The position numbers and the translations under genes are program-made. This document shows, piece after piece, positions 1 through 64,000 of a DNA stretch of 64,000 nucleotides (positions within the stretch are counted from its first letter, which is position 1; each line of letters begins with the position of its first letter). The notes under the pieces were generated by a model. The model saw only the letters and a list, made by a program, of their open reading frames with translations. It did not search any database and was not told where the DNA came from. The stretch comes from Glutamicibacter sp. JL.03c. Its GTDB lineage: Bacteria; Actinomycetota; Actinomycetes; Actinomycetales; Micrococcaceae. The stretch lies in contig NZ_CP107575.1 in NCBI RefSeq assembly GCF_025854375.1, positions 2,294,001 through 2,358,000 on the forward strand, written 5' to 3'.

Positions 1-506
1 GTCACGAGCGAACCCGGACTTTTCCAGGACACGGATGGATGCCGCGTTCTCCGGGTCGCAGGTCTCCTCGATCCTGCGCAGGCCCAGCCTTTCGCGGCCA
101 AGCTGAATGAGCAGGCCCGCGATTTCAGTGGCAAAACCTTGGCCCCAGTAATCCTGGTTCAGGGTGTACCCCATCTCCCCCACCAGCTGGGCGTCATCGG
201 TTCGCCAGATAGCGGCGGATCCGATGACCTTTGCCTCCACCATCACCGCCGTCATCACCCGTCCGGGCCGGGAGATCATGGCATCAGCGAGAAAGGCTTC
301 GGTTTCCGCGAGAATATTCGGGCCCACAAGGAATAGCGGCAGACCTCCGGATCGGAGGTGTAGGCATGGACCTCCATCAGGTCGCGAGCCAGGAACCCGG
401 CGAGCGCAATCCTTGGGCCGACGGCGGCTATCTGCCGTGATCCCGGTGCTTCCGCTGTGGTTCTGGATGTGCTGGGAGCTTCAAATCCAGGTTTGATGAC
501 GATCAT
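1..506 (-). pseudogene. GNAT (RimJ-like) N-acetyltransferase, frameshifted and cut by window edge
   Basis: The reverse strand encodes a GNAT acetyltransferase in two frames. The first part (from the ATG at 506) reads through HAYTSDPEVCRYSLW, typical of RimJ-like enzymes. The same protein then continues in another frame as PNILAETEAFLADA, through a GQGFATEI acetyl-CoA loop, to ENAASIRVLEKSGF at the window edge. The break lies in a GGGCCC run at about 320-325. One extra G would restore SLW-GPN, as expected for the family. The shift is seen directly. Whether it is a real mutation or a sequence error cannot be told. The 3' end lies outside the window. Confidence 0.8.
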
Positions 507-685
507 CCTTGGGGCTCGTAGTTGGTCGGGTGGAAGGCGAAGGGGCAGACCCTATCTGAATCCCCAGCCTACCCGTGAGGATATTTCGCAGCTGTTAAGC
601 GGGGTTGAGATTCTTTCATGTTTTTGGAATCGTGGCACCCACATGCCCTGACCTTGGTATGTACGCAACCGGAAGGAGAGCCATC

Positions 686-982
686 GTGCTCGCGCTGACC
701 GATCAAGCAGCATCTATCGTGACCGCTATCGTCACCAACCAGTCCGAGGCCGAGAACGCAGGACTGCGCATTCACCAGTCCGACACGACCAACGCCCCTG
801 AAGAAGCGGCCTTCGCCATTCAGATCGTTCCCCAGCCAGAGGAAACCGACACTGTGATTTCCGGTGAAGGCAGCCCCGTATACCTCGATGAGCTTGTCGC
901 TGACGAGCTGGATGACAAGGTATTGGACGCCGCCGTTGATGAGCAGGGAGGCGTCAGCTTCCAGATCTTGGTTCAGAACTAA
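686..982 (+). CDS. HesB/IscA-like domain protein without cysteines
   Basis: This is a 98-residue protein with the small beta-rich fold signature of HesB/IscA-type (A-type carrier) proteins. The GTG start at 686 is chosen because GGAAGGAGAG lies just upstream, whereas an earlier in-frame ATG at 605 has no ribosome site. True A-type carriers bind Fe-S clusters through three cysteines. I see none anywhere in this protein, so cluster carriage by the usual route is unlikely. Such Cys-less relatives are common in actinobacteria, usually annotated as Fe-S assembly or adhesin proteins. The real role is unknown. It stands alone, upstream of alkC on the same strand. Confidence 0.7.
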   Translation: MLALTDQAASIVTAIVTNQSEAENAGLRIHQSDTTNAPEEAAFAIQIVPQPEETDTVISGEGSPVYLDELVADELDDKVLDAAVDEQGGVSFQILVQN

Positions 983-1106
983 CCCACTCTGGCTGGGAAC
1001 CCCACATGCTTCCAATGGGAGTCGCCTGCTCTGGCGGCTCCCATTGATTTTGAGTTACATGCTCGGCTGATTCGCGCATCGCCGGGTTCCGGTAAAGAAT
1101 GGGCTC

Positions 1107-2216
1107 ATGCCATTTGCCGATCAACTCATTGGCGTTCCAGTCGCCGAGCAACTTATCCGCGAGCTGCAGGACGCCGCCCCTGAGCATTCCTTGAGCTCGC
1201 TGAACGCTGCAACAAAAAGTCTGCCTGATTTGAGCTTGCGAGAACGCTCAGATGCACTGCGCGACGGGCTCCTGGAGGACTTCCCGGAGAGCTACTCCCA
1301 GCTCTCCGGCGTCATCAAGGCAGCACATGAATCACCGTCCTTCACCGGTTGGATGCTCTGGCCGGTCACCTCGGCCCTGGCCACGCGGGCAGCGAGAGAA
1401 AATACCCAGTCCGCGTTCGAGGATGCAATGGACATGATGGCCTTGCTCACCCCTCGCTTGAGCTCCGAATTCGCAATTCGTGTTCTGCTCAAACACGATC
1501 TTCAGTCAGCCCTGCGTTTTGCACAGCAATGGACTGCCTCGCCCGATGAGCACGTAAGGCGGCTGGCTAGTGAAGGCACCCGCCCATACTTGCCATGGGC
1601 TGCTCGTGTCCCGCAAATTATCGAGAATCCCACGCTCACCGTTTCAATCTTGGACGCCCTGTATCAAGATCCTAGCGAGTATGTTCGGCGTTCGGTCTCA
1701 AATCATCTCAATGATCTGAGCCGCCACGAACCCGAGCTAGTACTGCACACCGCACAACGTTGGTTGCAGGCTCCAGAAACAACCACTTTGGCCGTGGTGA
1801 AGCACGGACTTCGGACCCTGATCAAGCGCGGCAATCCTGACGCCTTGGCATTGCTCGGCTTTGGCACCCCAACCGTGGAGATCGACGGTCCGCACATTGC
1901 CCTACCGCAGGTGCCATGGGGCGCAGATCTCACTTTCACCGCGACCGTGCGCAACACCGGCACTGAGCCGATGCTCCTTGCCATAGATTACGTGCTGCAC
2001 CACCGCAAGGCCAACGGATCGACAACTGCCAAGGTTTTCAAGCTCACCACGCGCACCCTATCCCCCGGCGAAGAGCTGGAGATCAATCGATCCCATTCGT
2101 TCAGGGTGATCACCACCCGGCGCTACTACCCCGGCACTCACTCGGTGGCTCTTCAAGTTAATGGGTTGCCTACCGGAACAACGGACTTTGAGCTGATGGC
2201 TGATTTGACCGACTAG
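1107..2216 (+). CDS. AlkC-family DNA alkylation repair glycosylase with Ig-like C-terminal domain
   Basis: This 369-residue protein belongs to the AlkC/AlkD HEAT-repeat DNA glycosylases, which remove N3-alkylated bases without flipping them out. Residues about 1-250 are helical repeats carrying family blocks such as HVRRLASEGTRPYLPWAARV and DPSEYVRRSVSNHLNDLS. Residues about 260-365 form a beta-rich segment (from VEIDGPHIALPQVPWG to the end), matching the Ig-like domain of the longer AlkC members. Length is full. It is transcribed alone. No Ada-type operator was recognised upstream, so its alkylation control is not visible. Confidence 0.88.
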   Translation: MPFADQLIGVPVAEQLIRELQDAAPEHSLSSLNAATKSLPDLSLRERSDALRDGLLEDFPESYSQLSGVIKAAHESPSFTGWMLWPVTSALATRAARENTQSAFEDAMDMMALLTPRLSSEFAIRVLLKHDLQSALRFAQQWTASPDEHVRRLASEGTRPYLPWAARVPQIIENPTLTVSILDALYQDPSEYVRRSVSNHLNDLSRHEPELVLHTAQRWLQAPETTTLAVVKHGLRTLIKRGNPDALALLGFGTPTVEIDGPHIALPQVPWGADLTFTATVRNTGTEPMLLAIDYVLHHRKANGSTTAKVFKLTTRTLSPGEELEINRSHSFRVITTRRYYPGTHSVALQVNGLPTGTTDFELMADLTD

Positions 2217-2342
2217 CGGCAGTGGCGAACCATCTGCGCGCGGAGGGCCACGGGCGCAGAGGAGCCGGTTTTTGTTGAACGCTTCTCTTGCTTTTTCGCC
2301 TCCAGTAGACGACTGTTCATCTTAGGAGCAAAGGAGCGCACC

Positions 2343-2933
2343 GTGGCCATGGAAGCAGCAAGCCGCAACGATTGGGCCACTGTCCCGAACGCGATCACGC
2401 TGCTTCGCTTCTTCCTGGTCATCCCCATCTGCAGTTTTTTGATCTCTGACACACGCCCGGTGTTAACTGCAGGACTTTTGCTGGCCTTTGGACTCAGCGA
2501 TTGGGTGGACGGGTTTATTGCTCGCAAATTTTCCCAGGTCTCGAGCTGGGGCATATTGCTTGATCCCATAGCGGATCGCCTGGGCATCGTCGCTATCGCC
2601 GTGGCCCTCGTTGCCGGCGGATTCATCCCGGCGTGGATCGGTGTGGTGATTTTCTCTACCGACTTGGTCCTGCTCTGCGCCTACTTTTTCCTGCGATTGA
2701 GCGAACCGCCAAGTTCAACCCTTCTCGGCAAGTTCCGGACAGCATTGATCATGCTGGGACTGGCCTTCGTCGCGGCTGGACGGATTGAGCAACTCTCCAT
2801 CTTCTATGTTCCAGGCATCTACATCCTCTATGCCGGGGCACTGCTGCATATCGTGGTGGGATTCGGCTACCTCAGGTACATGCGAAGTGAAGCCAGAACC
2901 GCCAACCAACCCGGTGAGGAGACCAATCCCTAG
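2343..2933 (+). CDS. CDP-alcohol phosphatidyltransferase (PgsA-like)
   Basis: This is a 196-residue integral membrane enzyme of phospholipid synthesis that swaps CMP of a CDP-diacylglycerol-type donor for an alcohol. The complete family motif D-x2-D-G-x2-A-R-x8-G-x3-D-x3-D is present at residues 53-78. Several hydrophobic helices follow. The GTG start sits 6 to 7 bases after AAGGAG. An ATG two codons later is the alternative. The acceptor (glycerol-3-phosphate, cardiolipin-type or inositol phosphate) cannot be read from the sequence. The gene stands alone on this strand. Confidence 0.85.
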   Translation: MAMEAASRNDWATVPNAITLLRFFLVIPICSFLISDTRPVLTAGLLLAFGLSDWVDGFIARKFSQVSSWGILLDPIADRLGIVAIAVALVAGGFIPAWIGVVIFSTDLVLLCAYFFLRLSEPPSSTLLGKFRTALIMLGLAFVAAGRIEQLSIFYVPGIYILYAGALLHIVVGFGYLRYMRSEARTANQPGEETNP

Positions 2934-3069
2934 GAGTCAATGCCGTCCCATGCCTCTGCAGATAACGTGGAACGAGAATAGGCGCTTCAGCGACTGCCGC
3001 TCGGATCTAGAACTCGCGCTGGCACCGACATAGGGCATCGATGCGAAATGATCCGATGCCGCTGCCGGG

Positions 3070-3576
3070 CTATTCTCCGGCTAGCAGGGTCAATTGCTGA
3101 ATTTTGGGTTTCCACAACCCCGCACGTGTTGCGGTGAACTCCAGCTGATGCTCGCTCCCCAGCTCATCTAGCGCCCTGATGTAATCCGGGACGATTTCCC
3201 TCGGAATCCGTAATCCCATGGTGAGGTGCGGTACCCACCGTGGGCCGCGCCCGTGGATATTCAGCGCGCTGATTTCCCTGGCTGCGATTTCAAGGTCATC
3301 GGTGGTTTCCATGAGCCACGCAACGGTCTGCTTGCGCTTGATTCCAAAAACCACGGTGCCAACACGTCGAAGCCTAGCCGGAACGGCGGATGGAAGCAGT
3401 TGAGCCGCACGCAGCGCGACTTCATCAGATAGTTCCGGTGCAAAGGTGATACTGATGTGCGGAGTTTGATTCTGCCTGGGAAATCCACGCGATTCCAGAT
3501 CAGCGAAGATTCCCCGAAGCTGCTCTTCTTCCTGCGCTTCCAGGTACAACAAAATGTTCTCGGGTGATCTGCTCAT
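3070..3576 (-). CDS. 2'-5' RNA ligase family protein (2H phosphoesterase)
   Basis: This 168-residue protein of the 2H phosphoesterase/LigT superfamily acts on 2',3'-cyclic or 2'-5' RNA ends. Two His-x-Ser/Thr motifs are visible, HISITFA at residue 40 and HLTMGLR at residue 117, with the spacing usual for the catalytic pair. Length fits the family. It is a single gene in the reverse direction, converging on the phosphatidyltransferase. The natural substrate is unknown for most bacterial members. Confidence 0.8.
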   Translation of the reverse strand: MSRSPENILLYLEAQEEEQLRGIFADLESRGFPRQNQTPHISITFAPELSDEVALRAAQLLPSAVPARLRRVGTVVFGIKRKQTVAWLMETTDDLEIAAREISALNIHGRGPRWVPHLTMGLRIPREIVPDYIRALDELGSEHQLEFTATRAGLWKPKIQQLTLLAGE

Positions 3577-3590
3577 CGCGCTACATCCGC

Positions 3591-3770
3591 CTACGCATTG
3601 AAGCGGTAGTATCCTTCGGCCATCTGACGAGCTCCTTCATCCGTGGGACCGTACTTTGCAATCTTTTCATTCCACACCGCACGTTCTTGACCAGCACTAC
3701 GCCCAATGCTCCCGGCACGCTGTCGGCGCATCTGCTGCCGAGAACATGGCTGCTGGCTCGTGGTTCCCAT
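3591..3770 (-). CDS. possible small hypothetical protein (59 aa)
   Basis: This reverse-strand frame starts at ATG 3770 and ends 14 bases before the start of the RNA ligase-like gene. It reads as a basic, hydrophilic peptide ending QMAEGYYRFNA with protein-like composition (QERAVWNEKIAKYG). Just upstream, in a different frame, lies a hydrophobic stretch (NQRAAAFLAYFVLRVLAIIT). The region could therefore be one frameshifted membrane protein or a single small gene. I recognise no family. The 3577-3943 interval holds nothing else I can support. Confidence 0.3.
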   Translation of the reverse strand: MGTTSQQPCSRQQMRRQRAGSIGRSAGQERAVWNEKIAKYGPTDEGARQMAEGYYRFNA

Positions 3771-3943
3771 GCTGTGATAATAGCAAGCACCCGGAGAACA
3801 AAATACGCAAGGAATGCAGCGGCCCGTTGGTTGACGGTGCCCTCGATCAAGGACAGGATGAGCCATGGGAGTTCAGCTTCCAAAGGCATCGGACGACCCC
3901 AGGCAGCTGCAGGTTCGCAATCATCCAATGAGGTGCTCCAGAC

Positions 3944-4795
3944 ATGGAAACATATGCAATCAATGGTGTTCAACTAGGTGCGGAAGGCTTTGGCGACCCC
4001 GTCGATCCCCTCGTGCTATGCGTTGGCGGGACGACCATGCTCTCGTGGCCTGATCCGCTGTGCCAAGCACTTGCCTCGTCCGGCCGGCATGTAGTCCGCT
4101 ACGACCTGCGCGATAGCGGCCAATCGACGACGCTGGATCCGTTGAATCCCTCATATACCTTGCGCGATCTGGCCAAGGATGCCGCATCGCTTGCCCGGGC
4201 CTTGGACCAGCGGCCGGCACACCTGGCCGGCATCGGTGTAGGCGGCATGGTCGCGCAAGTTGCTGCCTTGGAGCATCCCGAAGCGTTCTCGGCACTCACC
4301 CTCTACGGGACACGGCCTGTCGCACCAGGCCCGGTGGACGGCGATCTTCCGGATCATGAACAAGCCACCATGGGCCAATTGTTTTCTCGCCCGATGCCGG
4401 ATTGGGCCGATCGCGAGGCAGTGGCCGAGCATGCGGCGCAAGGCGCCAGCATATTGGGCAACGACCCACACGAGGCCCGGCGCCTAGCAGTGCGCATCTG
4501 GGACCGCACGCCAGATCCTTCCTCATCCGTCCACATGGCCAACCAGCTTGGCATGGTCTTTTCACGGCTCGACTGCACTCCGCGTTGGCGCGAACGCCTT
4601 GGCGAGATCACTCAATCGACGCTGGTGGTCCACGGTGCTGAGGACCCGTTCTTTCCAGTTGGCAACGGGCAGGTCTTGGCACGCGAGATTCCCCACGCCA
4701 GATTGCTTGTGCTGGAGCAGGCATCTACGGCAATTCCCGGTCAAGCGGTTTCCCAGGTCGCCCAGGCAATGCTTGCGTTGACCGCCCTGTCCTAG
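3944..4795 (+). CDS. alpha/beta-hydrolase fold protein lacking catalytic Ser and His
   Basis: This 283-residue protein resembles the 3-oxoadipate enol-lactonase/esterase branch of alpha/beta hydrolases. The fold is clear: an oxyanion loop region at residues 27-31, RYDLRDSGQS near 53-61, and HGAEDPFFP with the acid D234. At the nucleophile elbow the expected G-x-S-x-G reads G-I-G-V-G, so position 98 is Gly. At the place of the catalytic His (normally GHELP-like) it reads STAIP, with Thr at about 262. It heads a run with thiolase and acyl-CoA dehydrogenase genes on the same strand. A non-hydrolytic role such as ligand binding, or another chemistry, is inferred. Confidence 0.82.
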   Translation: METYAINGVQLGAEGFGDPVDPLVLCVGGTTMLSWPDPLCQALASSGRHVVRYDLRDSGQSTTLDPLNPSYTLRDLAKDAASLARALDQRPAHLAGIGVGGMVAQVAALEHPEAFSALTLYGTRPVAPGPVDGDLPDHEQATMGQLFSRPMPDWADREAVAEHAAQGASILGNDPHEARRLAVRIWDRTPDPSSSVHMANQLGMVFSRLDCTPRWRERLGEITQSTLVVHGAEDPFFPVGNGQVLAREIPHARLLVLEQASTAIPGQAVSQVAQAMLALTALS

Positions 4796-4867
4796 ACAAC
4801 GGCCACACTCTTGGGCATTGTTGTCCAAGCAACCACTAATGACTTGAGCATTTTCTGGAGGAACCTC

Positions 4868-6016
4868 ATGTCCGAGGCTTACATCATCGATGCATTGCGC
4901 ACTCCAGTGGGACGGCGCGGAAAGTCGCTCGCGGATCTGCACCCCTTGGATCTCGCTGCTGCTCCGCTTGCCGAACTTGTCCGCCGCAATAACGTTGATT
5001 CCACAGAATATGACGAGATCATTCTCGGCTGCATCGACCAGGTGGGCCCGCAAGCCATGGACATCGCGCGCAACGCATGGCTCGCTGCCGGGCTGTCCGA
5101 AGAAGTTCCGGGAACCACTGTGGAACGCCAATGCGGCTCCGGCCAGCAGGCAGTCTCCTATGCGGCCCAAGCGGTGATGAGCGGCAGCAGCGATCTTGTG
5201 GTGGCGGGCGGTGTCCAATCGATGTCCAGCATCCCGCTTTCCTATTCCAACTCCGCAGCTGCAGATTTCGGCTTCCCTGACCCTTATCGAGGTTCCAAGC
5301 TCTGGGCCGCCCGGTACGGCGGTCAGGAGATCTCCCAGTTTCGTGGTGCGGAAATGATGGCCAGGCATTGGGGATTATCGCGCGAACAGCTCGAGGACTT
5401 CGCTGTCGGCTCCCACGAACGGGCGCTCAAAGCCCAGGAGCTTGGATACTTTGACCGTGAGATCTTGGCTTTTGGCCAATTACGGGCGGATGAAGGACCC
5501 CGGGCTGTGGATCGCGGCAAGATGGCCAGCTTGGCCCCCATCGTCCAAGGCGGGCTGCATACTGCTGCCACTGCTTCGCAAATGTCTGATGGCGCGGCCA
5601 TGCTCCTGATAGCTTCGGAGGCGGCGGTCAAGCGATACGGTTTGAAGCCACGAGCGCGCATCCACCATGTCTCCGCGCGCGGCGATGATCCAATCATGAT
5701 GCTCTCAGCACCAATTCGTGCCACCCAGCATGCGCTGGAACGCACGGGCAAGTCGCTAAAGGACATGGACCGCATTGAAATCAATGAAGCGTTCGCAGCG
5801 GTCGTCCTGGCATGGCAGAAGGAAACCGGCGCGGACATGGCCAAGGTCAATGTCAACGGCGGTGCCATCGCCCTGGGCCATCCCATCGGCGCCACCGGGG
5901 CCCGCTTGATGACCTCATTGCTGCACGAGCTGGAGCGCAGCGGCACCACCTGGGGCCTGCAAACGATGTGCGAAGGCGGCGGGCAGGCAAACGTCACCAT
6001 CATTGAAAGGCTTTAG
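4868..6016 (+). CDS. thiolase family protein (acetyl-CoA C-acyltransferase)
   Basis: This 382-residue thiolase cleaves 3-oxoacyl-CoA with CoA, or condenses acyl-CoAs. All hallmarks are present: nucleophile Cys89 in VERQCGSGQQ, the base-site motif GGAIALGHPIGATGAR with His338, and the second Cys368 in TMCEGGGQ. The ATG at 4868 is preferred because TGGAGGAA lies 7 to 8 bases upstream. The longer frame from 4811 has no such signal. With the acyl-CoA dehydrogenase that follows, it indicates beta-oxidation-like degradation of an unknown acyl-CoA. Confidence 0.92.
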   Translation: MSEAYIIDALRTPVGRRGKSLADLHPLDLAAAPLAELVRRNNVDSTEYDEIILGCIDQVGPQAMDIARNAWLAAGLSEEVPGTTVERQCGSGQQAVSYAAQAVMSGSSDLVVAGGVQSMSSIPLSYSNSAAADFGFPDPYRGSKLWAARYGGQEISQFRGAEMMARHWGLSREQLEDFAVGSHERALKAQELGYFDREILAFGQLRADEGPRAVDRGKMASLAPIVQGGLHTAATASQMSDGAAMLLIASEAAVKRYGLKPRARIHHVSARGDDPIMMLSAPIRATQHALERTGKSLKDMDRIEINEAFAAVVLAWQKETGADMAKVNVNGGAIALGHPIGATGARLMTSLLHELERSGTTWGLQTMCEGGGQANVTIIERL

Positions 6017-6076
6017 CATTGCGCCGGAGCGGATAGATCTGCGGGCCATATGCGCCGCTGGGAAAGGGCAGAAATC

Positions 6077-7276
6077 GTGACCACTGATCCTTGGAAAACC
6101 TACGACCTGAGCCAGCCGCTGGACACCGACTATCTATCAGCCTTCGCAGGAATCACCCCGGCGGACCGGTGCCATTGGCAGCGGGCCCGGCTATTTGCCC
6201 AGGAAGTCATCCCGGTCATCAATGGGCACTGGGACGCAGCGCACTATCCAGCGGAATTGGTCCGGCGTATGGGCAAGCTGGATCTGCTGACCGATGGCCT
6301 GGAGATTCCCGGTCATGCGGTGTTCTCCCCGATCGCCGCAGGCCTGGTGGCCATGGAGATTTCCCGGGCGGACGGATCGATGGCCGCCGCCGCCGGAGTG
6401 CAGGGAGGACTTGTTCTGCGCAGCTTGAAGCTCTTCGGCACCGTGGAACAACAAGAGCGCTATCTCGAACCGGTCGCCACCGGAACACTGCTGGGTGGAT
6501 TTGCGCTGACCGAGCCACACCATGGTTCTGACTCCGTCAGCCTGGAAACCAGCGCTCGCTTGCAAGGCGACTCGTGGATACTCAACGGCCACAAGAAATG
6601 GATTGGCAATGGAGCAGCAGGCGGCATCACCATTGTGTGGGCCCGGGACCAGGCTGATGGGCAAATCAAGGGATTCGTCGTTGAGCAGCAAGCACCGGGA
6701 TATGAGGCCACCCCCGTTCGCGGCAAGGGCGTGCTCAGGGCCATCGAGCAAGCGGAGATCAGGCTCCACGAGGTGCGCGTGCCGCGTTCAGCCCTGCTGG
6801 CCAACGCGACTTCATTCAAGGATGTATCGAAGGCGCTGGTTGATACCCGGGTCAATGTGGGCTGGTCGGCGCTGGGCCATGCATTGTTCGTATTCGAAGC
6901 CGCGCTTCAATATGCCAAGCAGCGCGAACAGTTCGGCAAGCCGCTGGGCGCACATCAAATGGTGCAAGAGCGCCTGGCGCAAATGCTCGCAGAGCTGACC
7001 AACATGCAGCTGCAGTGTGCCGCGGTGGCGGCCGAACAATCCGCTGGCAGGCTTCGTCCGGCACAGGCTTCATTGCTCAAGTACCACAATACGCGGGCCG
7101 CCCGGCGGGTCGCGGCGACGGCGAGGGACATGCTCGGTGGCAACGGGATATTGTTGGAAAACCATGTGATCCGCCATGTGGGGGACATCGAAGCACTGCA
7201 TACCTATGAAGGCACCGAATCGATCCAGGCGCTGATCTTGGGCCGCGATCTGACCGGGTTGAGCGCGTTCGGCTGA
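6077..7276 (+). CDS. acyl-CoA dehydrogenase, glutaryl-CoA dehydrogenase subfamily-like
   Basis: This flavoenzyme of about 399 residues oxidises acyl-CoA at C2-C3. It aligns along its length with glutaryl-CoA dehydrogenases: FALTEPHHGSD, GHKKWIGNGAAG, ARDMLGGNGI, and HTYEGTESIQALILGR with the catalytic Glu at about residue 378. The Arg that binds the distal carboxylate in human glutaryl-CoA dehydrogenase (R94, by recall) aligns here with Ala in SMAAAAGVQ. The substrate is therefore probably not a dicarboxyl-CoA. GTG at 6077 follows GGGAAAGGG. An ATG at 6050 is the alternative start. It sits 60 bases after the thiolase gene, probably in the same transcript. Confidence 0.88.
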   Translation: MTTDPWKTYDLSQPLDTDYLSAFAGITPADRCHWQRARLFAQEVIPVINGHWDAAHYPAELVRRMGKLDLLTDGLEIPGHAVFSPIAAGLVAMEISRADGSMAAAAGVQGGLVLRSLKLFGTVEQQERYLEPVATGTLLGGFALTEPHHGSDSVSLETSARLQGDSWILNGHKKWIGNGAAGGITIVWARDQADGQIKGFVVEQQAPGYEATPVRGKGVLRAIEQAEIRLHEVRVPRSALLANATSFKDVSKALVDTRVNVGWSALGHALFVFEAALQYAKQREQFGKPLGAHQMVQERLAQMLAELTNMQLQCAAVAAEQSAGRLRPAQASLLKYHNTRAARRVAATARDMLGGNGILLENHVIRHVGDIEALHTYEGTESIQALILGRDLTGLSAFG

Positions 7277-7340
7277 AAGCATCCGCTTTGATCGCCTACG
7301 ATGAGCTGTACCGTCAAAGTTCCAGTGCAAAGGATTGAAT

Positions 7341-7805
7341 ATGGCGTATGTTGTCGATTTCAAGGATGTCGCCACCGAGGGATTCGAATCCTCCCCCGTG
7401 GCCCAGGCTCTTGCCGGATTGCGGGCAAATGAGGCCCGCTACCTGAAGAACAAATTCGATCACGATCTGGTGCTTGAAAATGCCTCGGATGCCGACGGCG
7501 TCATCGCATGGGTCCACAACATCTTGGCCGAGGAACGCGATCTCCACATCGCTTCCCGCCCCTTGCAGGCCTGTGTCTTTGAAGCCGACGGAGCCAAGCG
7601 GGCCTACGTCTTCTACGAATCGGGGCTGTCCATCAACGTGCTCTACGGACTTGCCGAGGGGGACAAGCGCGCCGTAGGGTTCAAGCTGTCTGATGGCATG
7701 GAGGTTCCCGAGGAGCTCGCCGACAAATTCAAGTTCGCCCGCCAGAAGTCCAAACTGGCCGGCACCATCCGCGGATCCTACTTCGTCATCAAGAACGAGT
7801 ACTAG
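7341..7805 (+). CDS. hypothetical protein
   Basis: This is a 154-residue soluble protein of mixed composition that I do not recognise. The ATG at 7341 follows AAAGGA with 6-base spacing. A TTG two codons earlier is less likely. No signal peptide, membrane helix or known motif is visible. The central part (AYVFYESGLSINVLYG) suggests beta strands. It converges on the metallo-beta-lactamase-fold gene and overlaps its stop by 4 bases. Confidence 0.65.
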   Translation: MAYVVDFKDVATEGFESSPVAQALAGLRANEARYLKNKFDHDLVLENASDADGVIAWVHNILAEERDLHIASRPLQACVFEADGAKRAYVFYESGLSINVLYGLAEGDKRAVGFKLSDGMEVPEELADKFKFARQKSKLAGTIRGSYFVIKNEY

Positions 7806-8635
7806 TCCCCCAACTGGGCGTACACGTCTTGGAGCGCTTCGCGCAGGAATTGAACTGGCCAGGTTTGCAGCAGGCCCGCAGAAAATCGGATCTTCCCGGC
7901 CAGGATCTCTCGCGCGTGGGCGGCGCTCACTTCGTCGGCGAGCAGTTCAAGCTGCTGCTGTTGCCGAACAACGAAAGCGCGATCCACCGGCGTCCCATGC
8001 CCAGGAATAATGGCATCAGACTCGCCGATGCGCTCCAACAGGGATTTGAGGACCAGTGGCCATCCCAGCGGATGCGCGCCGGATCCGAACATCGGCGGTC
8101 CTGATTCCTCAATGATGTCGCCGAGGAACCAGACCCCTGCATCGGGGATGCGCACGGCAAGATCCGTATCGGTATGGCCCGGCGCCAGCGGCAACAACTC
8201 GATGTCCCTGCCGCCCGGGCTAATGGTGGTTGGCGCGTCGACCGGGACGGTGGGCGGGGTGAGAACTACCTCCTGCCACGACTTGTCAGGCTCCGTGCCG
8301 GGATAGTTCTTGACCTTGTCCAGATGGGGTTTCTCGTAGTCCGCATAGTGCCGGGCAATCAGATGGTGCCCATAGATGGGGATGCCTTTGGCCTTGAAGA
8401 CCTGGTTGCCGAAACTATGGTCGTAGTGGGCGTGGGTATTGATGGCGGCCATGACGGGCAGCTCGAAGCCTTCGGCCGCATCCTCGATGATCGCCAAGGC
8501 CTCGGCGGGATTATTGCGAGTGTCGATGACCACTGCTCCGGCGGGTCCCAAAACCAGTCCGATGGAAACATCCAGCGGGTCATAGCGCCGCTGGAAGACG
8601 CCATTGCCTACTTGAATCCACTGGCCATTGCCCAT
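7802..8635 (-). CDS. MBL-fold metallo-hydrolase
   Basis: This 277-residue metallo-beta-lactamase-fold hydrolase is predicted to bind two metal ions. The ligand set is complete: HAHYDH, the His in APGHTDTDLAV, the Asp in GDIIEESG, and the His in IPGHGTPVD. The ATG at 8635 is preceded by an AGGGGAGCGG ribosome site. A longer frame to 8812 has no support. No signal peptide is seen. The substrate is unknown. Family members include quinoprotein-associated and glyoxalase II-like enzymes. Nothing is recognised in 8636-8870. Confidence 0.85.
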   Translation of the reverse strand: MGNGQWIQVGNGVFQRRYDPLDVSIGLVLGPAGAVVIDTRNNPAEALAIIEDAAEGFELPVMAAINTHAHYDHSFGNQVFKAKGIPIYGHHLIARHYADYEKPHLDKVKNYPGTEPDKSWQEVVLTPPTVPVDAPTTISPGGRDIELLPLAPGHTDTDLAVRIPDAGVWFLGDIIEESGPPMFGSGAHPLGWPLVLKSLLERIGESDAIIPGHGTPVDRAFVVRQQQQLELLADEVSAAHAREILAGKIRFSAGLLQTWPVQFLREALQDVYAQLGD

Positions 8636-8870
8636 GTCCGCTCCCCTGATGTGGCCGATTGCCCACCACGCCGCGCAGCTTGGTGAACCAGATCTGATAC
8701 TAGCGCGGTTTCCGCCACCTGTGCTTGCAGGCTCTTGCTGATTCGCCCGAGGGAGGACAGTGCTCCTGGGCCGCTGCGAGGCGCTCTGGGCATAAGGTGC
8801 GCTTCTTCGCAACAGGGCGGAATACCGCCAAATTCTCGCATGGCTTCCACCAGATGGCTAGGCTGGGATC

Positions 8871-9554
8871 ATGGCCACAGTAATTCTTGTGCGGCACGGC
8901 CGCACTACCGCCAACGCCTCTGGTGTGCTGGCCGGACGAGCCCCTGGAATAAGCCTCGACGAAACCGGCAAGACGCAGGCGGCAAGAACTGCGCTGCGGC
9001 TGGCCGATGTGCCACTGGCAGGTATCGTTTCAAGTCCGCTGGAGCGCTGCCAGCAGACCGCCCAACACATTATCCGAGCGCAAAAGAACGCGTGCGAACT
9101 GCTACTTTCACCAGAGCTCACCGAGTGCGATTATGGCGCCTGGCAAGGCAGCAACCTGGCAGACCTTTCCGCCCAGGCACTGTGGACCCAGGTGCAAGCC
9201 AACCCCTCTGCTGTCATATTCCCGCAGGGCGAGTCGATGGCGGGAATGCAAGCACGGGCCGTTGCCGAGATCCGGCGCCTTGACGCCGGATTCGAGGCAG
9301 AACATGGAACGGGAGCGGTGTGGGTTGCCGTGAGCCATGGCGATATCATCAAGTCGGTACTGGCTGATGCGTTGGGCATGCACTTGGACCTGTTCCAGCG
9401 CATCACCGTCGGCCCGGCATCTGCATCGATTGTCCACTACGGTTCGGGTTCGCCTCGTGTGCACTCGGTTAATACCGACGACGGGGACCTGTCTTGGCTG
9501 GCCCCTGGATTGCAAGCAGCTGACGCCCCTGTGGGTGGCGGAGCAGGAAACTAA
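8871..9554 (+). CDS. histidine phosphatase family protein (MSMEG_4193-like phosphomutase)
   Basis: This 227-residue protein belongs to the phosphoglycerate mutase/histidine phosphatase superfamily. The phospho-acceptor motif VRHGRTTAN lies at residues 7-15, a second Arg in SSPLERC, an acid in ECDYGAWQG, and the second His in VSHGD near residue 160. It is the first of three tightly spaced genes (10-base gap, then a 4-base overlap). This order, MSMEG_4193-type then DUF3090 then SCO1664-type, is a conserved actinobacterial cluster whose function is not established. Confidence 0.88.
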   Translation: MATVILVRHGRTTANASGVLAGRAPGISLDETGKTQAARTALRLADVPLAGIVSSPLERCQQTAQHIIRAQKNACELLLSPELTECDYGAWQGSNLADLSAQALWTQVQANPSAVIFPQGESMAGMQARAVAEIRRLDAGFEAEHGTGAVWVAVSHGDIIKSVLADALGMHLDLFQRITVGPASASIVHYGSGSPRVHSVNTDDGDLSWLAPGLQAADAPVGGGAGN

Positions 9555-9564
9555 GGAAGCAGAC

Positions 9565-10092
9565 ATGGCGAGCGAAGTCCACGAATTCAACTGGCCGGAT
9601 CGAGTGGTCATTGGCACCATCGGCGAGCCCGGTTCCCGCACCTTCTATCTGCAAGCACGCGCCGGATCAGACATGATGAGCATTGCCCTGGAAAAGCAGC
9701 AGGCAGCCGTCGTCGCGGAAATGATCGATGAGATTCTCGATCAGATCGCGACCGTAGCGGGGAATTCTTTCAGCGTTCCGACCCATACTCCAGTGGAGCT
9801 GGTGGATAACGATCCACTGGAAGAGGTCGACGAAGCCTTCAGGGTCGGGTCTATGAACCTGGGGTGGGATGCCACCGTGGCCCAGGTGGTGCTGGAAGCA
9901 TTTTCCCTTGACGAAGCGCATCCCGAAGACGAGCCCGAGGCCGTCATGCAGGTGCGCATGCCCGTGGGCACGGCACGGGCCTTTGCCATGCGCACGCACG
10001 AAGTCGTTGCCGCCGGCCGCCCGGTCTGCTCCTCGTGCGGCTATCCAATTGATCCGGAGGGCCATACCTGCCAGGATCCCGAGCTTCCATGA
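9565..10092 (+). CDS. DUF3090 family protein
   Basis: This 175-residue conserved actinobacterial protein is recognised as DUF3090 from HEFNWPDRVVIGTIGEPGSR at its start, from its length, and from a C-terminal zinc-ribbon-like CSSCGYPIDPEGHTC with paired cysteines. AAGGAAG precedes the ATG at 9565. A frame extending to 9337 overlaps the phosphatase gene and is not used. It ends in a 4-base ATGA overlap with the next gene, implying coupled translation. Its biochemical role is unknown. Confidence 0.88.
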   Translation: MASEVHEFNWPDRVVIGTIGEPGSRTFYLQARAGSDMMSIALEKQQAAVVAEMIDEILDQIATVAGNSFSVPTHTPVELVDNDPLEEVDEAFRVGSMNLGWDATVAQVVLEAFSLDEAHPEDEPEAVMQVRMPVGTARAFAMRTHEVVAAGRPVCSSCGYPIDPEGHTCQDPELP

Positions 10093-10856
10093 CCCAGCCG
10101 GATCTGCTCGCCGGCGAACTCGAACTCACCGGCCGTATCACCACGGCATCCAACGCCACCTTTTTGGGCACCATCGGTGGCCTGAGCGTGGTCTACAAGC
10201 CCATTGCCGGTGAAAAGCCGCTCTGGGATTTCCCGCAGCATACCCTGGCCAACCGCGAAGTTGCCGCCTACCTCGTCTCCGAGGCGCTGGGCTGGAACCT
10301 TGTTCCGCAGACCTGGCTGCGCGATGGCCCCTTTGGCGAAGGCATGGTGCAGCTGTGGCAAGAAGTGGACTCCGAGCAGCATGCGGTGGATCTCGTGGCC
10401 ACCGGCAATCTCCCCGCCGAAGGCTGGAAAACGGTCTTGCACGGTCAAGACGATATGGGGCGCCAGGTGAGCCTGCTCCACGAGGACACCGCTGCGCTGC
10501 GCCGGATGGCGGTCTTCGACATCGTGGCCAATAATGCGGACCGCAAGGGCGACCACGTGCTGGCGATGCCCGACGGCCACCGTTATGGAGTAGACCATGG
10601 GCTGAGCTTCCATGATGAGCACAAGCTTCGCACGGTGCTTTGGGGGTGGATCGGCCAGCCGCTGGACGACGAGGAACTCTCCGGCATTGACCGGGTCACC
10701 ACCGCATTGGGCGCAACGCTGGGCGAGGAATTGGGCAAGCTGCTCAGCGATGTGGAGCTCGAGGCTTTGCAGCAGCGGTGCCTCCGGCTTCGCCAGGATG
10801 CCCGCTTCCCCGGCCCGAGCGGTGAGATGCCAGCAGTTCCCTGGCCGCTGTTCTAA
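10089..10856 (+). CDS. SCO1664-family protein (phosphoinositide kinase-like fold)
   Basis: This 255-residue protein of an uncharacterised actinobacterial family has weak resemblance to phosphatidylinositol 3/4-kinases. Supporting features are VVYKPIAGEKPLWDFP (lysine of the nucleotide site), FDIVANNADRKGDH (catalytic-loop-like N-x2-D-R) and YGVDHGLSFH (DxG-like metal site). These motifs suggest ATP-dependent phosphotransfer, but no activity is established here. It is the third member of the conserved trio. It converges with, and overlaps by 4 bases, the broken acetyltransferase gene. Confidence 0.85.
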   Translation: MTQPDLLAGELELTGRITTASNATFLGTIGGLSVVYKPIAGEKPLWDFPQHTLANREVAAYLVSEALGWNLVPQTWLRDGPFGEGMVQLWQEVDSEQHAVDLVATGNLPAEGWKTVLHGQDDMGRQVSLLHEDTAALRRMAVFDIVANNADRKGDHVLAMPDGHRYGVDHGLSFHDEHKLRTVLWGWIGQPLDDEELSGIDRVTTALGATLGEELGKLLSDVELEALQQRCLRLRQDARFPGPSGEMPAVPWPLF

Positions 10857-11383
10857 ATAGTCCCGGCTGATGCTTCTGCGCCGCAGCCAAGCTGTCGGCG
10901 CCAGATCCGCGAGGCGGATTCCACGGTCCCCTGTCGATGGGGTGCCACCTGGCTCGTGGGCTGATAGCCCATCTTCTTCCAGAATGGTTCAGCAACGTCC
11001 GCATTTGCATCCACGATGGCAAGCCGAAGGCAGCACAGGCCTTCGGCTCCGCGCAACTCCGTGACGATGGATTCATGCAGCCTTCGTCCAAGTCCCTCGC
11101 CAACCCGCTCGGAGTCGGTCATGAGCAGCCCGATATGCGCGGTCTCTGGCTCGGGCCAGCCAATGATGACATCTGCGAAGGCCAGCAATCGGTTGCCTTC
11201 TCACAATCCATAACCACGCTTCTGGGCGGCAACAGCGCTGGGTGGCAGCGCCGTGAGCGCTTCCTGCGCCGCTCCGGGCTCAACGCCATGGCCCCGGATG
11301 CGCACTGCATAGCCTGCGTTGGATTCCATGAGCCGTTGCAAAGCGCGCGCATCCTGAAGTCCCACGAGCCCGAACACGCTCAT
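10853..11383 (-). pseudogene. GNAT N-acetyltransferase with in-frame premature TGA
   Basis: Reading from ATG 11383, a GNAT-type protein runs for 60 residues to AAQKRGYGL and then meets TGA at 11201-11203. It continues in the same frame as EGNRLLAFADVIIGW through ERVGEGLGRRLHESIV (acetyl-CoA loop) to a normal stop at 10853, 176 codons in all. A Trp (TGG) at the stop would give a perfect enzyme, so one base explains the break. The start overlaps the stop of the methyltransferase gene by 4 bases (ATGA), so the two formed an operon. A sequencing error is possible. Confidence 0.8.
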
Positions 11384-12102
11384 GCTGCCCGCGCTTCAAA
11401 AATCATGACCGCTTGGCTTCCGTCAAATGGTGTCCGGTTCCAGTCACCCCTGATTGCGTCGACCTTGAATCCAGCTGCCTGCAACTGGACTTCCAGTTGT
11501 TCGACGGTGCGGAAGGCCAGCACCTGGTCTTCCTGCACTGTTGCTCCCGGGGTCGCGAATTTCGAGAATGATTCCAGGAGTATCTTCCCTTCGCTGAGTT
11601 CTTGAACCTGGCACCATTCGGTCACCGGGCCAAATGGCGTGTCTTTGGTGGATGGCTCTTCGCGCGCCCAGGATTCCCACGCTCGCCGTTCCGGGTTTCG
11701 GCTTTCAAAGGCGAGAACAGATCCGGAGGACAGGCTGCGCCTCAAATCCTGCAAGGTTCGTTCCCACTGCTGGTCCGGAATGTGCTGCACCACGTTACCC
11801 GACAGGACCGCCAAGTCGAACAGCCCATGATCAAGGGCGCGTGAGTCGCCCTCGACCCATAGGACTTCGCTAGCGCCGGATCGCTGGCGGGCATAGTCAA
11901 GCATGGCCGGCGATGGATCCATGCCCACGACTTCACGCCCTTCCTGCGCCAAGGTGACGGTGAGAATTCCGGTACCGCAACCGAGATCCAATATGCGCCG
12001 CACGCCAGGCTGAGCGGCGAGGGATCGGTAGTAGTCGTGGTCGGGCCCGTCAGGATTTTCTCCGTCGTACATCGCGACAATTCGAGGGTCGTAATCAGTC
12101 AA
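11380..12102 (-). CDS. class I SAM-dependent methyltransferase
   Basis: This 240-residue methyltransferase has the SAM-binding motif ILDLGCGTGILT near residue 37, an acidic loop VVGMDPSP, a post-I region and FDLAVLSGNVVQHI. The C-terminal part carries a beta-rich substrate cap. The substrate is unknown. It lies upstream of, and is coupled to, the interrupted GNAT gene, and directly downstream of the glyoxalase-family remnant. The 5' neighbourhood was therefore probably rearranged when the island arrived. Confidence 0.85.
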   Translation of the reverse strand: MTDYDPRIVAMYDGENPDGPDHDYYRSLAAQPGVRRILDLGCGTGILTVTLAQEGREVVGMDPSPAMLDYARQRSGASEVLWVEGDSRALDHGLFDLAVLSGNVVQHIPDQQWERTLQDLRRSLSSGSVLAFESRNPERRAWESWAREEPSTKDTPFGPVTEWCQVQELSEGKILLESFSKFATPGATVQEDQVLAFRTVEQLEVQLQAAGFKVDAIRGDWNRTPFDGSQAVMIFEARAA

Positions 12103-12114
12103 GTAATTCTCGAT

Positions 12115-12210
12115 TCATTGGTTCTCATCCACCTCGCTGTCGGGCGCATTGGGCGATGCCGAAGGAGCCATGATTTCGATCCGATTCCCGAAACCGTCGC
12201 GGCGTTTCTA
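12115..12210 (-). pseudogene. 3' remnant of a VOC/glyoxalase-family gene
   Basis: On the reverse strand, just upstream of the methyltransferase gene, a frame reads RDGFGNRIEIMAPSASPNAP and ends in TGA at 12115-12117. DGFGNRIEIM is the characteristic end of VOC (glyoxalase/bleomycin-resistance) proteins, and includes the Glu that binds metal. Upstream in this frame is a TAG at about 12205-12207. I find no start or N-terminal domain within the next 160 bases before the MFS gene. It is read as the stump of a gene cut off by the adjacent island. The exact breakpoint is not defined. Confidence 0.55.
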
Positions 12211-12366
12211 GCGTAGCCCCTTGGCCGTCGGGCAGCCTGAATGCGCCTGTACGCAGTGATTGTTAACTTCATACGGCGGTTGAATCGTAACGCTGGGTGG
12301 CGGCTGGCCACCTCGAACCATCTGTTTGCCTTGAGTATTTCAGGTTTGGAATACACCTTTGCAGGA

Positions 12367-13632
12367 TCATACCTTCTTAGACGATTCAAAGTCCGTTCGT
12401 CCTGCTGACAGGCTCTTTTTAACATCGAACCGATGGGAAACAGTGAGAAAAGCTAAGGGTCCCAACAATAAAATCCAGCCACCAACAAGTAATAATGAAT
12501 TCGTAGGCAAGGACGCTCCGAGAAATCCACACAGGGCATATCCGACTGGCAACAGTCCAAAGCTGACAGCATAGTCAAGAGAGGAGAACTTACCCAGATG
12601 TTCTTCGGGAACGCGCGTTTGAAGAGCTGAGCCCCATGCTACGCCCGATATTTCCAACCCCAGTCCTGCGACAATCGCAGCTAGACACCACCACAACGGC
12701 TGTGCAAATGCCGCCAGCGCGAAATTGGGCAAACTGCACAAAGCAAAAAAACCAACGCTCGCAGTGAGCAAGAATTTCTCGACCTTCCACTTGGCGCATA
12801 AAAGGCTTCCGATCAGGTAACCCACAGCCAACGCAGCTGCCATCGCACCATAGGAGGCCGGGCCAGCTTTACTTGTTGCAGCTATTGGTTGTAATACCGA
12901 TGTGAAGCCAGATTGCAGTGCTAAGAAGAGAGCCCAAAATAGCAGTAAGTAACCAAACCAACGCTGGTCTTTCAAAGCTGAAAATGCAACACGGATGTCC
13001 TTTTTAATGCCTTCACTTCTAGCGGCCACCCCAGAGATCCTGACTGGCAGAATGCAAAGCGCAGAGCAAACGAAGAACACAGAGCTCAACGCGATGCCGG
13101 AAGTCGTCTGGAATGTTGTGCTGACAAAGGTTGCAAGAATAGGACCCAGCAATGAGCCGGCATTACGGAAGGTTCTAACGACAGCATTTGCCCTGAAATT
13201 GTTCTCGGCGCTTACAACACTAGGGAGCAATGTATACAGGGCAGGAGCGCCAAACGCAGAAATGAATCCACTGGCTAGGGAGATCACTTGTGTTATTGGT
13301 CCAAGCCCTTGATGCACTACCGAGAATAGCGTGGCAACATTTAGTACGGCTACACCAAGTAGTGTCAGGATAGCCAATAATTTTCTAGACCATAAGTCGG
13401 CGGCGACTCCACCGAAAAGTGCAATTACGACTGTCGGTATGGTGCGGGCCGCCAATACGAGACCAAGACCAAGGAAGTCACCATTTTGCCCGGCCAAGAG
13501 GGCAAGTGAGATTGCGAAGACGGATGTTCCGAAGCTCTGTAATCCTTGTGACACCGCAAGGAGCCACACCGCTGCCTTGTTGCTTGAGGGTAGCGGTGTG
13601 GCTTCTTGCGTCAGGGAGACTTTTTCTTTCAA
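12367..13632 (-). CDS. MFS transporter (12 TM, drug-efflux type) paired with QueC-like gene
   Basis: This 421-residue membrane transporter with about 12 hydrophobic segments resembles MefA/enterobactin-exporter-like MFS proteins. An MFS motif A-like loop, FGGVAADLWSRK, follows the second helix. Its ATG overlaps the stop of the QueC-like gene by 4 bases, so the two are translated together and probably act together, for example by exporting the product or importing a precursor. Codon use and base composition are visibly more A/T-rich than in neighbouring genes, a sign of transfer. The substrate is unknown. Confidence 0.85.
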   Translation of the reverse strand: MKEKVSLTQEATPLPSSNKAAVWLLAVSQGLQSFGTSVFAISLALLAGQNGDFLGLGLVLAARTIPTVVIALFGGVAADLWSRKLLAILTLLGVAVLNVATLFSVVHQGLGPITQVISLASGFISAFGAPALYTLLPSVVSAENNFRANAVVRTFRNAGSLLGPILATFVSTTFQTTSGIALSSVFFVCSALCILPVRISGVAARSEGIKKDIRVAFSALKDQRWFGYLLLFWALFLALQSGFTSVLQPIAATSKAGPASYGAMAAALAVGYLIGSLLCAKWKVEKFLLTASVGFFALCSLPNFALAAFAQPLWWCLAAIVAGLGLEISGVAWGSALQTRVPEEHLGKFSSLDYAVSFGLLPVGYALCGFLGASLPTNSLLLVGGWILLLGPLAFLTVSHRFDVKKSLSAGRTDFESSKKV

Positions 13633-14339
13633 AGTGAATTTGGCTCCAACACCTGTGCAAATTCGTTGATGTACAGAGTCGGATCTTTAATTCCATTCAC
13701 CGCGAATGCTCCAGCTCGCTCATGGCAAGTGGGGCAGGTTCCACAGTGGGCTTCGAGCCCTTTCCCGCAACTCCACGTTTCATTGAACGGCACCTCCAAT
13801 GAGGCACCCTTCGCGAACACCTCGTGTTTACGAATGCTGATATATGGAGTGTGGAACTTAATGCGGAATTGCTCACCTTCGCACTTACTTGTTACATCTG
13901 AAAGCAAGGAGAAGTAATCGAGTTTGTTGTCTGCGAAACGAGCATCTTCAGCATGAACAGCGTAGAAAACGTCTTCGATACCATTCTTCACTGCCCACGA
14001 TGCGGCCAGTAAGAGCGCAATACTTGAACCAAACGGCTGAATGTCTTTGCTTTCATTGACTGGCGGGGTTTCCATGGTGGTCCACTGCGCCCCGCGCATG
14101 AATTGTGGTTGGTTCAGCCCATAGAATTCCTTCAATGGACCCGAGAAATCGAAGAAATGATGTTCAACCCCTACCCTTCCAATAATTGATTTCGCGGCAA
14201 TGAGTTCTTTGTAACCTTCGGCTTCACCAAAATCGAAAGTGAGTGCAACAACCTCACGACCTTGGTCGATCAGATCAAAAAGGAGTGTGCTGGAATCAGG
14301 GCCTCCAGAGAAGAGGAGGGCTACTTTCTTATTCGTCAT
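13629..14339 (-). CDS. QueC-like 7-cyano-7-deazaguanine synthase family protein
   Basis: This 236-residue ATP-pyrophosphatase of the QueC family carries the PP-loop LLFSGGPDSSTLLF near residue 10 and a C-terminal four-cysteine zinc site WSCGKGLEAHCGTCPTCHER, as in QueC. QueC turns 7-carboxy-7-deazaguanine plus ammonia and ATP into the nitrile preQ0. The family segments VPGRN and TDFSGYPDCR (by recall) are replaced by QPFGSS and EDARFADNKL, so the substrate pocket differs. No queD, queE or folE is nearby. ATG 14339 is chosen as the start because AGGA lies upstream. It is coupled to the MFS gene. A non-queuosine role is inferred. Confidence 0.82.
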   Translation of the reverse strand: MTNKKVALLFSGGPDSSTLLFDLIDQGREVVALTFDFGEAEGYKELIAAKSIIGRVGVEHHFFDFSGPLKEFYGLNQPQFMRGAQWTTMETPPVNESKDIQPFGSSIALLLAASWAVKNGIEDVFYAVHAEDARFADNKLDYFSLLSDVTSKCEGEQFRIKFHTPYISIRKHEVFAKGASLEVPFNETWSCGKGLEAHCGTCPTCHERAGAFAVNGIKDPTLYINEFAQVLEPNSL

Positions 14340-14686
14340 AAAAGTGATCCTAATCATACGATTGGGGTATAGCAAGCCATTCGATTAAGTTATTTCTACA
14401 TTCAATCCCCTAGCACCCATCTGCGTTTGGGTGGATTCCCAATTGATCACACTCGCGCCAGTCGCTAAATGCCCGAGATTCAAGGAATGGACAGGGCGCC
14501 ACACTCTTCGGTAGTCGTTAGTTCTTGTCTTACAAATCTAAAGATTATTGAGACACTCTCCTCAGCCCGGCCATGCCGTCTCAATATTCCGTAACGGCAA
14601 GGAGTCCAACCGTATTACAAAGTCGTCCCAACGCAAAAAGGTCTTACCTGCTTGCCGTGCAGGGGTTTTGAGCCACACTGGGGCAG
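14340..14686. other. intergenic: QueC promoter side and left flank of transposon
   Basis: This 347-base A/T-rich stretch lies between the divergent QueC-like and resolvase genes. A possible -10 box for the QueC transcript (TATACC on the reverse strand) lies near 14365. The left end of the transposon and the resolvase binding sites should be in this interval. I could not identify a convincing terminal inverted repeat or a small coding frame. Confidence 0.35.
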
Positions 14687-15311
14687 GTGAGACATTTGGG
14701 ATACACGCGCGTGAGCACTTCGAGCCAAGACTCGGCCTTGCAGCTCGATGCCCTGGTTGCTTCAGGGGTGCAGAAGCGCGACGTGTTCGCCGACGTGACT
14801 TCCGGCAGCCGCAGCGCGATCGATCGGCCCGGGATGAAGAAGCTGCTGGACTATGCCGAAGCCGGCGACACCGTCGTGGTGTGGCGGGTTGACCGGCTGG
14901 GCCGCTCCCTGATCGATGTCTTGAATACCGTGAACCTTTTGCAGGGGGCGCGGGATTACTGTCCGCTCCATTTCCGATGGCATCGACCCGGCCACATCGA
15001 CCGGTCGGATGATGCTGAACATGCTTGCTTCGTTGGCCGAGTACGAGCGCGAATTGATCGTTGAACGAGTCAACGCCGACATTGCCGCCGCCCGGCAATC
15101 CGGAACCCGTTTCGGCCGGTCGGTCTCGGACCCGGCGGTGATTGCCGACAAGCTCGCGATCGCCAAAGATGCCCGCGCCAGGGGACGCACCGCCGAAGAC
15201 GCCCGCGCCAGGGGACGCACCGCCGAAGACGCAGCACGCATGGTTGGCTGGAGCCGCGCAACGTTCTACCGCCACTTGGGCCAAGAGCCCGCATCTTCCA
15301 AGAGTCTGTGA
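14687..15311 (+). pseudogene. serine resolvase/invertase, frameshifted
   Basis: The N-terminal part starts at GTG 14687 with YTRVSTSSQDSALQLDAL, holding the catalytic Ser, and runs through VVVWRVDRLGRSL. The C-terminal part, in another frame, reads RGITVRSISDGIDPATSTGR then LASLAEYERELIVERV and a helix-turn-helix ending WSRATFYRHLG. The break is at a run of five G at 14944-14948. Removing one G joins the two parts exactly. No recombinase other than the fused product would be functional. This may be a dead copy, a homopolymer error or, less likely, programmed frameshifting. Confidence 0.8.
15171..15230 (+). repeat. two exact tandem copies of a 30-bp unit in the resolvase DNA-binding region
   Basis: Positions 15171-15200 and 15201-15230 are identical. 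In the protein this gives ARARGRTAED twice, directly before the helix-turn-helix. The unit is in frame, so it only lengthens the linker by ten residues. It is a recent duplication, because no base differs between the copies. Confidence 0.9.
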
Positions 15312-15317
15312 TCGGCC

Positions 15318-16826
15318 ATGTCCCTGCGAAGCGAAACGCGCAGGGACGTACCGCTGGGGCAAGACCAGATTGGCAGCAATACCGAGAAAGCAGGAACTCC
15401 TAGTGACTACCTGGCTAAAGCAACAGCACGTTGGGAAATACTGCGGCAACACGTCGAAGACGGAGTGCCGTTGACGGTTCTGGCAGGGGAACACCATATC
15501 GGCCTGAGGACAATGCAGCGATGGCACCAGAGCTTCAAGCTCCACGGGAAGCCTGGTCTGGAACCGGTGGCACCGGGCAAACGCGGACGCCGGATGCCCA
15601 GCGAATTCGTGAACCTGGTCGAAGGCCTCGTCTTAGCTAAACCGCCCAGGACTACGGCAGCCATCCACGAACAAGTCAACAAGGTAGCGCTCCACCAAGG
15701 ATGGGCACCGGTTTCCTACTCCACCGTCCGCTCGATCGTCGGCGCGATAGATCCGGGGATGATGACGCTGGCGCAGCAAGGTACGGCGGTGTACCGCGAT
15801 AAATATGAATTGGTCTGGCGCCGCCGCGCCGAACGTCCGAACGCGGTGTGGCAGGCCGATCATACCGGGCTCGACATCCTGGTTTTTGGCTCTGGCCACC
15901 AGTCCGTCCGACCGTGGCTCACCACGATCATGGATGATTACTCGCGAGCCCTCTGCGGGTACATGCTCTTCACCGGTGCTCCCTCATCCTTGAATACGGC
16001 ATTGGCGTTGCGTGAGGCGATCTGGCCCAAAAAGACAGTAGATTGGGCGATGTGCGGAATCCCTGATGTGCTCTATGTCGACCACGGAACCGATTTCACG
16101 AGCCACCACTTGGCGCAGGCCGCCCGAGACCTGCACTTCGAAATCATTTTCTCCGCTGTGGCCCGGCCGCAGGGCAGGGGAAAGATTGAACGATTCTTCG
16201 GCACCCTCAACACCGAATTCTTAGCCCGGCTGCCCGGCTACTTGCACAATGCGCGCAACCCCAAGCCGGGGCTGTCCATCGGTGAACTGGACATGGCGCT
16301 GGGTGAGTTCATTGGGCAGAACTACCACCAGCGCGAGCACCAAGAGATCAAGGAAACGCCTCAAACAGCGTGGCAGGGCAACGGTTGGTTACCACGTCTG
16401 CCTGAAACCATCGATGAACTGAACCTGCTGCTGCTCACGGTCGCCAAGCCACGGATCGTCCACCGCGTTGGCGTGCATTTCCAAGGGCTACGCTACATTT
16501 CACCGTTGCTGGCTGCCTACGTCGGAGAATCCGTCATTCTCCGCTATGACCCGCGGGACGTTGCCGAGATCCAGGTCTTTCACCGTGGCCAGCTCATCTG
16601 CAAAGCCGTGGATCCCGTGCATGAACGAGCCACAGTGACGTTCAAGGACATCCAGAAGCCACGCTCCGCACGCAAGCGTCAATTGCGCGGACAAATCAAA
16701 GAACGAATCGCCGCCGTCGCAGAATTTCTACCGGCCGGGCAACCAGCAACGGAGGTATCCCAGCCTGATCCGGCGGTCCACCGAGCGCAGAAAACGAAGT
16801 TGCGCACCTACGCAGAGGACGAATAA
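15318..16826 (+). CDS. Mu/TniA-type DDE transposase
   Basis: This 502-residue transposase has, in order, an N-terminal helix-turn-helix (VLAGEHHIGLRTMQRW), an RNase H-like catalytic core with Asp in WQADHTGLD, Asp in LYVDHGTDF and Glu in GRGKIERFFGTLN, and a Mu-type C-terminal beta-barrel near residues 390-430. It catalyses strand transfer together with the ATPase encoded next. The start at 15318 has no good ribosome site and lies at the edge of a hairpin. Translation may depend on the upstream resolvase frame. The gene looks intact. Confidence 0.88.
   Translation: MSLRSETRRDVPLGQDQIGSNTEKAGTPSDYLAKATARWEILRQHVEDGVPLTVLAGEHHIGLRTMQRWHQSFKLHGKPGLEPVAPGKRGRRMPSEFVNLVEGLVLAKPPRTTAAIHEQVNKVALHQGWAPVSYSTVRSIVGAIDPGMMTLAQQGTAVYRDKYELVWRRRAERPNAVWQADHTGLDILVFGSGHQSVRPWLTTIMDDYSRALCGYMLFTGAPSSLNTALALREAIWPKKTVDWAMCGIPDVLYVDHGTDFTSHHLAQAARDLHFEIIFSAVARPQGRGKIERFFGTLNTEFLARLPGYLHNARNPKPGLSIGELDMALGEFIGQNYHQREHQEIKETPQTAWQGNGWLPRLPETIDELNLLLLTVAKPRIVHRVGVHFQGLRYISPLLAAYVGESVILRYDPRDVAEIQVFHRGQLICKAVDPVHERATVTFKDIQKPRSARKRQLRGQIKERIAAVAEFLPAGQPATEVSQPDPAVHRAQKTKLRTYAEDE
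15320..15347 (+). repeat. inverted repeat covering the transposase start
   Basis: GTCCCTGCG and CGCAGGGAC form a perfect 9-bp inverted repeat separated by 10 bases, beginning at the third base of the transposase ATG. In mRNA this would fold over the start codon. It may damp transposase translation or be a leftover terminator of the resolvase gene. Function is inferred only. Confidence 0.5.
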
Positions 16827-17638
16827 TGGCACCTTCAACTTTTATCGCAACAAAGGCGCATCGCCGCTTCACTGAGTTCGCCAATGCTGTGCGCCGGCAG
16901 CGGACCATCGGGATCTGCTACGGACAAGCTGGAATCGGCAAAACCCTCTCGGCTAAACGCTATGCCAACTGGAGCCCGAAAGCCGCGGCATTAGTAGAGG
17001 AATGGGGTCGCTTGGAGGACAGTGACCTCCAAATCTATAAGGATCTAGCCAAAACGCGGACCGTCTTCTTCACCCCAGGGGTATTGACGACACCTAAGCA
17101 AATCAAAGAAGAGCTCTCACTGATCACTAATCGGACCTCGATCGGCATTCACCAACATCTCGATACTGTAGGCGTCACGAACGGTCCGATGAATCAAGAC
17201 AAGCATGTGGAGCTGATCATCGTCGACGAGTCGGAACGACTCAACGCCACTGCCTTGGAAGTGCTGCGAGATAGGTATGACAGGAACAATATCGCTCTGA
17301 TGCTGATTGGGATGCCCGGCATAGAAAAGCAGTTCAGCCGATATCCTCAGCTCTATAGCCGTGTCGGCTTCGCCCACGAATACCGTCCGCTTGCGCAGGA
17401 TGAACTGCATTTCGTACTGCAACGAAAGTGGCGTGCCCTCGGCAAAACCCTGGATTTGGAGGACTTCACCGATACGCAAGCTGTCGCGGCGATCGCGCGC
17501 ATCACGCGCGGTAATTTCCGGCTGATTGATCGGCTCTTCGCACAGATGCAGAGGGTAATGAAGATCAGTGAGCTGGACACAATTACCGATGACGTTGTTG
17601 AAGCAGCGCGTTCCACGCTCGTTATCGGAATCGGTTGA
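16826..17638 (+). CDS. TniB/MuB-like AAA+ transposition ATPase
   Basis: This 270-residue ATPase has Walker A CYGQAGIGKTLSAKRY near residue 33, Walker B ELIIVDESERL near residue 133 and a sensor region LMLIGMPGIEKQ. Proteins of this kind select target DNA and activate the DDE transposase. The start overlaps the transposase stop by one base (TAATG), so translation is coupled. The gene looks intact. The 220 bases that follow hold the presumed right end and no gene. Confidence 0.88.
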   Translation: MAPSTFIATKAHRRFTEFANAVRRQRTIGICYGQAGIGKTLSAKRYANWSPKAAALVEEWGRLEDSDLQIYKDLAKTRTVFFTPGVLTTPKQIKEELSLITNRTSIGIHQHLDTVGVTNGPMNQDKHVELIIVDESERLNATALEVLRDRYDRNNIALMLIGMPGIEKQFSRYPQLYSRVGFAHEYRPLAQDELHFVLQRKWRALGKTLDLEDFTDTQAVAAIARITRGNFRLIDRLFAQMQRVMKISELDTITDDVVEAARSTLVIGIG

Positions 17639-17858
17639 ACCGCCCTGAGTAGCTGCGCGAAAACCGCCAAATCAAGCTAACAGTCACAGCCTGTGCGCAG
17701 AGCGGATAATCCGTCGGAGCCCATCGCCATCCTTCCTCGTCCATTCCGTGTTTCAGGAAGCACTGTCGCCAGGTTCAGCCTACCTCTCCCCATGGTCTCC
17801 GGGCCTTCGGACTTCAGCTTTCATGGCCAAGGATCCAGTACGCGTGCAGAATGGGCTT

Positions 17859-18359
17859 ATGAACATTACGGATGTCTTTGCCGATTTCGCCCAGCGCCCC
17901 GTCGAGGCTGCCCGCAACCTCCCGGCGCTTTCTGCCGAGCAGCTCAATGCCCACCCAGCCGGGCACCCGAACTCGATTGCTTGGCTGCTGTGGCACGCAG
18001 GCAGGGAAATCGACGTTCAGCTGGCCCATCTGAGCGGAGGGAACGAAGTCTGGGAATCCTACCGCGGCAAATTCGGTCTGGGTGACCTCGGCGATTCCGT
18101 AGGTTACGGCCATTCAAGCAATCAGGCCCATCAGATCCGGGTTTCAGACCAGCAGGTGCTCGTGGACTATGTTCAAGCCTGCTTGAAGTCTCTCATCGAG
18201 TACACCGGAACGCTTTCAGAAGAAGACCTGGACGAGGTGATCGACCATGACTGGGATCCCCCGGTGACTCGTGGAGTGCGTCTGGTCTCCCTCATTGATG
18301 ATGCTACCCAGCATGTCGCCCAGGCCGCCTACGCGGCCGGTGCTGTAGCAGGGCAATAG
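17859..18359 (+). CDS. DinB/DUF664 family protein (mycothiol-transferase type)
   Basis: This 166-residue four-helix protein of the DinB superfamily belongs to the DUF664-like branch that includes mycothiol-dependent S-transferases and isomerases of actinobacteria. Metal-ligand positions are visible as His in SIAWLLWHAGREID and His in DDATQHVAQAAY. The ATG at 17859 is used because the family starts here. Upstream in-frame codons to 17748 look non-coding and lie next to the transposon end. The substrate is unknown. Confidence 0.75.
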   Translation: MNITDVFADFAQRPVEAARNLPALSAEQLNAHPAGHPNSIAWLLWHAGREIDVQLAHLSGGNEVWESYRGKFGLGDLGDSVGYGHSSNQAHQIRVSDQQVLVDYVQACLKSLIEYTGTLSEEDLDEVIDHDWDPPVTRGVRLVSLIDDATQHVAQAAYAAGAVAGQ

Positions 18360-18582
18360 CCATAACCGCGGAACACGTGCACCCTTGATGGCCATCCAGA
18401 ACGCAATGGCCCTGAAGAGTCCTCGAGGCGTCTGACAATGAATCAGCCGACAAGCCATGGGCTGCCTTTCCCTGCTCGTCAGTCATACTGACCGGCATCA
18501 CCACCATGCACGTTGGCCTGGGCGAGGAATCCGCGCAGCCAGATGTCGACCTGATTCCGCGAGTACTAGTTGGAGGTCCACA

Positions 18583-19332
18583 ATGAATATCGAAGTCGCC
18601 CGTGCGGACGAACTCGGAGAGGAGTGCCGGTACCAGATCTCGGAAGTTCTCACGCAAGGTTTCGCCGAGGATTTCGCCTTCTTCTCCAAGAACGCGAAAA
18701 AACTCGCCGATGCGTTCGCTCCGATGCTCGTCCTGGAGTGCTTCCATATTGCGCTGGTCGATGGCAAGCCCGCCGCTGTCGCGGCCGTCACCGAAGGTGA
18801 ACAGGAGTGCTTCCGGCTGGATCGGCACGAGCTCCAGCGCGTGCTCGGTCCACTACACGGGTTGATCAGCTATCGGATCATCCAAAGCCAATTCATGGGG
18901 TCATACGATGATGCCCGCGATGGCCTGACCGAGATTGCCTTCGTCACGACAGCACCGCAGCATCAGGGCCGAGGCGTAGCTACCGCGCTGATGCGCCGGC
19001 TTCTGGAACTGCCCGCCGACCAGTTCGTGCTGCGCGATATCAAGGACACCAACACCGCTGCCCTCGCTCTGTACACCAAGCTCGGATTCACCGAGACGCA
19101 GCGTCGACGGATCAAGTTTGCGAAACGAGCTGGGTTCCGCGCATATGTTTCGATGGGCCTCAAACGTGCGGAGGCCGGCGGAAGAAGAGCACCCGGATGG
19201 GTCAGGCCCGGTAGCGCGCTTCGGTTTGCACCCCTAGCTAGGACCCTAGGGACAAGCGAAGTTCAACCGGATGGCGGCGCGGATCAGGTTCTGGGGCCGT
19301 CCGTTCACCCGCCGCAACGCGGGGCCTGGTAG
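18583..19332 (+). CDS. GNAT family N-acetyltransferase with unusual C-terminal tail
   Basis: This 249-residue protein has its GNAT core in residues about 1-195, with the acetyl-CoA loop APQHQGRGVATALMRRLLE and the ending ALALYTKLGFTE. TGGAGG precedes the ATG at 18583. After YVSMGLKRAE, where such enzymes normally end, about 55 residues follow that are Pro/Gly/Arg-rich and look untypical. The original stop may have been lost. The acceptor is unknown. The 220 bases upstream hold no gene. Confidence 0.72.
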   Translation: MNIEVARADELGEECRYQISEVLTQGFAEDFAFFSKNAKKLADAFAPMLVLECFHIALVDGKPAAVAAVTEGEQECFRLDRHELQRVLGPLHGLISYRIIQSQFMGSYDDARDGLTEIAFVTTAPQHQGRGVATALMRRLLELPADQFVLRDIKDTNTAALALYTKLGFTETQRRRIKFAKRAGFRAYVSMGLKRAEAGGRRAPGWVRPGSALRFAPLARTLGTSEVQPDGGADQVLGPSVHPPQRGAW

Positions 19333-19462
19333 CGTCGGCTGCTTTCGGCGTTGCACCTAAAGGGAAAATGGCTGGTGCCCCTTGAACGGCATCCGTGTTG
19401 CGGAGAAACTATCTTCTCCGCCCAGAATAATTTTCCGATGACTCGGTTCCCAGACGCACGAA

Positions 19463-19492
19463 CGCCCCCGGTTCCGAAGGAAACCGAGGGCG
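19463..19492 (-). terminator. hairpin between convergent GNAT and ychF genes
   Basis: CGCCCCCGGTT and AACCGAGGGCG form a stem with a short GAAGG-type loop and one or two mismatches. It lies 17 bases past the ychF stop on the reverse strand. No long T-run follows, so it is a moderate candidate that could serve both directions. Confidence 0.5.
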
Positions 19493-19508
19493 CTTGAGCT
19501 GAGAAGTC

Positions 19509-20594
19509 CTAGACGTTGAAGCGGAACTCCACGACGTCGCCGTCCTTCATGATGTAGTCCTTGCCCTCAATGCGGGCCTTGCCTGCGGACTTGGCATTGG
19601 CAACGGAGCCCAGCTCCACCAGGTCATCGAAGGCCACAACCTCGGCCTTGATGAAGCCACGCTGGAAGTCGGTGTGGATCACGCCGGCGGCCTCCGGAGC
19701 GGTGGCGCCGCGGCGGATGGTCCACGCACGGGTTTCCTTTGGACCAGCGGTCAGGTAGGACTGCAGGCCCAAGGTGTCGTAGCCAACGCGAGCCAGCTTG
19801 TCCAGCCCGGACTCTTCGATGCCGGCATCTTCGAGCATCTCCAGCGCCTCATCCTCTTCCAGCTCGGCCAGCTCGGCCTCGAACTGGGCATCCAGGAAGA
19901 TGGCCTCGGCAGGGGCGACCAGCTCGGAGAGCTTAGCCTGCATGTCCTTGTCGGCCAGGCCTGCCTCATCGGTGTTGAACACGTAGATGAATGGCTTGCT
20001 GGTCATCAACTGCATCGGTGCCAGCTCTTCGAGGTCCACGCCATTGGCCTTGCCGGCGGCGAACAGGGTCTTGCCCTCTTCCAGGACCTTCTGGGCTGCC
20101 AGCAGGTTGTCCATGAAGGACTTCTCGATCTTCTTGCTGCGCAGCTCCTTCTCAAGGCGTGGCAGCTGGTTCTCGATGGTCTGCAGGTCGGCCAGCACCA
20201 GCTCGGTAGCAATGGTCTCGATATCCGATTCCGGGTCCACCTTGCCGTTGACGTGGATGACGTCGTCGTTCACAAAAGCACGGGTCACCTGGCAGATGGC
20301 GTCGGCTTCGCGGATGTTGGCCAGGAACTTGTTGCCCAGGCCTTCGCCTTCCGAAGCGCCCTTGACGATGCCGGCGATATCCACGAAGGATACGGTCGCT
20401 GGCAGGATGCGCTCGGAGTTGAAGATTCCGGCGAGAACCTTCAGGCGCGAATCTGGCAACGGCACGATACCCACGTTGGGTTCAATGGTTGCGAACGGGT
20501 AGTTGGCTGCCAGCACCTGGGCACGGGTCAGCGCGTTGAACATGGTGGACTTGCCAACGTTGGGCAGTCCGACGATTCCGATAGTAAGAGCCAC
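19509..20594 (-). CDS. ychF: redox-regulated ATPase YchF (Obg-like)
   Basis: This 361-residue P-loop protein of the TRAFAC class binds ribosomes and prefers ATP. The P-loop GIVGLPNVGKSTMFNALT lies at the N-terminus. A YPFATIEPNVG switch region follows, then DIAGIVKGASEGEGLGNKFL (G3). The usual NKxD is replaced by N-T-D-E, the signature of YchF's altered base preference. A TGS domain closes the protein (EVVAFDDLVELG through KDYIMKDGDVVEFRF). Full length. The gene is transcribed towards the terminator at 19463. Confidence 0.96.
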   Translation of the reverse strand: MALTIGIVGLPNVGKSTMFNALTRAQVLAANYPFATIEPNVGIVPLPDSRLKVLAGIFNSERILPATVSFVDIAGIVKGASEGEGLGNKFLANIREADAICQVTRAFVNDDVIHVNGKVDPESDIETIATELVLADLQTIENQLPRLEKELRSKKIEKSFMDNLLAAQKVLEEGKTLFAAGKANGVDLEELAPMQLMTSKPFIYVFNTDEAGLADKDMQAKLSELVAPAEAIFLDAQFEAELAELEEDEALEMLEDAGIEESGLDKLARVGYDTLGLQSYLTAGPKETRAWTIRRGATAPEAAGVIHTDFQRGFIKAEVVAFDDLVELGSVANAKSAGKARIEGKDYIMKDGDVVEFRFNV

Positions 20595-20656
20595 GGGAGA
20601 AAATTCTACCTTTTGCTAGTGATGAGCGCTCAATTATCTACTGGCGCGTGAATTCT

Positions 20657-21754
20657 TTAGTTGCCCTGCGGGCGGGCACCGCGGCCACCAAGGGCCCGTT
20701 CCTCATCGCCGGCTTCCTTGAGCTTGCCGCGGATTTCCTTGGGCAGCGAGAAGATGATGTCTTCTTCCGCGGTGGTCACCTCGGAGACGTCGTTGAATCC
20801 GTAGTCGGCCAGCAGCGAGACGACCTCGCGCACCAGCACCTCGGGCACCGAGGCACCGGAAGTCACGCCCACGGTGGACACGCCCTCGAACCAGGACTCG
20901 TCCACCTCGTTGGCGAAGTCCACGCGATAGGCGGCCTTGGCCCCGTGATCAAGCGCCACCTCGACCAGGCGGACCGAATTCGAGGAATTGGCTGAGCCGA
21001 CCACGATGACCAGGTCGGCCTGCGGGGCGATGTTCTTGATCGCTGCCTGGCGGTTGGTGGTGGCGTAGCAGATGTCATCGCTGGGCGGATCCTGCAGATT
21101 CGGGAAGCGCTTGCGCAACCGGCGCACGATCTCCATGGTCTCATCCACGCTCAGGGTGGTCTGCGAGAGCCAGATCAGCTTGTCCGGATCCTTCACCTGG
21201 ACGGTGTCGGCTTCTTCCGGATTGTTCACGATGGTGGTCACTTCCGGAGCTTCGCCGTAGGTGCCTTCCACTTCTTCATGGCCTTCGTGGCCGATCAGCA
21301 GAATTTCGTAGTCGTTCTTGGCGAAGCGCACGGCTTCGCGGTGCACCTTGGTCACCAGCGGGCAGGTGGCATCAATGGTCTGCAGGTTGCGATCGGCTGC
21401 GGACTGGACCACTGCCGGGGAGACGCCATGGGCGGAGAAGACCACCAGTGCGCCTTCCGGGACCTCTTCGTTTTCCTCCACGAAGATCGCCCCGCGGGCC
21501 TCGAGTTCGGAGACCACGTGCAGGTTGTGCACGATCTGCTTGCGCACGTAGACCGGAGGGCCATAGTGCTCCAAGGCCTTTTCGACGGCCACTACAGCAC
21601 GGTCCACGCCAGCGCAGTAGCCACGCGGGGCCGCGAGCAGGACCTTGCGCTCGGATACCTGCGGGGAGGCCGCTGCGATCTCGGCCGGAGTGCGGCGAAC
21701 GCGCGGAATCCGTGGGACTGGCAGCGATACCGGAATGGAAGTGGAAGTAGCCAT
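20657..21754 (-). CDS. ispH: 4-hydroxy-3-methylbut-2-enyl diphosphate reductase
   Basis: This is the last enzyme of the MEP isoprenoid pathway, a [4Fe-4S] reductase making IPP and DMAPP. The three cluster cysteines are seen in [24 protein letters not shown] and [11 protein letters not shown]. Active-site HGVSPAV and [10 protein letters not shown] blocks are present. Its 365 residues include a normal actinobacterial N-terminal extension. The gene precedes ychF on the same strand, 62 bases away. Confidence 0.96.
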
Positions 21755-21856
21755 ACCTCTAGTCTACGAACTGCATGCAAGTTAGCCCATGCTCATATGA
21801 TGCGTGCCACCCTTTGCGCCCTGTGAGTTCCACCTCCACCGCACCGCTGTCACTGC

Positions 21857-23050
21857 TCAGCACGGCAGCGAGCTGGGCAGCTTGACGCTGGTAGTGAGAA
21901 TCGAGCCGGCCGAATCGCTGCCCCGGTAGGCGCGGCAGACCCCAATTCCACGCTTGGCCAAGTTGGCTTTGATCTGCCGCAGCGAATCCGGCGAGAAGCC
22001 GTACCACTGCATGTGCATCAAGACGGTGTCGCCGGTCGAGGCGGCGGAGGCCCTGGAGATGGTGATGGACTTGGATTTCACCTTCCAGTCCTCGGTATCC
22101 CGTGTCCAGGTCCACGGTGCCATGCCACGCGAATCGTAACCACAACGGACTGAAGCGTCGATGGCCCCGTAGGGCGGGCGTCCAAAGTTCGTGTGCACTC
22201 CGGAACCGCTCAGCTGCGCTCCGACCTGTTGGCAGCTCAGCGGCCGCAGATCAGGGTGGCTGACCGAATGGTTGATCACCCATTGGCCCTTGGCTCGGGC
22301 CAGGCTGGCCAGATCCGCCCCGTAGCGGGACTTATAGGAAGACAGGCAATCGCCGGTAGGTGCTATCACCAGGCCGATGTTGGCACTGGCTGCATAGTCA
22401 ATGGCTGCCTTGTAGGAGCTCAGGTTACTTGGGCAATCATCAAAAGTCAGCACCACCCGCGAAGTGCGGTTTGGCCCCTTACTCAGTGGTGTTGCCGGTG
22501 GCTTGGGATAGGCAGTGACATAACTGCCGCTGACCCAGCCGGTGTATCCCCCGTAGCTGACCCGATACCAGCCGTTGGAGGCGCGGGCATAGGCCGGCAC
22601 CGTGGCCCCTTTCGGGATGGTCACCAGGATCCGGTAGCTGGTGGAAGTGCCGGTGCGCAGGTTCAGGCTGTCGAGGGTTCGCACCGTGGCTGCCACGACG
22701 TAGTAGTTGCTGACATACCCGGTGCGCCCGTCATAGCTGACCTTGTACCAGCCGTTTGATGCCCGCCCCAGGACCGGGACCGAGGTGCCCTTGGGAATGC
22801 TCGCCAGAACCGAATACGAGGTGGAAGGTCCAGTGCGCAGGTTCAGGATGTCGGTGGTGCGCACCCGTGCTGGCAAGTCGATGGATAGCTCGGCGGCCAC
22901 CGCGACACTTGCCGTCCGGGCTGCCGGCACTATGTTGCCCGCGGGCATTGCGGCCGCAGCGAATGGAATCGATCCGGTCATGAGCCCGATGGCCAGAGCC
23001 ACCGAGCCCACAGATCGTGCGGTGGCGCGACGAGATGTTTCCCCAAACAT
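21857..23050 (-). CDS. secreted polysaccharide deacetylase (NodB) with two SH3b domains
   Basis: This 397-residue exported protein has, after a signal segment (SVALAIGLMTGSIPFAAAAM), two bacterial SH3 domains (NLRTGPSTSYSVLASIPKG and NLRTGTSTSYRILVTIPKG) that bind cell wall. The C-terminal half is a NodB carbohydrate esterase: metal and base motifs VVLTFDDCP, NHSVSHPDL, FGRPPYGAID, DTEDW and VLMHM. Motif 1 has Cys where Gly is usual (TFDDGP). ATG 23050 follows AAGGACG. It likely deacetylates peptidoglycan. It is divergent from xseA, with the shared promoter region at 23051-23344. Confidence 0.9.
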   Translation of the reverse strand: MFGETSRRATARSVGSVALAIGLMTGSIPFAAAAMPAGNIVPAARTASVAVAAELSIDLPARVRTTDILNLRTGPSTSYSVLASIPKGTSVPVLGRASNGWYKVSYDGRTGYVSNYYVVAATVRTLDSLNLRTGTSTSYRILVTIPKGATVPAYARASNGWYRVSYGGYTGWVSGSYVTAYPKPPATPLSKGPNRTSRVVLTFDDCPSNLSSYKAAIDYAASANIGLVIAPTGDCLSSYKSRYGADLASLARAKGQWVINHSVSHPDLRPLSCQQVGAQLSGSGVHTNFGRPPYGAIDASVRCGYDSRGMAPWTWTRDTEDWKVKSKSITISRASAASTGDTVLMHMQWYGFSPDSLRQIKANLAKRGIGVCRAYRGSDSAGSILTTSVKLPSSLPC

Positions 23051-23344
23051 GGCACTGCGTCCTTCAAAAAGTGCTTCCCCAATGCTCAACAGTGTCCGCC
23101 CGTCGAAGCGACCGGGCAAGAGCAAAATCCGGACTTAACCAAATTGTTGGAAATACCCTGCTTGGGGATCTTGAACCAAGAGAATGACCACAAACTTCGC
23201 CCGTTCCGTCATCATCGCTCCACCTTCGACCACCCCGACCCTCCCCGTAATTCAATGATCTGTCGGTGCCATGCGGTAGTCTCGCATGTGCCGCAGCAAT
23301 CGCGTCTGCTGGTGCCATGTTTCGATTCCCAAGGAGCGGCCCGA

Positions 23345-24607
23345 ATGGAGCCCCAGACACCAGCGAGCTTGCCAAGCACCGCCGGGCAGACCACGGCGGA
23401 GAATCCTTGGCCCTTACGCATCCTCTCGGAGAAGCTCAAGATCCATATCGAGAATTCCCCGGTGGTATGGGTGGAAGGCCAGTTGCTGGAAGCAAATGTC
23501 CGCAACGGACACGCCTACCTCACCCTGCGCGATGTGGACGCCGATTTCTCTTTCTCCGTCACCATCTGGGCCTCAACCATGCGCAAGCTGGAGACCACGC
23601 CACAGGTTGGTTCCCGTGTCGTCGCGCAGGTGAAGCCAAGCTTCTACGCGAAGACCGGACGGCTGTCGCTGAACGCCACGGATCTGCGGCCGGTTGGTTT
23701 GGGGGAACTTCTGGTTCGGCTGGAACGCCTTCGCCAAGCCCTTGGTGCCGAGGGATTATTCGCCCCGGAGCATAAGCGAGCGCTCCCGGTGCTGCCGGGC
23801 CGCATCGGCCTGATCACCGGACGCGACTCGGATGCCGAGAAGGACGTGCTGCGCAATGCCACGCTGCGCTGGCCCTCGGCGCAATTCAGGGTCATCAATA
23901 CCGCGGTGCAGGGTGTGGACGCAGCCAACCAGGTGATGGCGGCCCTCAAGGAGCTCGATAATGACCCCAATATTGATGTGATCGTTATTGCCCGCGGTGG
24001 CGGCGCGCTGGAAGATCTGCTGCCTTTCTCCAACGACGACCTGGTCCGCGCGGTCTTCGCCGCGCAGACTCCGGTGGTCTCGGCCATCGGGCACGAGGCC
24101 GACCGGCCAATCCTCGATGACGTGGCGGATTTGCGCGCCTCCACCCCCACGGATGCGGCCAAGCGCATCGTGCCTGATCTCAATGAGGAATTCACCGGCC
24201 TGCAGCTGGCCCGCAATCGACTTGAGCGCTCCATTAACAACTTGCTGGAACGCGAAACCCAGTTGCTGGCGGCCGTCCGCGAACGACCGGTGCTGGCCAA
24301 TCCGCAGGTCATGGTGACCACTCGCGCAGAGGACCTTGCCCGGTATCGGCAGCGGTCCACCGACCTGTTGCATTACCGGGTGCAGCGTGCCCGCGACGAG
24401 ATCACCCATTTGAAGTCGCAGGTCCGGGCGCTTTCGCCGCAGCAAACCTTGGACCGGGGCTATTCGGTGACGCAGCTGGCCGATGGAAGCATCGTACGGG
24501 AAGCCGCTGATGCGCCGGTCAACACCGATGTTTTCATCCGGTTAGCCTCCGGCCAGCTAGCCGCTCAAACCACTGAATCCATTCCCGCCGGCGATGCCGC
24601 GAACTAA
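23345..24607 (+). CDS. xseA: exodeoxyribonuclease VII large subunit
   Basis: This 420-residue subunit of exonuclease VII degrades single-stranded DNA in both directions. An N-terminal OB-fold ([20 protein letters not shown]) precedes the catalytic domain with [35 protein letters not shown] and [18 protein letters not shown]. The ATG at 23345 follows AAGGAG. The longer frame from 23144 runs through the promoter region and is not used. It is followed 22 bases later by xseB. Confidence 0.95.
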
Positions 24608-24629
24608 CTCGATACACCCTGGAGCCATC

Positions 24630-24860
24630 ATGACTGCACAAATCCCCGAAGATATCGCCAAGCTCTCCTACGAGCAGGCTCGCGAAGAACTGCTCACCGT
24701 GGTCAACCAATTGGAAACCGGCGGAGTCGCTTTGGAGGCCTCGCTGGCTTTGTGGGAGCGCGGCGAGGCGCTTGCGGCACACTGCGAGAATTGGCTCAAT
24801 GGCGTGTCGCAGCGCCTGGAGCAGGCCCGCGCCAAGCAGGTTGGCGCGGACGGCGAATAG
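24630..24860 (+). CDS. xseB: exodeoxyribonuclease VII small subunit
   Basis: This 76-residue small subunit is needed for exonuclease VII assembly. The family core [18 protein letters not shown] with [15 protein letters not shown] is seen, forming helices that bind the long coiled coil of XseA. GGAG lies just before the ATG at 24630. Encoded directly after xseA, in the same operon. Confidence 0.93.
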
Positions 24861-24878
24861 CTTCTCGTTGACGGTTGC

Positions 24879-25742
24879 CTACTTGGTAGCTTCCAGCCGA
24901 ACCTTTTCAGCAGCCACATCGAAGTTTGCTTCGGGCCACGGCACGGTGATTCGCTGCAAGGTATCCAACAGCAGTTCAGCCACGCACAAGCGTGCCCGCC
25001 ATTTCTGGTCAGCAGGCACCACCTGCCACGGTGCGGTCTTGTTATCAGTCCGATTCACGGCGATCTCGTACGCCTGCTGGTAGTCTTCCCACAGCAACCG
25101 GTCATCGATATCCCCGGGCGAGTACTTCCAGTGCTTGTCGGGGCGTTCTAGGCGTTCGGCGAGCCGCTCATACTGCTCTTCCTTGCTGATATGCAGCATC
25201 ACCTTGATGGGATGGATGTTCTGCTCCAGCAGCTGCTTCTCGAAGTCCACGATCTTGGCATAGCGGGAGTCCAAGGTCTGCGGGCTGGCTAATTCCTTCA
25301 CCCGGGCAATCAGGACATCCTCATAGTGGGAGCGGTCGAAAACTCCGACTTTTCCCCTGCCGGGCAAGTGTTTGGTAATGCGCCACAAGAAATCATGCGA
25401 GGCTTCTTCTGCCGTTGGCGCTTTGAACGCGTGATGCTCCACTCCTTGGGGATCCAGCATGCCAAGGACGTGGCGAACGATTCCGCCCTTACCCGAGGTG
25501 TCCATGCCTTGCAGGATCAGGAGCACTGACGGAGCTTCCTGACCTTGGATCGAAGCGGCGAACAGGCGCTCTTGCAGGTCCGAGAGCGGCTGGGCGATCT
25601 CCTCCATGCGCTTCTGCGCGGCCTTCTTATCCTGCGGCGCGTCCTCGGGCCACCAGTCAGGATCCTTGGCTGCCCTCTCTGATAGTTTCAGGCCCGGCTC
25701 GGCGCGCAGGGCTTCAACCAGGTTCGCAGGGTACGAGCTCAC
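24879..25742 (-). CDS. polyphosphate kinase 2 family protein
   Basis: This 287-residue PPK2-type kinase transfers phosphate between polyphosphate and nucleotides. The Walker A block LILQGMDTSGKGG is near residue 75, the Walker B/lid segment VGVFDRSHYEDVLIARV near residue 137, and a conserved HISKEEQYERL follows. It is a single-domain form. Whether it uses AMP, ADP or both is not readable. GTG 25742 follows AAGGAG with 7-base spacing. Converges with xseB, leaving 18 bases between stops. Confidence 0.88.
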   Translation of the reverse strand: MSSYPANLVEALRAEPGLKLSERAAKDPDWWPEDAPQDKKAAQKRMEEIAQPLSDLQERLFAASIQGQEAPSVLLILQGMDTSGKGGIVRHVLGMLDPQGVEHHAFKAPTAEEASHDFLWRITKHLPGRGKVGVFDRSHYEDVLIARVKELASPQTLDSRYAKIVDFEKQLLEQNIHPIKVMLHISKEEQYERLAERLERPDKHWKYSPGDIDDRLLWEDYQQAYEIAVNRTDNKTAPWQVVPADQKWRARLCVAELLLDTLQRITVPWPEANFDVAAEKVRLEATK

Positions 25743-25861
25743 AACCGACTCCTTCTATGGACTTCACTACTGTGAATCTAGGTAATTGCCAGCGTACTGG
25801 CAACAGCTGGCGGTGTCCCGAAGAAATCCGCGTGCCGGTCAATTGGCCATGCCGCGGCAAA

Positions 25862-25910
25862 GAAAAACACCACCGCATGACTTTGAATGTGTCGCGCGAT
25901 GGTGTTTTTC
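25862..25910 (-). terminator. Rho-independent terminator downstream of aminotransferase gene
   Basis: GAAAAACACCACCGC pairs with GCGATGGTGTTTTTC around a loop of about 20 bases. On the reverse strand the stem is followed by T-rich sequence, as expected for intrinsic termination of the gene ending at 25920. Confidence 0.8.
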
Positions 25911-25919
25911 TCGCTAAGG

Positions 25920-27140
25920 CTAAGCGCGGGCGCGCCAGTCCTCCAGGAACTGTCCGATACGACCCACAGCATCCGTCAGATCCCGCACGTTCGGCAGGGT
26001 CACGAGCCGGAAATGATCTGGGCGTACCCAGTTGAATGCGGTGCCCTGGGTAATCAGGATTTTCTGCGCCTTGAGCAATTCAAGGGCGAACACCTCATCG
26101 TCATGCATCGGATAAACTTCTGGATCCAGCTTCGGGAACATGTAGAGCGAGCCCTTGGCCTTCTGCACCGAGACACCCGGGATGGCGGTGAGCAGGTCGT
26201 AGGCGGCATCGCGCTGTTCGAGCAGGCGTCCGCCAGGCAGGATCAAGTCGTTGATGGACTGGTATCCGCCCAACGCGGTCTGGATGGCATGCTGCGCTGG
26301 CACGTTGGCGCACAGACGCATGTTGGTCAGGAGGTTGATGCCTTCGATGTAATCGGCGGCCTGGTGCTTTGGACCGGAGATCGCCATCCATCCAGCACGG
26401 AAACCGCACACGCGGTAGGCCTTGGACAAGCCGGAGAAGGTCAGAATCAACACGTCATCGGCGAGCGACGCCGTGTTGATGTGCTCGGCGTCATCGTAGA
26501 GGATCTTTTCGTAGATCTCATCCGAGTAGACAATCAGCCCGTGCTTGCGTGCCAGTTCCAGAATCCCTTCAAGGGTTTCTTTCGGGTACACCGCACCGGT
26601 GGGATTATTCGGGTTGATGATCACGATGCCCTTGGTGCGATCGGTGATCTTGGATTCCATATCCTCAAGATCTGGAAGCCAGCCCTCTTCCTCGGTATTC
26701 AGGTAGTGCACCGGGGTGCCGCCGGCCAGCGAGACCGAAGCGGTCCACAGAGGGTAGTCGGGGGCAGGGATCAGGATCTCATCCCCGTTGTTCAGCAGCG
26801 CGTTGAGCGAGAGCGTAATGAGCTCGGAGACGCCGTTGCCGAGGTAGATGTCATCCACGCCAATGGTCTGGATGCCTCGGGTCTGGTAGTACTGCGAGAC
26901 CGCGGTTCGTGCCGAGAGGATGCCGCGGGAATCAGAGTAGCCCTGGGCGTTTGGCAGGTTGCGAATCATGTCGACAAGCACCGCGTCAGGCGCTTCGAAG
27001 CCGAACGGCGCGGGATTGCCGATATTCAGCTTCAGGATACGGTGCCCTTCGGACTCCATGCGTTGGGCGTGCTCCAGTAGCGGCCCACGGATGTCGTACA
27101 AGACATTGTGCAGTTTCGTCGATTGCTTGAATTCTGCCAT
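25920..27140 (-). CDS. pyridoxal phosphate aminotransferase (AlaA-like alanine aminotransferase)
   Basis: This 406-residue class I/II aminotransferase is closest to AlaA-type glutamate-pyruvate transaminases. Seen are LNIGNPAPFGFEAPD near the N-terminus, YSDSRGILSAR, GNGVSELI, NPNNPTGAVY, the Schiff-base lysine in FSGLSKAYRVCGFRAGW, and a C-terminal Arg block PDHFRLVTLPN. It acts in the cytosol, balancing pyruvate/alanine with glutamate. A strong terminator follows. An Lrp-type regulator is encoded 1.7 kb away, divergently, a plausible but unproven controller. Confidence 0.88.
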   Translation of the reverse strand: MAEFKQSTKLHNVLYDIRGPLLEHAQRMESEGHRILKLNIGNPAPFGFEAPDAVLVDMIRNLPNAQGYSDSRGILSARTAVSQYYQTRGIQTIGVDDIYLGNGVSELITLSLNALLNNGDEILIPAPDYPLWTASVSLAGGTPVHYLNTEEEGWLPDLEDMESKITDRTKGIVIINPNNPTGAVYPKETLEGILELARKHGLIVYSDEIYEKILYDDAEHINTASLADDVLILTFSGLSKAYRVCGFRAGWMAISGPKHQAADYIEGINLLTNMRLCANVPAQHAIQTALGGYQSINDLILPGGRLLEQRDAAYDLLTAIPGVSVQKAKGSLYMFPKLDPEVYPMHDDEVFALELLKAQKILITQGTAFNWVRPDHFRLVTLPNVRDLTDAVGRIGQFLEDWRARA

Positions 27141-27250
27141 GATTACACTTTCTCATGTCAGGCGTGTAGAACACACCTTGTTACTCGACCGCCGTCGGGT
27201 GCGGCCGAAATCCTTGGGGGGTCGAATTACTGGAGCAGTGCCACGGAGTG

Positions 27251-28177
27251 CTACTCGATAATCCATTCCCAGCGGGTCGCCGCCTGCGCGGGCTTCATCG
27301 CCCCTGGCGCGTTGACCATTCGGTTAAGATCCACCAGGGTCTGCTGAGACAGATCCCCGGTGACCTTGTTCAATTCACCGCGCGCCTTATCGTCGACGGC
27401 GCTGCTCGCCAGCAGCATGATCGGCTGCGCGTCGAAGAGCTTGGCGGTGTCGGGAATGCTCTTGAATCCTTCATCGGAAATCATCGCGTTGCCGGCGCTG
27501 ACGGCCACTGCACGGTCCACCGAGGCACGCAGCTGGGTGGCTAGATCATCGGTCTTCACCACCGAGACCTTCGGCTTTTCACAGCTTTCGGTCTTCAAGG
27601 TTGCTTTTTCGGTCTTCAAGGTTGCTTCAAGACTCTTGGTATTCGAATCGTCAGTGATGATGGTGAGCTTCTCGCAGGCGCCTGCCAGCGACGAAAGAGA
27701 ATCGACGCTGTGTGTCTGCGCTTCAGCCGAGCTCATCACCAAGACCTTGCCGGCATCAGCCGCGCTGAGATCCAGCGCCTCGATCTTGTCATTCGAGTCA
27801 TTGATCTCGGTGCGCAACTTCTTGAGATCGTCAACCGACAGCACGCCGTCTTCGCCGGCGATGGTTGCCCGATCCTTGGACAGGCTCAGCGCGGCGCCGG
27901 CGTAGTCCACAGCGATATCTGCTTGCCCGTCGATAACCTGCTGGTACGGGTTTTCGGAGGACTTGTTGATTTGAACGTCGTAGCCCTTGTCTTTCAGGGC
28001 GTTCTTGTAGACCTCGGCTAGGGCCTGCTCCGCAGGCTGCTCGCCACGCGCCAGCTTGAGCACAGCACTCTGGCTCGACTCCGAGGGAGCGCTCTGTTCA
28101 TCAGCAGTGCAGGCGGACAGGGGCAACAACAGGGCAAGGCTCAAGACACCAAGACGGGAGGTTTTTCGCAAGTTCAT
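27251..28177 (-). CDS. glycine betaine/choline-type ABC substrate-binding lipoprotein
   Basis: This 308-residue protein has a lipoprotein signal ending LLLPLSAC, so it is membrane-anchored after Cys acylation. The mature part resembles OpuAC/ProX-type binding proteins of osmoprotectant importers (ALKDKGYDVQ, GQADIAVDYAGAALS). No permease or ATPase gene is adjacent, so it is an orphan or works with a distant transporter. A seven-residue duplication (ATLKTEK/ATLKTES) lies in the middle. Ligand unknown. Confidence 0.75.
   Translation of the reverse strand: MNLRKTSRLGVLSLALLLPLSACTADEQSAPSESSQSAVLKLARGEQPAEQALAEVYKNALKDKGYDVQINKSSENPYQQVIDGQADIAVDYAGAALSLSKDRATIAGEDGVLSVDDLKKLRTEINDSNDKIEALDLSAADAGKVLVMSSAEAQTHSVDSLSSLAGACEKLTIITDDSNTKSLEATLKTEKATLKTESCEKPKVSVVKTDDLATQLRASVDRAVAVSAGNAMISDEGFKSIPDTAKLFDAQPIMLLASSAVDDKARGELNKVTGDLSQQTLVDLNRMVNAPGAMKPAQAATRWEWIIE
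27588..27629 (-). repeat. 21-bp tandem repeat inside the lipoprotein gene
   Basis: The sequence around CGGTCTTCAAGGTTGCTT occurs twice with a period of 21 bases. It encodes two copies of ATLKTE with one spacer residue each. The copies are nearly identical, so the duplication is recent and in frame. Confidence 0.85.
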
Positions 28178-28217
28178 ATCGCTATTGATTCTATGGCAGA
28201 GTCTTTTGATCCGGCGG

Positions 28218-28688
28218 TTACTCGCGGGGCGCGGTCAGTCGCAAAATGCTGTCCACGCGCTCGATGCAATTGAGCTGCTGGATTTCCTCGCGCGTGAACC
28301 ACGCGGCCTGGCTGGTCGAGCCGTTGACCTCGTGGCGCAGGTCGCCGCCGGTGAGCTTTGCCCGGTAGGTCACCGCCACGGTCTGCATGGCGTGCCCTTC
28401 ACCGGAGTACCGCTTGGCGCCGGGAATCACTCCGGTGGTGACATCCAGCAGGGTCAGCTCCCCTACTGCGTATCCGGTCTCTTCATAGACTTCGCGCTTG
28501 GCGCCTTCGATAATTGGCTCGCCCAGATCGATGCCGCCACCAGGGAGCGACCAGCGAGGGGTGAATTTCGGATCACGATGCCGCATATCCCAGAGCGTCA
28601 GCAGTATCTTTCCTTCGTGTTCCACCAAGCAGTATGCTGCGAGTCTGGTATCGAAGAATTCACCGGTATGCTCTGAACGTCGTGTCAT
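28218..28688 (-). CDS. Nudix hydrolase
   Basis: This 156-residue hydrolase of nucleoside diphosphates linked to X carries a Nudix box beginning GGGIDLGEPIIEGAKREVYE and ending ETGYAVGEL, with all metal-binding acids. An N-terminal RLAAYCLVEHEGKILLT strand is typical of MutT-like and NDP-sugar enzymes. Substrate unknown. The gene ends 40 bases before the start of the lipoprotein gene on the same strand, so co-transcription is possible. Confidence 0.88.
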   Translation of the reverse strand: MTRRSEHTGEFFDTRLAAYCLVEHEGKILLTLWDMRHRDPKFTPRWSLPGGGIDLGEPIIEGAKREVYEETGYAVGELTLLDVTTGVIPGAKRYSGEGHAMQTVAVTYRAKLTGGDLRHEVNGSTSQAAWFTREEIQQLNCIERVDSILRLTAPRE

Positions 28689-28800
28689 AACCCCAATATA
28701 TCGGTTTGTTCACCGTTTATTTTCCCCATCGCTCAGGGCATGATACGGATTATTGGCCAAATATCCCGCTGAAGGCATCCGGATGTGATGAAATATTCTT

Positions 28801-29307
28801 ATGTCCCAGCACTCAGAGCATTCCTCAAACGTCGACCTAGATGAAATCGATCGAATCATCATCGACGAATTGGTCGCCAATGCGCGCATCTCCAATGCCA
28901 CGCTTGCCCAGCGTGCAGGTATCGCGCCATCGACCGCCTTGCTGCGCACCCGTTCCCTGGTAGAGCGCGGCATCCTCACCGGCTATCACGCCGAAGTGGA
29001 TCTCGGCACCGTAGGCCGCACCGTCCAGGCTCTCATCTCGGTAAAGCTTCGCGCCCACGACCGCGAAAAGATCGATACCTTTGTCGAGCGCATCCCGCTC
29101 CTTCCAGAAGTACTGTCGATGTTCCACGTTTCCGGCGGCACCGACTACCTGTTGCACATCGCCGTGGGCTCCACCGATCACTTGCGCGACTGGGTGCTGG
29201 ACAACCTGGCTACCGACGAATCGGTGGGCCACACCGAAACCACGCTGGTTTTCGCCCATCACCGTGGAAACCGCGGTCCACTGCCTTCCGAAGACATGAT
29301 GAACTGA
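28801..29307 (+). CDS. Lrp/AsnC family transcriptional regulator
   Basis: This 168-residue regulator has an N-terminal helix-turn-helix (LDEIDRIIIDELVANARISN and APSTALLRTRSLVERGILTG) and a C-terminal RAM ligand-binding domain (LISVKLRAHDREKID, TDYLLHIAVGSTDHLRDWV). Such proteins sense amino acids and form octamers. Divergent from the Nudix gene. The alanine-type aminotransferase gene nearby is a likely target by analogy. Ends before a perfect 48-bp palindrome. Confidence 0.9.
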   Translation: MSQHSEHSSNVDLDEIDRIIIDELVANARISNATLAQRAGIAPSTALLRTRSLVERGILTGYHAEVDLGTVGRTVQALISVKLRAHDREKIDTFVERIPLLPEVLSMFHVSGGTDYLLHIAVGSTDHLRDWVLDNLATDESVGHTETTLVFAHHRGNRGPLPSEDMMN

Positions 29308-29333
29308 GTAATCCTCTGAGTCCTCGGCCTTCG

Positions 29334-29381
29334 GCAAACAGCTGGCCCTCACTGAATATTCAGTGAGGGCCAGCTGTTTGC
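29334..29381. terminator. perfect 48-bp palindrome, bidirectional terminator
   Basis: The 24-base half GCAAACAGCTGGCCCTCACT... is followed immediately by its exact complement, with no loop bases. It lies between convergent genes (Lrp stop at 29307, membrane protein stop at 29394). It should terminate transcription from both sides. A loop-less perfect repeat of this length is unusually long for this role. Confidence 0.75.
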
Positions 29382-29393
29382 TTATAACAAGTT

Positions 29394-30257
29394 CTAGGCG
29401 CGGCGGCGCTGCATTACGGCATCTAAGTTCAAGCGGGGCTTGGTATTTGATACCGCGAGATCAGTGGTTGGCAAGGTGCCAGTTGCTGGTGGAACGGCGG
29501 TTTCCGCGACAGGTGCCTCAGATGTCTTGGCGGCGGTCTCCTTGACGCTCTCCTCGCGCTTGGAGGCCACCGAGGTTACTGCGGCACGATCTTCCGCAGA
29601 AACCTCCGAGGCCAGGCGCTTGGCATCTTCCGAAGCCTTCAGGCTGATCTGCTTGCTTGGACGCAGCGGCTCTTCAACTGGCAATGGAGTCTTCTGTACC
29701 CGTGGTGCAGGAGTTTCATTCGCGCTCTTGGCAGCCTTGGCGATGCGCTCGGATGCCTCGACGTAGGTTGGCTTGGGAACGCGAGTAGGTGCCCAGGTGT
29801 CAGGCTGCTTCACACCGCCGTGGCCGTGAGCCACTCGCAGTGCTTCGGCGCGAAGTTCCTCAGCGGTGATGGCTGGTGCGCGGCGGGAAGATCCTGGACG
29901 AGCGTCGAAGACTTCGTCGCCATCGTGCTTGCGGTGAATGACCTGGTTGGCTGCATCTTCGAATGCCGGGGTCTGCAGCGCCTTTTGGCGGGTGGCTTCC
30001 AAGTGGTCTAACAGCTTGCGGTTGCGGTCGCGGACGGCGAGCATGCGCAAGGTGGCGAAGGAAAGCACCGCGACGAGAGCGAAGATGCCTACGGTGCCGA
30101 AGGATAAGGCGGTGAAGGGAGCCAGCCCGACTCCGAGGACCGTGGCGATAACTGCCAGTGCACCGATCAGGGCGACGGACAATCGGCCATAGCGCACACG
30201 TATCTTGAGTTTTCTCGCAGCGACTTCCTGCGAAGCGCTCTGTGACGTGCCAGCCAT
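29394..30257 (-). CDS. hypothetical membrane protein with long charged C-terminal tail
   Basis: This 287-residue protein has two adjacent membrane helices at about residues 27-48 and 52-72 (LSVALIGALAVIATVLGVGL, SFGTVGIFALVAVLSFATL). These are followed by a long hydrophilic tail rich in Ala, Glu, Lys and Pro, ending LNLDAVMQRRRA. GGAGGAC precedes the ATG. No enzyme motif is seen. Similar proteins occur in Micrococcaceae without assigned function. The tail probably faces the cytosol. Confidence 0.75.
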   Translation of the reverse strand: MAGTSQSASQEVAARKLKIRVRYGRLSVALIGALAVIATVLGVGLAPFTALSFGTVGIFALVAVLSFATLRMLAVRDRNRKLLDHLEATRQKALQTPAFEDAANQVIHRKHDGDEVFDARPGSSRRAPAITAEELRAEALRVAHGHGGVKQPDTWAPTRVPKPTYVEASERIAKAAKSANETPAPRVQKTPLPVEEPLRPSKQISLKASEDAKRLASEVSAEDRAAVTSVASKREESVKETAAKTSEAPVAETAVPPATGTLPTTDLAVSNTKPRLNLDAVMQRRRA

Positions 30258-30437
30258 GTGCGTCCTCCATCACCGATTCGATCGGTCAAATCTTCCAGAA
30301 CCGAATACGGCTCTTTCAAATCAACCCTATGCAACCGATCTTGCGGTGACACGCATATATGTCGGTGTGTCTATAAGTTTTCGCCACTACTTTGTGCTCC
30401 ACAAATGCGGATTGGCTTGAGAAGCACGCAAACAGAA

Positions 30438-31064
30438 TCAACCTTCGTAGATACGTTCGAGCATCGTGCTTGATAGCTCTTCGCGGTTTAATGCGAAGGT
30501 CCGGTGATCACGCCATGCGCCATCAATGTGCAGGTACGCTTTTCGTACTCCTTCGTCGCGGAATCCAAGTTTTTCCGCCACTCGCAAACTCGGCGCATTC
30601 TCTGGACGGATGTTGATCTCAAGGCGGTGCAGCTGGAGGTCATCAAAACAATGATCAATGACCACGGCGCAGGCTTCGGTCATCAGGCCGAAGCCTGCAT
30701 GCTGATGGTCAATCCAATAACCGATGGAAGCGGTCCGCGCGGCCCCATACTGCACCGAGGATACGGAGACCTGCCCGATGAGCGGTGGACTGGACTGATG
30801 CAACTGTGGCAGCGCAATGGCCCACGAGTAGCCGGTTCCTTCACGGGCTGCCTGGTCCTTGCCCACGATCATCTGGCGGAAGGTCATGGACTCAGGCGGG
30901 CCCATGGGGCTGGTGGGATCCCATGGCTGCAGCCACTGCGAATTGACGTAGCGCAGGTTGATCCATTCGGTCTCATCCCGCATGGTCAACTGACGCAGCA
31001 GCAAGCGGTCCGAGCTCAATTCGGGGACCAGTCGCGTGGCACGGCGAGAGAAGAGCATGAGCAC
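30438..31064 (-). CDS. RimJ/RimL-type GNAT N-acetyltransferase
   Basis: This 208-residue protein-alanine acetyltransferase-like enzyme contains SDRLLLRQLTMRDETEWINL at the N-terminus, ASIGYWIDHQHAGFGLMTEA (acetyl-CoA site region) and INIRPENAPSLRVAEKLGF. The target could be a ribosomal protein N-terminus, as in RimJ, but this is not readable. GTG at 31064 follows GGGAG. An ATG two codons later is the alternative. Divergent from the cyclo-ligase gene. Confidence 0.85.
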   Translation of the reverse strand: MLMLFSRRATRLVPELSSDRLLLRQLTMRDETEWINLRYVNSQWLQPWDPTSPMGPPESMTFRQMIVGKDQAAREGTGYSWAIALPQLHQSSPPLIGQVSVSSVQYGAARTASIGYWIDHQHAGFGLMTEACAVVIDHCFDDLQLHRLEINIRPENAPSLRVAEKLGFRDEGVRKAYLHIDGAWRDHRTFALNREELSSTMLERIYEG

Positions 31065-31144
31065 ATCGTAATACTCCCGAGTCGCATAAGCGCACTGCGT
31101 GGCAAGCCAGGTGCATTTCTTTGCGTTGTGCGTAAGCTGGAGTC

Positions 31145-31759
31145 ATGACTGCGAACCCTGCGAAGAACCACGACTCCGGAAAGAAAGCCGTCCGTGCATC
31201 CATCCGCGCGGCGAGGGATTCCATGGATAACGCCACGCGTGCCGAGCTGGGCGGGAAATTGGCGAAGACTGTTCTTGGCTATCTGACGCAGAGTACCGGC
31301 ATCGTACGCAAGGTCGCCGCGTACACTTCCTCCCTGGGTGAACCCGATACCTCCACGCTGCTCGACGCATTGGTCAATGAAGGCATCGAGGTCTTTTTGC
31401 CCGTGTGCGAACCGGAGTTCGCGCTGTCATGGGCCGCCTATACCCCGGGCATGCAATTCCAGCGCAGCGCGCTGGCGCCGGTCATGGAACCAGCAGGTCC
31501 CCGCTTTGGAACTGAAATCTTCGATGACATTAATACCTTGATCATCCCTGCCCTGGCCATCGATGAGCAGGGGCTTCGGCTTGGCCAGGGCGGCGGATAC
31601 TATGACCGTTTCCTGCCATTGATCGAGGACTCCCCGGTGCGTGTCGCAGCGATTGTCTATGACAATGAATATGTTCCAGCGGGGTCTTTCCCCGTGGCTG
31701 AGCATGATCAGCCGGTGGATCTGGTCTTCACGCCGGCGGAAGTCCACCAGATCATCTAG
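31145..31759 (+). CDS. 5-formyltetrahydrofolate cyclo-ligase
   Basis: This 204-residue enzyme converts 5-formyl-THF to 5,10-methenyl-THF using ATP. The signature LRLGQGGGYYDRFLP lies near residue 142. The N-terminal SGKKAVRASIRAARDSM with Lys/Arg-rich helix and EVFLPVCEP are typical. TGGAG stands before the ATG. Followed after 79 bases by the SAF-domain gene. Confidence 0.93.
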   Translation: MTANPAKNHDSGKKAVRASIRAARDSMDNATRAELGGKLAKTVLGYLTQSTGIVRKVAAYTSSLGEPDTSTLLDALVNEGIEVFLPVCEPEFALSWAAYTPGMQFQRSALAPVMEPAGPRFGTEIFDDINTLIIPALAIDEQGLRLGQGGGYYDRFLPLIEDSPVRVAAIVYDNEYVPAGSFPVAEHDQPVDLVFTPAEVHQII

Positions 31760-31838
31760 GGCTTGGCGCGAGAGGCACTTACGCACAATTCGTCGCGTAG
31801 AGCATCGCAGGCCCGTGGCACACCGCTTGCATGGTGCC

Positions 31839-32549
31839 ATGAGCTATTTCTTCAAGTCCTCCGCGCGTGCCCGTCCGCCCGCCATCCCCCGGCCGAAAGT
31901 CCGCCCAGCCCGCAACCGCAGCGAGTTGCTGAGGCGTTATCGAAAACCCTTGGCATTGGCCTTCACGCTTTTGGCCGTTGCTGGCCTGCTCAACGTCTTT
32001 TCTTCAGGCCAGCTGACCCAGCGTGAAGTGGTGGTTGTGGCCACCGATATTCCGGCGGGAAGCGAGATTTCCGCGAATCACCTTTCGGTGCAGACCGTTC
32101 GCCTTGACCCTGCCGATGACGAAATCTTTGATTCCCCGGAACAGCTGGTTGGCCAGCGCATCGCCATTGGATTGGATGCAGGAACGGTGATCCGCAAGTA
32201 CGCGCTGGTCGGCGAGCAATTATTGGCTGGTGCCGTTGATGGCACCGTGGCGGTTCCCCTGCGTTTGAGTGATCCGGCCACGGTGACCCTGCTCCAGCCC
32301 GGACAGCTGGTGGACATCGTCTTGACCACCGGCGATGGTTTTGACCGTGAGATCGCATCCAGCACGATCGCAAAATCCGTACCCGTATTGTGGGTTCCTC
32401 AAAGTGCTTCCGATTCGGAATTCGGGATGCTCAATGGCACTGTCCCGAGCGGCGAAGGGATCATCGTTGTCGCCGCGGCCAGCAGCCTCTCGGATGATCT
32501 TTCCGGCGCGGTCTCTCGCGGCAAGGTCTCTGCGGTATTGGTCGACTAG
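31839..32549 (+). CDS. SAF-domain protein, CpaB/RcpC-like
   Basis: This 236-residue protein has an N-terminal basic segment, one membrane helix (PLALAFTLLAVAGLLNVF) and an outer SAF domain (REVVVVATDIPAGSEISANH, VGQRIAIGLDAGTVI). It resembles CpaB of Flp/Tad pili, but no pilus genes are near, and in actinobacteria such orphan proteins are common. The longer frame from 31641 lies inside the cyclo-ligase gene, so ATG 31839 is used. Role unknown. Confidence 0.75.
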   Translation: MSYFFKSSARARPPAIPRPKVRPARNRSELLRRYRKPLALAFTLLAVAGLLNVFSSGQLTQREVVVVATDIPAGSEISANHLSVQTVRLDPADDEIFDSPEQLVGQRIAIGLDAGTVIRKYALVGEQLLAGAVDGTVAVPLRLSDPATVTLLQPGQLVDIVLTTGDGFDREIASSTIAKSVPVLWVPQSASDSEFGMLNGTVPSGEGIIVVAAASSLSDDLSGAVSRGKVSAVLVD

Positions 32550-32557
32550 TTTGGACC

Positions 32558-32875
32558 TCAGCCCCAGTGCGGTGGCTTCTCGCGCTTCATCAATTCCGCG
32601 AGATCTTCCTTAGCTTCGCCCCACAGTCGCGGGTCCTGGTCCTTGGCGATGAATTCCGCCAACGGATCGGCGCTGCGCTGTGGAGTTTTCCCGGCAGCAT
32701 CTGTCGCCGACCCGGCGGCAGCCTGCGGCTCAGCGAGGGCACGGTCAACGGACTCCGAGTGCGGCACCGGGGCGTAACTGCCGGTGAGCTGGACACGTTG
32801 TTCCAGATGTTGTGGTGGTGCGACCACGCGCGGCCGCTTGCGACGGCCGCGCGTTGGTTCCTGCTCAGAAGTCAT
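32558..32875 (-). CDS. small hypothetical protein coupled to helicase-like gene
   Basis: This 105-residue hydrophilic protein begins with a basic stretch (RGRRKRPRVVAPPQHLEQRV) and ends with DPRLWGEAKEDLAELMKREK. No membrane segment or known motif is seen. Its ATG overlaps the stop of the large helicase-like gene by one base (TAATG), so it is probably made together with that protein and may be a partner. Confidence 0.7.
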   Translation of the reverse strand: MTSEQEPTRGRRKRPRVVAPPQHLEQRVQLTGSYAPVPHSESVDRALAEPQAAAGSATDAAGKTPQRSADPLAEFIAKDQDPRLWGEAKEDLAELMKREKPPHWG

Positions 32876-35800
32876 TACTTCTCGGACGCCGGCTGTTCAG
32901 TTGCCTGGCTGGCCGGAACCGGTGCCGGGGTGGTTGGCTTCGATTCACCGGCCGCCGGTGCTTCCGGCGCCTTCGCCTCGTTGTCCTCGGCTGATTCTTC
33001 GACTGATACCTCAGCGGCTGCGCCGGCCTTAGGATCCAACTTGGACTTCGCTGTTTTCAGCAGTCCGCTCTTTTCCTTTGGTGCCGGTTCAGTAGTCACA
33101 TCTCGTGCCGATACCGGACGAGCCGCTGCCACCGAGCTGCGCGATGAGGAGTCTTCAGTCGTGGCCGCGCTGGTTGGAGCCTTGAGCTGCAGGGCCTTGG
33201 CCAGGCGCTCAGTCACCGCTCCTGGATCCGTGAAGACATCGATAGTCCACAACGGAACATAACGCCAGCCGTGCTTCTCGAAGAATTCAGGGCGCAGACG
33301 GCTGCGCTCGCGCACGGTCAATTCCGCATAATGTTCGGTGCCGTCGTAGACCACTGCCAGCGGGCGAATCCCGCTATCTGCCGAGTCGAAGACGTGAGCC
33401 GACAAGTCAAGGACACCACGGTAGTCTTCAGCCACAATGGCACCGCGTTCACGCAGGCGGCGGGCCAGGTCCGAGACCAGCGGGTCAAATCGCGGGTTGC
33501 GCATGGCGCTGACACCGGAATCGCCAGCTTCCACGCGTCCGAAGAGCTCAAAGAACTGACGGGCACCGCGGTACACGCGGTTCAGGTCCACGTCGCTTGG
33601 CAGCAGGCTGGAAACCAAAGTCATATGGCTGCGCGAACGGGTCATCGCTGCAACAAAGAGCTGCTCGCCGCCTTCACGCGAGAGCGCACCGAATTCGTGC
33701 AAGGTCTTTCCATGAGGAGTGCGCCCGTAGCCCCATGCGAAAATCACCGCATCGCGACGCAGGCCGATCAAACGGTCCATAGTGGTCACGACGAATGATT
33801 CCTGCTTGGATCGCAGGTAATCCATGGCGTATTTGTGATTCGGCAGCTGCACGCGAATCGCTTCGGCGATGGCCGAGGCATGGCTGCGGTTCGAAGCGAT
33901 GACCGCCAAGGACTCATGGCCTTGGTTCTTGAAGTGCTCGAAGACCAGATCAACAACGCGGGCTACCTCGGCGGCGGTGGTCTGCACGCCGTCTTCGCTG
34001 TTGGCCAGCGAGCCGGTGGCGTCCGGTACGTATTCGCTGCGCAACAGCGGCGAGTTGCCGCTGATGTTCACAGCCATTGGCAGACGCGAGATGCTGTTGT
34101 CGTAGAAGGTGGTGGACAGCTGCTCCACCAATCCTTCGTCAATCCCCCGGTACACGGTGGACAGCGAGCCGGCGACCAGCACCTTGTTCAGTGCCGAGAG
34201 CGCCGAACGATCCTGCTTGTGCTCGATGACGCGGGCAGTGGGGTCAACGGAAACTTCGAAGCGCTTTGGCCCGCCGAGCATTTCATCACCGATGGCGATG
34301 ACCTGGCTGGAGCGGCGCAGCGCATCAAGCACTTCACGCAGGGCCAGATAGTTGGCTTCCAGGAGGATGACTGCGTCGAATTCCGCATCTTCAGGCAGCG
34401 CGCTGCCAAGCAGCAGCGGGGCGGAAACGATGACCGGCGTCAGCGAATTCGCCAATGGCGCGCCCAGCTGCAGCAAGCCTGCAATGCTCGGGGCACCGGA
34501 CTTGAGCATGTCACGCAGCGCGCGGGATCCTGCACGGTGGTCAGCCAGAGCGGCCTTCCAGCTGCGCGACAGGGCCCAGCGGATGCGCTGCGGGCCGGAG
34601 GCGATGTGCGCGCCGTCGGCCAGGCGGTAGTCGGCTTCGATCTTCTCCAGCTTGGAGCCGTCATTCATCGCGAGGAAGTCATCGCCGGAAATCATGGCGT
34701 CCAGCACGGACTGCCACCACGCCAGTTCCAGTTCGCTGTCCACGGCATCGGCATCGATTTCTCGCTCGGCGAAGTCATCGAGCAGATCTCCCAGGCCAGC
34801 TTCGGTGAGCTGCTCGGAGATCAGGGTGCGCTCTGGCAGTTCGCCCAAGTCTTCGCGGCGGTCAACCAGGGCTGCGACGGTATCGAGCAATTCGGCGATA
34901 GGCATTTCGCGCAAGCGGGAGCCCAGGGCTGGCGGCAGCATGCCGGCCAGCTTGTCGATGCGGGCTCCGGCGTCGTGGTAGCCGGCCTCGACGTCAAGCA
35001 ATCCGCCAGGGACCTGCGGGTTGCGCTGGCTGGTGGCGATGGCGCGCCATGCGTCGCGCTGCACCGAGACCGCCTGCAGGGCTGCCTGCAGGTCAGCGAC
35101 GTGCATGCCGGGACGAACGTATTCCTTGGCGATCTTGCGCAGGCGGGAGCGGACGATGGAGCCCATTTCCACGCCATGCTCGCGGCGCCAGGCGCTGGTC
35201 GCGGTGGCGGCGATCAGATCATCAATGTCGCCCTCGAAAATGTCCGACTCGAACTTGTCCAGGGAGCCGCGCACGGCAACCAGCAGCTGCAGCTGGTCGC
35301 CCCACTTGTCGTAGCTGTCTTCCAGGCGGATCTGCGACTGCTTGGCGATCTTCTCCATGTGCTCATGGAGGATCGGCAAATCCCGGCCCAGGCCACTGGC
35401 CAAGTTCAGTGCCTGTTCGGTGGCTTCGGCATTGCGCAGCGGCGCACCATGCCATGGGCTGGTGGTGTGTTCCTTGGAGTAGGCGCCAAGCTGGGCGGCG
35501 CGCTTGAGCTGCGCTGCGACATGTCCACGCTGGCCCATGGAGTCCAGGACCGAACGCTTCAGGCGCACGGTGGTCGACGGTGCCGGTTCCAGCGCGGAGA
35601 GGCGTGCCAGCTCCTGCATGGCCTGGTAGGGCGAGCAGCCCCAGCGGCTGCGTACCGAGTGCAGGGACTTCACGTGTTCGTGCAGTGCGTGGCGGGATTC
35701 GCGCAGGCGCTTGAACATCGAACCCAGTTGCGGTTCGGTGGCCTTCTCATTGCGCAGGATGGATTTGGTGAGCAGGGTGCGCAGCTGCTCCGGATCCTCG

Positions 35801-37095
35801 TTGGGTTCCAGCAAGAGGCTGGCGGCATCCAGCTGCTCGTTGAACAGCTGCACGAATTCTTCGGCGGCCGAACGCTGTTCTGCCACCACCAGGACGCGCT
35901 TGCCCTGGGCTGCCAAGAGGGCAGCGGCGTTCAGCGCGGTCTGGGTGGCACCGGTGCCGGCGGCGGCGTTGATGGCCACCGATTCGCCGGCGGCGATGTA
36001 GTCGAGCATCTTGGACTGGGACTCGTCGGCATCCAGCAGGTAGAGCTCGTCTTCCGGGTCGCGCTCATCCGAGGACTTGGCCAGGGTGCTGCTGCCGGTG
36101 TGGACCTTGCGGGTGGAGGGTTCTTCCGGTGCGCCGGCCTGCTTGCGGGGACGGGTGCTGTCCTTGAGGATGTTGCGCACCCGGCGAAGGCGCGAGCCGC
36201 CGTCTTCGCCCGGCTTGCCCTCATCGCTTTGCACTTCGCTGCTCTTGGCGGCCGCGTCCTTGGCGGCTTCGCCTGGCTTCTGCGCTTCGGGCTTGGCCGC
36301 GGTATTGCCCGGCTTGGCGGCCACGAGGTTGGCCAGGGCTTCGGAGGCCTTGGAGTCGGCGGCGTTCTTGGCCTGCTTCTCGCTCAGGTCATGGCGGATC
36401 AGCGCCTCGATGACCGGGTGCGAGCCGGTGAGCTTGGCCGGGTCTGCGGGGTCCATCAGCTCGGAGAAGGTGGACAGCAGCAGCCGGTGGCCCACGACCA
36501 CGCCGGGAACCTCGGCCATCTGGTGGCGCAGGGCATCCATGCCGCGCACCGGATCAAAGCGGGCAATGGAGTAGGCGGCGGAGTCAACGGCGCTGACGTC
36601 CACCTTGGCATTGTGGTCTGCCTCGAACTGGCGGACAAAGGCAGGGGACACGGTGGCGCGGCCGACCAGTTGCAGGTCGTAGTCATCGGCATCCACGTGC
36701 TTGGTCAGGGTGATGCGGCCTAGCATGATCGGCGCGGAGACCGGTTCGCTCTTTCCATCGTGCACGGCACGCCAGTTGGCGACACCGGCGGCCAGGTAGC
36801 CGACGTCGATGCCGCGCTCTTCCCAGAGCTCGCTGATCTTGGAGGCCAGGGCGCGGGCGGTGCGGCGCGCGGTGGCGTACTGCTCAGCGTCGTGCAGCAG
36901 CGTGGACAGCCGGGTGCGCCGTCCTGCCAGGAACTGGGCCAGCCCCGAGGGGTTGGCGTGGGTGATGTCGATGCTGTTGGACGTCGACGGAGCAAACCGC
37001 AAGGTGGTATCGGCACCGGCACTTTGCCCCAGGGATTTCACCCAGGTTGCCACCCGCTCGGCGGCAGCATTCTGTCCACTAGCCACGACAGTCAT
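32875..37095 (-). CDS. very long superfamily 1 helicase-like protein with degenerate ATPase motifs
   Basis: This protein of about 1406 residues has the layout of DUF4011-type SF1 helicases with a nuclease-like end. At the Walker A position (35941-35980) it reads NAAAGTGATQT, lacking the essential Lys of GPPGTGKSQT. At Walker B (34341-34380) it reads FDAVILLEAN instead of a DE pair. A Lys/Glu-rich linker of about 110 residues divides the N-terminal region. The end carries a DUF559/Vsr-like fold (VYDGTEHYAELTVRERSRLR, HGWRYVPLWTIDVF). The start is uncertain: in-frame GTG/ATG codons occur at 37164, 37119 and 37095. The N-terminal SNSIDITHANPSGLAQFLAG is conserved-looking. Confidence 0.78.
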   Translation of the reverse strand: MTVVASGQNAAAERVATWVKSLGQSAGADTTLRFAPSTSNSIDITHANPSGLAQFLAGRRTRLSTLLHDAEQYATARRTARALASKISELWEERGIDVGYLAAGVANWRAVHDGKSEPVSAPIMLGRITLTKHVDADDYDLQLVGRATVSPAFVRQFEADHNAKVDVSAVDSAAYSIARFDPVRGMDALRHQMAEVPGVVVGHRLLLSTFSELMDPADPAKLTGSHPVIEALIRHDLSEKQAKNAADSKASEALANLVAAKPGNTAAKPEAQKPGEAAKDAAAKSSEVQSDEGKPGEDGGSRLRRVRNILKDSTRPRKQAGAPEEPSTRKVHTGSSTLAKSSDERDPEDELYLLDADESQSKMLDYIAAGESVAINAAAGTGATQTALNAAALLAAQGKRVLVVAEQRSAAEEFVQLFNEQLDAASLLLEPNEDPEQLRTLLTKSILRNEKATEPQLGSMFKRLRESRHALHEHVKSLHSVRSRWGCSPYQAMQELARLSALEPAPSTTVRLKRSVLDSMGQRGHVAAQLKRAAQLGAYSKEHTTSPWHGAPLRNAEATEQALNLASGLGRDLPILHEHMEKIAKQSQIRLEDSYDKWGDQLQLLVAVRGSLDKFESDIFEGDIDDLIAATATSAWRREHGVEMGSIVRSRLRKIAKEYVRPGMHVADLQAALQAVSVQRDAWRAIATSQRNPQVPGGLLDVEAGYHDAGARIDKLAGMLPPALGSRLREMPIAELLDTVAALVDRREDLGELPERTLISEQLTEAGLGDLLDDFAEREIDADAVDSELELAWWQSVLDAMISGDDFLAMNDGSKLEKIEADYRLADGAHIASGPQRIRWALSRSWKAALADHRAGSRALRDMLKSGAPSIAGLLQLGAPLANSLTPVIVSAPLLLGSALPEDAEFDAVILLEANYLALREVLDALRRSSQVIAIGDEMLGGPKRFEVSVDPTARVIEHKQDRSALSALNKVLVAGSLSTVYRGIDEGLVEQLSTTFYDNSISRLPMAVNISGNSPLLRSEYVPDATGSLANSEDGVQTTAAEVARVVDLVFEHFKNQGHESLAVIASNRSHASAIAEAIRVQLPNHKYAMDYLRSKQESFVVTTMDRLIGLRRDAVIFAWGYGRTPHGKTLHEFGALSREGGEQLFVAAMTRSRSHMTLVSSLLPSDVDLNRVYRGARQFFELFGRVEAGDSGVSAMRNPRFDPLVSDLARRLRERGAIVAEDYRGVLDLSAHVFDSADSGIRPLAVVYDGTEHYAELTVRERSRLRPEFFEKHGWRYVPLWTIDVFTDPGAVTERLAKALQLKAPTSAATTEDSSSRSSVAAARPVSARDVTTEPAPKEKSGLLKTAKSKLDPKAGAAAEVSVEESAEDNEAKAPEAPAAGESKPTTPAPVPASQATEQPASEK

Positions 37096-37319
37096 TCCCT
37101 TCACTGAACCGACCATTTTCGGGCGCACTGCGGTGCAGATGCGCCTCTTTCTAACGTAGTGCACAAGCCCTGCAGATCAGGTGTGCGAAACACGTTTTAA
37201 CTGCGAGAAGCGGAACCGGGGACGATGAGCAATACCTCTTCGAGGTGCACCTCACCGGCCAGCCGGTTCCGCTTCCGATCCGCTAGCTGGACGCCGGGTT
37301 CGCTAGCAGGGTCGCGGGA

Positions 37320-38906
37320 TTACTCCCACTCGATGGTTCCTGGTGGCTTGGAGGTGACGTCCAGAACCACGCGGTTGACCCCATCGACCTCATTGGTGAT
37401 GCGGTTGGAGATCTTCGAGAGCAGATCGTATGGCAGGTGCGACCAGTCGGCGGTCATGGCATCCTCAGAGGAGACCGGACGCAGCACGATCGGGTGGCCG
37501 TAGGTGCGGTGATCGCCCTGCACGCCTACCGAGCGGACGTCGGCGAGCAGCACCACCGGCATCTGCCAGACCTCGTCGTCCAGGCCTGCAGCGGTCAGCT
37601 CGGCACGGGCGATCGCGTCGGCCTTGCGCAGGATGGACAGGCGCTCTTCGTTGACGGCACCGATGATGCGGATACCCAGGCCTGGGCCAGGGAATGGCTG
37701 GCGGCCAACGATTTCCTCGGGCAAGCCGAGCTCGCGGCCCACGGCGCGGACCTCGTCCTTGAACAGGGTGCGCAGCGGCTCGACCAGTTCGAACTGCAGG
37801 TCCTCTGGCAGGCCGCCCACGTTGTGGTGGCTCTTGATGTTGCTGGTGCCTTCGCCGCCGCCGGATTCCACGATATCCGGATACAGGGTGCCCTGGACCA
37901 GGAACTTCACCGGCTCGCCCTCGGAAGCTGCTTCAGCGATGATCGCTGCTTCGGCTGCTTCGAAGGCGCGGATGAATTCGCGGCCGATGATCTTGCGCTT
38001 GGTCTCCGGATCGGTGACACCGTCCAGTGCGGCAAGGAAGCGTTCGCGTTCGTCAGCGATGTAGAGCTTTGCGCCGGTGGAAGCGACAAAATCCTTCTCG
38101 ACCTGCTCGGCTTCGCCTTCGCGCAGCAGGCCGTGGTTGACGAACACGCAAGTCAGCTGGTCGCCAATGGCGCGCTGCACCAGTGCCGCGGCAACTGCCG
38201 AGTCCACGCCGCCGGACAGGCCGCAGATGGCCTTGCCGGTGCCGACCTGGGCGCGGATGCGCTCGATCTGCTCGTCAGCGATGTTGTCAGCGGTCCAGTC
38301 GCCGGCCAGGCCTGCGCCGTTGTACAGGAAGTTCTCCAGGACGTCCTGGCCGAACTCGCAGTGCTTGACTTCCGGGTGCCACTGCACGCCGTAGAGGCGC
38401 TTGGCCTCGTTGGCAAAGGCGGCAACCGGCGCGCCGGCGGTGGTGGCCAGCACTTCGAAGCCTTCTGGGGCCTGGGAGACTGAGTCGCCGTGGCTCATCC
38501 ACACGGTGGGAGCCTGTGCGGCGCCTGCCAGGATGGAGCGGGCTTCGCCCTCAAAGTTGGTTGCGGTGCGGCCGTACTCGCGCAGGCCGGTTTCCGAGAC
38601 GGTTCCGCCCAGGGCGTTGGCCATGGCCTGGAAGCCGTAGCAAATGCCCAAGACCGGCACGCCGGCTTCAAACAGGTCGGCCCCGACGGATGGGGCGCCA
38701 TCGGCGTAGACGCTGGAGGGACCACCGGAGAGGATGATCGCTGCAGGGTTCTTGGCCAGGATGGCTTCGGTGGACAGGGTGTGCGGAACGATCTCCGAGT
38801 ACACACGGGCCTCACGTACGCGGCGAGCGATGAGCTGCGCGTATTGGGCCCCGTAGTCGACGACCAGAACCGGCTTATGTTCTGGATTGAGGGGAGCAGT
38901 AGTCAC
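37320..38906 (-). CDS. guaA: GMP synthase (glutamine-hydrolysing)
   Basis: This 528-residue two-domain enzyme makes GMP from XMP. The N-terminal glutamine amidotransferase has Cys in [10 protein letters not shown] and His/Glu in [10 protein letters not shown]. The ATP-pyrophosphatase domain has [14 protein letters not shown]. The C-terminal dimerisation domain ends [16 protein letters not shown] start. Together with guaB and guaB3 in this window it covers the guanine branch of purine synthesis, although the three genes are not in one operon. Confidence 0.97.
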
Positions 38907-39011
38907 CGTTACAGTCTACGCGGTTCGCCGCCCGCGAAACAGCCGGAGCGCTGTCATCAGCGTCACCTAGCGGCCCGCCGCTACCCCCGATGCCCCTGCC
39001 CAACGCACGCA

Positions 39012-39042
39012 GCGGGCGAACCCGTTCTCCTGGTTCGCCCGC
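39012..39042 (-). terminator. G+C-rich hairpin after DUF3817 gene
   Basis: GCGGGCGAACC and GGTTCGCCCGC form a perfect 11-bp stem with a 9-base loop, 22 bases past the stop of the DUF3817 gene and before the guaA promoter. No T-run follows on the reverse strand, so efficiency is uncertain. Confidence 0.55.
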
Positions 39043-39063
39043 CGCGTGATGGTTTTTGCCCGT

Positions 39064-39528
39064 CTAGTAGCGCTTCGCGGCCTTCGGGTGGGCGGCCAGT
39101 TCGCGGTCGACTTCAGCGTGGACCTTGGACTCCGTGTAGAAGGACAGGAACGGGATCACGCCACCCAGGGCGATCGTAATGAAGCGCATAAATGGCCAGC
39201 GCATCAGCGACCAGAGGCGGAAGTCGGCGAACAGGTACACCACGTACAGCCAGCCGTGGGCGATCAGGATGCCCAGGGAGATGTTCGCTCCCCCGGTCAC
39301 TTCGGCACGGTTGTGCAGGCCAATGGAGTTCGCCACCCCGTCGGCCAGGGTGCCGCCGACAAAGAGTTCCAAGGACCAGAAGTACTTGAAGATCATCTCC
39401 ACCACGAGCAGCAGCAGCATCACACCGGTGATGTAGGCAAAGACCTTGTAGAACTTCGCGGCGCTGCGGATCTGCGCTGGGGTGCCGCCGAACTTCCGGG
39501 GCTTCGGTGCGGGGGTGGTGCTGGACAT
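39064..39528 (-). CDS. DUF3817 integral membrane protein
   Basis: This 154-residue protein has three to four membrane helices (FAYITGVMLLLLVVEMIFKY, NISLGILIAHGWLYVVYLFA, FITIALGGVIPFLSFYTE), matching the DUF3817 family often encoded near SURF1 or cytochrome oxidase genes in actinobacteria. ATG 39528 is preferred over an ATG eight codons upstream, because GGAAGGAAT lies before it. Function unknown. Confidence 0.82.
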   Translation of the reverse strand: MSSTTPAPKPRKFGGTPAQIRSAAKFYKVFAYITGVMLLLLVVEMIFKYFWSLELFVGGTLADGVANSIGLHNRAEVTGGANISLGILIAHGWLYVVYLFADFRLWSLMRWPFMRFITIALGGVIPFLSFYTESKVHAEVDRELAAHPKAAKRY

Positions 39529-39575
39529 GGCTGGTGATTCCTTCCGAGTCATGAAAGAGGTCGGTGTGCTTGTTG

Positions 39576-40382
39576 CTAGTCGTTGGTGGCCGGTGGCGTC
39601 TGCCCGGGGTTCGCTTCGCGGGCTTCGGCGGCGCGCTCGGCGATCTCATCAAGGTCCCGCTGATAATCATCGCGGACCATGCGGTACCAGAGGAAGATCG
39701 CGAAGCCGGCGAAGAGGACCCATTCAATGCCGTAGAAGACGTTCAGCCAGTTGATCTGGGCTTCCTGCGGCTGCGGGCCGACGTAGATCATGTCGATCCC
39801 CGGCTGCTCGACAGCCTGGCCCTTGGCGGTGGTGATCTCGTGGGCCGAGATGAATCCGTTGTACAGGACCGAGTCCCAGATATTCGCCAGCTGCGCCGAG
39901 GTGATCGAAGGCAGGGTCGTGCTGCGCAGGTCGTGTTCGTTTTCCGGGCCTTCGTTCGGCAGCAGGCGTCCGGTGATTTTCAGTTCGCCCGTGGGAGCAG
40001 CCGAGGGCGTGGTTTCCTCTGGCTGCCAGCCGCGCACCACCGCAATGCCAGCGTCCTGCTTGGCGCCATCGACCTTGAATTCGCTGATGACCCATACGCC
40101 CTTTTGGCCATCTTCGACGCGGTCATCGATGAGGCGGTCGGTGCCGGGGACGAATTCTCCGGTGAAGGTGACGATTTGATCCGCTGTGGTGCCCAGCAGC
40201 TCGGTGCCGATGTCCACGTGCTTGGTCAGCGCCACCGGCTTCTCGGTCTTGTCGACCTTGACGACCGGTTCGCTCTCGGAGGCGCCGAACTGCCATCCGG
40301 AGAGGGCGACGAATCCGGTGGCGAGGGCGAGCGCAGCAAGGAGGGCGCCGATCCACTTGAGCTTCAGAGCGGTTTTAAACAC
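39576..40382 (-). CDS. SURF1 family cytochrome oxidase assembly protein
   Basis: This 268-residue membrane protein has a helix at each end (WIGALLAALALATGFVAL and WVLFAGFAIFLWYRMV) and an outer domain with GWQF near the first helix and GIAVVRGWQPEE, the marks of SURF1/Shy1. These proteins help heme a insertion into aa3-type cytochrome oxidase. GTG start follows AGAGG. Next gene downstream is DUF3817, 47 bases away. Confidence 0.88.
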   Translation of the reverse strand: MFKTALKLKWIGALLAALALATGFVALSGWQFGASESEPVVKVDKTEKPVALTKHVDIGTELLGTTADQIVTFTGEFVPGTDRLIDDRVEDGQKGVWVISEFKVDGAKQDAGIAVVRGWQPEETTPSAAPTGELKITGRLLPNEGPENEHDLRSTTLPSITSAQLANIWDSVLYNGFISAHEITTAKGQAVEQPGIDMIYVGPQPQEAQINWLNVFYGIEWVLFAGFAIFLWYRMVRDDYQRDLDEIAERAAEAREANPGQTPPATND

Positions 40383-40514
40383 CCTCTAACCGTACTTCTA
40401 TTTGCCGTAGAACTCGAAATGATGAGGGCGTGAGATTGGCCTAGCGGCAGTATTTTTAGCCCGTGGGAACAAACCGCGTGGGTTGTTCGTTGAGCGCCAG
40501 CGGCTTTAAACGAA

Positions 40515-40548
40515 TCGAACCCAGTTCAGGTGCATGAACTGGGCTCGA
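40515..40548 (-). terminator. terminator downstream of guaB3
   Basis: TCGAACCCAGTTCA and TGAACTGGGCTCGA form a 14-bp stem with one mismatch and a 6-base loop. It lies 10 bases after the guaB3 stop on the reverse strand and is followed there by TTCGTTTAAA. Confidence 0.75.
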
Positions 40549-40558
40549 TTCCTGGCGA

Positions 40559-41710
40559 CTAGTAGCGGTCAGACTCGTAAGGAGAAAGCACCACGTCAAC
40601 GCGCTGGAATTCCTTGAGGGTCGAGTAGCCGGTGGTGGCCATCGAGCGGCGCAGCGCGCCCACCAGGTTCGAGGTGCCATTGGTTTCATGCGATGGGCCG
40701 TAGAGGACCTTTTCCAGCGAACCAACGGTGCCGACCTTGGCGCGGTCCCCACGTGGGCTGGCCTCGTGAACGGCTTCCATGCCCCAGTGGTAGCCGGCAC
40801 CTGGAGCTTCTTCGGCACGAGCCAGCGCGGTGCCGAGCATGACGGCGTCGGCGCCCATGGCGATGGCCTTGACGATGTCACCGGAGTTGCCCATGCCGCC
40901 ATCAGCGATGACGTGGACGTAGCGTCCGCCGGACTCCTCGATGTAGTCGCGGCGTGCGGCGGCAACGTCGGCAATGGCGGTAGCCATTGGCGCATGGATG
41001 CCCAGGGTGCGGCGGGTGGTTGACGAAGCGCCGCCGCCGAAGCCGACCAGGACACCGGCAGCACCGGTGCGCATCAGGTGCATTGCCGGGGTGTAGCCAG
41101 CGGCGCCGCCTACGATGACCGGGACGTCGAGTTCATAGATGAACTGCTTGAGGTTCAGTGGTTCGGTGGTCTTCGAGACATGTTCAGCCGAAACGGTGGT
41201 GCCGCGGATGACAAAGATGTCCACGCCCGCAGCTACCACGGTCTTGTAGTGCTCCTGGGTGCGCTGCGGAGTCAGCGAGCCGGCAACAACAACGCCGGAG
41301 TCGCGGATTTCGGAGATGCGCGAGGTGATCAGTTCCGGCTGGATGGGTGCCGAGTACAGTTCCTGCAGCTTTGCGGTGATCTTCGGGTCGTTGCGGGTTG
41401 CCGCCTCGGACTTCAAACCGGCGATTTCAGCCAGCACGGCTTCCGGGTTCTCGTAACGGGTCCACAGGCCTTCGAGGTTCAGCACGCCCAAGCCGCCGAG
41501 CTGGCCCAGGGCAATGGCGGTGGCCGGTGAGGTCACCGAGTCCATCGGTGCGCCCAGGATAGGGGTGTCGAACTGGAATGCGTCAATCTGCCAGGACACC
41601 GAAACGTCCTTCGGATCACGGGTACGGCGATTCGGTACGATCGCTACGTCGTCCAGGGAATATGCCTTTTGTGCCCGCTTGCCGCGGCCGATCTCAATCT
41701 CGTTACTCAC
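40559..41710 (-). CDS. guaB3: GuaB3-family IMP dehydrogenase-related protein without cysteine
   Basis: This 383-residue TIM-barrel protein of the IMPDH/GMP reductase family is the actinobacterial GuaB3 type. It lacks CBS domains. Phosphate-binding blocks are kept (VIADGGMGNSGDIVKAIAMG, ADAVMLGTALARA). In IMP dehydrogenase the loop GPGSICTTR holds the catalytic Cys. Here the same place reads GGGASSTTRR, and I find no Cys in the entire protein. The normal covalent mechanism is therefore impossible. Role unknown. True guaB is present at 46.9-48.4 kb. Confidence 0.88.
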   Translation of the reverse strand: MSNEIEIGRGKRAQKAYSLDDVAIVPNRRTRDPKDVSVSWQIDAFQFDTPILGAPMDSVTSPATAIALGQLGGLGVLNLEGLWTRYENPEAVLAEIAGLKSEAATRNDPKITAKLQELYSAPIQPELITSRISEIRDSGVVVAGSLTPQRTQEHYKTVVAAGVDIFVIRGTTVSAEHVSKTTEPLNLKQFIYELDVPVIVGGAAGYTPAMHLMRTGAAGVLVGFGGGASSTTRRTLGIHAPMATAIADVAAARRDYIEESGGRYVHVIADGGMGNSGDIVKAIAMGADAVMLGTALARAEEAPGAGYHWGMEAVHEASPRGDRAKVGTVGSLEKVLYGPSHETNGTSNLVGALRRSMATTGYSTLKEFQRVDVVLSPYESDRY

Positions 41711-41827
41711 CTAACTAGGTTACCAAGTCTGAGCCGAATTCCCGCTTTTCCTGGTGCCGGGGCAATCGGCCATGATGTATATCTAGCATCTTGCCGCAAC
41801 AATCTAGTGACAGGTAGAGGCAAAAAA

Positions 41828-41870
41828 CGCCCCGCCTTTCGGCGAACGGACTTCACCAAAGGGCGGGGCG
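41828..41870 (-). terminator. Rho-independent terminator after the BtrH-like gene
   Basis: CGCCCCGCCTTT pairs with AAAGGGCGGGGCG across an 18-base loop. On the reverse strand the stem is followed by TTTTTTG. It lies 21 bases after the stop of the BtrH-like gene. Confidence 0.82.
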
Positions 41871-41890
41871 GGTAATGCGTCTGGTCTGCG

Positions 41891-43207
41891 TTATCGGGCT
41901 TCGGAAGCCAATGATTGTGCGGTGGCCGCCAGTGCTGTGGCGGCCTTGTGCTCGGCCTCGGCAATGCGCTCCATGGCCTGGGCCATGCGCTCGAACATTG
42001 CGCTGCGCTCATCCACATCGATGTCCGGGTCAACCAGTTCTGCGAAGTCATCCCAAAGCTGGGCCATCCGTACATAATCCGCGCTGTGCGCACCCAGGGC
42101 CGATAGGCCAGGCAATCCGGAGGCTTCATCGAGGAAGTCCGCGTACAGTCCGCGCAGTGCTCCTTCACCGCCAAAACGAGTGTCCGTGAGGAACCCGGAG
42201 AGCTGGTTCATGCCACCGGCCAGCCGTGCAGGTTCCGCGAACATGCGGGTCCAGCCGGTCTTGGTGGTGGTGTCGCGCAACCGGGTGGCGAAGGTGTGCA
42301 TGCCGGTGATGCCGAAGTTCTTGGCAAAGTGGTCCGGGATCCCGGAGAGCTCGCGGGTTCCCAGCAGGCGCGAGGTGGTTTCTTCGATGGCTTCCAAGGC
42401 ATTGGCAGCAAGGGTCTCCGCCTTCGGCGAGCGCGTGGATGGAACCCAGGCCTGCCAGTGCTTTTCCTTTTTGCGCTTGGCTCGGGCGAAAGCCAGGTCT
42501 TCGGGGCTGATGACGTTCAGAACGCCTGAACCGTCATCTACCAGCAGATCATTTTCGTGATCACCGACGACTACCAGGTCAATGGTTTCCGCTTCATCCA
42601 CTTCATTGCCATCGATCCATGGCAAGGCGTTGATGGCTACACGGACGACGACAGCGCGTCCGGCATCCAGTGCCGCATCCATGTATTCGACGGCCTTCTG
42701 GGATGACCCGGTGGTGCGTTCATTGATCTTGGCGCCGCAGCGAGCCAGCAGGTTCTGGGTGTATGGCTCAGGGTGGGCGCGGGTGACCAGGGTTGCGGTG
42801 GTGGTTTCTTCGTATTCGAAGGTGAAGACCATGAAGCCGATGCCACCAGCGAGGCCTGCCAACAATGCCTGGCTCAGCGGGGCATCGGTCACCGGGTTGG
42901 TGACGCCTGCCTGGACGAGGACTCGGTGCCAGAGTGCTGCGTCGTATTGAATGACGTCTTCTGGAGCAGGGTATTCGGGCAGCTCATCTTGTGGAGCTGG
43001 CGCTGGTGCCGGCTTGGGGGCTTTGGGCTTGGCTCCTGCCTTGGCCTCTCGCGCTTCTTTGGCATAGTCGCGGGCCTGTGCAGCACGGGCAGCCTTAGGG
43101 CTTTCCGGTTTCCCGGTGAGGATGTTCTTGCGCGCGGTGGTGTAGCTCTCCCCCGTGCGCGCCATGCGTTCTCGTGCTTGCTTTTTCAGGTTGGCTGGCT
43201 GGCCCAA
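41891..43207 (-). CDS. BtrH N-terminal domain / DUF4872-like protein with charged leader
   Basis: This protein of about 438 residues resembles BtrH (butirosin acyltransferase, C39-protease-like fold) plus DUF4872: APLSQALLAGLAGGIGFMVF, VVVRVAINALPW and VVVGDHENDLLVDDGSG. In BtrH the start of the domain carries a catalytic Cys. Here the equivalent stretch YDAALWHRVLVQAG has none. The first 75 residues are a Lys/Arg/Ala-rich leader including ANLKKQARERMARTGESYTT. TTG 43207 is chosen because AAAGGAC lies 6 bases upstream. A GTG at 43294 has no such site. Single gene with terminator. Confidence 0.68.
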   Translation of the reverse strand: MGQPANLKKQARERMARTGESYTTARKNILTGKPESPKAARAAQARDYAKEAREAKAGAKPKAPKPAPAPAPQDELPEYPAPEDVIQYDAALWHRVLVQAGVTNPVTDAPLSQALLAGLAGGIGFMVFTFEYEETTTATLVTRAHPEPYTQNLLARCGAKINERTTGSSQKAVEYMDAALDAGRAVVVRVAINALPWIDGNEVDEAETIDLVVVGDHENDLLVDDGSGVLNVISPEDLAFARAKRKKEKHWQAWVPSTRSPKAETLAANALEAIEETTSRLLGTRELSGIPDHFAKNFGITGMHTFATRLRDTTTKTGWTRMFAEPARLAGGMNQLSGFLTDTRFGGEGALRGLYADFLDEASGLPGLSALGAHSADYVRMAQLWDDFAELVDPDIDVDERSAMFERMAQAMERIAEAEHKAATALAATAQSLASEAR

Positions 43208-43486
43208 ATTAGTGTCCTTTATTGGCGGTCGCGCACGGTGCGTGGGATTCCGCTCCGGTTGGTGCGCTCTGGTTTTTATTCTACGTGTGCACACTCTGTT
43301 CCCCAGCGTGGGGATGGGGTGAGAAATCTCGGGCGATCACTTTTTCTGCCGTCTTATGACTGGCTCGTTCATTGAGCCTGCGAAGCTTTTCCAGCACTCA
43401 GAGTGCCCAACAGATGGACCTCTCGAATACACAATCGTACGGATGAAGATCTTCCAGCGTGCGCTGTCCCTCAACGGCCACGCGCC

Positions 43487-44071
43487 CTATGCGCCAACGA
43501 TCCGGGCGATGGCGCTTTTGATTTCCTCTGGATCGCGAGGTTCCGCGTCGAGGGCTCGATGAATGGTCAGCCCTTCGATCATGGCGTCCAGCAGACGCGC
43601 GGTCAGCGGGTCAAAGTGTGCCCCGAGCGCTAATTGGCTGCGTCCCATCCACCAGGTGGTGATGGACCGGAAGGAGGCATCGCGGGTGGCGAGGGTGTAG
43701 AGCTCGTGGGACAGAATCAGCTCATGGCCTTGGCCACTGCTGGCTTCGAGGATCCGCTCGAAAACCGCATCGCACGCCGAGTCCCGGTCGGTCGCCGCTG
43801 CCATGCGGCGCTCGAATCCGGTGCTGATGCTGGTAGCAAAACGGCTGAAGGCGCTGTGCAGCAAGTCGTCCATGCCGTCAAAGTAGTAGGTCATGGCTCC
43901 AAGCGGAACGCCTGTCTGGGCGGCGACCTTTCGATGAGACGTGCCGGTGACCCCGGCCTGGGCTATGACTTCTAAACAGGCGTCCATGATCTTTTCACGG
44001 CGCTCTGGATCATTGCGGCGGCCCAGACGTGAACCGGAGGAGGGCTGTTGAGCGGGCATCGAATTATCCAA
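43487..44071 (-). CDS. TetR family transcriptional regulator
   Basis: This 194-residue repressor has an N-terminal helix-turn-helix (EVIAQAGVTGTSHRKVAAQTG, PLGAMTYYFDGMDDLLHSAF) and a helical ligand-binding part. Its start overlaps the end of the sugar acetyltransferase gene by 8 bases, so both come from one mRNA. It probably controls its own operon and the divergent MFS gene from the region at 44649-44757. Inducer unknown. Confidence 0.88.
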   Translation of the reverse strand: MDNSMPAQQPSSGSRLGRRNDPERREKIMDACLEVIAQAGVTGTSHRKVAAQTGVPLGAMTYYFDGMDDLLHSAFSRFATSISTGFERRMAAATDRDSACDAVFERILEASSGQGHELILSHELYTLATRDASFRSITTWWMGRSQLALGAHFDPLTARLLDAMIEGLTIHRALDAEPRDPEEIKSAIARIVGA

Positions 44072-44648
44072 TGTTCCGGATCACGCGTGCCGGGTTTCCC
44101 ACGGCAATGGCGTTGGCTGGAATGTCCTTGGTGACCACGGAGCCTGCACCGATCACAGAGTTTTCGCCGACAGTTACCCCGGGGCATACGATCACGCCAC
44201 CACCGAGCCACACGTTATCCCCCAACGTGATCGGCTGCGCTGCTTCAAGCTTGTCGCGTCGTGGCTGTGGATCAATTGGGTGGGTGGGTGTCAGCAGCTG
44301 GACGTTTGGCCCGATCTGGCAGTCTTCGCCGATGGTGATGGTGGCGACGTCCAGTGCTGTGAGGTTGTAGTTGATGAAAGTTCGCGCGCCGATGTGCAGG
44401 TTTTCCCCGTAGTCCACGAAGAGCGGCGAATTGACGTGAGCGCCTTCCCCCAGGGTGCCGACAAGTTCAGCGAGGATCTCGCGCGCTTTAGGATCTGCCG
44501 CCACGTCAGCCCGGTGATAGGCGTCTGCTAGCTGCACGCCACGCTGGTGGAGGCGTTCATTCTCCGGATCGTCCGCGATGTACAAGTCACCTGCAAGCAT
44601 GCGCTCGCGGTTGCTGCGGGAGTCTCCTTCAAAATAATTTCCAGTCAT
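44064..44648 (-). CDS. maltose/galactoside-type O-acetyltransferase (left-handed beta-helix)
   Basis: This 194-residue LacA/Maa-type enzyme has an N-terminal lid (RERMLAGDLYIADDPE) and hexapeptide repeats with GEGAHVNSPLFVDYGENLHI, TPTHPIDPQPRRD (His active-site loop), LGDNVWLGGGVIVCPGVTVG and ending NPARVIRNI. It moves acetyl from acetyl-CoA to a sugar or similar hydroxyl. ATG 44648 is used. A start 13 codons earlier is possible. Operon with the TetR gene. Confidence 0.88.
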   Translation of the reverse strand: MTGNYFEGDSRSNRERMLAGDLYIADDPENERLHQRGVQLADAYHRADVAADPKAREILAELVGTLGEGAHVNSPLFVDYGENLHIGARTFINYNLTALDVATITIGEDCQIGPNVQLLTPTHPIDPQPRRDKLEAAQPITLGDNVWLGGGVIVCPGVTVGENSVIGAGSVVTKDIPANAIAVGNPARVIRNIG

Positions 44649-44757
44649 GGCAGTGAATATACACGAGATTTGAGTACACTCGTACATATAATTTGAATGG
44701 TCGTCAGTTCTGTGGCGATGCTTTCACCCCAAGCACCGCGAAAGACACGAACACTTC
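44649..44757. promoter_or_regulatory. divergent promoter region with candidate TetR operator
   Basis: Between the acetyltransferase and MFS starts lies an A/T-rich stretch containing GAGTACACTC (arms GAGT/ACTC) inside a wider imperfect repeat TACACGAG...CTCGTACA, at about 44662-44688. This is the natural place for the TetR protein to bind and control both directions. Assignment is inferred from position and symmetry. Confidence 0.4.
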
Positions 44758-45972
44758 ATGTATTCACTTCTATTGACCATCATCTATCTCGCCTTTATCA
44801 GCCTCGGCCTTCCCGACTCCCTGGTTGGCGCGGGCTGGCCGGTGATGCATCAAGACCTTGGGGTACCGCAATCCTTCGCTGGCATCCTCACCATGATCAT
44901 TGCCATTGGAACCATCTTCTCCAGCTTGGCTTCGGAACGGATGACCCGCCGTTTCGGAGCCGGCTTGGTCACCGCGGTCAGTGTGGGGCTGACGGCAACC
45001 GCGTTGTTCGGGTTCTCTTTCGCCAGTGAATTCTGGATGCTATGCATCTGGGCTATCCCCTATGGCTTGGGCGCTGGCGCAGTTGACGCTGCCCTTAATA
45101 ACTACGTCGCTCTGCACTACGCGGCACGCCATATGAACTGGCTCCATAGCTTCTGGGGTGTCGGCGCTTCGATCAGCCCATTGATCATGAGCCATGCCCT
45201 GACCTCCGGAATGGGGTGGCCCGGAGCCTACAACGTTGTCGGCATCATCCAGGTGATTCTCATCGTTGTTCTGGCTCTTACCCTCCCGCTGTGGGGCAAG
45301 GTTAATACGTTGACGCCGAGCGGCGCCCATCTCACCGAAGTCGACGCCAGTCCCGGAAGCTCTGAGGCATCTGCCTCCAGGACTTCCCATCTGACGCTCA
45401 AACAAGTCATCAGGATTCCGGGCGTCTTGTTGGTTCTCTTGGCGTTCTTCGCCTATTGCGCATTGGAAAACACATCGATTCTCTGGGCCACGACCTACCT
45501 GGCCGGCGACCGTGGAGTGAACCCTGCGACCGCAGCGGCTTTCGCGTCGTTCTTCCTGCTGGGCATCACCGGTGGACGATTCCTCGCCGGCTTCTTCGCT
45601 GATCGCATCGGCGATCGCACTTTGATTCGAGGCGGTTTCTTGCTGGTGGGACTCGGTGGCCTGATGCTTCTGTTTCCGATGGAAACACATGCCGTCGCTT
45701 TAGCAGGTCTCGCTCTGGCCGGCCTGGGCTCGGCCCCGATCTATCCGGCGATTATCCATTCGACGCCAGCTAGCTTCGGACGGCAGCACTCCCACGCGAT
45801 TATCGGCGTCCAGATGGCCGCCGCATACCTGGGCTCAACGTTGATGCCACCGCTATTCGGCGTCCTGTCATCGTGGGTGGGATTGTGGCTCTTCCCCATC
45901 TTCATCCTGCTTCTTGCCGCGATGGGGCTCGTCTTCTCCGAACGTCTGAACCGCCTGGTTGATGCACGGTAG
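44758..45972 (+). CDS. MFS transporter (FucP/YfkF-like)
   Basis: This 404-residue transporter with about 12 hydrophobic helices starts YSLLLTIIYLAFISLGLPDS, typical of the fucose/glucose permease-like MFS branch. The motif ERMTRRFGAG lies after helix 2. A hydrophilic central loop (residues about 185-220) divides the halves. Divergent from the TetR/acetyltransferase operon. A sugar or small-molecule substrate is likely but not readable. Confidence 0.88.
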   Translation: MYSLLLTIIYLAFISLGLPDSLVGAGWPVMHQDLGVPQSFAGILTMIIAIGTIFSSLASERMTRRFGAGLVTAVSVGLTATALFGFSFASEFWMLCIWAIPYGLGAGAVDAALNNYVALHYAARHMNWLHSFWGVGASISPLIMSHALTSGMGWPGAYNVVGIIQVILIVVLALTLPLWGKVNTLTPSGAHLTEVDASPGSSEASASRTSHLTLKQVIRIPGVLLVLLAFFAYCALENTSILWATTYLAGDRGVNPATAAAFASFFLLGITGGRFLAGFFADRIGDRTLIRGGFLLVGLGGLMLLFPMETHAVALAGLALAGLGSAPIYPAIIHSTPASFGRQHSHAIIGVQMAAAYLGSTLMPPLFGVLSSWVGLWLFPIFILLLAAMGLVFSERLNRLVDAR

Positions 45973-46107
45973 CAAGGCAACCGAACCGGCCCTTAGGAAG
46001 TACTAGAATTTACTCAGCGAGTGATGGCAACAAAGCCACGACATTCGAACTGACAAGCTCTTCCGAGGATTCCACTGAGAACTCTGCCTTGCCGCCGAAC
46101 GCTCCGG

Positions 46108-46524
46108 ATGTGGGCGTTGCCGGTGCTGTACATACTTGCGATGGTTGCTATCGCGTTTTGGCCTGTACCGGTGGACTCATCAGCCGGACCTCAGTTGGCC
46201 TGGACGTTGAACTGGCTGCATGATCACGGCGTACCTGAGTTCGTGAACTACGAATTCGTGGAATTCTCTGCGAATGTCCTTTTCTTCATGCCGCTGGGAT
46301 TTTTTCTGGCCGTTGGTTTGCGCCGGCCGATCACTGCGTGCGTGCTAGGAACCGCGGCCTCTGGATTGATCGAGTCAGGCCAGCATCTCTTCCTTCCCAA
46401 CCGATTCGCTACGCTCACCGACGTGGTGGCCAATTCTTTGGGATGCGCGCTTGGCGTAGGCATGTGGCTTGTCGTGTGGAGAATCCAGTCGAATCGCAAG
46501 GCGCGCCAGGCGCCTATTTCTTGA
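46108..46524 (+). CDS. VanZ family protein
   Basis: This is a 138-residue membrane protein of the VanZ-like family. Seen are four hydrophobic segments, the N-terminal LPVLYILAMVAIAFWPVPVD, the conserved NVLFFMPLGFFLAV and the motif SGLIESGQHLFLPNRFATLTDV. VanZ confers low-level teicoplanin resistance in enterococci. For orphans like this the role is unknown. No ribosome site is obvious before the ATG. The 135 bases upstream hold no gene. Confidence 0.85.
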   Translation: MWALPVLYILAMVAIAFWPVPVDSSAGPQLAWTLNWLHDHGVPEFVNYEFVEFSANVLFFMPLGFFLAVGLRRPITACVLGTAASGLIESGQHLFLPNRFATLTDVVANSLGCALGVGMWLVVWRIQSNRKARQAPIS

Positions 46525-46888
46525 TACTCGTCGCGTGAATAAATAAGCCCGAGAAGTGCCTCAAGACTTGTAATTGCAAGCCAAGAGCCATGAAAGTCCA
46601 AACCCTCACCAGTGTTTCGAGACTTATCGTGGCCCTCTTGAATCTCATTATTGAAGCCCTCTAAATGGTTCATCCTACGGCGGCCGGGTTCAGTGTTTGG
46701 GCACTGGGCTCCGCACCTTTTAGAAGTGGCTTTGCAGGACTTGGTGCCGCCGAATCCTACGCTCCATCTCTGAATCGCAGTAGCATTTCCTCGCCTATGC
46801 GTCGGGGTCGCTAGGCCCTGTGGATCTGGAAACTCCACGGTCAACAGACGCAAAACGGCCAAGCATGAGGCTGACTTCTTAAGACAAA
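46525..46888. other. A/T-richer intergenic stretch without a supported gene
   Basis: This 364-base interval lies between vanZ and the guaB terminator. One reverse-strand frame from an ATG near 46675 reads NHLEGFNNEIQEGHDKSRNT and continues into the antisense of vanZ. It has no ribosome site and no recognised family, so it is not called. Base composition is lower in G+C than in neighbours, suggesting a remnant. Confidence 0.35.
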
Positions 46889-46930
46889 ATCCCGCCCGGA
46901 ACAACGCGTAAGCGTCATTCTGGACGGGAT
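46889..46930 (-). terminator. Rho-independent terminator downstream of guaB
   Basis: ATCCCGCCCGGA pairs with TCTGGACGGGAT with two mismatches. On the reverse strand, TTTTG follows. It lies 15 bases after the guaB stop. Confidence 0.75.
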
Positions 46931-46944
46931 ATTTGCAAATGTGA

Positions 46945-48483
<1,539 letters not shown>

Positions 48484-48571
48484 TTAAATGGTAGAGCCCT
48501 TTTGGCGCTGCAGTTATTCCCTTGCGGGGCACTGTGTCCAAGCTCATGCCCCACCAGGTCTCCGAGAGGAC

Positions 48572-50665
48572 TTATTGCCAGCCGGTAGCCTCCTTGAAGG
48601 CGTCCGCGAACTGGCGCTTGGCACTGAGCACAAACGTCTTGGACAGGTGCGAATCATCCAGGTACGTCGATACATTGCCGATCACAGCTTTGCAGACCCC
48701 GTCAGGGCAGAGCAAGCCTGTCATATCCAATGACACCACCTGCGAGCCGTAATCGTGCTCGGCCAGGAATTCCTGGACGGGGTTGATCTGCGCCAACGCT
48801 TCGTGGGCGGAGCCATCGCAGGCTTCGAGATGACTTGGGTTCGAATCGACACACTCCGGGATGGAGTAGGTGTAGCGCGGGGTATCGCGCATGGCGATGA
48901 CCTGGCTGCCGGCATCCAGGAACGGCTGGATCGCTTCGGCATAGTGATCCACCATGGTCTCCTGCTCGCCCGGGCTGCGCAGGTACTCGTCCGGAGCGGC
49001 CACGGTCTTGCTGGCGGTGGTGAGCACCATCTTGGGAGCCAGGTTGGCGACGTATTCTTCTGCAGCGTCCTGGAAATCGGCGCATTCGGCTTCGTCGCGG
49101 TCTGCGTCGGAACCGTAGCGGCAGCCGGGGTGGAAGACCAGGACCCAGCTTCTGCCGGATTCTTCCATCGCAGCGGCCGCGGCCGAGGACCAGTGCTGCA
49201 TATGCGAGTCGCCTAGCATGACCAGATCCGGGGAACCATCAAAGTTCCCGCCCTGCTCGCAGAACATGATCCGCTCGTCCTTGGGATTATTGGATCCGGC
49301 GCATGGGTTGCCCGGGGTCTGCCATTCGTTTTCGAGCTCGGTGGCCAGCGGCAGGGTCAGTGCTGCCGGTGACGGGTCCCAGTCATCGGTGGCGGTGGCA
49401 CCCGGGTTATCCATCACGGTCTGCGTGGCGGCCATGGCGCGGCGGTGCTCCACATTGTTTTCCCATGCGGTGACCGCCAGGCTGGCAACGCCCATGCCGA
49501 TGCCCACCACGGCGACCTGGCTGATGATCTTCAGTCCGGTGTTGGGCATCCAGCGCGGGAAGCTGAAATTATTCTGCCAAGCGATGACCGGCTTTTCGAT
49601 GAATTTGGTGGTGATCCATGAAGCTGTGATGGCTGCTGCGATGAGCAGGGCTCCGGCGAGAAAGGAGGCCTTCTCCTTGTGCGCGATTTCAAGGTAGAAG
49701 ACCAGCATCGGCCAGTGCCACAGGTACATGCCGTAGGACAGGTCTCCGAGCTTCACCAGCGGCTTGAGCGAGAGCACGCCAGAAGGGTTAGCCCAGGCGC
49801 GAGTTTCCGGAGCGGCAATGATCAATGCGGCAGCAACGGTGGGGATCAGTGCCATGAAGCCGGGGAATTGGCCTTGGACGTCCAAGACCGCGCCGCTGAC
49901 GATGATGGTGAACATGCCCGTCCAGCCGGTGATGCGGCGGATCTTCTCGGGCAGGGTTGAGAGCCATGGCAGGGCCAAGGCCAGCAAGGAGCCAAGGGCA
50001 AATTCCCACAGGCGCGCTCCGGTGTGGAAGTAGGCGACCTGCTGGTTGTTTGCGGTGATGTTGATGGAGAAGGCCAGCGAGCCAATGAAGATGGCTCCGA
50101 AGAAAGTGCCTGCCACCCAAGCGAAGTTGAAGCGGGAAAAGAACAGCTTCCAGATCAGCGCGCTGACAGCAAGGACTATCGGCCAGAGGATGAAGATCTG
50201 TCCTTGGACAGACAAAGACCAGAAGTGCTGCAGCGGAGAGGCCGAAGAGGTATTGAACGCGTAGTAGTCGACTTGGTGATTGGCCAGATACCAATTCTGC
50301 GTGTAGAACAGGGAGGCCGTGGATTGGTCCATCAGTTCCAGCCAACGAGTGCTGGGAAGGACGATCCAAGTGGCTACCACCACGCTGATGATGACCACTG
50401 CCGCTTGCGGGATGAGCCGCGAAAAGCGGTGCAACCAACCGGTGATCAGTGGCGGGCGCTTGCCACGGGCAATCCGTCGGGCGATGGACGAAGTGAGGAA
50501 GAAGGCGGAGAGCATCAAGAAGATGTCCACTCCCCCGGAGACCTTGGAGAACCAGATGTGATAGCACATCACCAACAGCACTGCGAGGGCCCGAAGGCCC
50601 TGCAAGTCGCCCCGGAAGGCTGCACTTTTGGCGCTTTCTCCGGGCTGGTTGAGGGTGTGAGTCAC
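48572..50665 (-). CDS. OafA/YrhL-type membrane acyltransferase with SGNH domain
   Basis: This 697-residue protein has an N-terminal acyltransferase-3 domain of about ten membrane helices (starting DLQGLRALAVLLVMCYHIWF, with the conserved His region) and an extracellular SGNH hydrolase-like domain from about residue 430. The latter has block I VMLGDSHMQHW and the catalytic Asp-His pair in TYLDDSHLSK. Such fusions acetylate cell-wall or exported glycans. Target unknown. GTG start. Single gene. Confidence 0.9.
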   Translation of the reverse strand: MTHTLNQPGESAKSAAFRGDLQGLRALAVLLVMCYHIWFSKVSGGVDIFLMLSAFFLTSSIARRIARGKRPPLITGWLHRFSRLIPQAAVVIISVVVATWIVLPSTRWLELMDQSTASLFYTQNWYLANHQVDYYAFNTSSASPLQHFWSLSVQGQIFILWPIVLAVSALIWKLFFSRFNFAWVAGTFFGAIFIGSLAFSINITANNQQVAYFHTGARLWEFALGSLLALALPWLSTLPEKIRRITGWTGMFTIIVSGAVLDVQGQFPGFMALIPTVAAALIIAAPETRAWANPSGVLSLKPLVKLGDLSYGMYLWHWPMLVFYLEIAHKEKASFLAGALLIAAAITASWITTKFIEKPVIAWQNNFSFPRWMPNTGLKIISQVAVVGIGMGVASLAVTAWENNVEHRRAMAATQTVMDNPGATATDDWDPSPAALTLPLATELENEWQTPGNPCAGSNNPKDERIMFCEQGGNFDGSPDLVMLGDSHMQHWSSAAAAAMEESGRSWVLVFHPGCRYGSDADRDEAECADFQDAAEEYVANLAPKMVLTTASKTVAAPDEYLRSPGEQETMVDHYAEAIQPFLDAGSQVIAMRDTPRYTYSIPECVDSNPSHLEACDGSAHEALAQINPVQEFLAEHDYGSQVVSLDMTGLLCPDGVCKAVIGNVSTYLDDSHLSKTFVLSAKRQFADAFKEATGWQ

Positions 50666-50951
50666 AGGCTAAGCTTCCGTCGGGAACTCGGGCAGGTCTT
50701 CGGTCGAACTGATCCTTGACACGTCAGACAACCATTCATGCTACCAATTCACCCTGTGCGCCACCTACAGAGGAGTTCAGCCATTGAACCCCTCAAAGCA
50801 TTAAATTCACAGACTGTAGTGAGCTGACGTGCGCCGGATTAATTGCGCGTCACCGCGAACCCCCACAGTCCTTTTCGGCGCGTTGATGCTCATCACGCTG
50901 CGCATTCCATGAATTCATCTCATGCTCGCCTGCTGGCCACTTCAGGGCAAA

Positions 50952-51001
50952 ATGAAGCCGCCGCCGGTCCAAGCGAAAACGTGGTCCGGCGGCGGCTTCA
51001 T
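50952..51001 (-). terminator. strong terminator downstream of groL
   Basis: TGAAGCCGCCGCCGG pairs with CCGGCGGCGGCTTCA around a 20-base region. On the reverse strand TTTTG follows. The remaining bases 50666-50951, back to the acyltransferase start, hold that gene's promoter side and no gene I can see. Confidence 0.85.
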
Positions 51002-51016
51002 AGCCTTAACAGCGGC

Positions 51017-52982
<1,966 letters not shown>

Positions 52983-53087
52983 GGTCTCTCCTTTTCGTGT
53001 ATGAACCAATGGTGGTAGGGGTGCGCCCTATGGCATTGGACCAACCGTCGTCGCGGTGCCAGTTGGTGGTATCCAGTCAGGCGGTGA

Positions 53088-53109
53088 TTCTGCATGCAAG
53101 CATGCAGAA
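53088..53109 (-). promoter_or_regulatory. perfect palindrome in the groS leader
   Basis: TTCTGCATGC-AA-GCATGCAGAA is a perfect 10-bp inverted repeat with a 2-base centre, between the groS promoter and its ribosome site, about 105 bases upstream of the start. It would form a hairpin in the mRNA leader or bind a dimeric regulator. It is not a HAIR element. Function unknown. Confidence 0.55.
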
Positions 53110-53121
53110 CTTCCATCACTG

Positions 53122-53151
53122 ACTTTAGGACGAGCTTTAGCACTCGGTCAA
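53122..53151 (-). promoter_or_regulatory. groS-groL promoter
   Basis: On the reverse strand TTGACC (53146-53151) and TAAAGT (53122-53127) are separated by 18 bases and resemble vegetative -35 and -10 boxes. The -35 box lies in the spacer of the CIRCE element, so a bound HrcA would block RNA polymerase. Inferred from position. Confidence 0.55.
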
Positions 53152-53163
53152 GGCGAGTGCTAA
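53137..53163. promoter_or_regulatory. CIRCE element (HrcA operator)
   Basis: TTAGCACTC-N9-GAGTGCTAA is a perfect match to the CIRCE inverted repeat bound by the heat-shock repressor HrcA. It lies upstream of groS, only 10 bases from the stop of the permease gene. The hrcA gene itself is not in the window. Confidence 0.95.
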
Positions 53164-53172
53164 TCAAAGCCC

Positions 53173-54714
53173 TTAGTTCGTCACACCGGTTCGCGCAGAG
53201 CGCACAGCCGCCGACTCTTCGATATCTTCCGGAGCGGTGAGGTCCATTTCGGAAAGCTTGACCACCTTGGACTTGGTGACCAGTCGATGCACCAGCCACA
53301 AGCCCAGGAACAACGGCAAGCCGATGTAGGAAGAAAGCACTTCCAGCCCGTGTCCGGCCAGGACTGCCTGGTAGTTCTGGCCAGCAATGACCGCGATGAG
53401 CATCAGGAACGCCACGATGGGACCGAGCGGGAAGAACGGTGCACGGTACGGCAGATCCTTGACGGAGTACCCCTGGGCCAGGTACCCGCGGCGGAAGCGA
53501 TAGTGCGAGGCGGCAATGCCCACCCAGACGATGAAGCCGCATAGGCCCGAGACATTGAGCAGCCAGGTGTAGGCAGCACCCTGGCCGACCAGTGCGGTGA
53601 GGAATCCGAAGAGTCCTACCGCTGCTGTGGCCAGCAAAGCCATCACGGGCACGCCGCGGGAGTTGGTCGTTCCGAAGATCTTCGGAGCCTTTCCATCGTG
53701 GGCCATCGAGTAGAGCATGCGGGTCGAGGCGTACAGGCCAGAGTTGCCGGCGGAGAGAATCGCGGTGAGGATGACCGCGTTCATGGCAGCCGCCGCGAAG
53801 GCAATGCCAGCGCGTTCGAAGACCAGGGTGAACGGCGAGGAGGCAACGTCGGCTTCGCCACTGGCCAGCAGGCTTGGGTCAGCGAATGGGATCAGGCAAC
53901 CAATGATGAAGATGGCGCCGATGTAGAAGAGCATGATGCGCCAGAAGACCCGGCGGATGGCCTTGGGCACTTCGCGACGGGGATCCTTGGCTTCACCGGC
54001 GGCCACGCCAACCAGCTCGGTGCCTTGGAAGGAGAACCCGGCAATCATGAAGACCGAGATGATCGAAAGCCAGCCGCCATGGAAGACGTCTTTACCTTCC
54101 TTCCAGTTTTCAAGTGGATCAGTTTGGGATCCGAGGACTCCAAAGATCATCAGAACGCCGGCAGCCAGGAAGGCAATCACGGTGACTACCTTGATCAAAG
54201 CCAACCAGAATTCGCCTTCGCCAAAAGCCTTGGCTGACAGTGCGTTCAGGGCGGTCAACGCCGCGAGGAAAAGTCCTGCCCACACCCAGCCGGGGACATC
54301 CGGCAGCCAGAAACTCATGACGATGCCGGCAGCGACCAATTCAGCAGCGACGGTGATGGCCCAGTTGAACCAGTAGTTCCATCCAATGGCAAAGCCGAAG
54401 GATGGGGAGACGAATCGGGTGGCGAAGGTTTGGAAGGAGCCGGCCACTGGAATCTTGGCGGTCATCTCCCCCAGCGACTGCATCAGCAAGTAGACCATGA
54501 GGCCCACTGCAGCGTAAGCGACCAAGGCGCCGCCGGGTCCGGCCTGAGCAATGGTTCCGCCCGAGGCGACAAACAGGCCGGTACCGATGGAACCGCCGAT
54601 GGCGATCATCTGAAGGTGGCGGCTGCTCATGCCGCGCTTCAGCTGGTTATGGGCCAGTGGCGCAGGATCCCTCAGGGCGGCACTGTCTGCTGGAGTTCGG
54701 TTGCTCGACGTCAT
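53173..54714 (-). CDS. amino acid permease, LysP-like (APC family)
   Basis: This permease of about 513 residues has 12 membrane helices. The first is preceded by LKRGMSSRHLQMIAIGGSIG, the hallmark of the AAT branch of the APC family. The segment AGEAKDPRREVPKAIRRVFW followed by FADPSLL closely resembles lysine-specific LysP, making lysine or another cationic amino acid plausible. ATG 54714 is chosen as the start of the conserved frame. Codons up to 54765 look less protein-like. Confidence 0.85.
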   Translation of the reverse strand: MTSSNRTPADSAALRDPAPLAHNQLKRGMSSRHLQMIAIGGSIGTGLFVASGGTIAQAGPGGALVAYAAVGLMVYLLMQSLGEMTAKIPVAGSFQTFATRFVSPSFGFAIGWNYWFNWAITVAAELVAAGIVMSFWLPDVPGWVWAGLFLAALTALNALSAKAFGEGEFWLALIKVVTVIAFLAAGVLMIFGVLGSQTDPLENWKEGKDVFHGGWLSIISVFMIAGFSFQGTELVGVAAGEAKDPRREVPKAIRRVFWRIMLFYIGAIFIIGCLIPFADPSLLASGEADVASSPFTLVFERAGIAFAAAAMNAVILTAILSAGNSGLYASTRMLYSMAHDGKAPKIFGTTNSRGVPVMALLATAAVGLFGFLTALVGQGAAYTWLLNVSGLCGFIVWVGIAASHYRFRRGYLAQGYSVKDLPYRAPFFPLGPIVAFLMLIAVIAGQNYQAVLAGHGLEVLSSYIGLPLFLGLWLVHRLVTKSKVVKLSEMDLTAPEDIEESAAVRSARTGVTN

Positions 54715-55177
54715 TGTCGTTCTCTGCATAGATTTCTTCACAGGTGCCATGGAACACCAAAGCATGCGCGAATGCGACCTGAGTCACTTCAGTTAATCCG
54801 CGAACAATTCTTGATCGTGGACCGGAGCAGCAGGCACTGGCGGCGTATAGATGAACCCGAGCGGCAGACTGTAATTGAGCCGATCCTTTACCCGCTAGAA
54901 AGATTGGCGGGATTGCCCAAAGGATTACGCTTCCTAAACAAATGACGTTCCATGAAAAAGCATCACTTATCCAAAGCGGATTCACATTTCATAATTTCTT
55001 GCATAGCAGGTGGATTAGAAATTGCGAATTTTTCCCTGTGACCCCGCTGACGCGACTCGCAAGCACTGCTAAGAGATTCCGAATATGACGCTAATACGTC
55101 ACATAGGTCACATCAGCCAGTTAGACGAGACCAGTTCCATGATCATGCAGGCAAGGTATCACCGTTAGGCTTGAACT
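54715..55177. other. intergenic, no gene seen
   Basis: This 463-base stretch lies between the divergent permease and methyltransferase genes and becomes A/T-rich after about 54950. It should carry both promoters. AATTTCT and AGAAATT arms occur near 55000-55030, but too weakly to call an operator. No RNA gene or riboswitch was recognised. Confidence 0.4.
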
Positions 55178-56419
55178 ATGGCCCAGGCTTCAAACGACTC
55201 AACGCTCAACGAACAATTCGCCGCCCTGCTTTCAGCTGAAGGTTGGCAATTGCTCTCCACCATTGATCCATCCATGGTCTCGTCCAAGGATGCTGCGTGG
55301 ACGCTGAACGAAAAACTGCGCAAGGAGGGCCACGATCCTCAGGTCGTTCGTGCTGCAATTGCGCAGTCCGAGCTTCGCTACAAAGCACGGGTGAAGTTTG
55401 GCCCTTTCGCGGATTCGTTGATCTTCACACCGGCAGGCCTGGAACAGGCAACCCGGCTGACCATCGCGGGACTGCATGCACAGCGCTTCACCAAAGCCGG
55501 GGCCACCCATGTAGCTGACCTCGGGTGCGGCATTGGCACCGACTCCATTGCACTGGCTAGCGCTGGCCTCAAAGTCACTGCCGTGGAGAAAGATGAAACG
55601 ACCGCAGCAGCCACCACTTTGAACCTGATGCCATTTGAAAATGCCACGGTTGTTCACGGCGGTGCCGAGGAAACTGACCTCACCGGAATCGACGGCGTCT
55701 GGCTAGACCCGGCTCGACGGACCGATGTCGCGGGAAGCACCCGCCGGCTCTTTGATCCGGAAGCCTTCTCCCCTCCACTGTCGTTTGTTGAGAAACTCGT
55801 GGACGCCGGCCTTGATGTCGGCGTGAAGCTGGGCCCGGGCCTGCCTCATGAAGCCATTCCCGCCAACGCCGAATCCGTATGGATTTCGGATCACGGCTCT
55901 GTCATCGAAGCCTGCCTGTGGTTCGGCAAGCTCAAGCGCGAGGATGTTGTACGCGCAGCCTTGGTCATAGACAAAGATGGCGCACACGAACTGACCAGCT
56001 CTGTAGCAGCCAAGGATGATCCGGCCGCAGAAGTCGGAGAGCTAGCAGCTCACATCTATGAGCCGGATGGCGCAGTGATCCGCTCACACCTGATCTCAAG
56101 ACTTCTAGAGACCACCGGTGGCCATCTCCTGGATGAGCACATTGCGTACTTCACCCACGAAGAGCAAATCTTCACCCCTTTCGCCCGCGGCTTCAAGGTC
56201 CTGGCGGTCCATGATTACAACGTGAAGAAGCTTCGCAGCTGGGTCAAGGCCAATGGCATTGGCACTTTGGACATCAAGAAGCGCGGCGTTGACGCGACCC
56301 CTGAGGAACTGCGAAAGATCCTGCTGGCGGGTGTATCGAAGAGCGCCAAGACCCGGGCAACGTTGATGCTGGCACGTATTGGTGAAAAACGTGTGGCTTT
56401 TGAGGTGGCTCCTCACTAA
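55178..56419 (+). CDS. class I SAM-dependent methyltransferase, THUMP-like
   Basis: This 413-residue protein has a helical N-terminal part (residues 1-90), the SAM site VADLGCGIGTDSIALA near residue 112, a DPAR motif (GVWLDPARRTD) similar to D/NPP-Y catalytic loops, and a C-terminal THUMP-like region (GTLDIKKRGVDATPEELR). Actinobacterial proteins of this type are thought to modify RNA, but the substrate is not established. Followed by the YbdK-type gene after 153 bases. Confidence 0.85.
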   Translation: MAQASNDSTLNEQFAALLSAEGWQLLSTIDPSMVSSKDAAWTLNEKLRKEGHDPQVVRAAIAQSELRYKARVKFGPFADSLIFTPAGLEQATRLTIAGLHAQRFTKAGATHVADLGCGIGTDSIALASAGLKVTAVEKDETTAAATTLNLMPFENATVVHGGAEETDLTGIDGVWLDPARRTDVAGSTRRLFDPEAFSPPLSFVEKLVDAGLDVGVKLGPGLPHEAIPANAESVWISDHGSVIEACLWFGKLKREDVVRAALVIDKDGAHELTSSVAAKDDPAAEVGELAAHIYEPDGAVIRSHLISRLLETTGGHLLDEHIAYFTHEEQIFTPFARGFKVLAVHDYNVKKLRSWVKANGIGTLDIKKRGVDATPEELRKILLAGVSKSAKTRATLMLARIGEKRVAFEVAPH

Positions 56420-56572
56420 TCTGAGGTGATACACCTCCCACCGGTTCAGTATCCCGTCCAGTGAGTTGCAATATATAGAATAGGTTTGGAGAAACATCGT
56501 GTTCGGTGAATTTTCAGTCCTGTTTTATCGGCTCCGGAGTGATCCGTCCGAGACGTCATCACTAGGAGCGCC

Positions 56573-57715
56573 GTGCAAAAAATCGAGTTCGCCCAATCAG
56601 CCCAATCAACTATCGGCGTTGAGTGGGAAATCGCTTTGGTCAATCGCGAAAGTGCGGACTTGTGCTCTGTTGCTGAAAAAGTACTTAATCGGCTCAAGGA
56701 TGATGCCGGCCTTGGCCATGAGGACGAGCACCCTACCGTCAAGCCTGAACTTCTGATGAATACCGTTGAGGTTGTCACTGGAGTGCACAACACTGTTGCC
56801 AGTGCTGCAGATGAACTACGTAGCAATGTGCGCATGCTCAACGATGTTGCCGGTGATCATGGGGTGGACCTTTACTCTGCTGGTTCCCATCCTTTTGCTC
56901 CGCCAACTTTGCAGCCGGTCACCGATAAGGACCGCTATGCCAAGCTTATTGACCGGACCCAATGGTGGGGCCGTCAGATGGTCATCTACGGTGTACACGT
57001 GCATGTCGGTTTGGACAACCGCGACAAAGCTTTGCCGATCACCGATGGGCTGATCAACTACCAGCCGCACTTCCAGGCATTGAGCGCTTCCAGCCCATAC
57101 TGGGGTGGTGAGGACACAGGCTATGCCTCGCAACGCTCCTTGATGTTCCAGCAGCTACCTGCTGCAGGCATTCCATTCCATTTTGGTTCCTGGTCTGAAT
57201 ACGAAGCACACGTGGCAGACATGCTGCACACCGGCGTGATTGATGATGTCTCAGAAATTCGTTGGGATGTCCGCCCTGTACCCCGTTTGGGAACCGTTGA
57301 AATGCGCATCTGCGATGGCTTGAGCTCGCTGGATGATATTGCCGCGATTACCGCCCTGACGCAGTGCCTGGTGCACGACATGTCAATGTCGATCGAAGCT
57401 GGTTACAAGATTCCAGTGATGCCAGCCTGGTTCCGCGTTGAGAACAAGTGGCGTGCAGCCCGTTATGGTCTGGATGCCATCATCATTCTGAACGCCCAGG
57501 GTGATGAAATGCTGGTGACTGATCATCTGCGTGCCGAGGTCAAGCGCCTCGCCCCAGTGGCAGAACAACTGGGCTGCTCCGAAGAACTGCAAGGCATCAT
57601 TCACCTGATCGAATCCGGTGCCGAGTACCAGCGCCAGCGCAAGGTCTTCGCCGCATCGGGCGGAGATTTCCAAGCAGTGGTCCGCGATAACGTGGCGCGG
57701 ATGAAGTCTGTCTAA
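56573..57715 (+). CDS. carboxylate-amine ligase / glutamate-cysteine ligase 2 (YbdK family)
   Basis: This 380-residue GCS2-family enzyme shows TIGVEWEIALVNRES (ATP and metal site), HPTVKPELLMNTVEVVTGVH and VIYGVHVHVGLDN. YbdK has weak gamma-glutamylcysteine synthesis in vitro. In mycothiol-making actinobacteria the true product may differ. GTG start follows AGGAG. Ends before a strong two-way terminator. Confidence 0.9.
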   Translation: MQKIEFAQSAQSTIGVEWEIALVNRESADLCSVAEKVLNRLKDDAGLGHEDEHPTVKPELLMNTVEVVTGVHNTVASAADELRSNVRMLNDVAGDHGVDLYSAGSHPFAPPTLQPVTDKDRYAKLIDRTQWWGRQMVIYGVHVHVGLDNRDKALPITDGLINYQPHFQALSASSPYWGGEDTGYASQRSLMFQQLPAAGIPFHFGSWSEYEAHVADMLHTGVIDDVSEIRWDVRPVPRLGTVEMRICDGLSSLDDIAAITALTQCLVHDMSMSIEAGYKIPVMPAWFRVENKWRAARYGLDAIIILNAQGDEMLVTDHLRAEVKRLAPVAEQLGCSEELQGIIHLIESGAEYQRQRKVFAASGGDFQAVVRDNVARMKSV

Positions 57716-57783
57716 GAACCACCCAAAAACGGCTGGTGCCGCGGCGAGAGCCTGTCGATGACCTGAAGCGCCAAGCATGCAAG

Positions 57784-57833
57784 AAGCCCTCGGGCGGTAA
57801 GCGATCTTTTGATCAACTACCACCCGAGGGCTT
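57784..57833. terminator. bidirectional terminator between convergent genes
   Basis: AAGCCCTCGGGCGGTA pairs with TACCACCCGAGGGCTT, allowing G-U pairs. The loop contains a nested GATCTTTTGATC. Sequence TTTCTTCT follows on the plus strand. It serves the YbdK-type gene, and possibly the MarR gene coming from the other side. Confidence 0.82.
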
Positions 57834-57852
57834 TCTTCTGCTCTGTCAACGC

Positions 57853-58326
57853 CTAGTCGCGGAAGCGCTCTTCAATCTGCTCTGAGAATCGCAGGAGAAG
57901 TGAAGCCAGTTCCGTGACATCCTGCAGTTCCCATGTGGCAAAGAGGTCATGGTAATCAGCACGAGTTGAACCCTTGATTTCCTGGAATCTCTTGATGGCC
58001 ATATCTGTGGGGCTAACCAAATAGACCCGCGCATCATGCTGAGAACGCTCCAGCTGGATAAGATCCCACTGCTTGAGATCTTTGAGCTGTCGAGATACTA
58101 CGGACTTATCCATATGACAACCGGCAACCAATTCGGAAACGGTCAGATCCGCATCAGGCCGACTCACGGCACTGAGCAGGACTGCGCGCAGTACCGAGAA
58201 ACCTGCTCCACGCAGTTCCGGATGGAACAGCCTGGCATTGCGTGCCATGCGTCCTTTGAACGCGGGAGCCAGACGGGCAAAGGCCGCCTCGATATCATCT
58301 AGCGCTGCACCGTGCACGTGGTTCAC
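57853..58326 (-). CDS. MarR family transcriptional regulator
   Basis: This 157-residue winged-helix repressor shows LTVSELVAGCHMDKSVVSRQ (recognition helix), LKDLKQWDLIQLERSQHDAR and YLVSPTDMAIKRFQE (wing). The GTG start overlaps the stop of the MFS gene by 4 bases (GTGA), so the pump and its regulator are made together. It most likely binds the repeat at 60610-60653 and is relieved by a pump substrate. Confidence 0.9.
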   Translation of the reverse strand: MNHVHGAALDDIEAAFARLAPAFKGRMARNARLFHPELRGAGFSVLRAVLLSAVSRPDADLTVSELVAGCHMDKSVVSRQLKDLKQWDLIQLERSQHDARVYLVSPTDMAIKRFQEIKGSTRADYHDLFATWELQDVTELASLLLRFSEQIEERFRD

Positions 58327-60617
58327 GACTCGTCACCTCGGGTTTGCCCTGCCGCACCGCCTGCTGCTTCCTTGTTGGCTGGCGATGGCTTGATAGGCTC
58401 TTCAGCAGCCCCTGATTCTGGGCTGTTTGCCTGAGCTGCGTGGCGCCCCTGGATGCGGCTCACCGCACGGCGCTCGGCACGAGCCTGCAGTTGCAGTTCA
58501 CGCTGAACACGCTCGGTGTCGTTTACACGCTCCCCCAGCACGTTCAAACGCAGGTCGTAAGACTTCAACGCCTGAACAACGTCGCCAACCTGCTCTTCAA
58601 TCTGAGCGTGGGCAGCACGTGCCTTGTCCAGAGTGGACTGGAGTTCTTCCACCATGAACTCGACACGAGCGGACTCATGGTGGGCATCGATCTCTGCCGC
58701 TTCAAGTGGCTGGGAGATGGTTGGCTCAGTGCCCGGCTGGTGGATGTCGGTGTAGGTGTCAGCACCTGGCTGAGCGCTTCGAGTGCGCATGACCTGTTCG
58801 ACGAGGTCACGCTCGTCCATGCGGCGGGCTTGTTGCACCTGGCGGCGAGCCTCGCTCAGTTCATCCTCCGATGGCAGAGTAATCGCGCCGGTGGCAACGA
58901 GTTCCTCGTAGCCACGGCCACCGCGTTCAGCTGGTTCAAGTGCGGAAAGTTCTCCACCCAATTCCTCTTCAATCTGCTCCGAAGCAGTCTTCTTGGACAG
59001 TGGCTTATTAGGCAGGAAGATTGCACAGATCAAGGTGACGATAGCCAGCGGCACAACCAGCAAGAACAGGAAGGCGATGGACTGGCCGTAAGAGCTTTCC
59101 ACAATGTTGCGTACCGGTTCGCACAAATCATTGATTGCAGGAACAGTACCGCTAGATAGGGACTTAAGGCTGTCTGCGCAGTCTGGATTATCAACCAAGA
59201 GCTGTGGAACACCGGTAGCCTTGTTGATCTCTTCAACCACATTGGCCAGACCGTCTTTCATCTTGTCGGCGACTTGAGTACCCAAGACCGAACCAAGTAC
59301 CGAAACACCGATGGTTCCTCCAAGGCTACGGAAGAAGGCGATAGCGCCAGAACCGGCACCGATCATGCGCGGTGGCAGGGAGTTCTGGGTAACCAGAACC
59401 AGGTTCTGCATCAGCACACCTGAGCCCAGACCCAGCAGGAACATTCCAAGGTCAACGAACCACAGTGGGGTGTCGTAGTCGATACGCGACATCAGGTAGA
59501 GGCCAACGCTCAAGACAACGCCGCCACCGACAACGTACTTCTTCCAGCGGCCTGTGCGCGAGATCAGCTGGCCAACGATGATGGCACCGAACATGGAGCC
59601 AAGAACCATTGGCAGGGTCTGCAGACCTGCGTGGGTAGGAGTGAAACCGCGCGCAAGCTGTAGGTACTGGCTCAGGAAGACCGAGGTACCGAACATGGTG
59701 ACGCCCACGGCGATCGAAGCGATCGATGCCAGAGCGAAGGTGCGTTGTGCGAACAGGCGGATTGGGATGATTGGTTCTTTGACACGCAGTTCCCAGAACA
59801 CGGTAGCGATGATCAGCACGCCGGCCGCAGCGACCATAGTGATGCTCTGCGAGGAATTCCAAGCGAATCCACCGGAATCAGAGTCCTTGCCGCCAAGGCT
59901 GATCCAGATCAGCAGCAGGCTGATACCGGCAATGATCAAGGCTGAACCCAGGAAGTCAATCTTGACATCCTTCCGCACGTGCTTGATGCGCAAGGTGGCC
60001 TGAATCAGGATCAATGCGCCAACGGCGAATGGTACACAGACGAAGAAGCACCATTCCCAGCCCCAGCTATCGGCTATAACGCCGCCTAGCAGCGGACCGC
60101 CAATCTGGCCGACAGCCATGACGGCACCCATGATGCCCATGTACTTGCCACGCTCGCGAGGCGAAATGATGTCTGCGATCACCACTTGGACCAGGGCCAT
60201 CAGACCACCGGTACCAATGGACTGGACCAGGCGCCAGCCGATGAGCCATGACATGGCACCTTCGTGGGAGTCGCCACCGATCTGGCTGGAGAAGCCAGCC
60301 GCTACGGTACCGACTACGAAGATGATCAAGGCAATTTGCAGCATCGCCTTGCGGTTGAAGATATCTGAGAGCTTGCCCCAGATCGGGGTAGTGACGGTCA
60401 TGGAGAGGAAGGCCGCAACCAGTACCCAGGTGTACTGGGTATTCGTGCCGTGCAGGTCGGCAACGATCAATGGCATTGGCGTTGCGATCACCGTCGATGA
60501 CACCAATACGGTGAACATCGCGGCCATCAGGCCTGAAATGGAAAGCATTACCTGCGCCGGCTTCATGGCGGCTGCAGGTTTTGCCTCGGTTTCTAAGGGC
60601 GGTGCAGAAGTTGACAT
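58323..60617 (-). CDS. DHA2 (EmrB/QacA) MFS exporter with long cytosolic tail
   Basis: This 764-residue drug/proton antiporter type protein has about 14 membrane helices in residues 20-545, with motif A GKLSDIFNRKAM and motif C AVGQIGGPLLGGVIADSWGW. An extracellular loop near residues 455-505 holds two cysteines. Then comes an unusual 200-residue hydrophilic tail with predicted coiled coil (EFMVEELQSTLDKARAAHAQ, SYDLRLNVLGERVNDTERVQ), absent from standard EmrB proteins. No strong ribosome site precedes the ATG. The transcript may be leaderless. Confidence 0.88.
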   Translation of the reverse strand: MSTSAPPLETEAKPAAAMKPAQVMLSISGLMAAMFTVLVSSTVIATPMPLIVADLHGTNTQYTWVLVAAFLSMTVTTPIWGKLSDIFNRKAMLQIALIIFVVGTVAAGFSSQIGGDSHEGAMSWLIGWRLVQSIGTGGLMALVQVVIADIISPRERGKYMGIMGAVMAVGQIGGPLLGGVIADSWGWEWCFFVCVPFAVGALILIQATLRIKHVRKDVKIDFLGSALIIAGISLLLIWISLGGKDSDSGGFAWNSSQSITMVAAAGVLIIATVFWELRVKEPIIPIRLFAQRTFALASIASIAVGVTMFGTSVFLSQYLQLARGFTPTHAGLQTLPMVLGSMFGAIIVGQLISRTGRWKKYVVGGGVVLSVGLYLMSRIDYDTPLWFVDLGMFLLGLGSGVLMQNLVLVTQNSLPPRMIGAGSGAIAFFRSLGGTIGVSVLGSVLGTQVADKMKDGLANVVEEINKATGVPQLLVDNPDCADSLKSLSSGTVPAINDLCEPVRNIVESSYGQSIAFLFLLVVPLAIVTLICAIFLPNKPLSKKTASEQIEEELGGELSALEPAERGGRGYEELVATGAITLPSEDELSEARRQVQQARRMDERDLVEQVMRTRSAQPGADTYTDIHQPGTEPTISQPLEAAEIDAHHESARVEFMVEELQSTLDKARAAHAQIEEQVGDVVQALKSYDLRLNVLGERVNDTERVQRELQLQARAERRAVSRIQGRHAAQANSPESGAAEEPIKPSPANKEAAGGAAGQTRGDES

Positions 60618-60653
60618 TACTCAACCATCTAAAAAAGGTTGAATATTGTCAAC
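60610..60653. promoter_or_regulatory. 44-bp inverted-repeat operator overlapping promoter and start of the DHA2 gene
   Basis: GTTGACATTACTCAACC and GGTTGAATATTGTCAAC match at 15 of 17 positions around a 10-base centre. On the reverse strand one arm contains TTGACA, a perfect -35 box, and the other arm contains the start codon of the exporter gene. A MarR dimer pair bound here would block transcription. The regulator is assigned from operon context. Confidence 0.7.
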
Positions 60654-60875
60654 TTCTTATTTGAACCCGGACGCTGGTGGAAAATTGCATTGTCAGGCTA
60701 TTTATTACGCTGATTTCCGGGGGTCGCGCCCCAATGCCAACCCGCCCGCCAATCGATACGGGAAAGCAAAATGTCGCCAAGCTCACAGGGCATTTTCCTG
60801 AATGAATCCACAAAGGAAAACGTCCGCTGGGAATTTGCCCAGCCAGCGCCGGAACAGCAATGACCGTCTTGGCGG

Positions 60876-61550
60876 CTATGGCATCCAGCTCATGCAGTAG
60901 TCAAGATTCTCGATCACGGTTCTGGCCGCGGCTTCAGGGTCTCTGGCTTCGATGGCGTCGACCAGAGTTTCATGCCCCTCGCGCAGGCATCCATCAAACC
61001 CCTCGGCGAGCCGCTGGACCATCTTGGCACCGTGGAAAACATCGCCGAAGCCCTCGTAGATTTCATGCATCAGCGGGACGCCGGAGGCGCGCGCCACTTC
61101 CAGATGAAACTGCCAATCGGCCTGCGACCAGGCCTGGAAATCCCGAGCCTTCCACGCTTCATCGCGTTGCGCCAGGAGCGCGCGCAAAAGCTGGACAACT
61201 TGCGCATCGGCTGCGTGGGCGGCGAGCCTCGCCGATTGGGTGTCGAGGGCAAAACGAACCTGCAGCACGTCACGGTCCGAGTGCTCGCGGTAAATCCGCT
61301 GCGCGGTGCCGCTGATCTCATTGGTGGCCCGAACGTAGGTCCCGTCGCCCCGGCGGACTTCGAACATGCCGGTGCGCGCCAAGGCCTTGATGGCTTCGCG
61401 CAGGGTACCGCGCGAAATGCCGAACTCCGTCATCAGCTCGGGCTCGGAAGGAATGCGCTCGCCAACGGGCCAGCGCCCCTGGGCTACCCCGTCTTGCAGC
61501 TTGGCGGCTACTTCATCGGCCAGGGGCCGCCGCATCGGCGTGGCACTCAT
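60876..61550 (-). CDS. GntR/FadR family transcriptional regulator (FCD domain)
   Basis: This 224-residue regulator has an N-terminal winged helix (RRPLADEVAAKLQDGVAQG, GERIPSEPELMTEFGISRGT) and an all-helical FCD ligand-binding domain with Asp/His metal ligands in VRFALDTQSARLAAH, WQFHLEVARASG and EGHETLVDAIEARDP. FadR-type proteins sense small organic acids. Start overlaps the CynX-type MFS gene stop by 4 bases. It probably represses its operon at 62823-62844. Confidence 0.9.
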   Translation of the reverse strand: MSATPMRRPLADEVAAKLQDGVAQGRWPVGERIPSEPELMTEFGISRGTLREAIKALARTGMFEVRRGDGTYVRATNEISGTAQRIYREHSDRDVLQVRFALDTQSARLAAHAADAQVVQLLRALLAQRDEAWKARDFQAWSQADWQFHLEVARASGVPLMHEIYEGFGDVFHGAKMVQRLAEGFDGCLREGHETLVDAIEARDPEAAARTVIENLDYCMSWMP

Positions 61551-62818
61551 GCCTGCCCCTTCTCGGATGCCGCATCCACCTCAACGAGGTACCTTGATTC
61601 ATGATCCTGTCGAAGGCCCCCGAGCTTGTAGCAGAACAGCAGCTGCACCACGGCGCAGGCAAGGATGATCACCAAACCGGTCGTCCATGATCCCAGGGCG
61701 CCTTGCATGATCCCCAGTGCAAAGGGGCCGATAGCGGCAATCAGGTAGCCAACCGATTGCGCCACCGTCGATAGGGCCGTGGTTTCTTCCGCGCTTCCCC
61801 CGCTGCGGCTGAGCATCAGCATGACCAGCGGGAACACGCCGAATCCAAGCCCGATCAATAGCGAGGTAAGCAGCGACAATTCCACCGGCAAGAACAGCAA
61901 GGCAGCGAAGCCCAAGACTGAGCAACTGGCGGTCAATACGAAAGCTGCGCGTTGCAGCCCCGGCTTCGAAGCCATCCAGAGCACCGCCAGGACGGCAAGA
62001 ATGCTGACCCCCTGAACGATTCCCAGCATCAAGCCCGCGGTGACCGGTTCCAGCCCCCTCGATATCAGGATGTGGGGCAACCAGCTGACCACCGTGTAGA
62101 CCAGCAAGGACTGGATGCCGAACACTGTGGTGAAGAGCAGGCCCTTGCGCGTAGCCAGCAAGGCCCAGGGAGAGACGTGAGCACCTGGAGAGACGGTGGT
62201 CCGCTTGCTCGAGAACGCCAGCGGCATGAAGACCAGCAGTGCCATGAGGGCCGGAATTGCCCACAGTGCCAAAGCTGTTGTCGGCGAACCTGCCTTGGCG
62301 GCCAGCGGGACGCTGATCGATGAGGCCAGGGTTGCTCCAATGGACATGGTTGTCGTGTAGGCCGCCGTCATCGAAGCCGCGCGGTTCCCATGATATTGGC
62401 GGATGAACGAGGGCATGGAGACATTGCAAACAGCCAGCCCGCACATGCCTACTACGGTTCCTCCCAGCAGGGCCCACGTTGAATCAGCCACGCGCAGCGC
62501 CAATCCGGCCGCAAGCATCAACAAGGAGAGGGCGATTCCAAGTTCAAGGCCTGTCCGCCGGAGCACCGTGCTGGTCGCTGCCCCAGCCACCGCAAAGCAC
62601 AACACCGGGATGGTCGGCAGCAGCGAGGCAACAAAGGTCCCATACCCCAGCAGCTCCTGCAGGTCATGGAACAGCGGCGATGCCGACGCAATTCCCATGC
62701 GCAGATTCAGGCCGACAAGGATGACGGCCACGACCGCGAGGAGATTCGCCCTCCATGCGGGCTTCAGGGCTTCTTGAACTGCTGGCTGGTTCGATGGTCC
62801 AGCTGAATTAACACTCAC
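61547..62818 (-). CDS. CynX/NimT family MFS transporter
   Basis: This 423-residue transporter has about 12 helices and the family start VVAVILVGLNLRMGIASASP, typical of CynX/NimT (cyanate, 2-nitroimidazole) proteins. The first gene of an operon with the FadR-type regulator, it is divergent from the fumarylacetoacetate-hydrolase family gene. The neighbours suggest an organic acid or related small substrate, which is inference only. Confidence 0.88.
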   Translation of the reverse strand: MSVNSAGPSNQPAVQEALKPAWRANLLAVVAVILVGLNLRMGIASASPLFHDLQELLGYGTFVASLLPTIPVLCFAVAGAATSTVLRRTGLELGIALSLLMLAAGLALRVADSTWALLGGTVVGMCGLAVCNVSMPSFIRQYHGNRAASMTAAYTTTMSIGATLASSISVPLAAKAGSPTTALALWAIPALMALLVFMPLAFSSKRTTVSPGAHVSPWALLATRKGLLFTTVFGIQSLLVYTVVSWLPHILISRGLEPVTAGLMLGIVQGVSILAVLAVLWMASKPGLQRAAFVLTASCSVLGFAALLFLPVELSLLTSLLIGLGFGVFPLVMLMLSRSGGSAEETTALSTVAQSVGYLIAAIGPFALGIMQGALGSWTTGLVIILACAVVQLLFCYKLGGLRQDHESRYLVEVDAASEKGQA

Positions 62819-62822
62819 TCCT

Positions 62823-62844
62823 AAACATTAGACGTTTGATGTTT
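62823..62844. promoter_or_regulatory. candidate GntR/FadR operator
   Basis: AAACAT-N10-ATGTTT, with an inner GACGTTTGAT, is a near-symmetric inverted repeat 5 bases upstream of the CynX-type MFS start. Position and symmetry fit a FadR-type dimer site controlling the transporter-regulator operon. Confidence 0.55.
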
Positions 62845-63017
62845 GAGAACGCGATTCTTGTGACTGGCATTACTTCAAGCCTGCGAGTGGACCCCCGCAG
62901 AATGTGGGAACGAAGGCGGCTCGCTAGCCCGTGGCCATGACCCGTAAAGCACTCTTCCCAGTAAACAAAACATCGCCAACCAAAGGATCATCCTGGTTCA
63001 GTAGGTAGGATTCGAAT

Positions 63018-63851
63018 ATGCCTGAAGCCGTTTTCCGAATTGCGCGTGTTCGCCCCAAAGACAGTGAACCATCAGCAATCGCCGAACAATTTTTTGTCCG
63101 CAATGACGCTGCTGATTTCGACTCTGCGCAAGGGCGCACGTGGAAAGTCATCGCATCACCATTTCCTGGCTCGCGAGCGAATCAGAATAGCCCTGCACGC
63201 CCAGGCTGGCACATCGATGATCTGGTAGCCGAAGAGCAGTTTGATCTGCTATCCCCCTGCAACCCAACGAACATCTTCGGGATGGCGCACAACACCGGGG
63301 CACCAGGCCGCGCCTTGCCGCCACAAGCCTTCCACAAGGCAACCAGCTCGGTCGTGGGCCCTTTCGACGCCATAGAACTGGCCGATAGCGGTGCACGTGT
63401 TGATCCGGAAGCGGAGTTGGCAATCGTCATTGGCCGGCCCGCCAAGAACCTCACGCTGGAAAATGCCCGTGAAGCAGTTCTCGGTGTGACCATCGGCAAT
63501 GACGTGACGGATCGAGACGCTCAAAAAGCTGATGATCTGTGGATCAGCGCCAAGAGCCCTGATACCTTCACTCCGGTGGGCCCGTGGATAGTTGCCGGTT
63601 TAGATGACAGCGATCTGGAAGTCGGCATCGTGCACAATGGCGAGGCGCTTGAAACCTCGACCACTCAGAATCTCGGGTGGGGTGTTGAAGAGATCCTGGT
63701 CTACCTCAGCGGATTCATGACCCTGCAACCGGGTGATCTCATCTTGACCGGTTTCCCCGCCAAGTCCCGACCAATTGCTGCGGGCGATGAAGTTATTTGC
63801 AAGATCCAGGGCATTGGGGAGCTGGAGAATCCAGTAGTTCAGGCCAGCTGA
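63018..63851 (+). CDS. fumarylacetoacetate hydrolase family protein
   Basis: This 277-residue FAH-superfamily enzyme acts on C-C bonds of diketo or oxaloacetate-like acids. The metal-binding set is present as DPEAELAIVIGRPAKNLT, GNDVTDRDAQKADD and AKSPDTFTPVGPWI, and the end reads LTGFPAKSRPIAAGDEV with GIGELENPV. Likely functions include oxaloacetate decarboxylation, acylpyruvate hydrolysis or isomerisation in aromatic degradation. Divergent from the CynX/GntR operon and possibly under the same control. Confidence 0.88.
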   Translation: MPEAVFRIARVRPKDSEPSAIAEQFFVRNDAADFDSAQGRTWKVIASPFPGSRANQNSPARPGWHIDDLVAEEQFDLLSPCNPTNIFGMAHNTGAPGRALPPQAFHKATSSVVGPFDAIELADSGARVDPEAELAIVIGRPAKNLTLENAREAVLGVTIGNDVTDRDAQKADDLWISAKSPDTFTPVGPWIVAGLDDSDLEVGIVHNGEALETSTTQNLGWGVEEILVYLSGFMTLQPGDLILTGFPAKSRPIAAGDEVICKIQGIGELENPVVQAS

Positions 63852-63872
63852 GAATCTGTTTCAAGGCGTGGA

Positions 63873-64000
63873 TCAATGATTCCTCATGGAGTCACGTTCG
63901 ATGAGCGGCATATCAATCTGATGCTCGCCAGCCTCCAGGCTTCCCGCGAGCAGCAACGCGACAGCAAGAGCACTCATTTCCTCATAGGGGAGCCGGATAG
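63873..64000 (-). CDS. LacI family transcriptional regulator, C-terminal end only
   Basis: The last 41 codons of a reverse-strand gene read IRLPYEEMSALAVALLLAG and end PLIERDSMRNH, followed by TGA. This is the characteristic tail of LacI/GalR repressors (R-x-P-x2-E-M-G/S...LIERDS). The DNA-binding part lies beyond the window edge. Converges on the FAH-family gene with 21 bases between. Confidence 0.82.
   Translation of the reverse strand, partial: IRLPYEEMSALAVALLLAGSLEAGEHQIDMPLIERDSMRNH

Follow-up and report, generated by a model that had tools for sequence, protein, structure and literature searches.

Genes and mobile element of the locus

The window (the whole 64-kb stretch of Glutamicibacter sp. 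JL.03c DNA that was analyzed) contains a QueC-like gene followed by an MFS transporter gene, both enclosed by the ends of a transposon. The features of the locus are as follows.

12245..12256 (+), left copy of a 12-bp direct repeat, imperfect (11/12), that flanks the element and is single copy in the relative G210
12257..12281 (+), left terminal inverted repeat, 20/25 identical to the right repeat
12367..13632 (−), MFS transporter, TTG start, 421 amino acids (aa), overlapping the QueC-like gene by 4 bases
13555..13610 (−), inverted repeat just inside the MFS reading frame, two 22-nucleotide (nt) arms, 91% complementary, 12-nt spacer
13629..14339 (−), QueC-like N-type ATP pyrophosphatase with a Cys4 zinc site, ATG start, 236 aa, member of a noncanonical clade
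14687..15311 (+), serine resolvase in two overlapping frames, 14687 to 15064 and 15009 to 15311 (Pfam scan of the first frame)
15318..16826 (+), TniA/TnsB-type transposase, rve plus Mu-transpos_C, 502 aa
16826..17638 (+), TniB/TnsC-type AAA ATPase, 270 aa
17662..17686 (−), right terminal inverted repeat, with a similar end behind the related transposase in L212
17689..17700 (+), right copy of the flanking 12-bp direct repeat (11/12 match)

The coordinates of both reading frames in the initial annotation were correct, as were its 4-base overlap (bases 13629 to 13632 are common to the two genes) and its account of the QueC-like protein: the ATP-pyrophosphatase loop (SGGPDS) and the four zinc-site cysteines (191, 199, 202, and 205) are intact, and the segments corresponding to VPGRN and YPDC read QPFGS and FADN. 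The protein matches Pfam QueC with 117.9 bits (cutoff, 22) and is the sole PF06508 match in the 3.59-Mb genome; its structure model matches 137 chains at an E value of 0.001 or better, many of them ATP pyrophosphatases. The MFS protein scores 92.7 bits with Pfam MFS_1 (cutoff, 33.4) and also passes the MFS_3 cutoff, while its matches to the TIGR00900, Tet(V), Mef, and EntS models all fall below their cutoffs. The inverted repeat near the gene junction is a possible mRNA hairpin, and a promoter scan of the window gave no site.

The pair had also been described as A/T rich and as part of an island beside a transposon. Its G+C content is indeed low, at 0.48 to 0.52 (∼12.2 to 14.7 kb) compared with 0.60 to 0.64 (9.0 to 12.2 kb) and 0.60 to 0.65 (14.75 to 16.2 kb) on either side; the right part of the transposon has 0.53 to 0.59. 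The transposon is present, but the pair is not merely beside it and sits between the inverted repeats of the element. A transposase with rve and Mu-C domains, an AAA partner, a resolvase that looks frameshifted, inverted repeats, and an empty site in a relative identify a compact element of the TniA/TniB type, which is absent from a 95%-identical relative and which we take to be Tn402/Tn5053-like. Instead of a 5-bp target duplication, which was not observed, the element is flanked by the imperfect 12-bp repeat. The transposon end in L212, where one recombinase gene adjoins the related transposase, resembles the window ends with one mismatch (0.01 expected) and is independent proof of the terminal repeats, which the shuffle control is not, as its pattern was derived from both ends. 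In Arthrobacter YC-RL1, a related transposase adjoins rhodanese, sulfite-exporter, and MFS genes in or beside that element.

Departure from canonical QueC

Y35, R99, Y131, and Y189 are essential in Escherichia coli QueC, which needs them for conversion of 7-carboxy-7-deazaguanine (CDG) to preQ0 (PMC13329287). With residues numbered by the Pectobacterium chain 2pg3, in which the motifs occupy the positions that this study reports, R99 is replaced by G, Y35 by F or L, and Y189 by G, A, or T in all eight complete members of the QueC-like clade; Y131 is F in seven and Y in one, and the window protein reads F, G, F, and G at the four positions in order. The SGGxDS loop and the four zinc cysteines are conserved in all eight. 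Among 132 other QueC proteins, a nonrandom sample without QatC or Cap9, Y35, R99, and Y189 are each retained by 131, and all four residues are retained by 129 (the exceptions are L043, L114, and L191). This sample comprises two PDB chains together with 95 viral loci chosen by a zinc-motif DNA pattern, 28 Actinomycetota loci, and 7 loci of other origin. Exact duplicates (17) and loci that matched only in part (26, three of them from G033) were omitted.

The profile score agrees with the residues. TIGR00364 gives 106 bits for the window protein, under the curated cutoff of 150.3, and 71 to 110 bits for the clade members (six of six scored, all below the cutoff), versus 185 to 214 bits for three of three controls. 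Canonical QueC identity is rejected on this score and on the replaced essential residues; the protein has a QueC fold but, judged by sequence, is not a preQ0 synthase.

In the tree built with the residue-comparison set (unrooted; the cluster-4-like row L215 was omitted because of its long branch), the clade is separate and long stemmed, with 100/100 support. In a second unrooted tree of 47 rows, which included L215 and five clade members, the clade (100/100) adjoins eight other QueC-type rows (96/98), and an origin inside QueC is therefore probable. A C-terminal DNA motif was rejected as a clade marker, since many ordinary QueC genes were among the matches listed.

The clade is sporadically distributed. 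A scan of genome contigs with a single sequence found none, and one with an alignment found two loci; alignment-based viral scans returned only L015, L016, and the remote L017. With the L225 and L224 proteins as plasmid queries, only the Bacillus glycinifermentans record exceeded 35% identity (among the best 8 of 169 and of 191 matches, respectively), and Bacillus-side genome searches yielded already-known carriers only (1/193, 1/44, and 1/398).

The absence of queD from the window extends to the whole genome: none of the five Micrococcales carriers, the window genome included, has a match to QueD (PF01242), which is matched in 9 of 14 control genomes, and these five carriers thus have no visible route to CDG. 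For QueE, the best score in the window genome is 23 bits and the Micrococcales carrier G033 has no match (TIGR03365; cutoff, 206), but this Bacillus subtilis-type model is a weak test, as just 1 of 14 control genomes passes. TGT is present in the window genome. Neither grouping with canonical QueC and queDEF nor an unconserved MFS partner was found: the clade is separate, QueD is absent, and the MFS gene recurs.

Putative exporter partners in Micrococcales and Bacillus

The QueC-MFS pair recurs, a point that the initial annotation had proposed to check. An MFS gene lies directly downstream of the QueC-like gene, on the same strand, in all five Micrococcales loci found with the clade. Four of the five partner proteins are clearly related (BLAST E values of 4e−32 to 8e−104); the fifth, in G033, is a different MFS and adjoins a broken QueC-like gene. 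No conserved third gene adjoins the pairs when open reading frames of at least 60 aa are compared. Genes that we read as encoding a thiolase, an aminotransferase, and a LacI-type protein match between Micrococcales loci but lie elsewhere in them. The window and the four further Micrococcales loci that were searched contain no HIT gene, and no sulfur-donor family was found among six window neighbors scanned with Pfam.

In Bacillus canaveralius, the order is QueC-like gene, ABC ATPase gene, ABC-2-like permease gene, and HIT gene, with the last three overlapping. A putative ABC-type exporter (the ABC2_membrane match of the permease is slightly below the cutoff) and a HinT-like HIT protein here hold the place of the MFS. 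Both the MFS protein and the B. canaveralius ABC ATPase resemble efflux families, with all matches below NCBIfam cutoffs. All that is left of the ABC exporter in B. glycinifermentans and the two viral contigs (three of the four Bacillus and viral copies) is a short remnant, and the QueC-like and HIT genes remain conserved where it has decayed. The QueC-like gene is under purifying selection (dN/dS of ∼0.035 to 0.09 in three pairs with unsaturated dS), which together with the exporter decay indicates that the enzyme can be useful without a linked exporter and counts against strict make-and-export.

Clade members are carried by a transposon, a plasmid, and viral contigs, the last of which are presumably SPbeta-like. 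B. canaveralius and B. glycinifermentans also have QueD and QueE above the cutoffs and encode QueC proteins (L050 and L062) in which the four residues are intact. Inspection by eye showed no conserved small open reading frame ahead of the QueC-like gene in the four Bacillus and viral loci, and a peptide-precursor (microcin C-like) product was rejected on this ground; the region just 5′ of the gene in these loci appears promoter-like by eye.

Proposed function and alternatives

We read the two genes, with a probability of about 0.42, as a mobile, self-contained enzyme-plus-exporter cassette resembling a miniature nucleoside-antimetabolite cluster. The initial annotation had proposed a make-or-modify-and-export unit; the recurring pair of noncanonical enzyme and MFS supports this in part, while its function is a matter of inference and the exporter decay in Bacillus and viral copies weakens the export component. 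A more specific version, which we advance only tentatively, is that this mobile, QueC-derived clade makes a new nucleobase- or nucleotide-like antimetabolite from an ordinary metabolite in one step and has an MFS or ABC pump of its own for export; it would then be among the smallest make-and-export units for such a compound, spread by transposon, plasmid, and SPbeta-like prophages.

The following steps are envisaged. The QueC-like enzyme would adenylate a small metabolite, probably one resembling a nucleobase or nucleotide, at a carboxylate or ring carbonyl, and the adenylated group would then be replaced by an amide, nitrile, or similar group. The product may be a toxic or signaling analogue, which the MFS or ABC exporter would release, thereby protecting the producer. 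For the Bacillus HIT protein, hydrolysis of a nucleotidyl intermediate or by-product is a possible role.

Detoxification or self-protection is an unlikely explanation but accounts for several of the same observations. A toxic carboxylate or nucleotide-like compound entering the cell would be amidated or adenylylated by the QueC-like enzyme and removed by the pump, and the Bacillus HIT protein would cleave nucleotidyl conjugates. The sporadic distribution, the carriage by transposon, plasmid, and virus, and the conservation of the QueC-like and HIT genes despite a decayed ABC exporter are all consistent with such a role, as are the subthreshold Tet(V), Mef, and EntS matches of the MFS protein and the gene neighbors of the related transposase in Arthrobacter YC-RL1. 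However, none of the matches to the QueC-like protein is a resistance-enzyme family, and ATP-dependent amidation is unusual as resistance chemistry.

Protein modification of the QatC/Cap9 kind, or another role in phage defense, is improbable. QueC-fold proteins perform N-terminal deazaguanylation in Qat and type IV CBASS (PMC13329287 and PMC11996544), clade members reside on mobile elements, the PADLOC QueC model gives 70.8 bits for the window protein, and Cap9 (9nto) is among the best structure matches. Defense-related models also match the B. canaveralius HIT protein (PADLOC ThsC type, 47 bits) and a methyltransferase at 11380 to 12102, outside the element (mad2, 62 bits). Nevertheless, the QatC model reaches 16 bits for the window protein and 16 to 38 bits in six of six clade members (cutoff, 280); no CD-NTase, QatA, QatB, or QatD model hit any of the eight window neighbors scanned with PADLOC; QueD is missing from all five Micrococcales carriers; and the constant partner is a transporter. 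Cap9 retains the YxQ, RN, and YxDC motifs (defined as Y/FxQ(x)5E, RN, and YxDC in PMC13329287), of which RN and YxDC are absent from the QueC-like clade.

Salvage of queuosine precursors, in which the MFS would import a 7-deazaguanine precursor that the QueC-like enzyme converts for TGT, is very improbable. The window genome has TGT without QueD, and in Bartonella henselae preQ0/preQ1 are taken up through an MFS protein (PMC11130926); against this, the residues essential for preQ0 synthesis are lost, B. canaveralius and B. glycinifermentans need no second QueC, as they own QueD, QueE, and a four-residue QueC, and most gut Actinomycetota are predicted to salvage queuine, bypassing QueC (PMC11130926). 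That an ordinary canonical QueC was gained by transfer, with the MFS gene as a chance neighbor, fits the Pfam match, the possible origin within QueC, and the many QueC genes in phages but is largely contradicted by the score, the lost residues, the long-stemmed clade, and the MFS adjacency in five of five Micrococcales loci, and we give it hardly any credence.

No QueC-like/exporter unit was recognized in the literature searched, mostly at the listing level, and by term search the words MFS, transporter, exporter, and HIT do not occur in the main text of the 2026 family survey (PMC13329287). The two-gene unit is easily expressed and tested and thus offers a short route to new ATP-dependent chemistry, perhaps leading to a new class of interbacterial metabolites or a new resistance mechanism.

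Comparison with known systems

With canonical QueC (TIGR00364; PF06508 cluster 1 in PMC13329287), the window protein shares the fold, size, SGGxDS loop, Cys4 zinc motif, and K165, and 3bl5 and 2pg3 are among its best structure matches (TMq of 0.69 each). It differs in the replacement of Y35, R99, N100, Y131, C134, and Y189, in its score, in the absence of a QueD match from the genome, and in its constant exporter partner.

Cap9 and QatC are likewise QueC-fold proteins diverted from tRNA modification, and Cap9 (9nto) is third among the best structure matches (TMq of 0.65). The window locus, in contrast, has a transporter partner and neither CD-NTase nor QatABD among the scanned neighbors, active-site motifs unlike those published for Cap9 (PMC13329287), and a QatC profile score far below the cutoff; membership in either group was rejected on these grounds.

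The ycf operon of Erwinia amylovora and the tgs operon of Staphylococcus chromogenes, both for 6-thioguanine, are also small cassettes. Each encodes nucleotide hydrolases and an enzyme with the ATP-pyrophosphatase fold, and tgs additionally encodes an efflux protein (PMC7994395). YcfA is a remote structural neighbor of the QueC-like model (TMq of 0.52 to 0.56) with 13 to 17% identity in structural alignments, and no YcfA chain was among the 20 sequences found up to an E value of 10, in a set that may not contain YcfA. The window pair lacks a cysteine desulfurase among six neighbors scanned, and the B. canaveralius hydrolase is HIT, not Nudix, with no HIT gene beside the Micrococcales pairs. 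The unit was accordingly not assigned to the YcfA/TgsB cassettes, for want of a YcfA match and a desulfurase.

The 7-deazapurine clusters for toyocamycin and tubercidin combine either a QueC-type enzyme (ToyM) or an MFS protein with a Nudix hydrolase (TubI and TubG) (PMC6112128) and are listed here with a Streptomyces angustmyceticus plasmid region, L214. They differ in having base-making genes (queE, queD, and folE are annotated in L214), none of which is linked to the present pair. By analogy of architecture alone, the unit might function as the antibiotic clusters for 6-thioguanine and 7-deazapurines do, but with only two to four genes. QueC has repeatedly been put to other uses, in antibiotics, DNA modification, and protein modification in phage defense; the QueC-like clade appears to be one more such case, this time with exporters as partners.

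A transposon carrying the QueC-like/MFS pair

The initial annotation placed two overlapping genes beside a transposon. Their positions, their 4-base overlap and their A/T-richness were confirmed (G+C content of 0.48 to 0.52 over ∼12.2 to 14.7 kb versus 0.60 to 0.65 immediately on either side). The transposon is also present, but the pair lies inside it, as cargo.

Features of the window transposon
13629-14339 (-): QueC-like gene (Pfam QueC, 117.9 bits)
12367-13632 (-): MFS gene (Pfam MFS_1, 92.7 bits)
12257-12281: putative left terminal inverted repeat, 25 bp, 20/25 identical to the right one
17662-17686: putative right terminal inverted repeat, 25 bp, 20/25 identical to the left one

Comparison with a relative of the same genus (G210; 94.7% identity in the left flank and 92.9% in the right) reveals ∼5.4 kb of extra DNA in the window between 12256 and 17689. 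A 12-bp direct repeat (11/12), single copy in the relative, flanks the inverted repeats, and a similar end, with one mismatch to the shared end pattern, lies behind a related transposase at locus L212. The interior encodes a resolvase split between two frames, a TniA/TnsB-type transposase and a TniB/TnsC-type ATPase; the pair are the only other recognized genes. No classic 5-bp target duplication was apparent around the window transposon, and its end coordinates are therefore provisional. Among plasmid-borne relatives of the transposase, the closest (Arthrobacter sp. YC-RL1, 88.8% identity) adjoins rhodanese, MBL-fold, sulfite-exporter and MFS genes, which are candidate cargo.

The resolvase gene (14687-15311), split over two frames, may be broken. 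Just outside the transposon, a methyltransferase (11380-12102, -) matches the PADLOC mad2 model at 62 bits, probably as a generic methyltransferase. G210 has a further 1.16 kb directly left of the transposon site (L211 3914-5079), absent from the window. Just within the MFS frame, an inverted repeat (13555-13610, -; two 22-nt arms, 91% complementary) may act as an attenuator for the pump gene; the 131-nt QueC-like/MFS junction has a predicted fold of −44.7 kcal/mol (z −3.1), equalled by 1 of 200 shuffles.

A rare QueC clade with an altered active site

A QueC tree, proposed in the initial annotation, places the window protein in a separate clade, with 100/100 support among 30 other QueC proteins and again in an earlier tree with 42 others. 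Both trees are unrooted; in the earlier one the clade attaches beside eight other QueC-type rows (96/98), and it therefore probably originated within QueC. Identity to the window protein is 59% in G1700, 49% in G1473, 36% in G1609 and, over the open piece only, 39% in G033 (all other Micrococcales genomes), and 41 to 44% in Bacillus canaveralius, B. glycinifermentans (plasmid and GO-13 contig) and two viral contigs (alignment A4). At the G033 locus (L010 6583-8453), the QueC-like gene is broken by an in-frame TAG and a frame change, and a different, open MFS gene lies behind it.

The clade is rare, occurring in 5/396 genomes of the window's order (counting the window and G033), and Bacillus-side searches returned known carriers only (1/193, 1/44 and 1/398). 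In the phylum search, 169/396 genomes gave matches at E 0.001, all but the window scoring ≤127 bits versus 395; 29 of these other matches were taken as loci for inspection.

Synthesis of preQ0 in E. coli is reported to need Y35, R99, Y131 and Y189, with Y131F partially active (PMC13329287). All four residues are retained in 129/132 other QueC proteins. The eight complete clade members have F/L for Y35, G for R99, F (one Y) for Y131 and G/A/T for Y189, together with S/A for N100 and N for C134. The departure from two QueC segments described initially was confirmed. SGGxDS, K165 and four cysteines are retained in all eight. TIGR00364 scores were 71 to 110 bits in the six members scored, below the cutoff of 150.3, compared with 185 to 214 bits for controls (n = 3). 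The AlphaFold model of the window protein (pLDDT 87.7, pTM 0.86) is closest to QueC 3bl5, Cap9 9nto and QueC 2pg3 (TMq 0.65 to 0.69), followed by TtuA, NcsA, argininosuccinate synthetase and YcfA (TMq 0.41 to 0.56).

Supply of the canonical substrate

The window genome contains a single PF06508 match and a TGT gene. It has no QueD match, and QueD is absent from all five Micrococcales carriers; QueE was not found above the cutoff in the window genome, a weak test, with just one of 14 control genomes above that cutoff. Judged from gene content, the Micrococcales carriers appear to have no visible supply of 7-carboxy-7-deazaguanine, the canonical QueC substrate. B. canaveralius and B. glycinifermentans possess both QueD and QueE, and the clade protein is therefore an extra there.

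Exporter partners and their decay

Recurrence of the pair, suggested initially as a check, was found at 5/5 Micrococcales loci (the window, G1700, G1473, G1609 and G033), with an MFS gene directly downstream on the same strand. Identity to the window MFS is 46% in G1700 (303 bits), 38% in G1473 (224 bits) and 33% in G1609 (124 bits; the start is our choice within a longer open frame). These four are mutually related, and the G033 MFS differs from them (E 0.04). Next to the pair, the Micrococcales loci compared have no further neighbor in common. Against plasmid records, the window MFS scored at most 92 bits among the best 20 of 40.

In B. canaveralius, the QueC-like gene is followed by three overlapping genes, for an ABC ATPase, an ABC-2-like permease (23.5 bits, below the cutoff of 26.9) and a HIT protein, in that order. 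Cleavage of nucleotidyl conjugates is a known activity of HinT-type proteins. Between QueC-like and HIT, B. glycinifermentans and the two viral contigs have a short remnant consisting of the ATPase start and the permease end.

ABC exporter remnants between QueC-like and HIT
L007 (B. glycinifermentans plasmid) 14301-14549, annotated as hypothetical protein
L015 (viral contig) 10748-11026
L016 (viral contig) 10755-10971

By simple NG86 counts, the Bacillus/viral QueC-like genes are under purifying selection (dN/dS ∼0.035 to 0.09, three pairs with unsaturated dS), which is somewhat weaker in HIT (∼0.14 to 0.26). Exporter decay in these three copies fits detoxification as well as, or better than, synthesis of an exported product.

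In L007, QueC-like/HIT lies between two units (9512-11988 and 16037-18537), each an MFS gene with a Rap-type TPR gene behind it; the MFS genes are 71% identical to each other, the first of the TPR genes was checked, and the arrangement is perhaps quorum-controlled cargo. Visual inspection showed no such MFS genes around the viral copies.

Proposed function and comparison with known systems

The QueC fold is kept with its ATP and zinc sites, and the preQ0 residues are lost; in Micrococcales, carriers lack QueD and the exporter partner is constant. Carriage of the clade is mobile. We propose that the enzyme may be an adenylating amide- or nitrile-type synthetase with a new small substrate, the product of which would be exported by the partner pump. 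Confidence in this enzyme-plus-exporter reading is no more than moderate, mainly because of the exporter decay in three Bacillus/viral copies.

The active site and gene neighborhood disfavor three other explanations: salvage of queuosine precursors, a role in which an MFS protein has been reported (PMC11130926); protein deazaguanylation or another defense role, which has precedents (PMC11996544, PMC13329287) and PADLOC matches; and plain QueC activity.

Among the papers listed in searches of the open-access literature, none was recognized as describing a QueC-like/exporter unit, and a term search of the main text of a QueC family survey (PMC13329287) found no transporter term. Recruited QueC proteins are already known; a bolder reading of this exporter-coupled form, as maker of a new antimetabolite, has a lower probability. 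Elsewhere, a Streptomyces angustmyceticus plasmid region (L214 1254-10094), in which QueC lies with queE, queD and folE as well as an ATP-grasp gene and two genes of oxygenase type, is a possible 7-deazaguanine natural-product cluster. The QueC-like/exporter cassette resembles antimetabolite clusters in its parts list, namely, the ycf and tgs clusters for 6-thioguanine (PMC7994395) and the tubercidin cluster, with its Nudix protein TubG and MFS protein TubI (PMC6112128).
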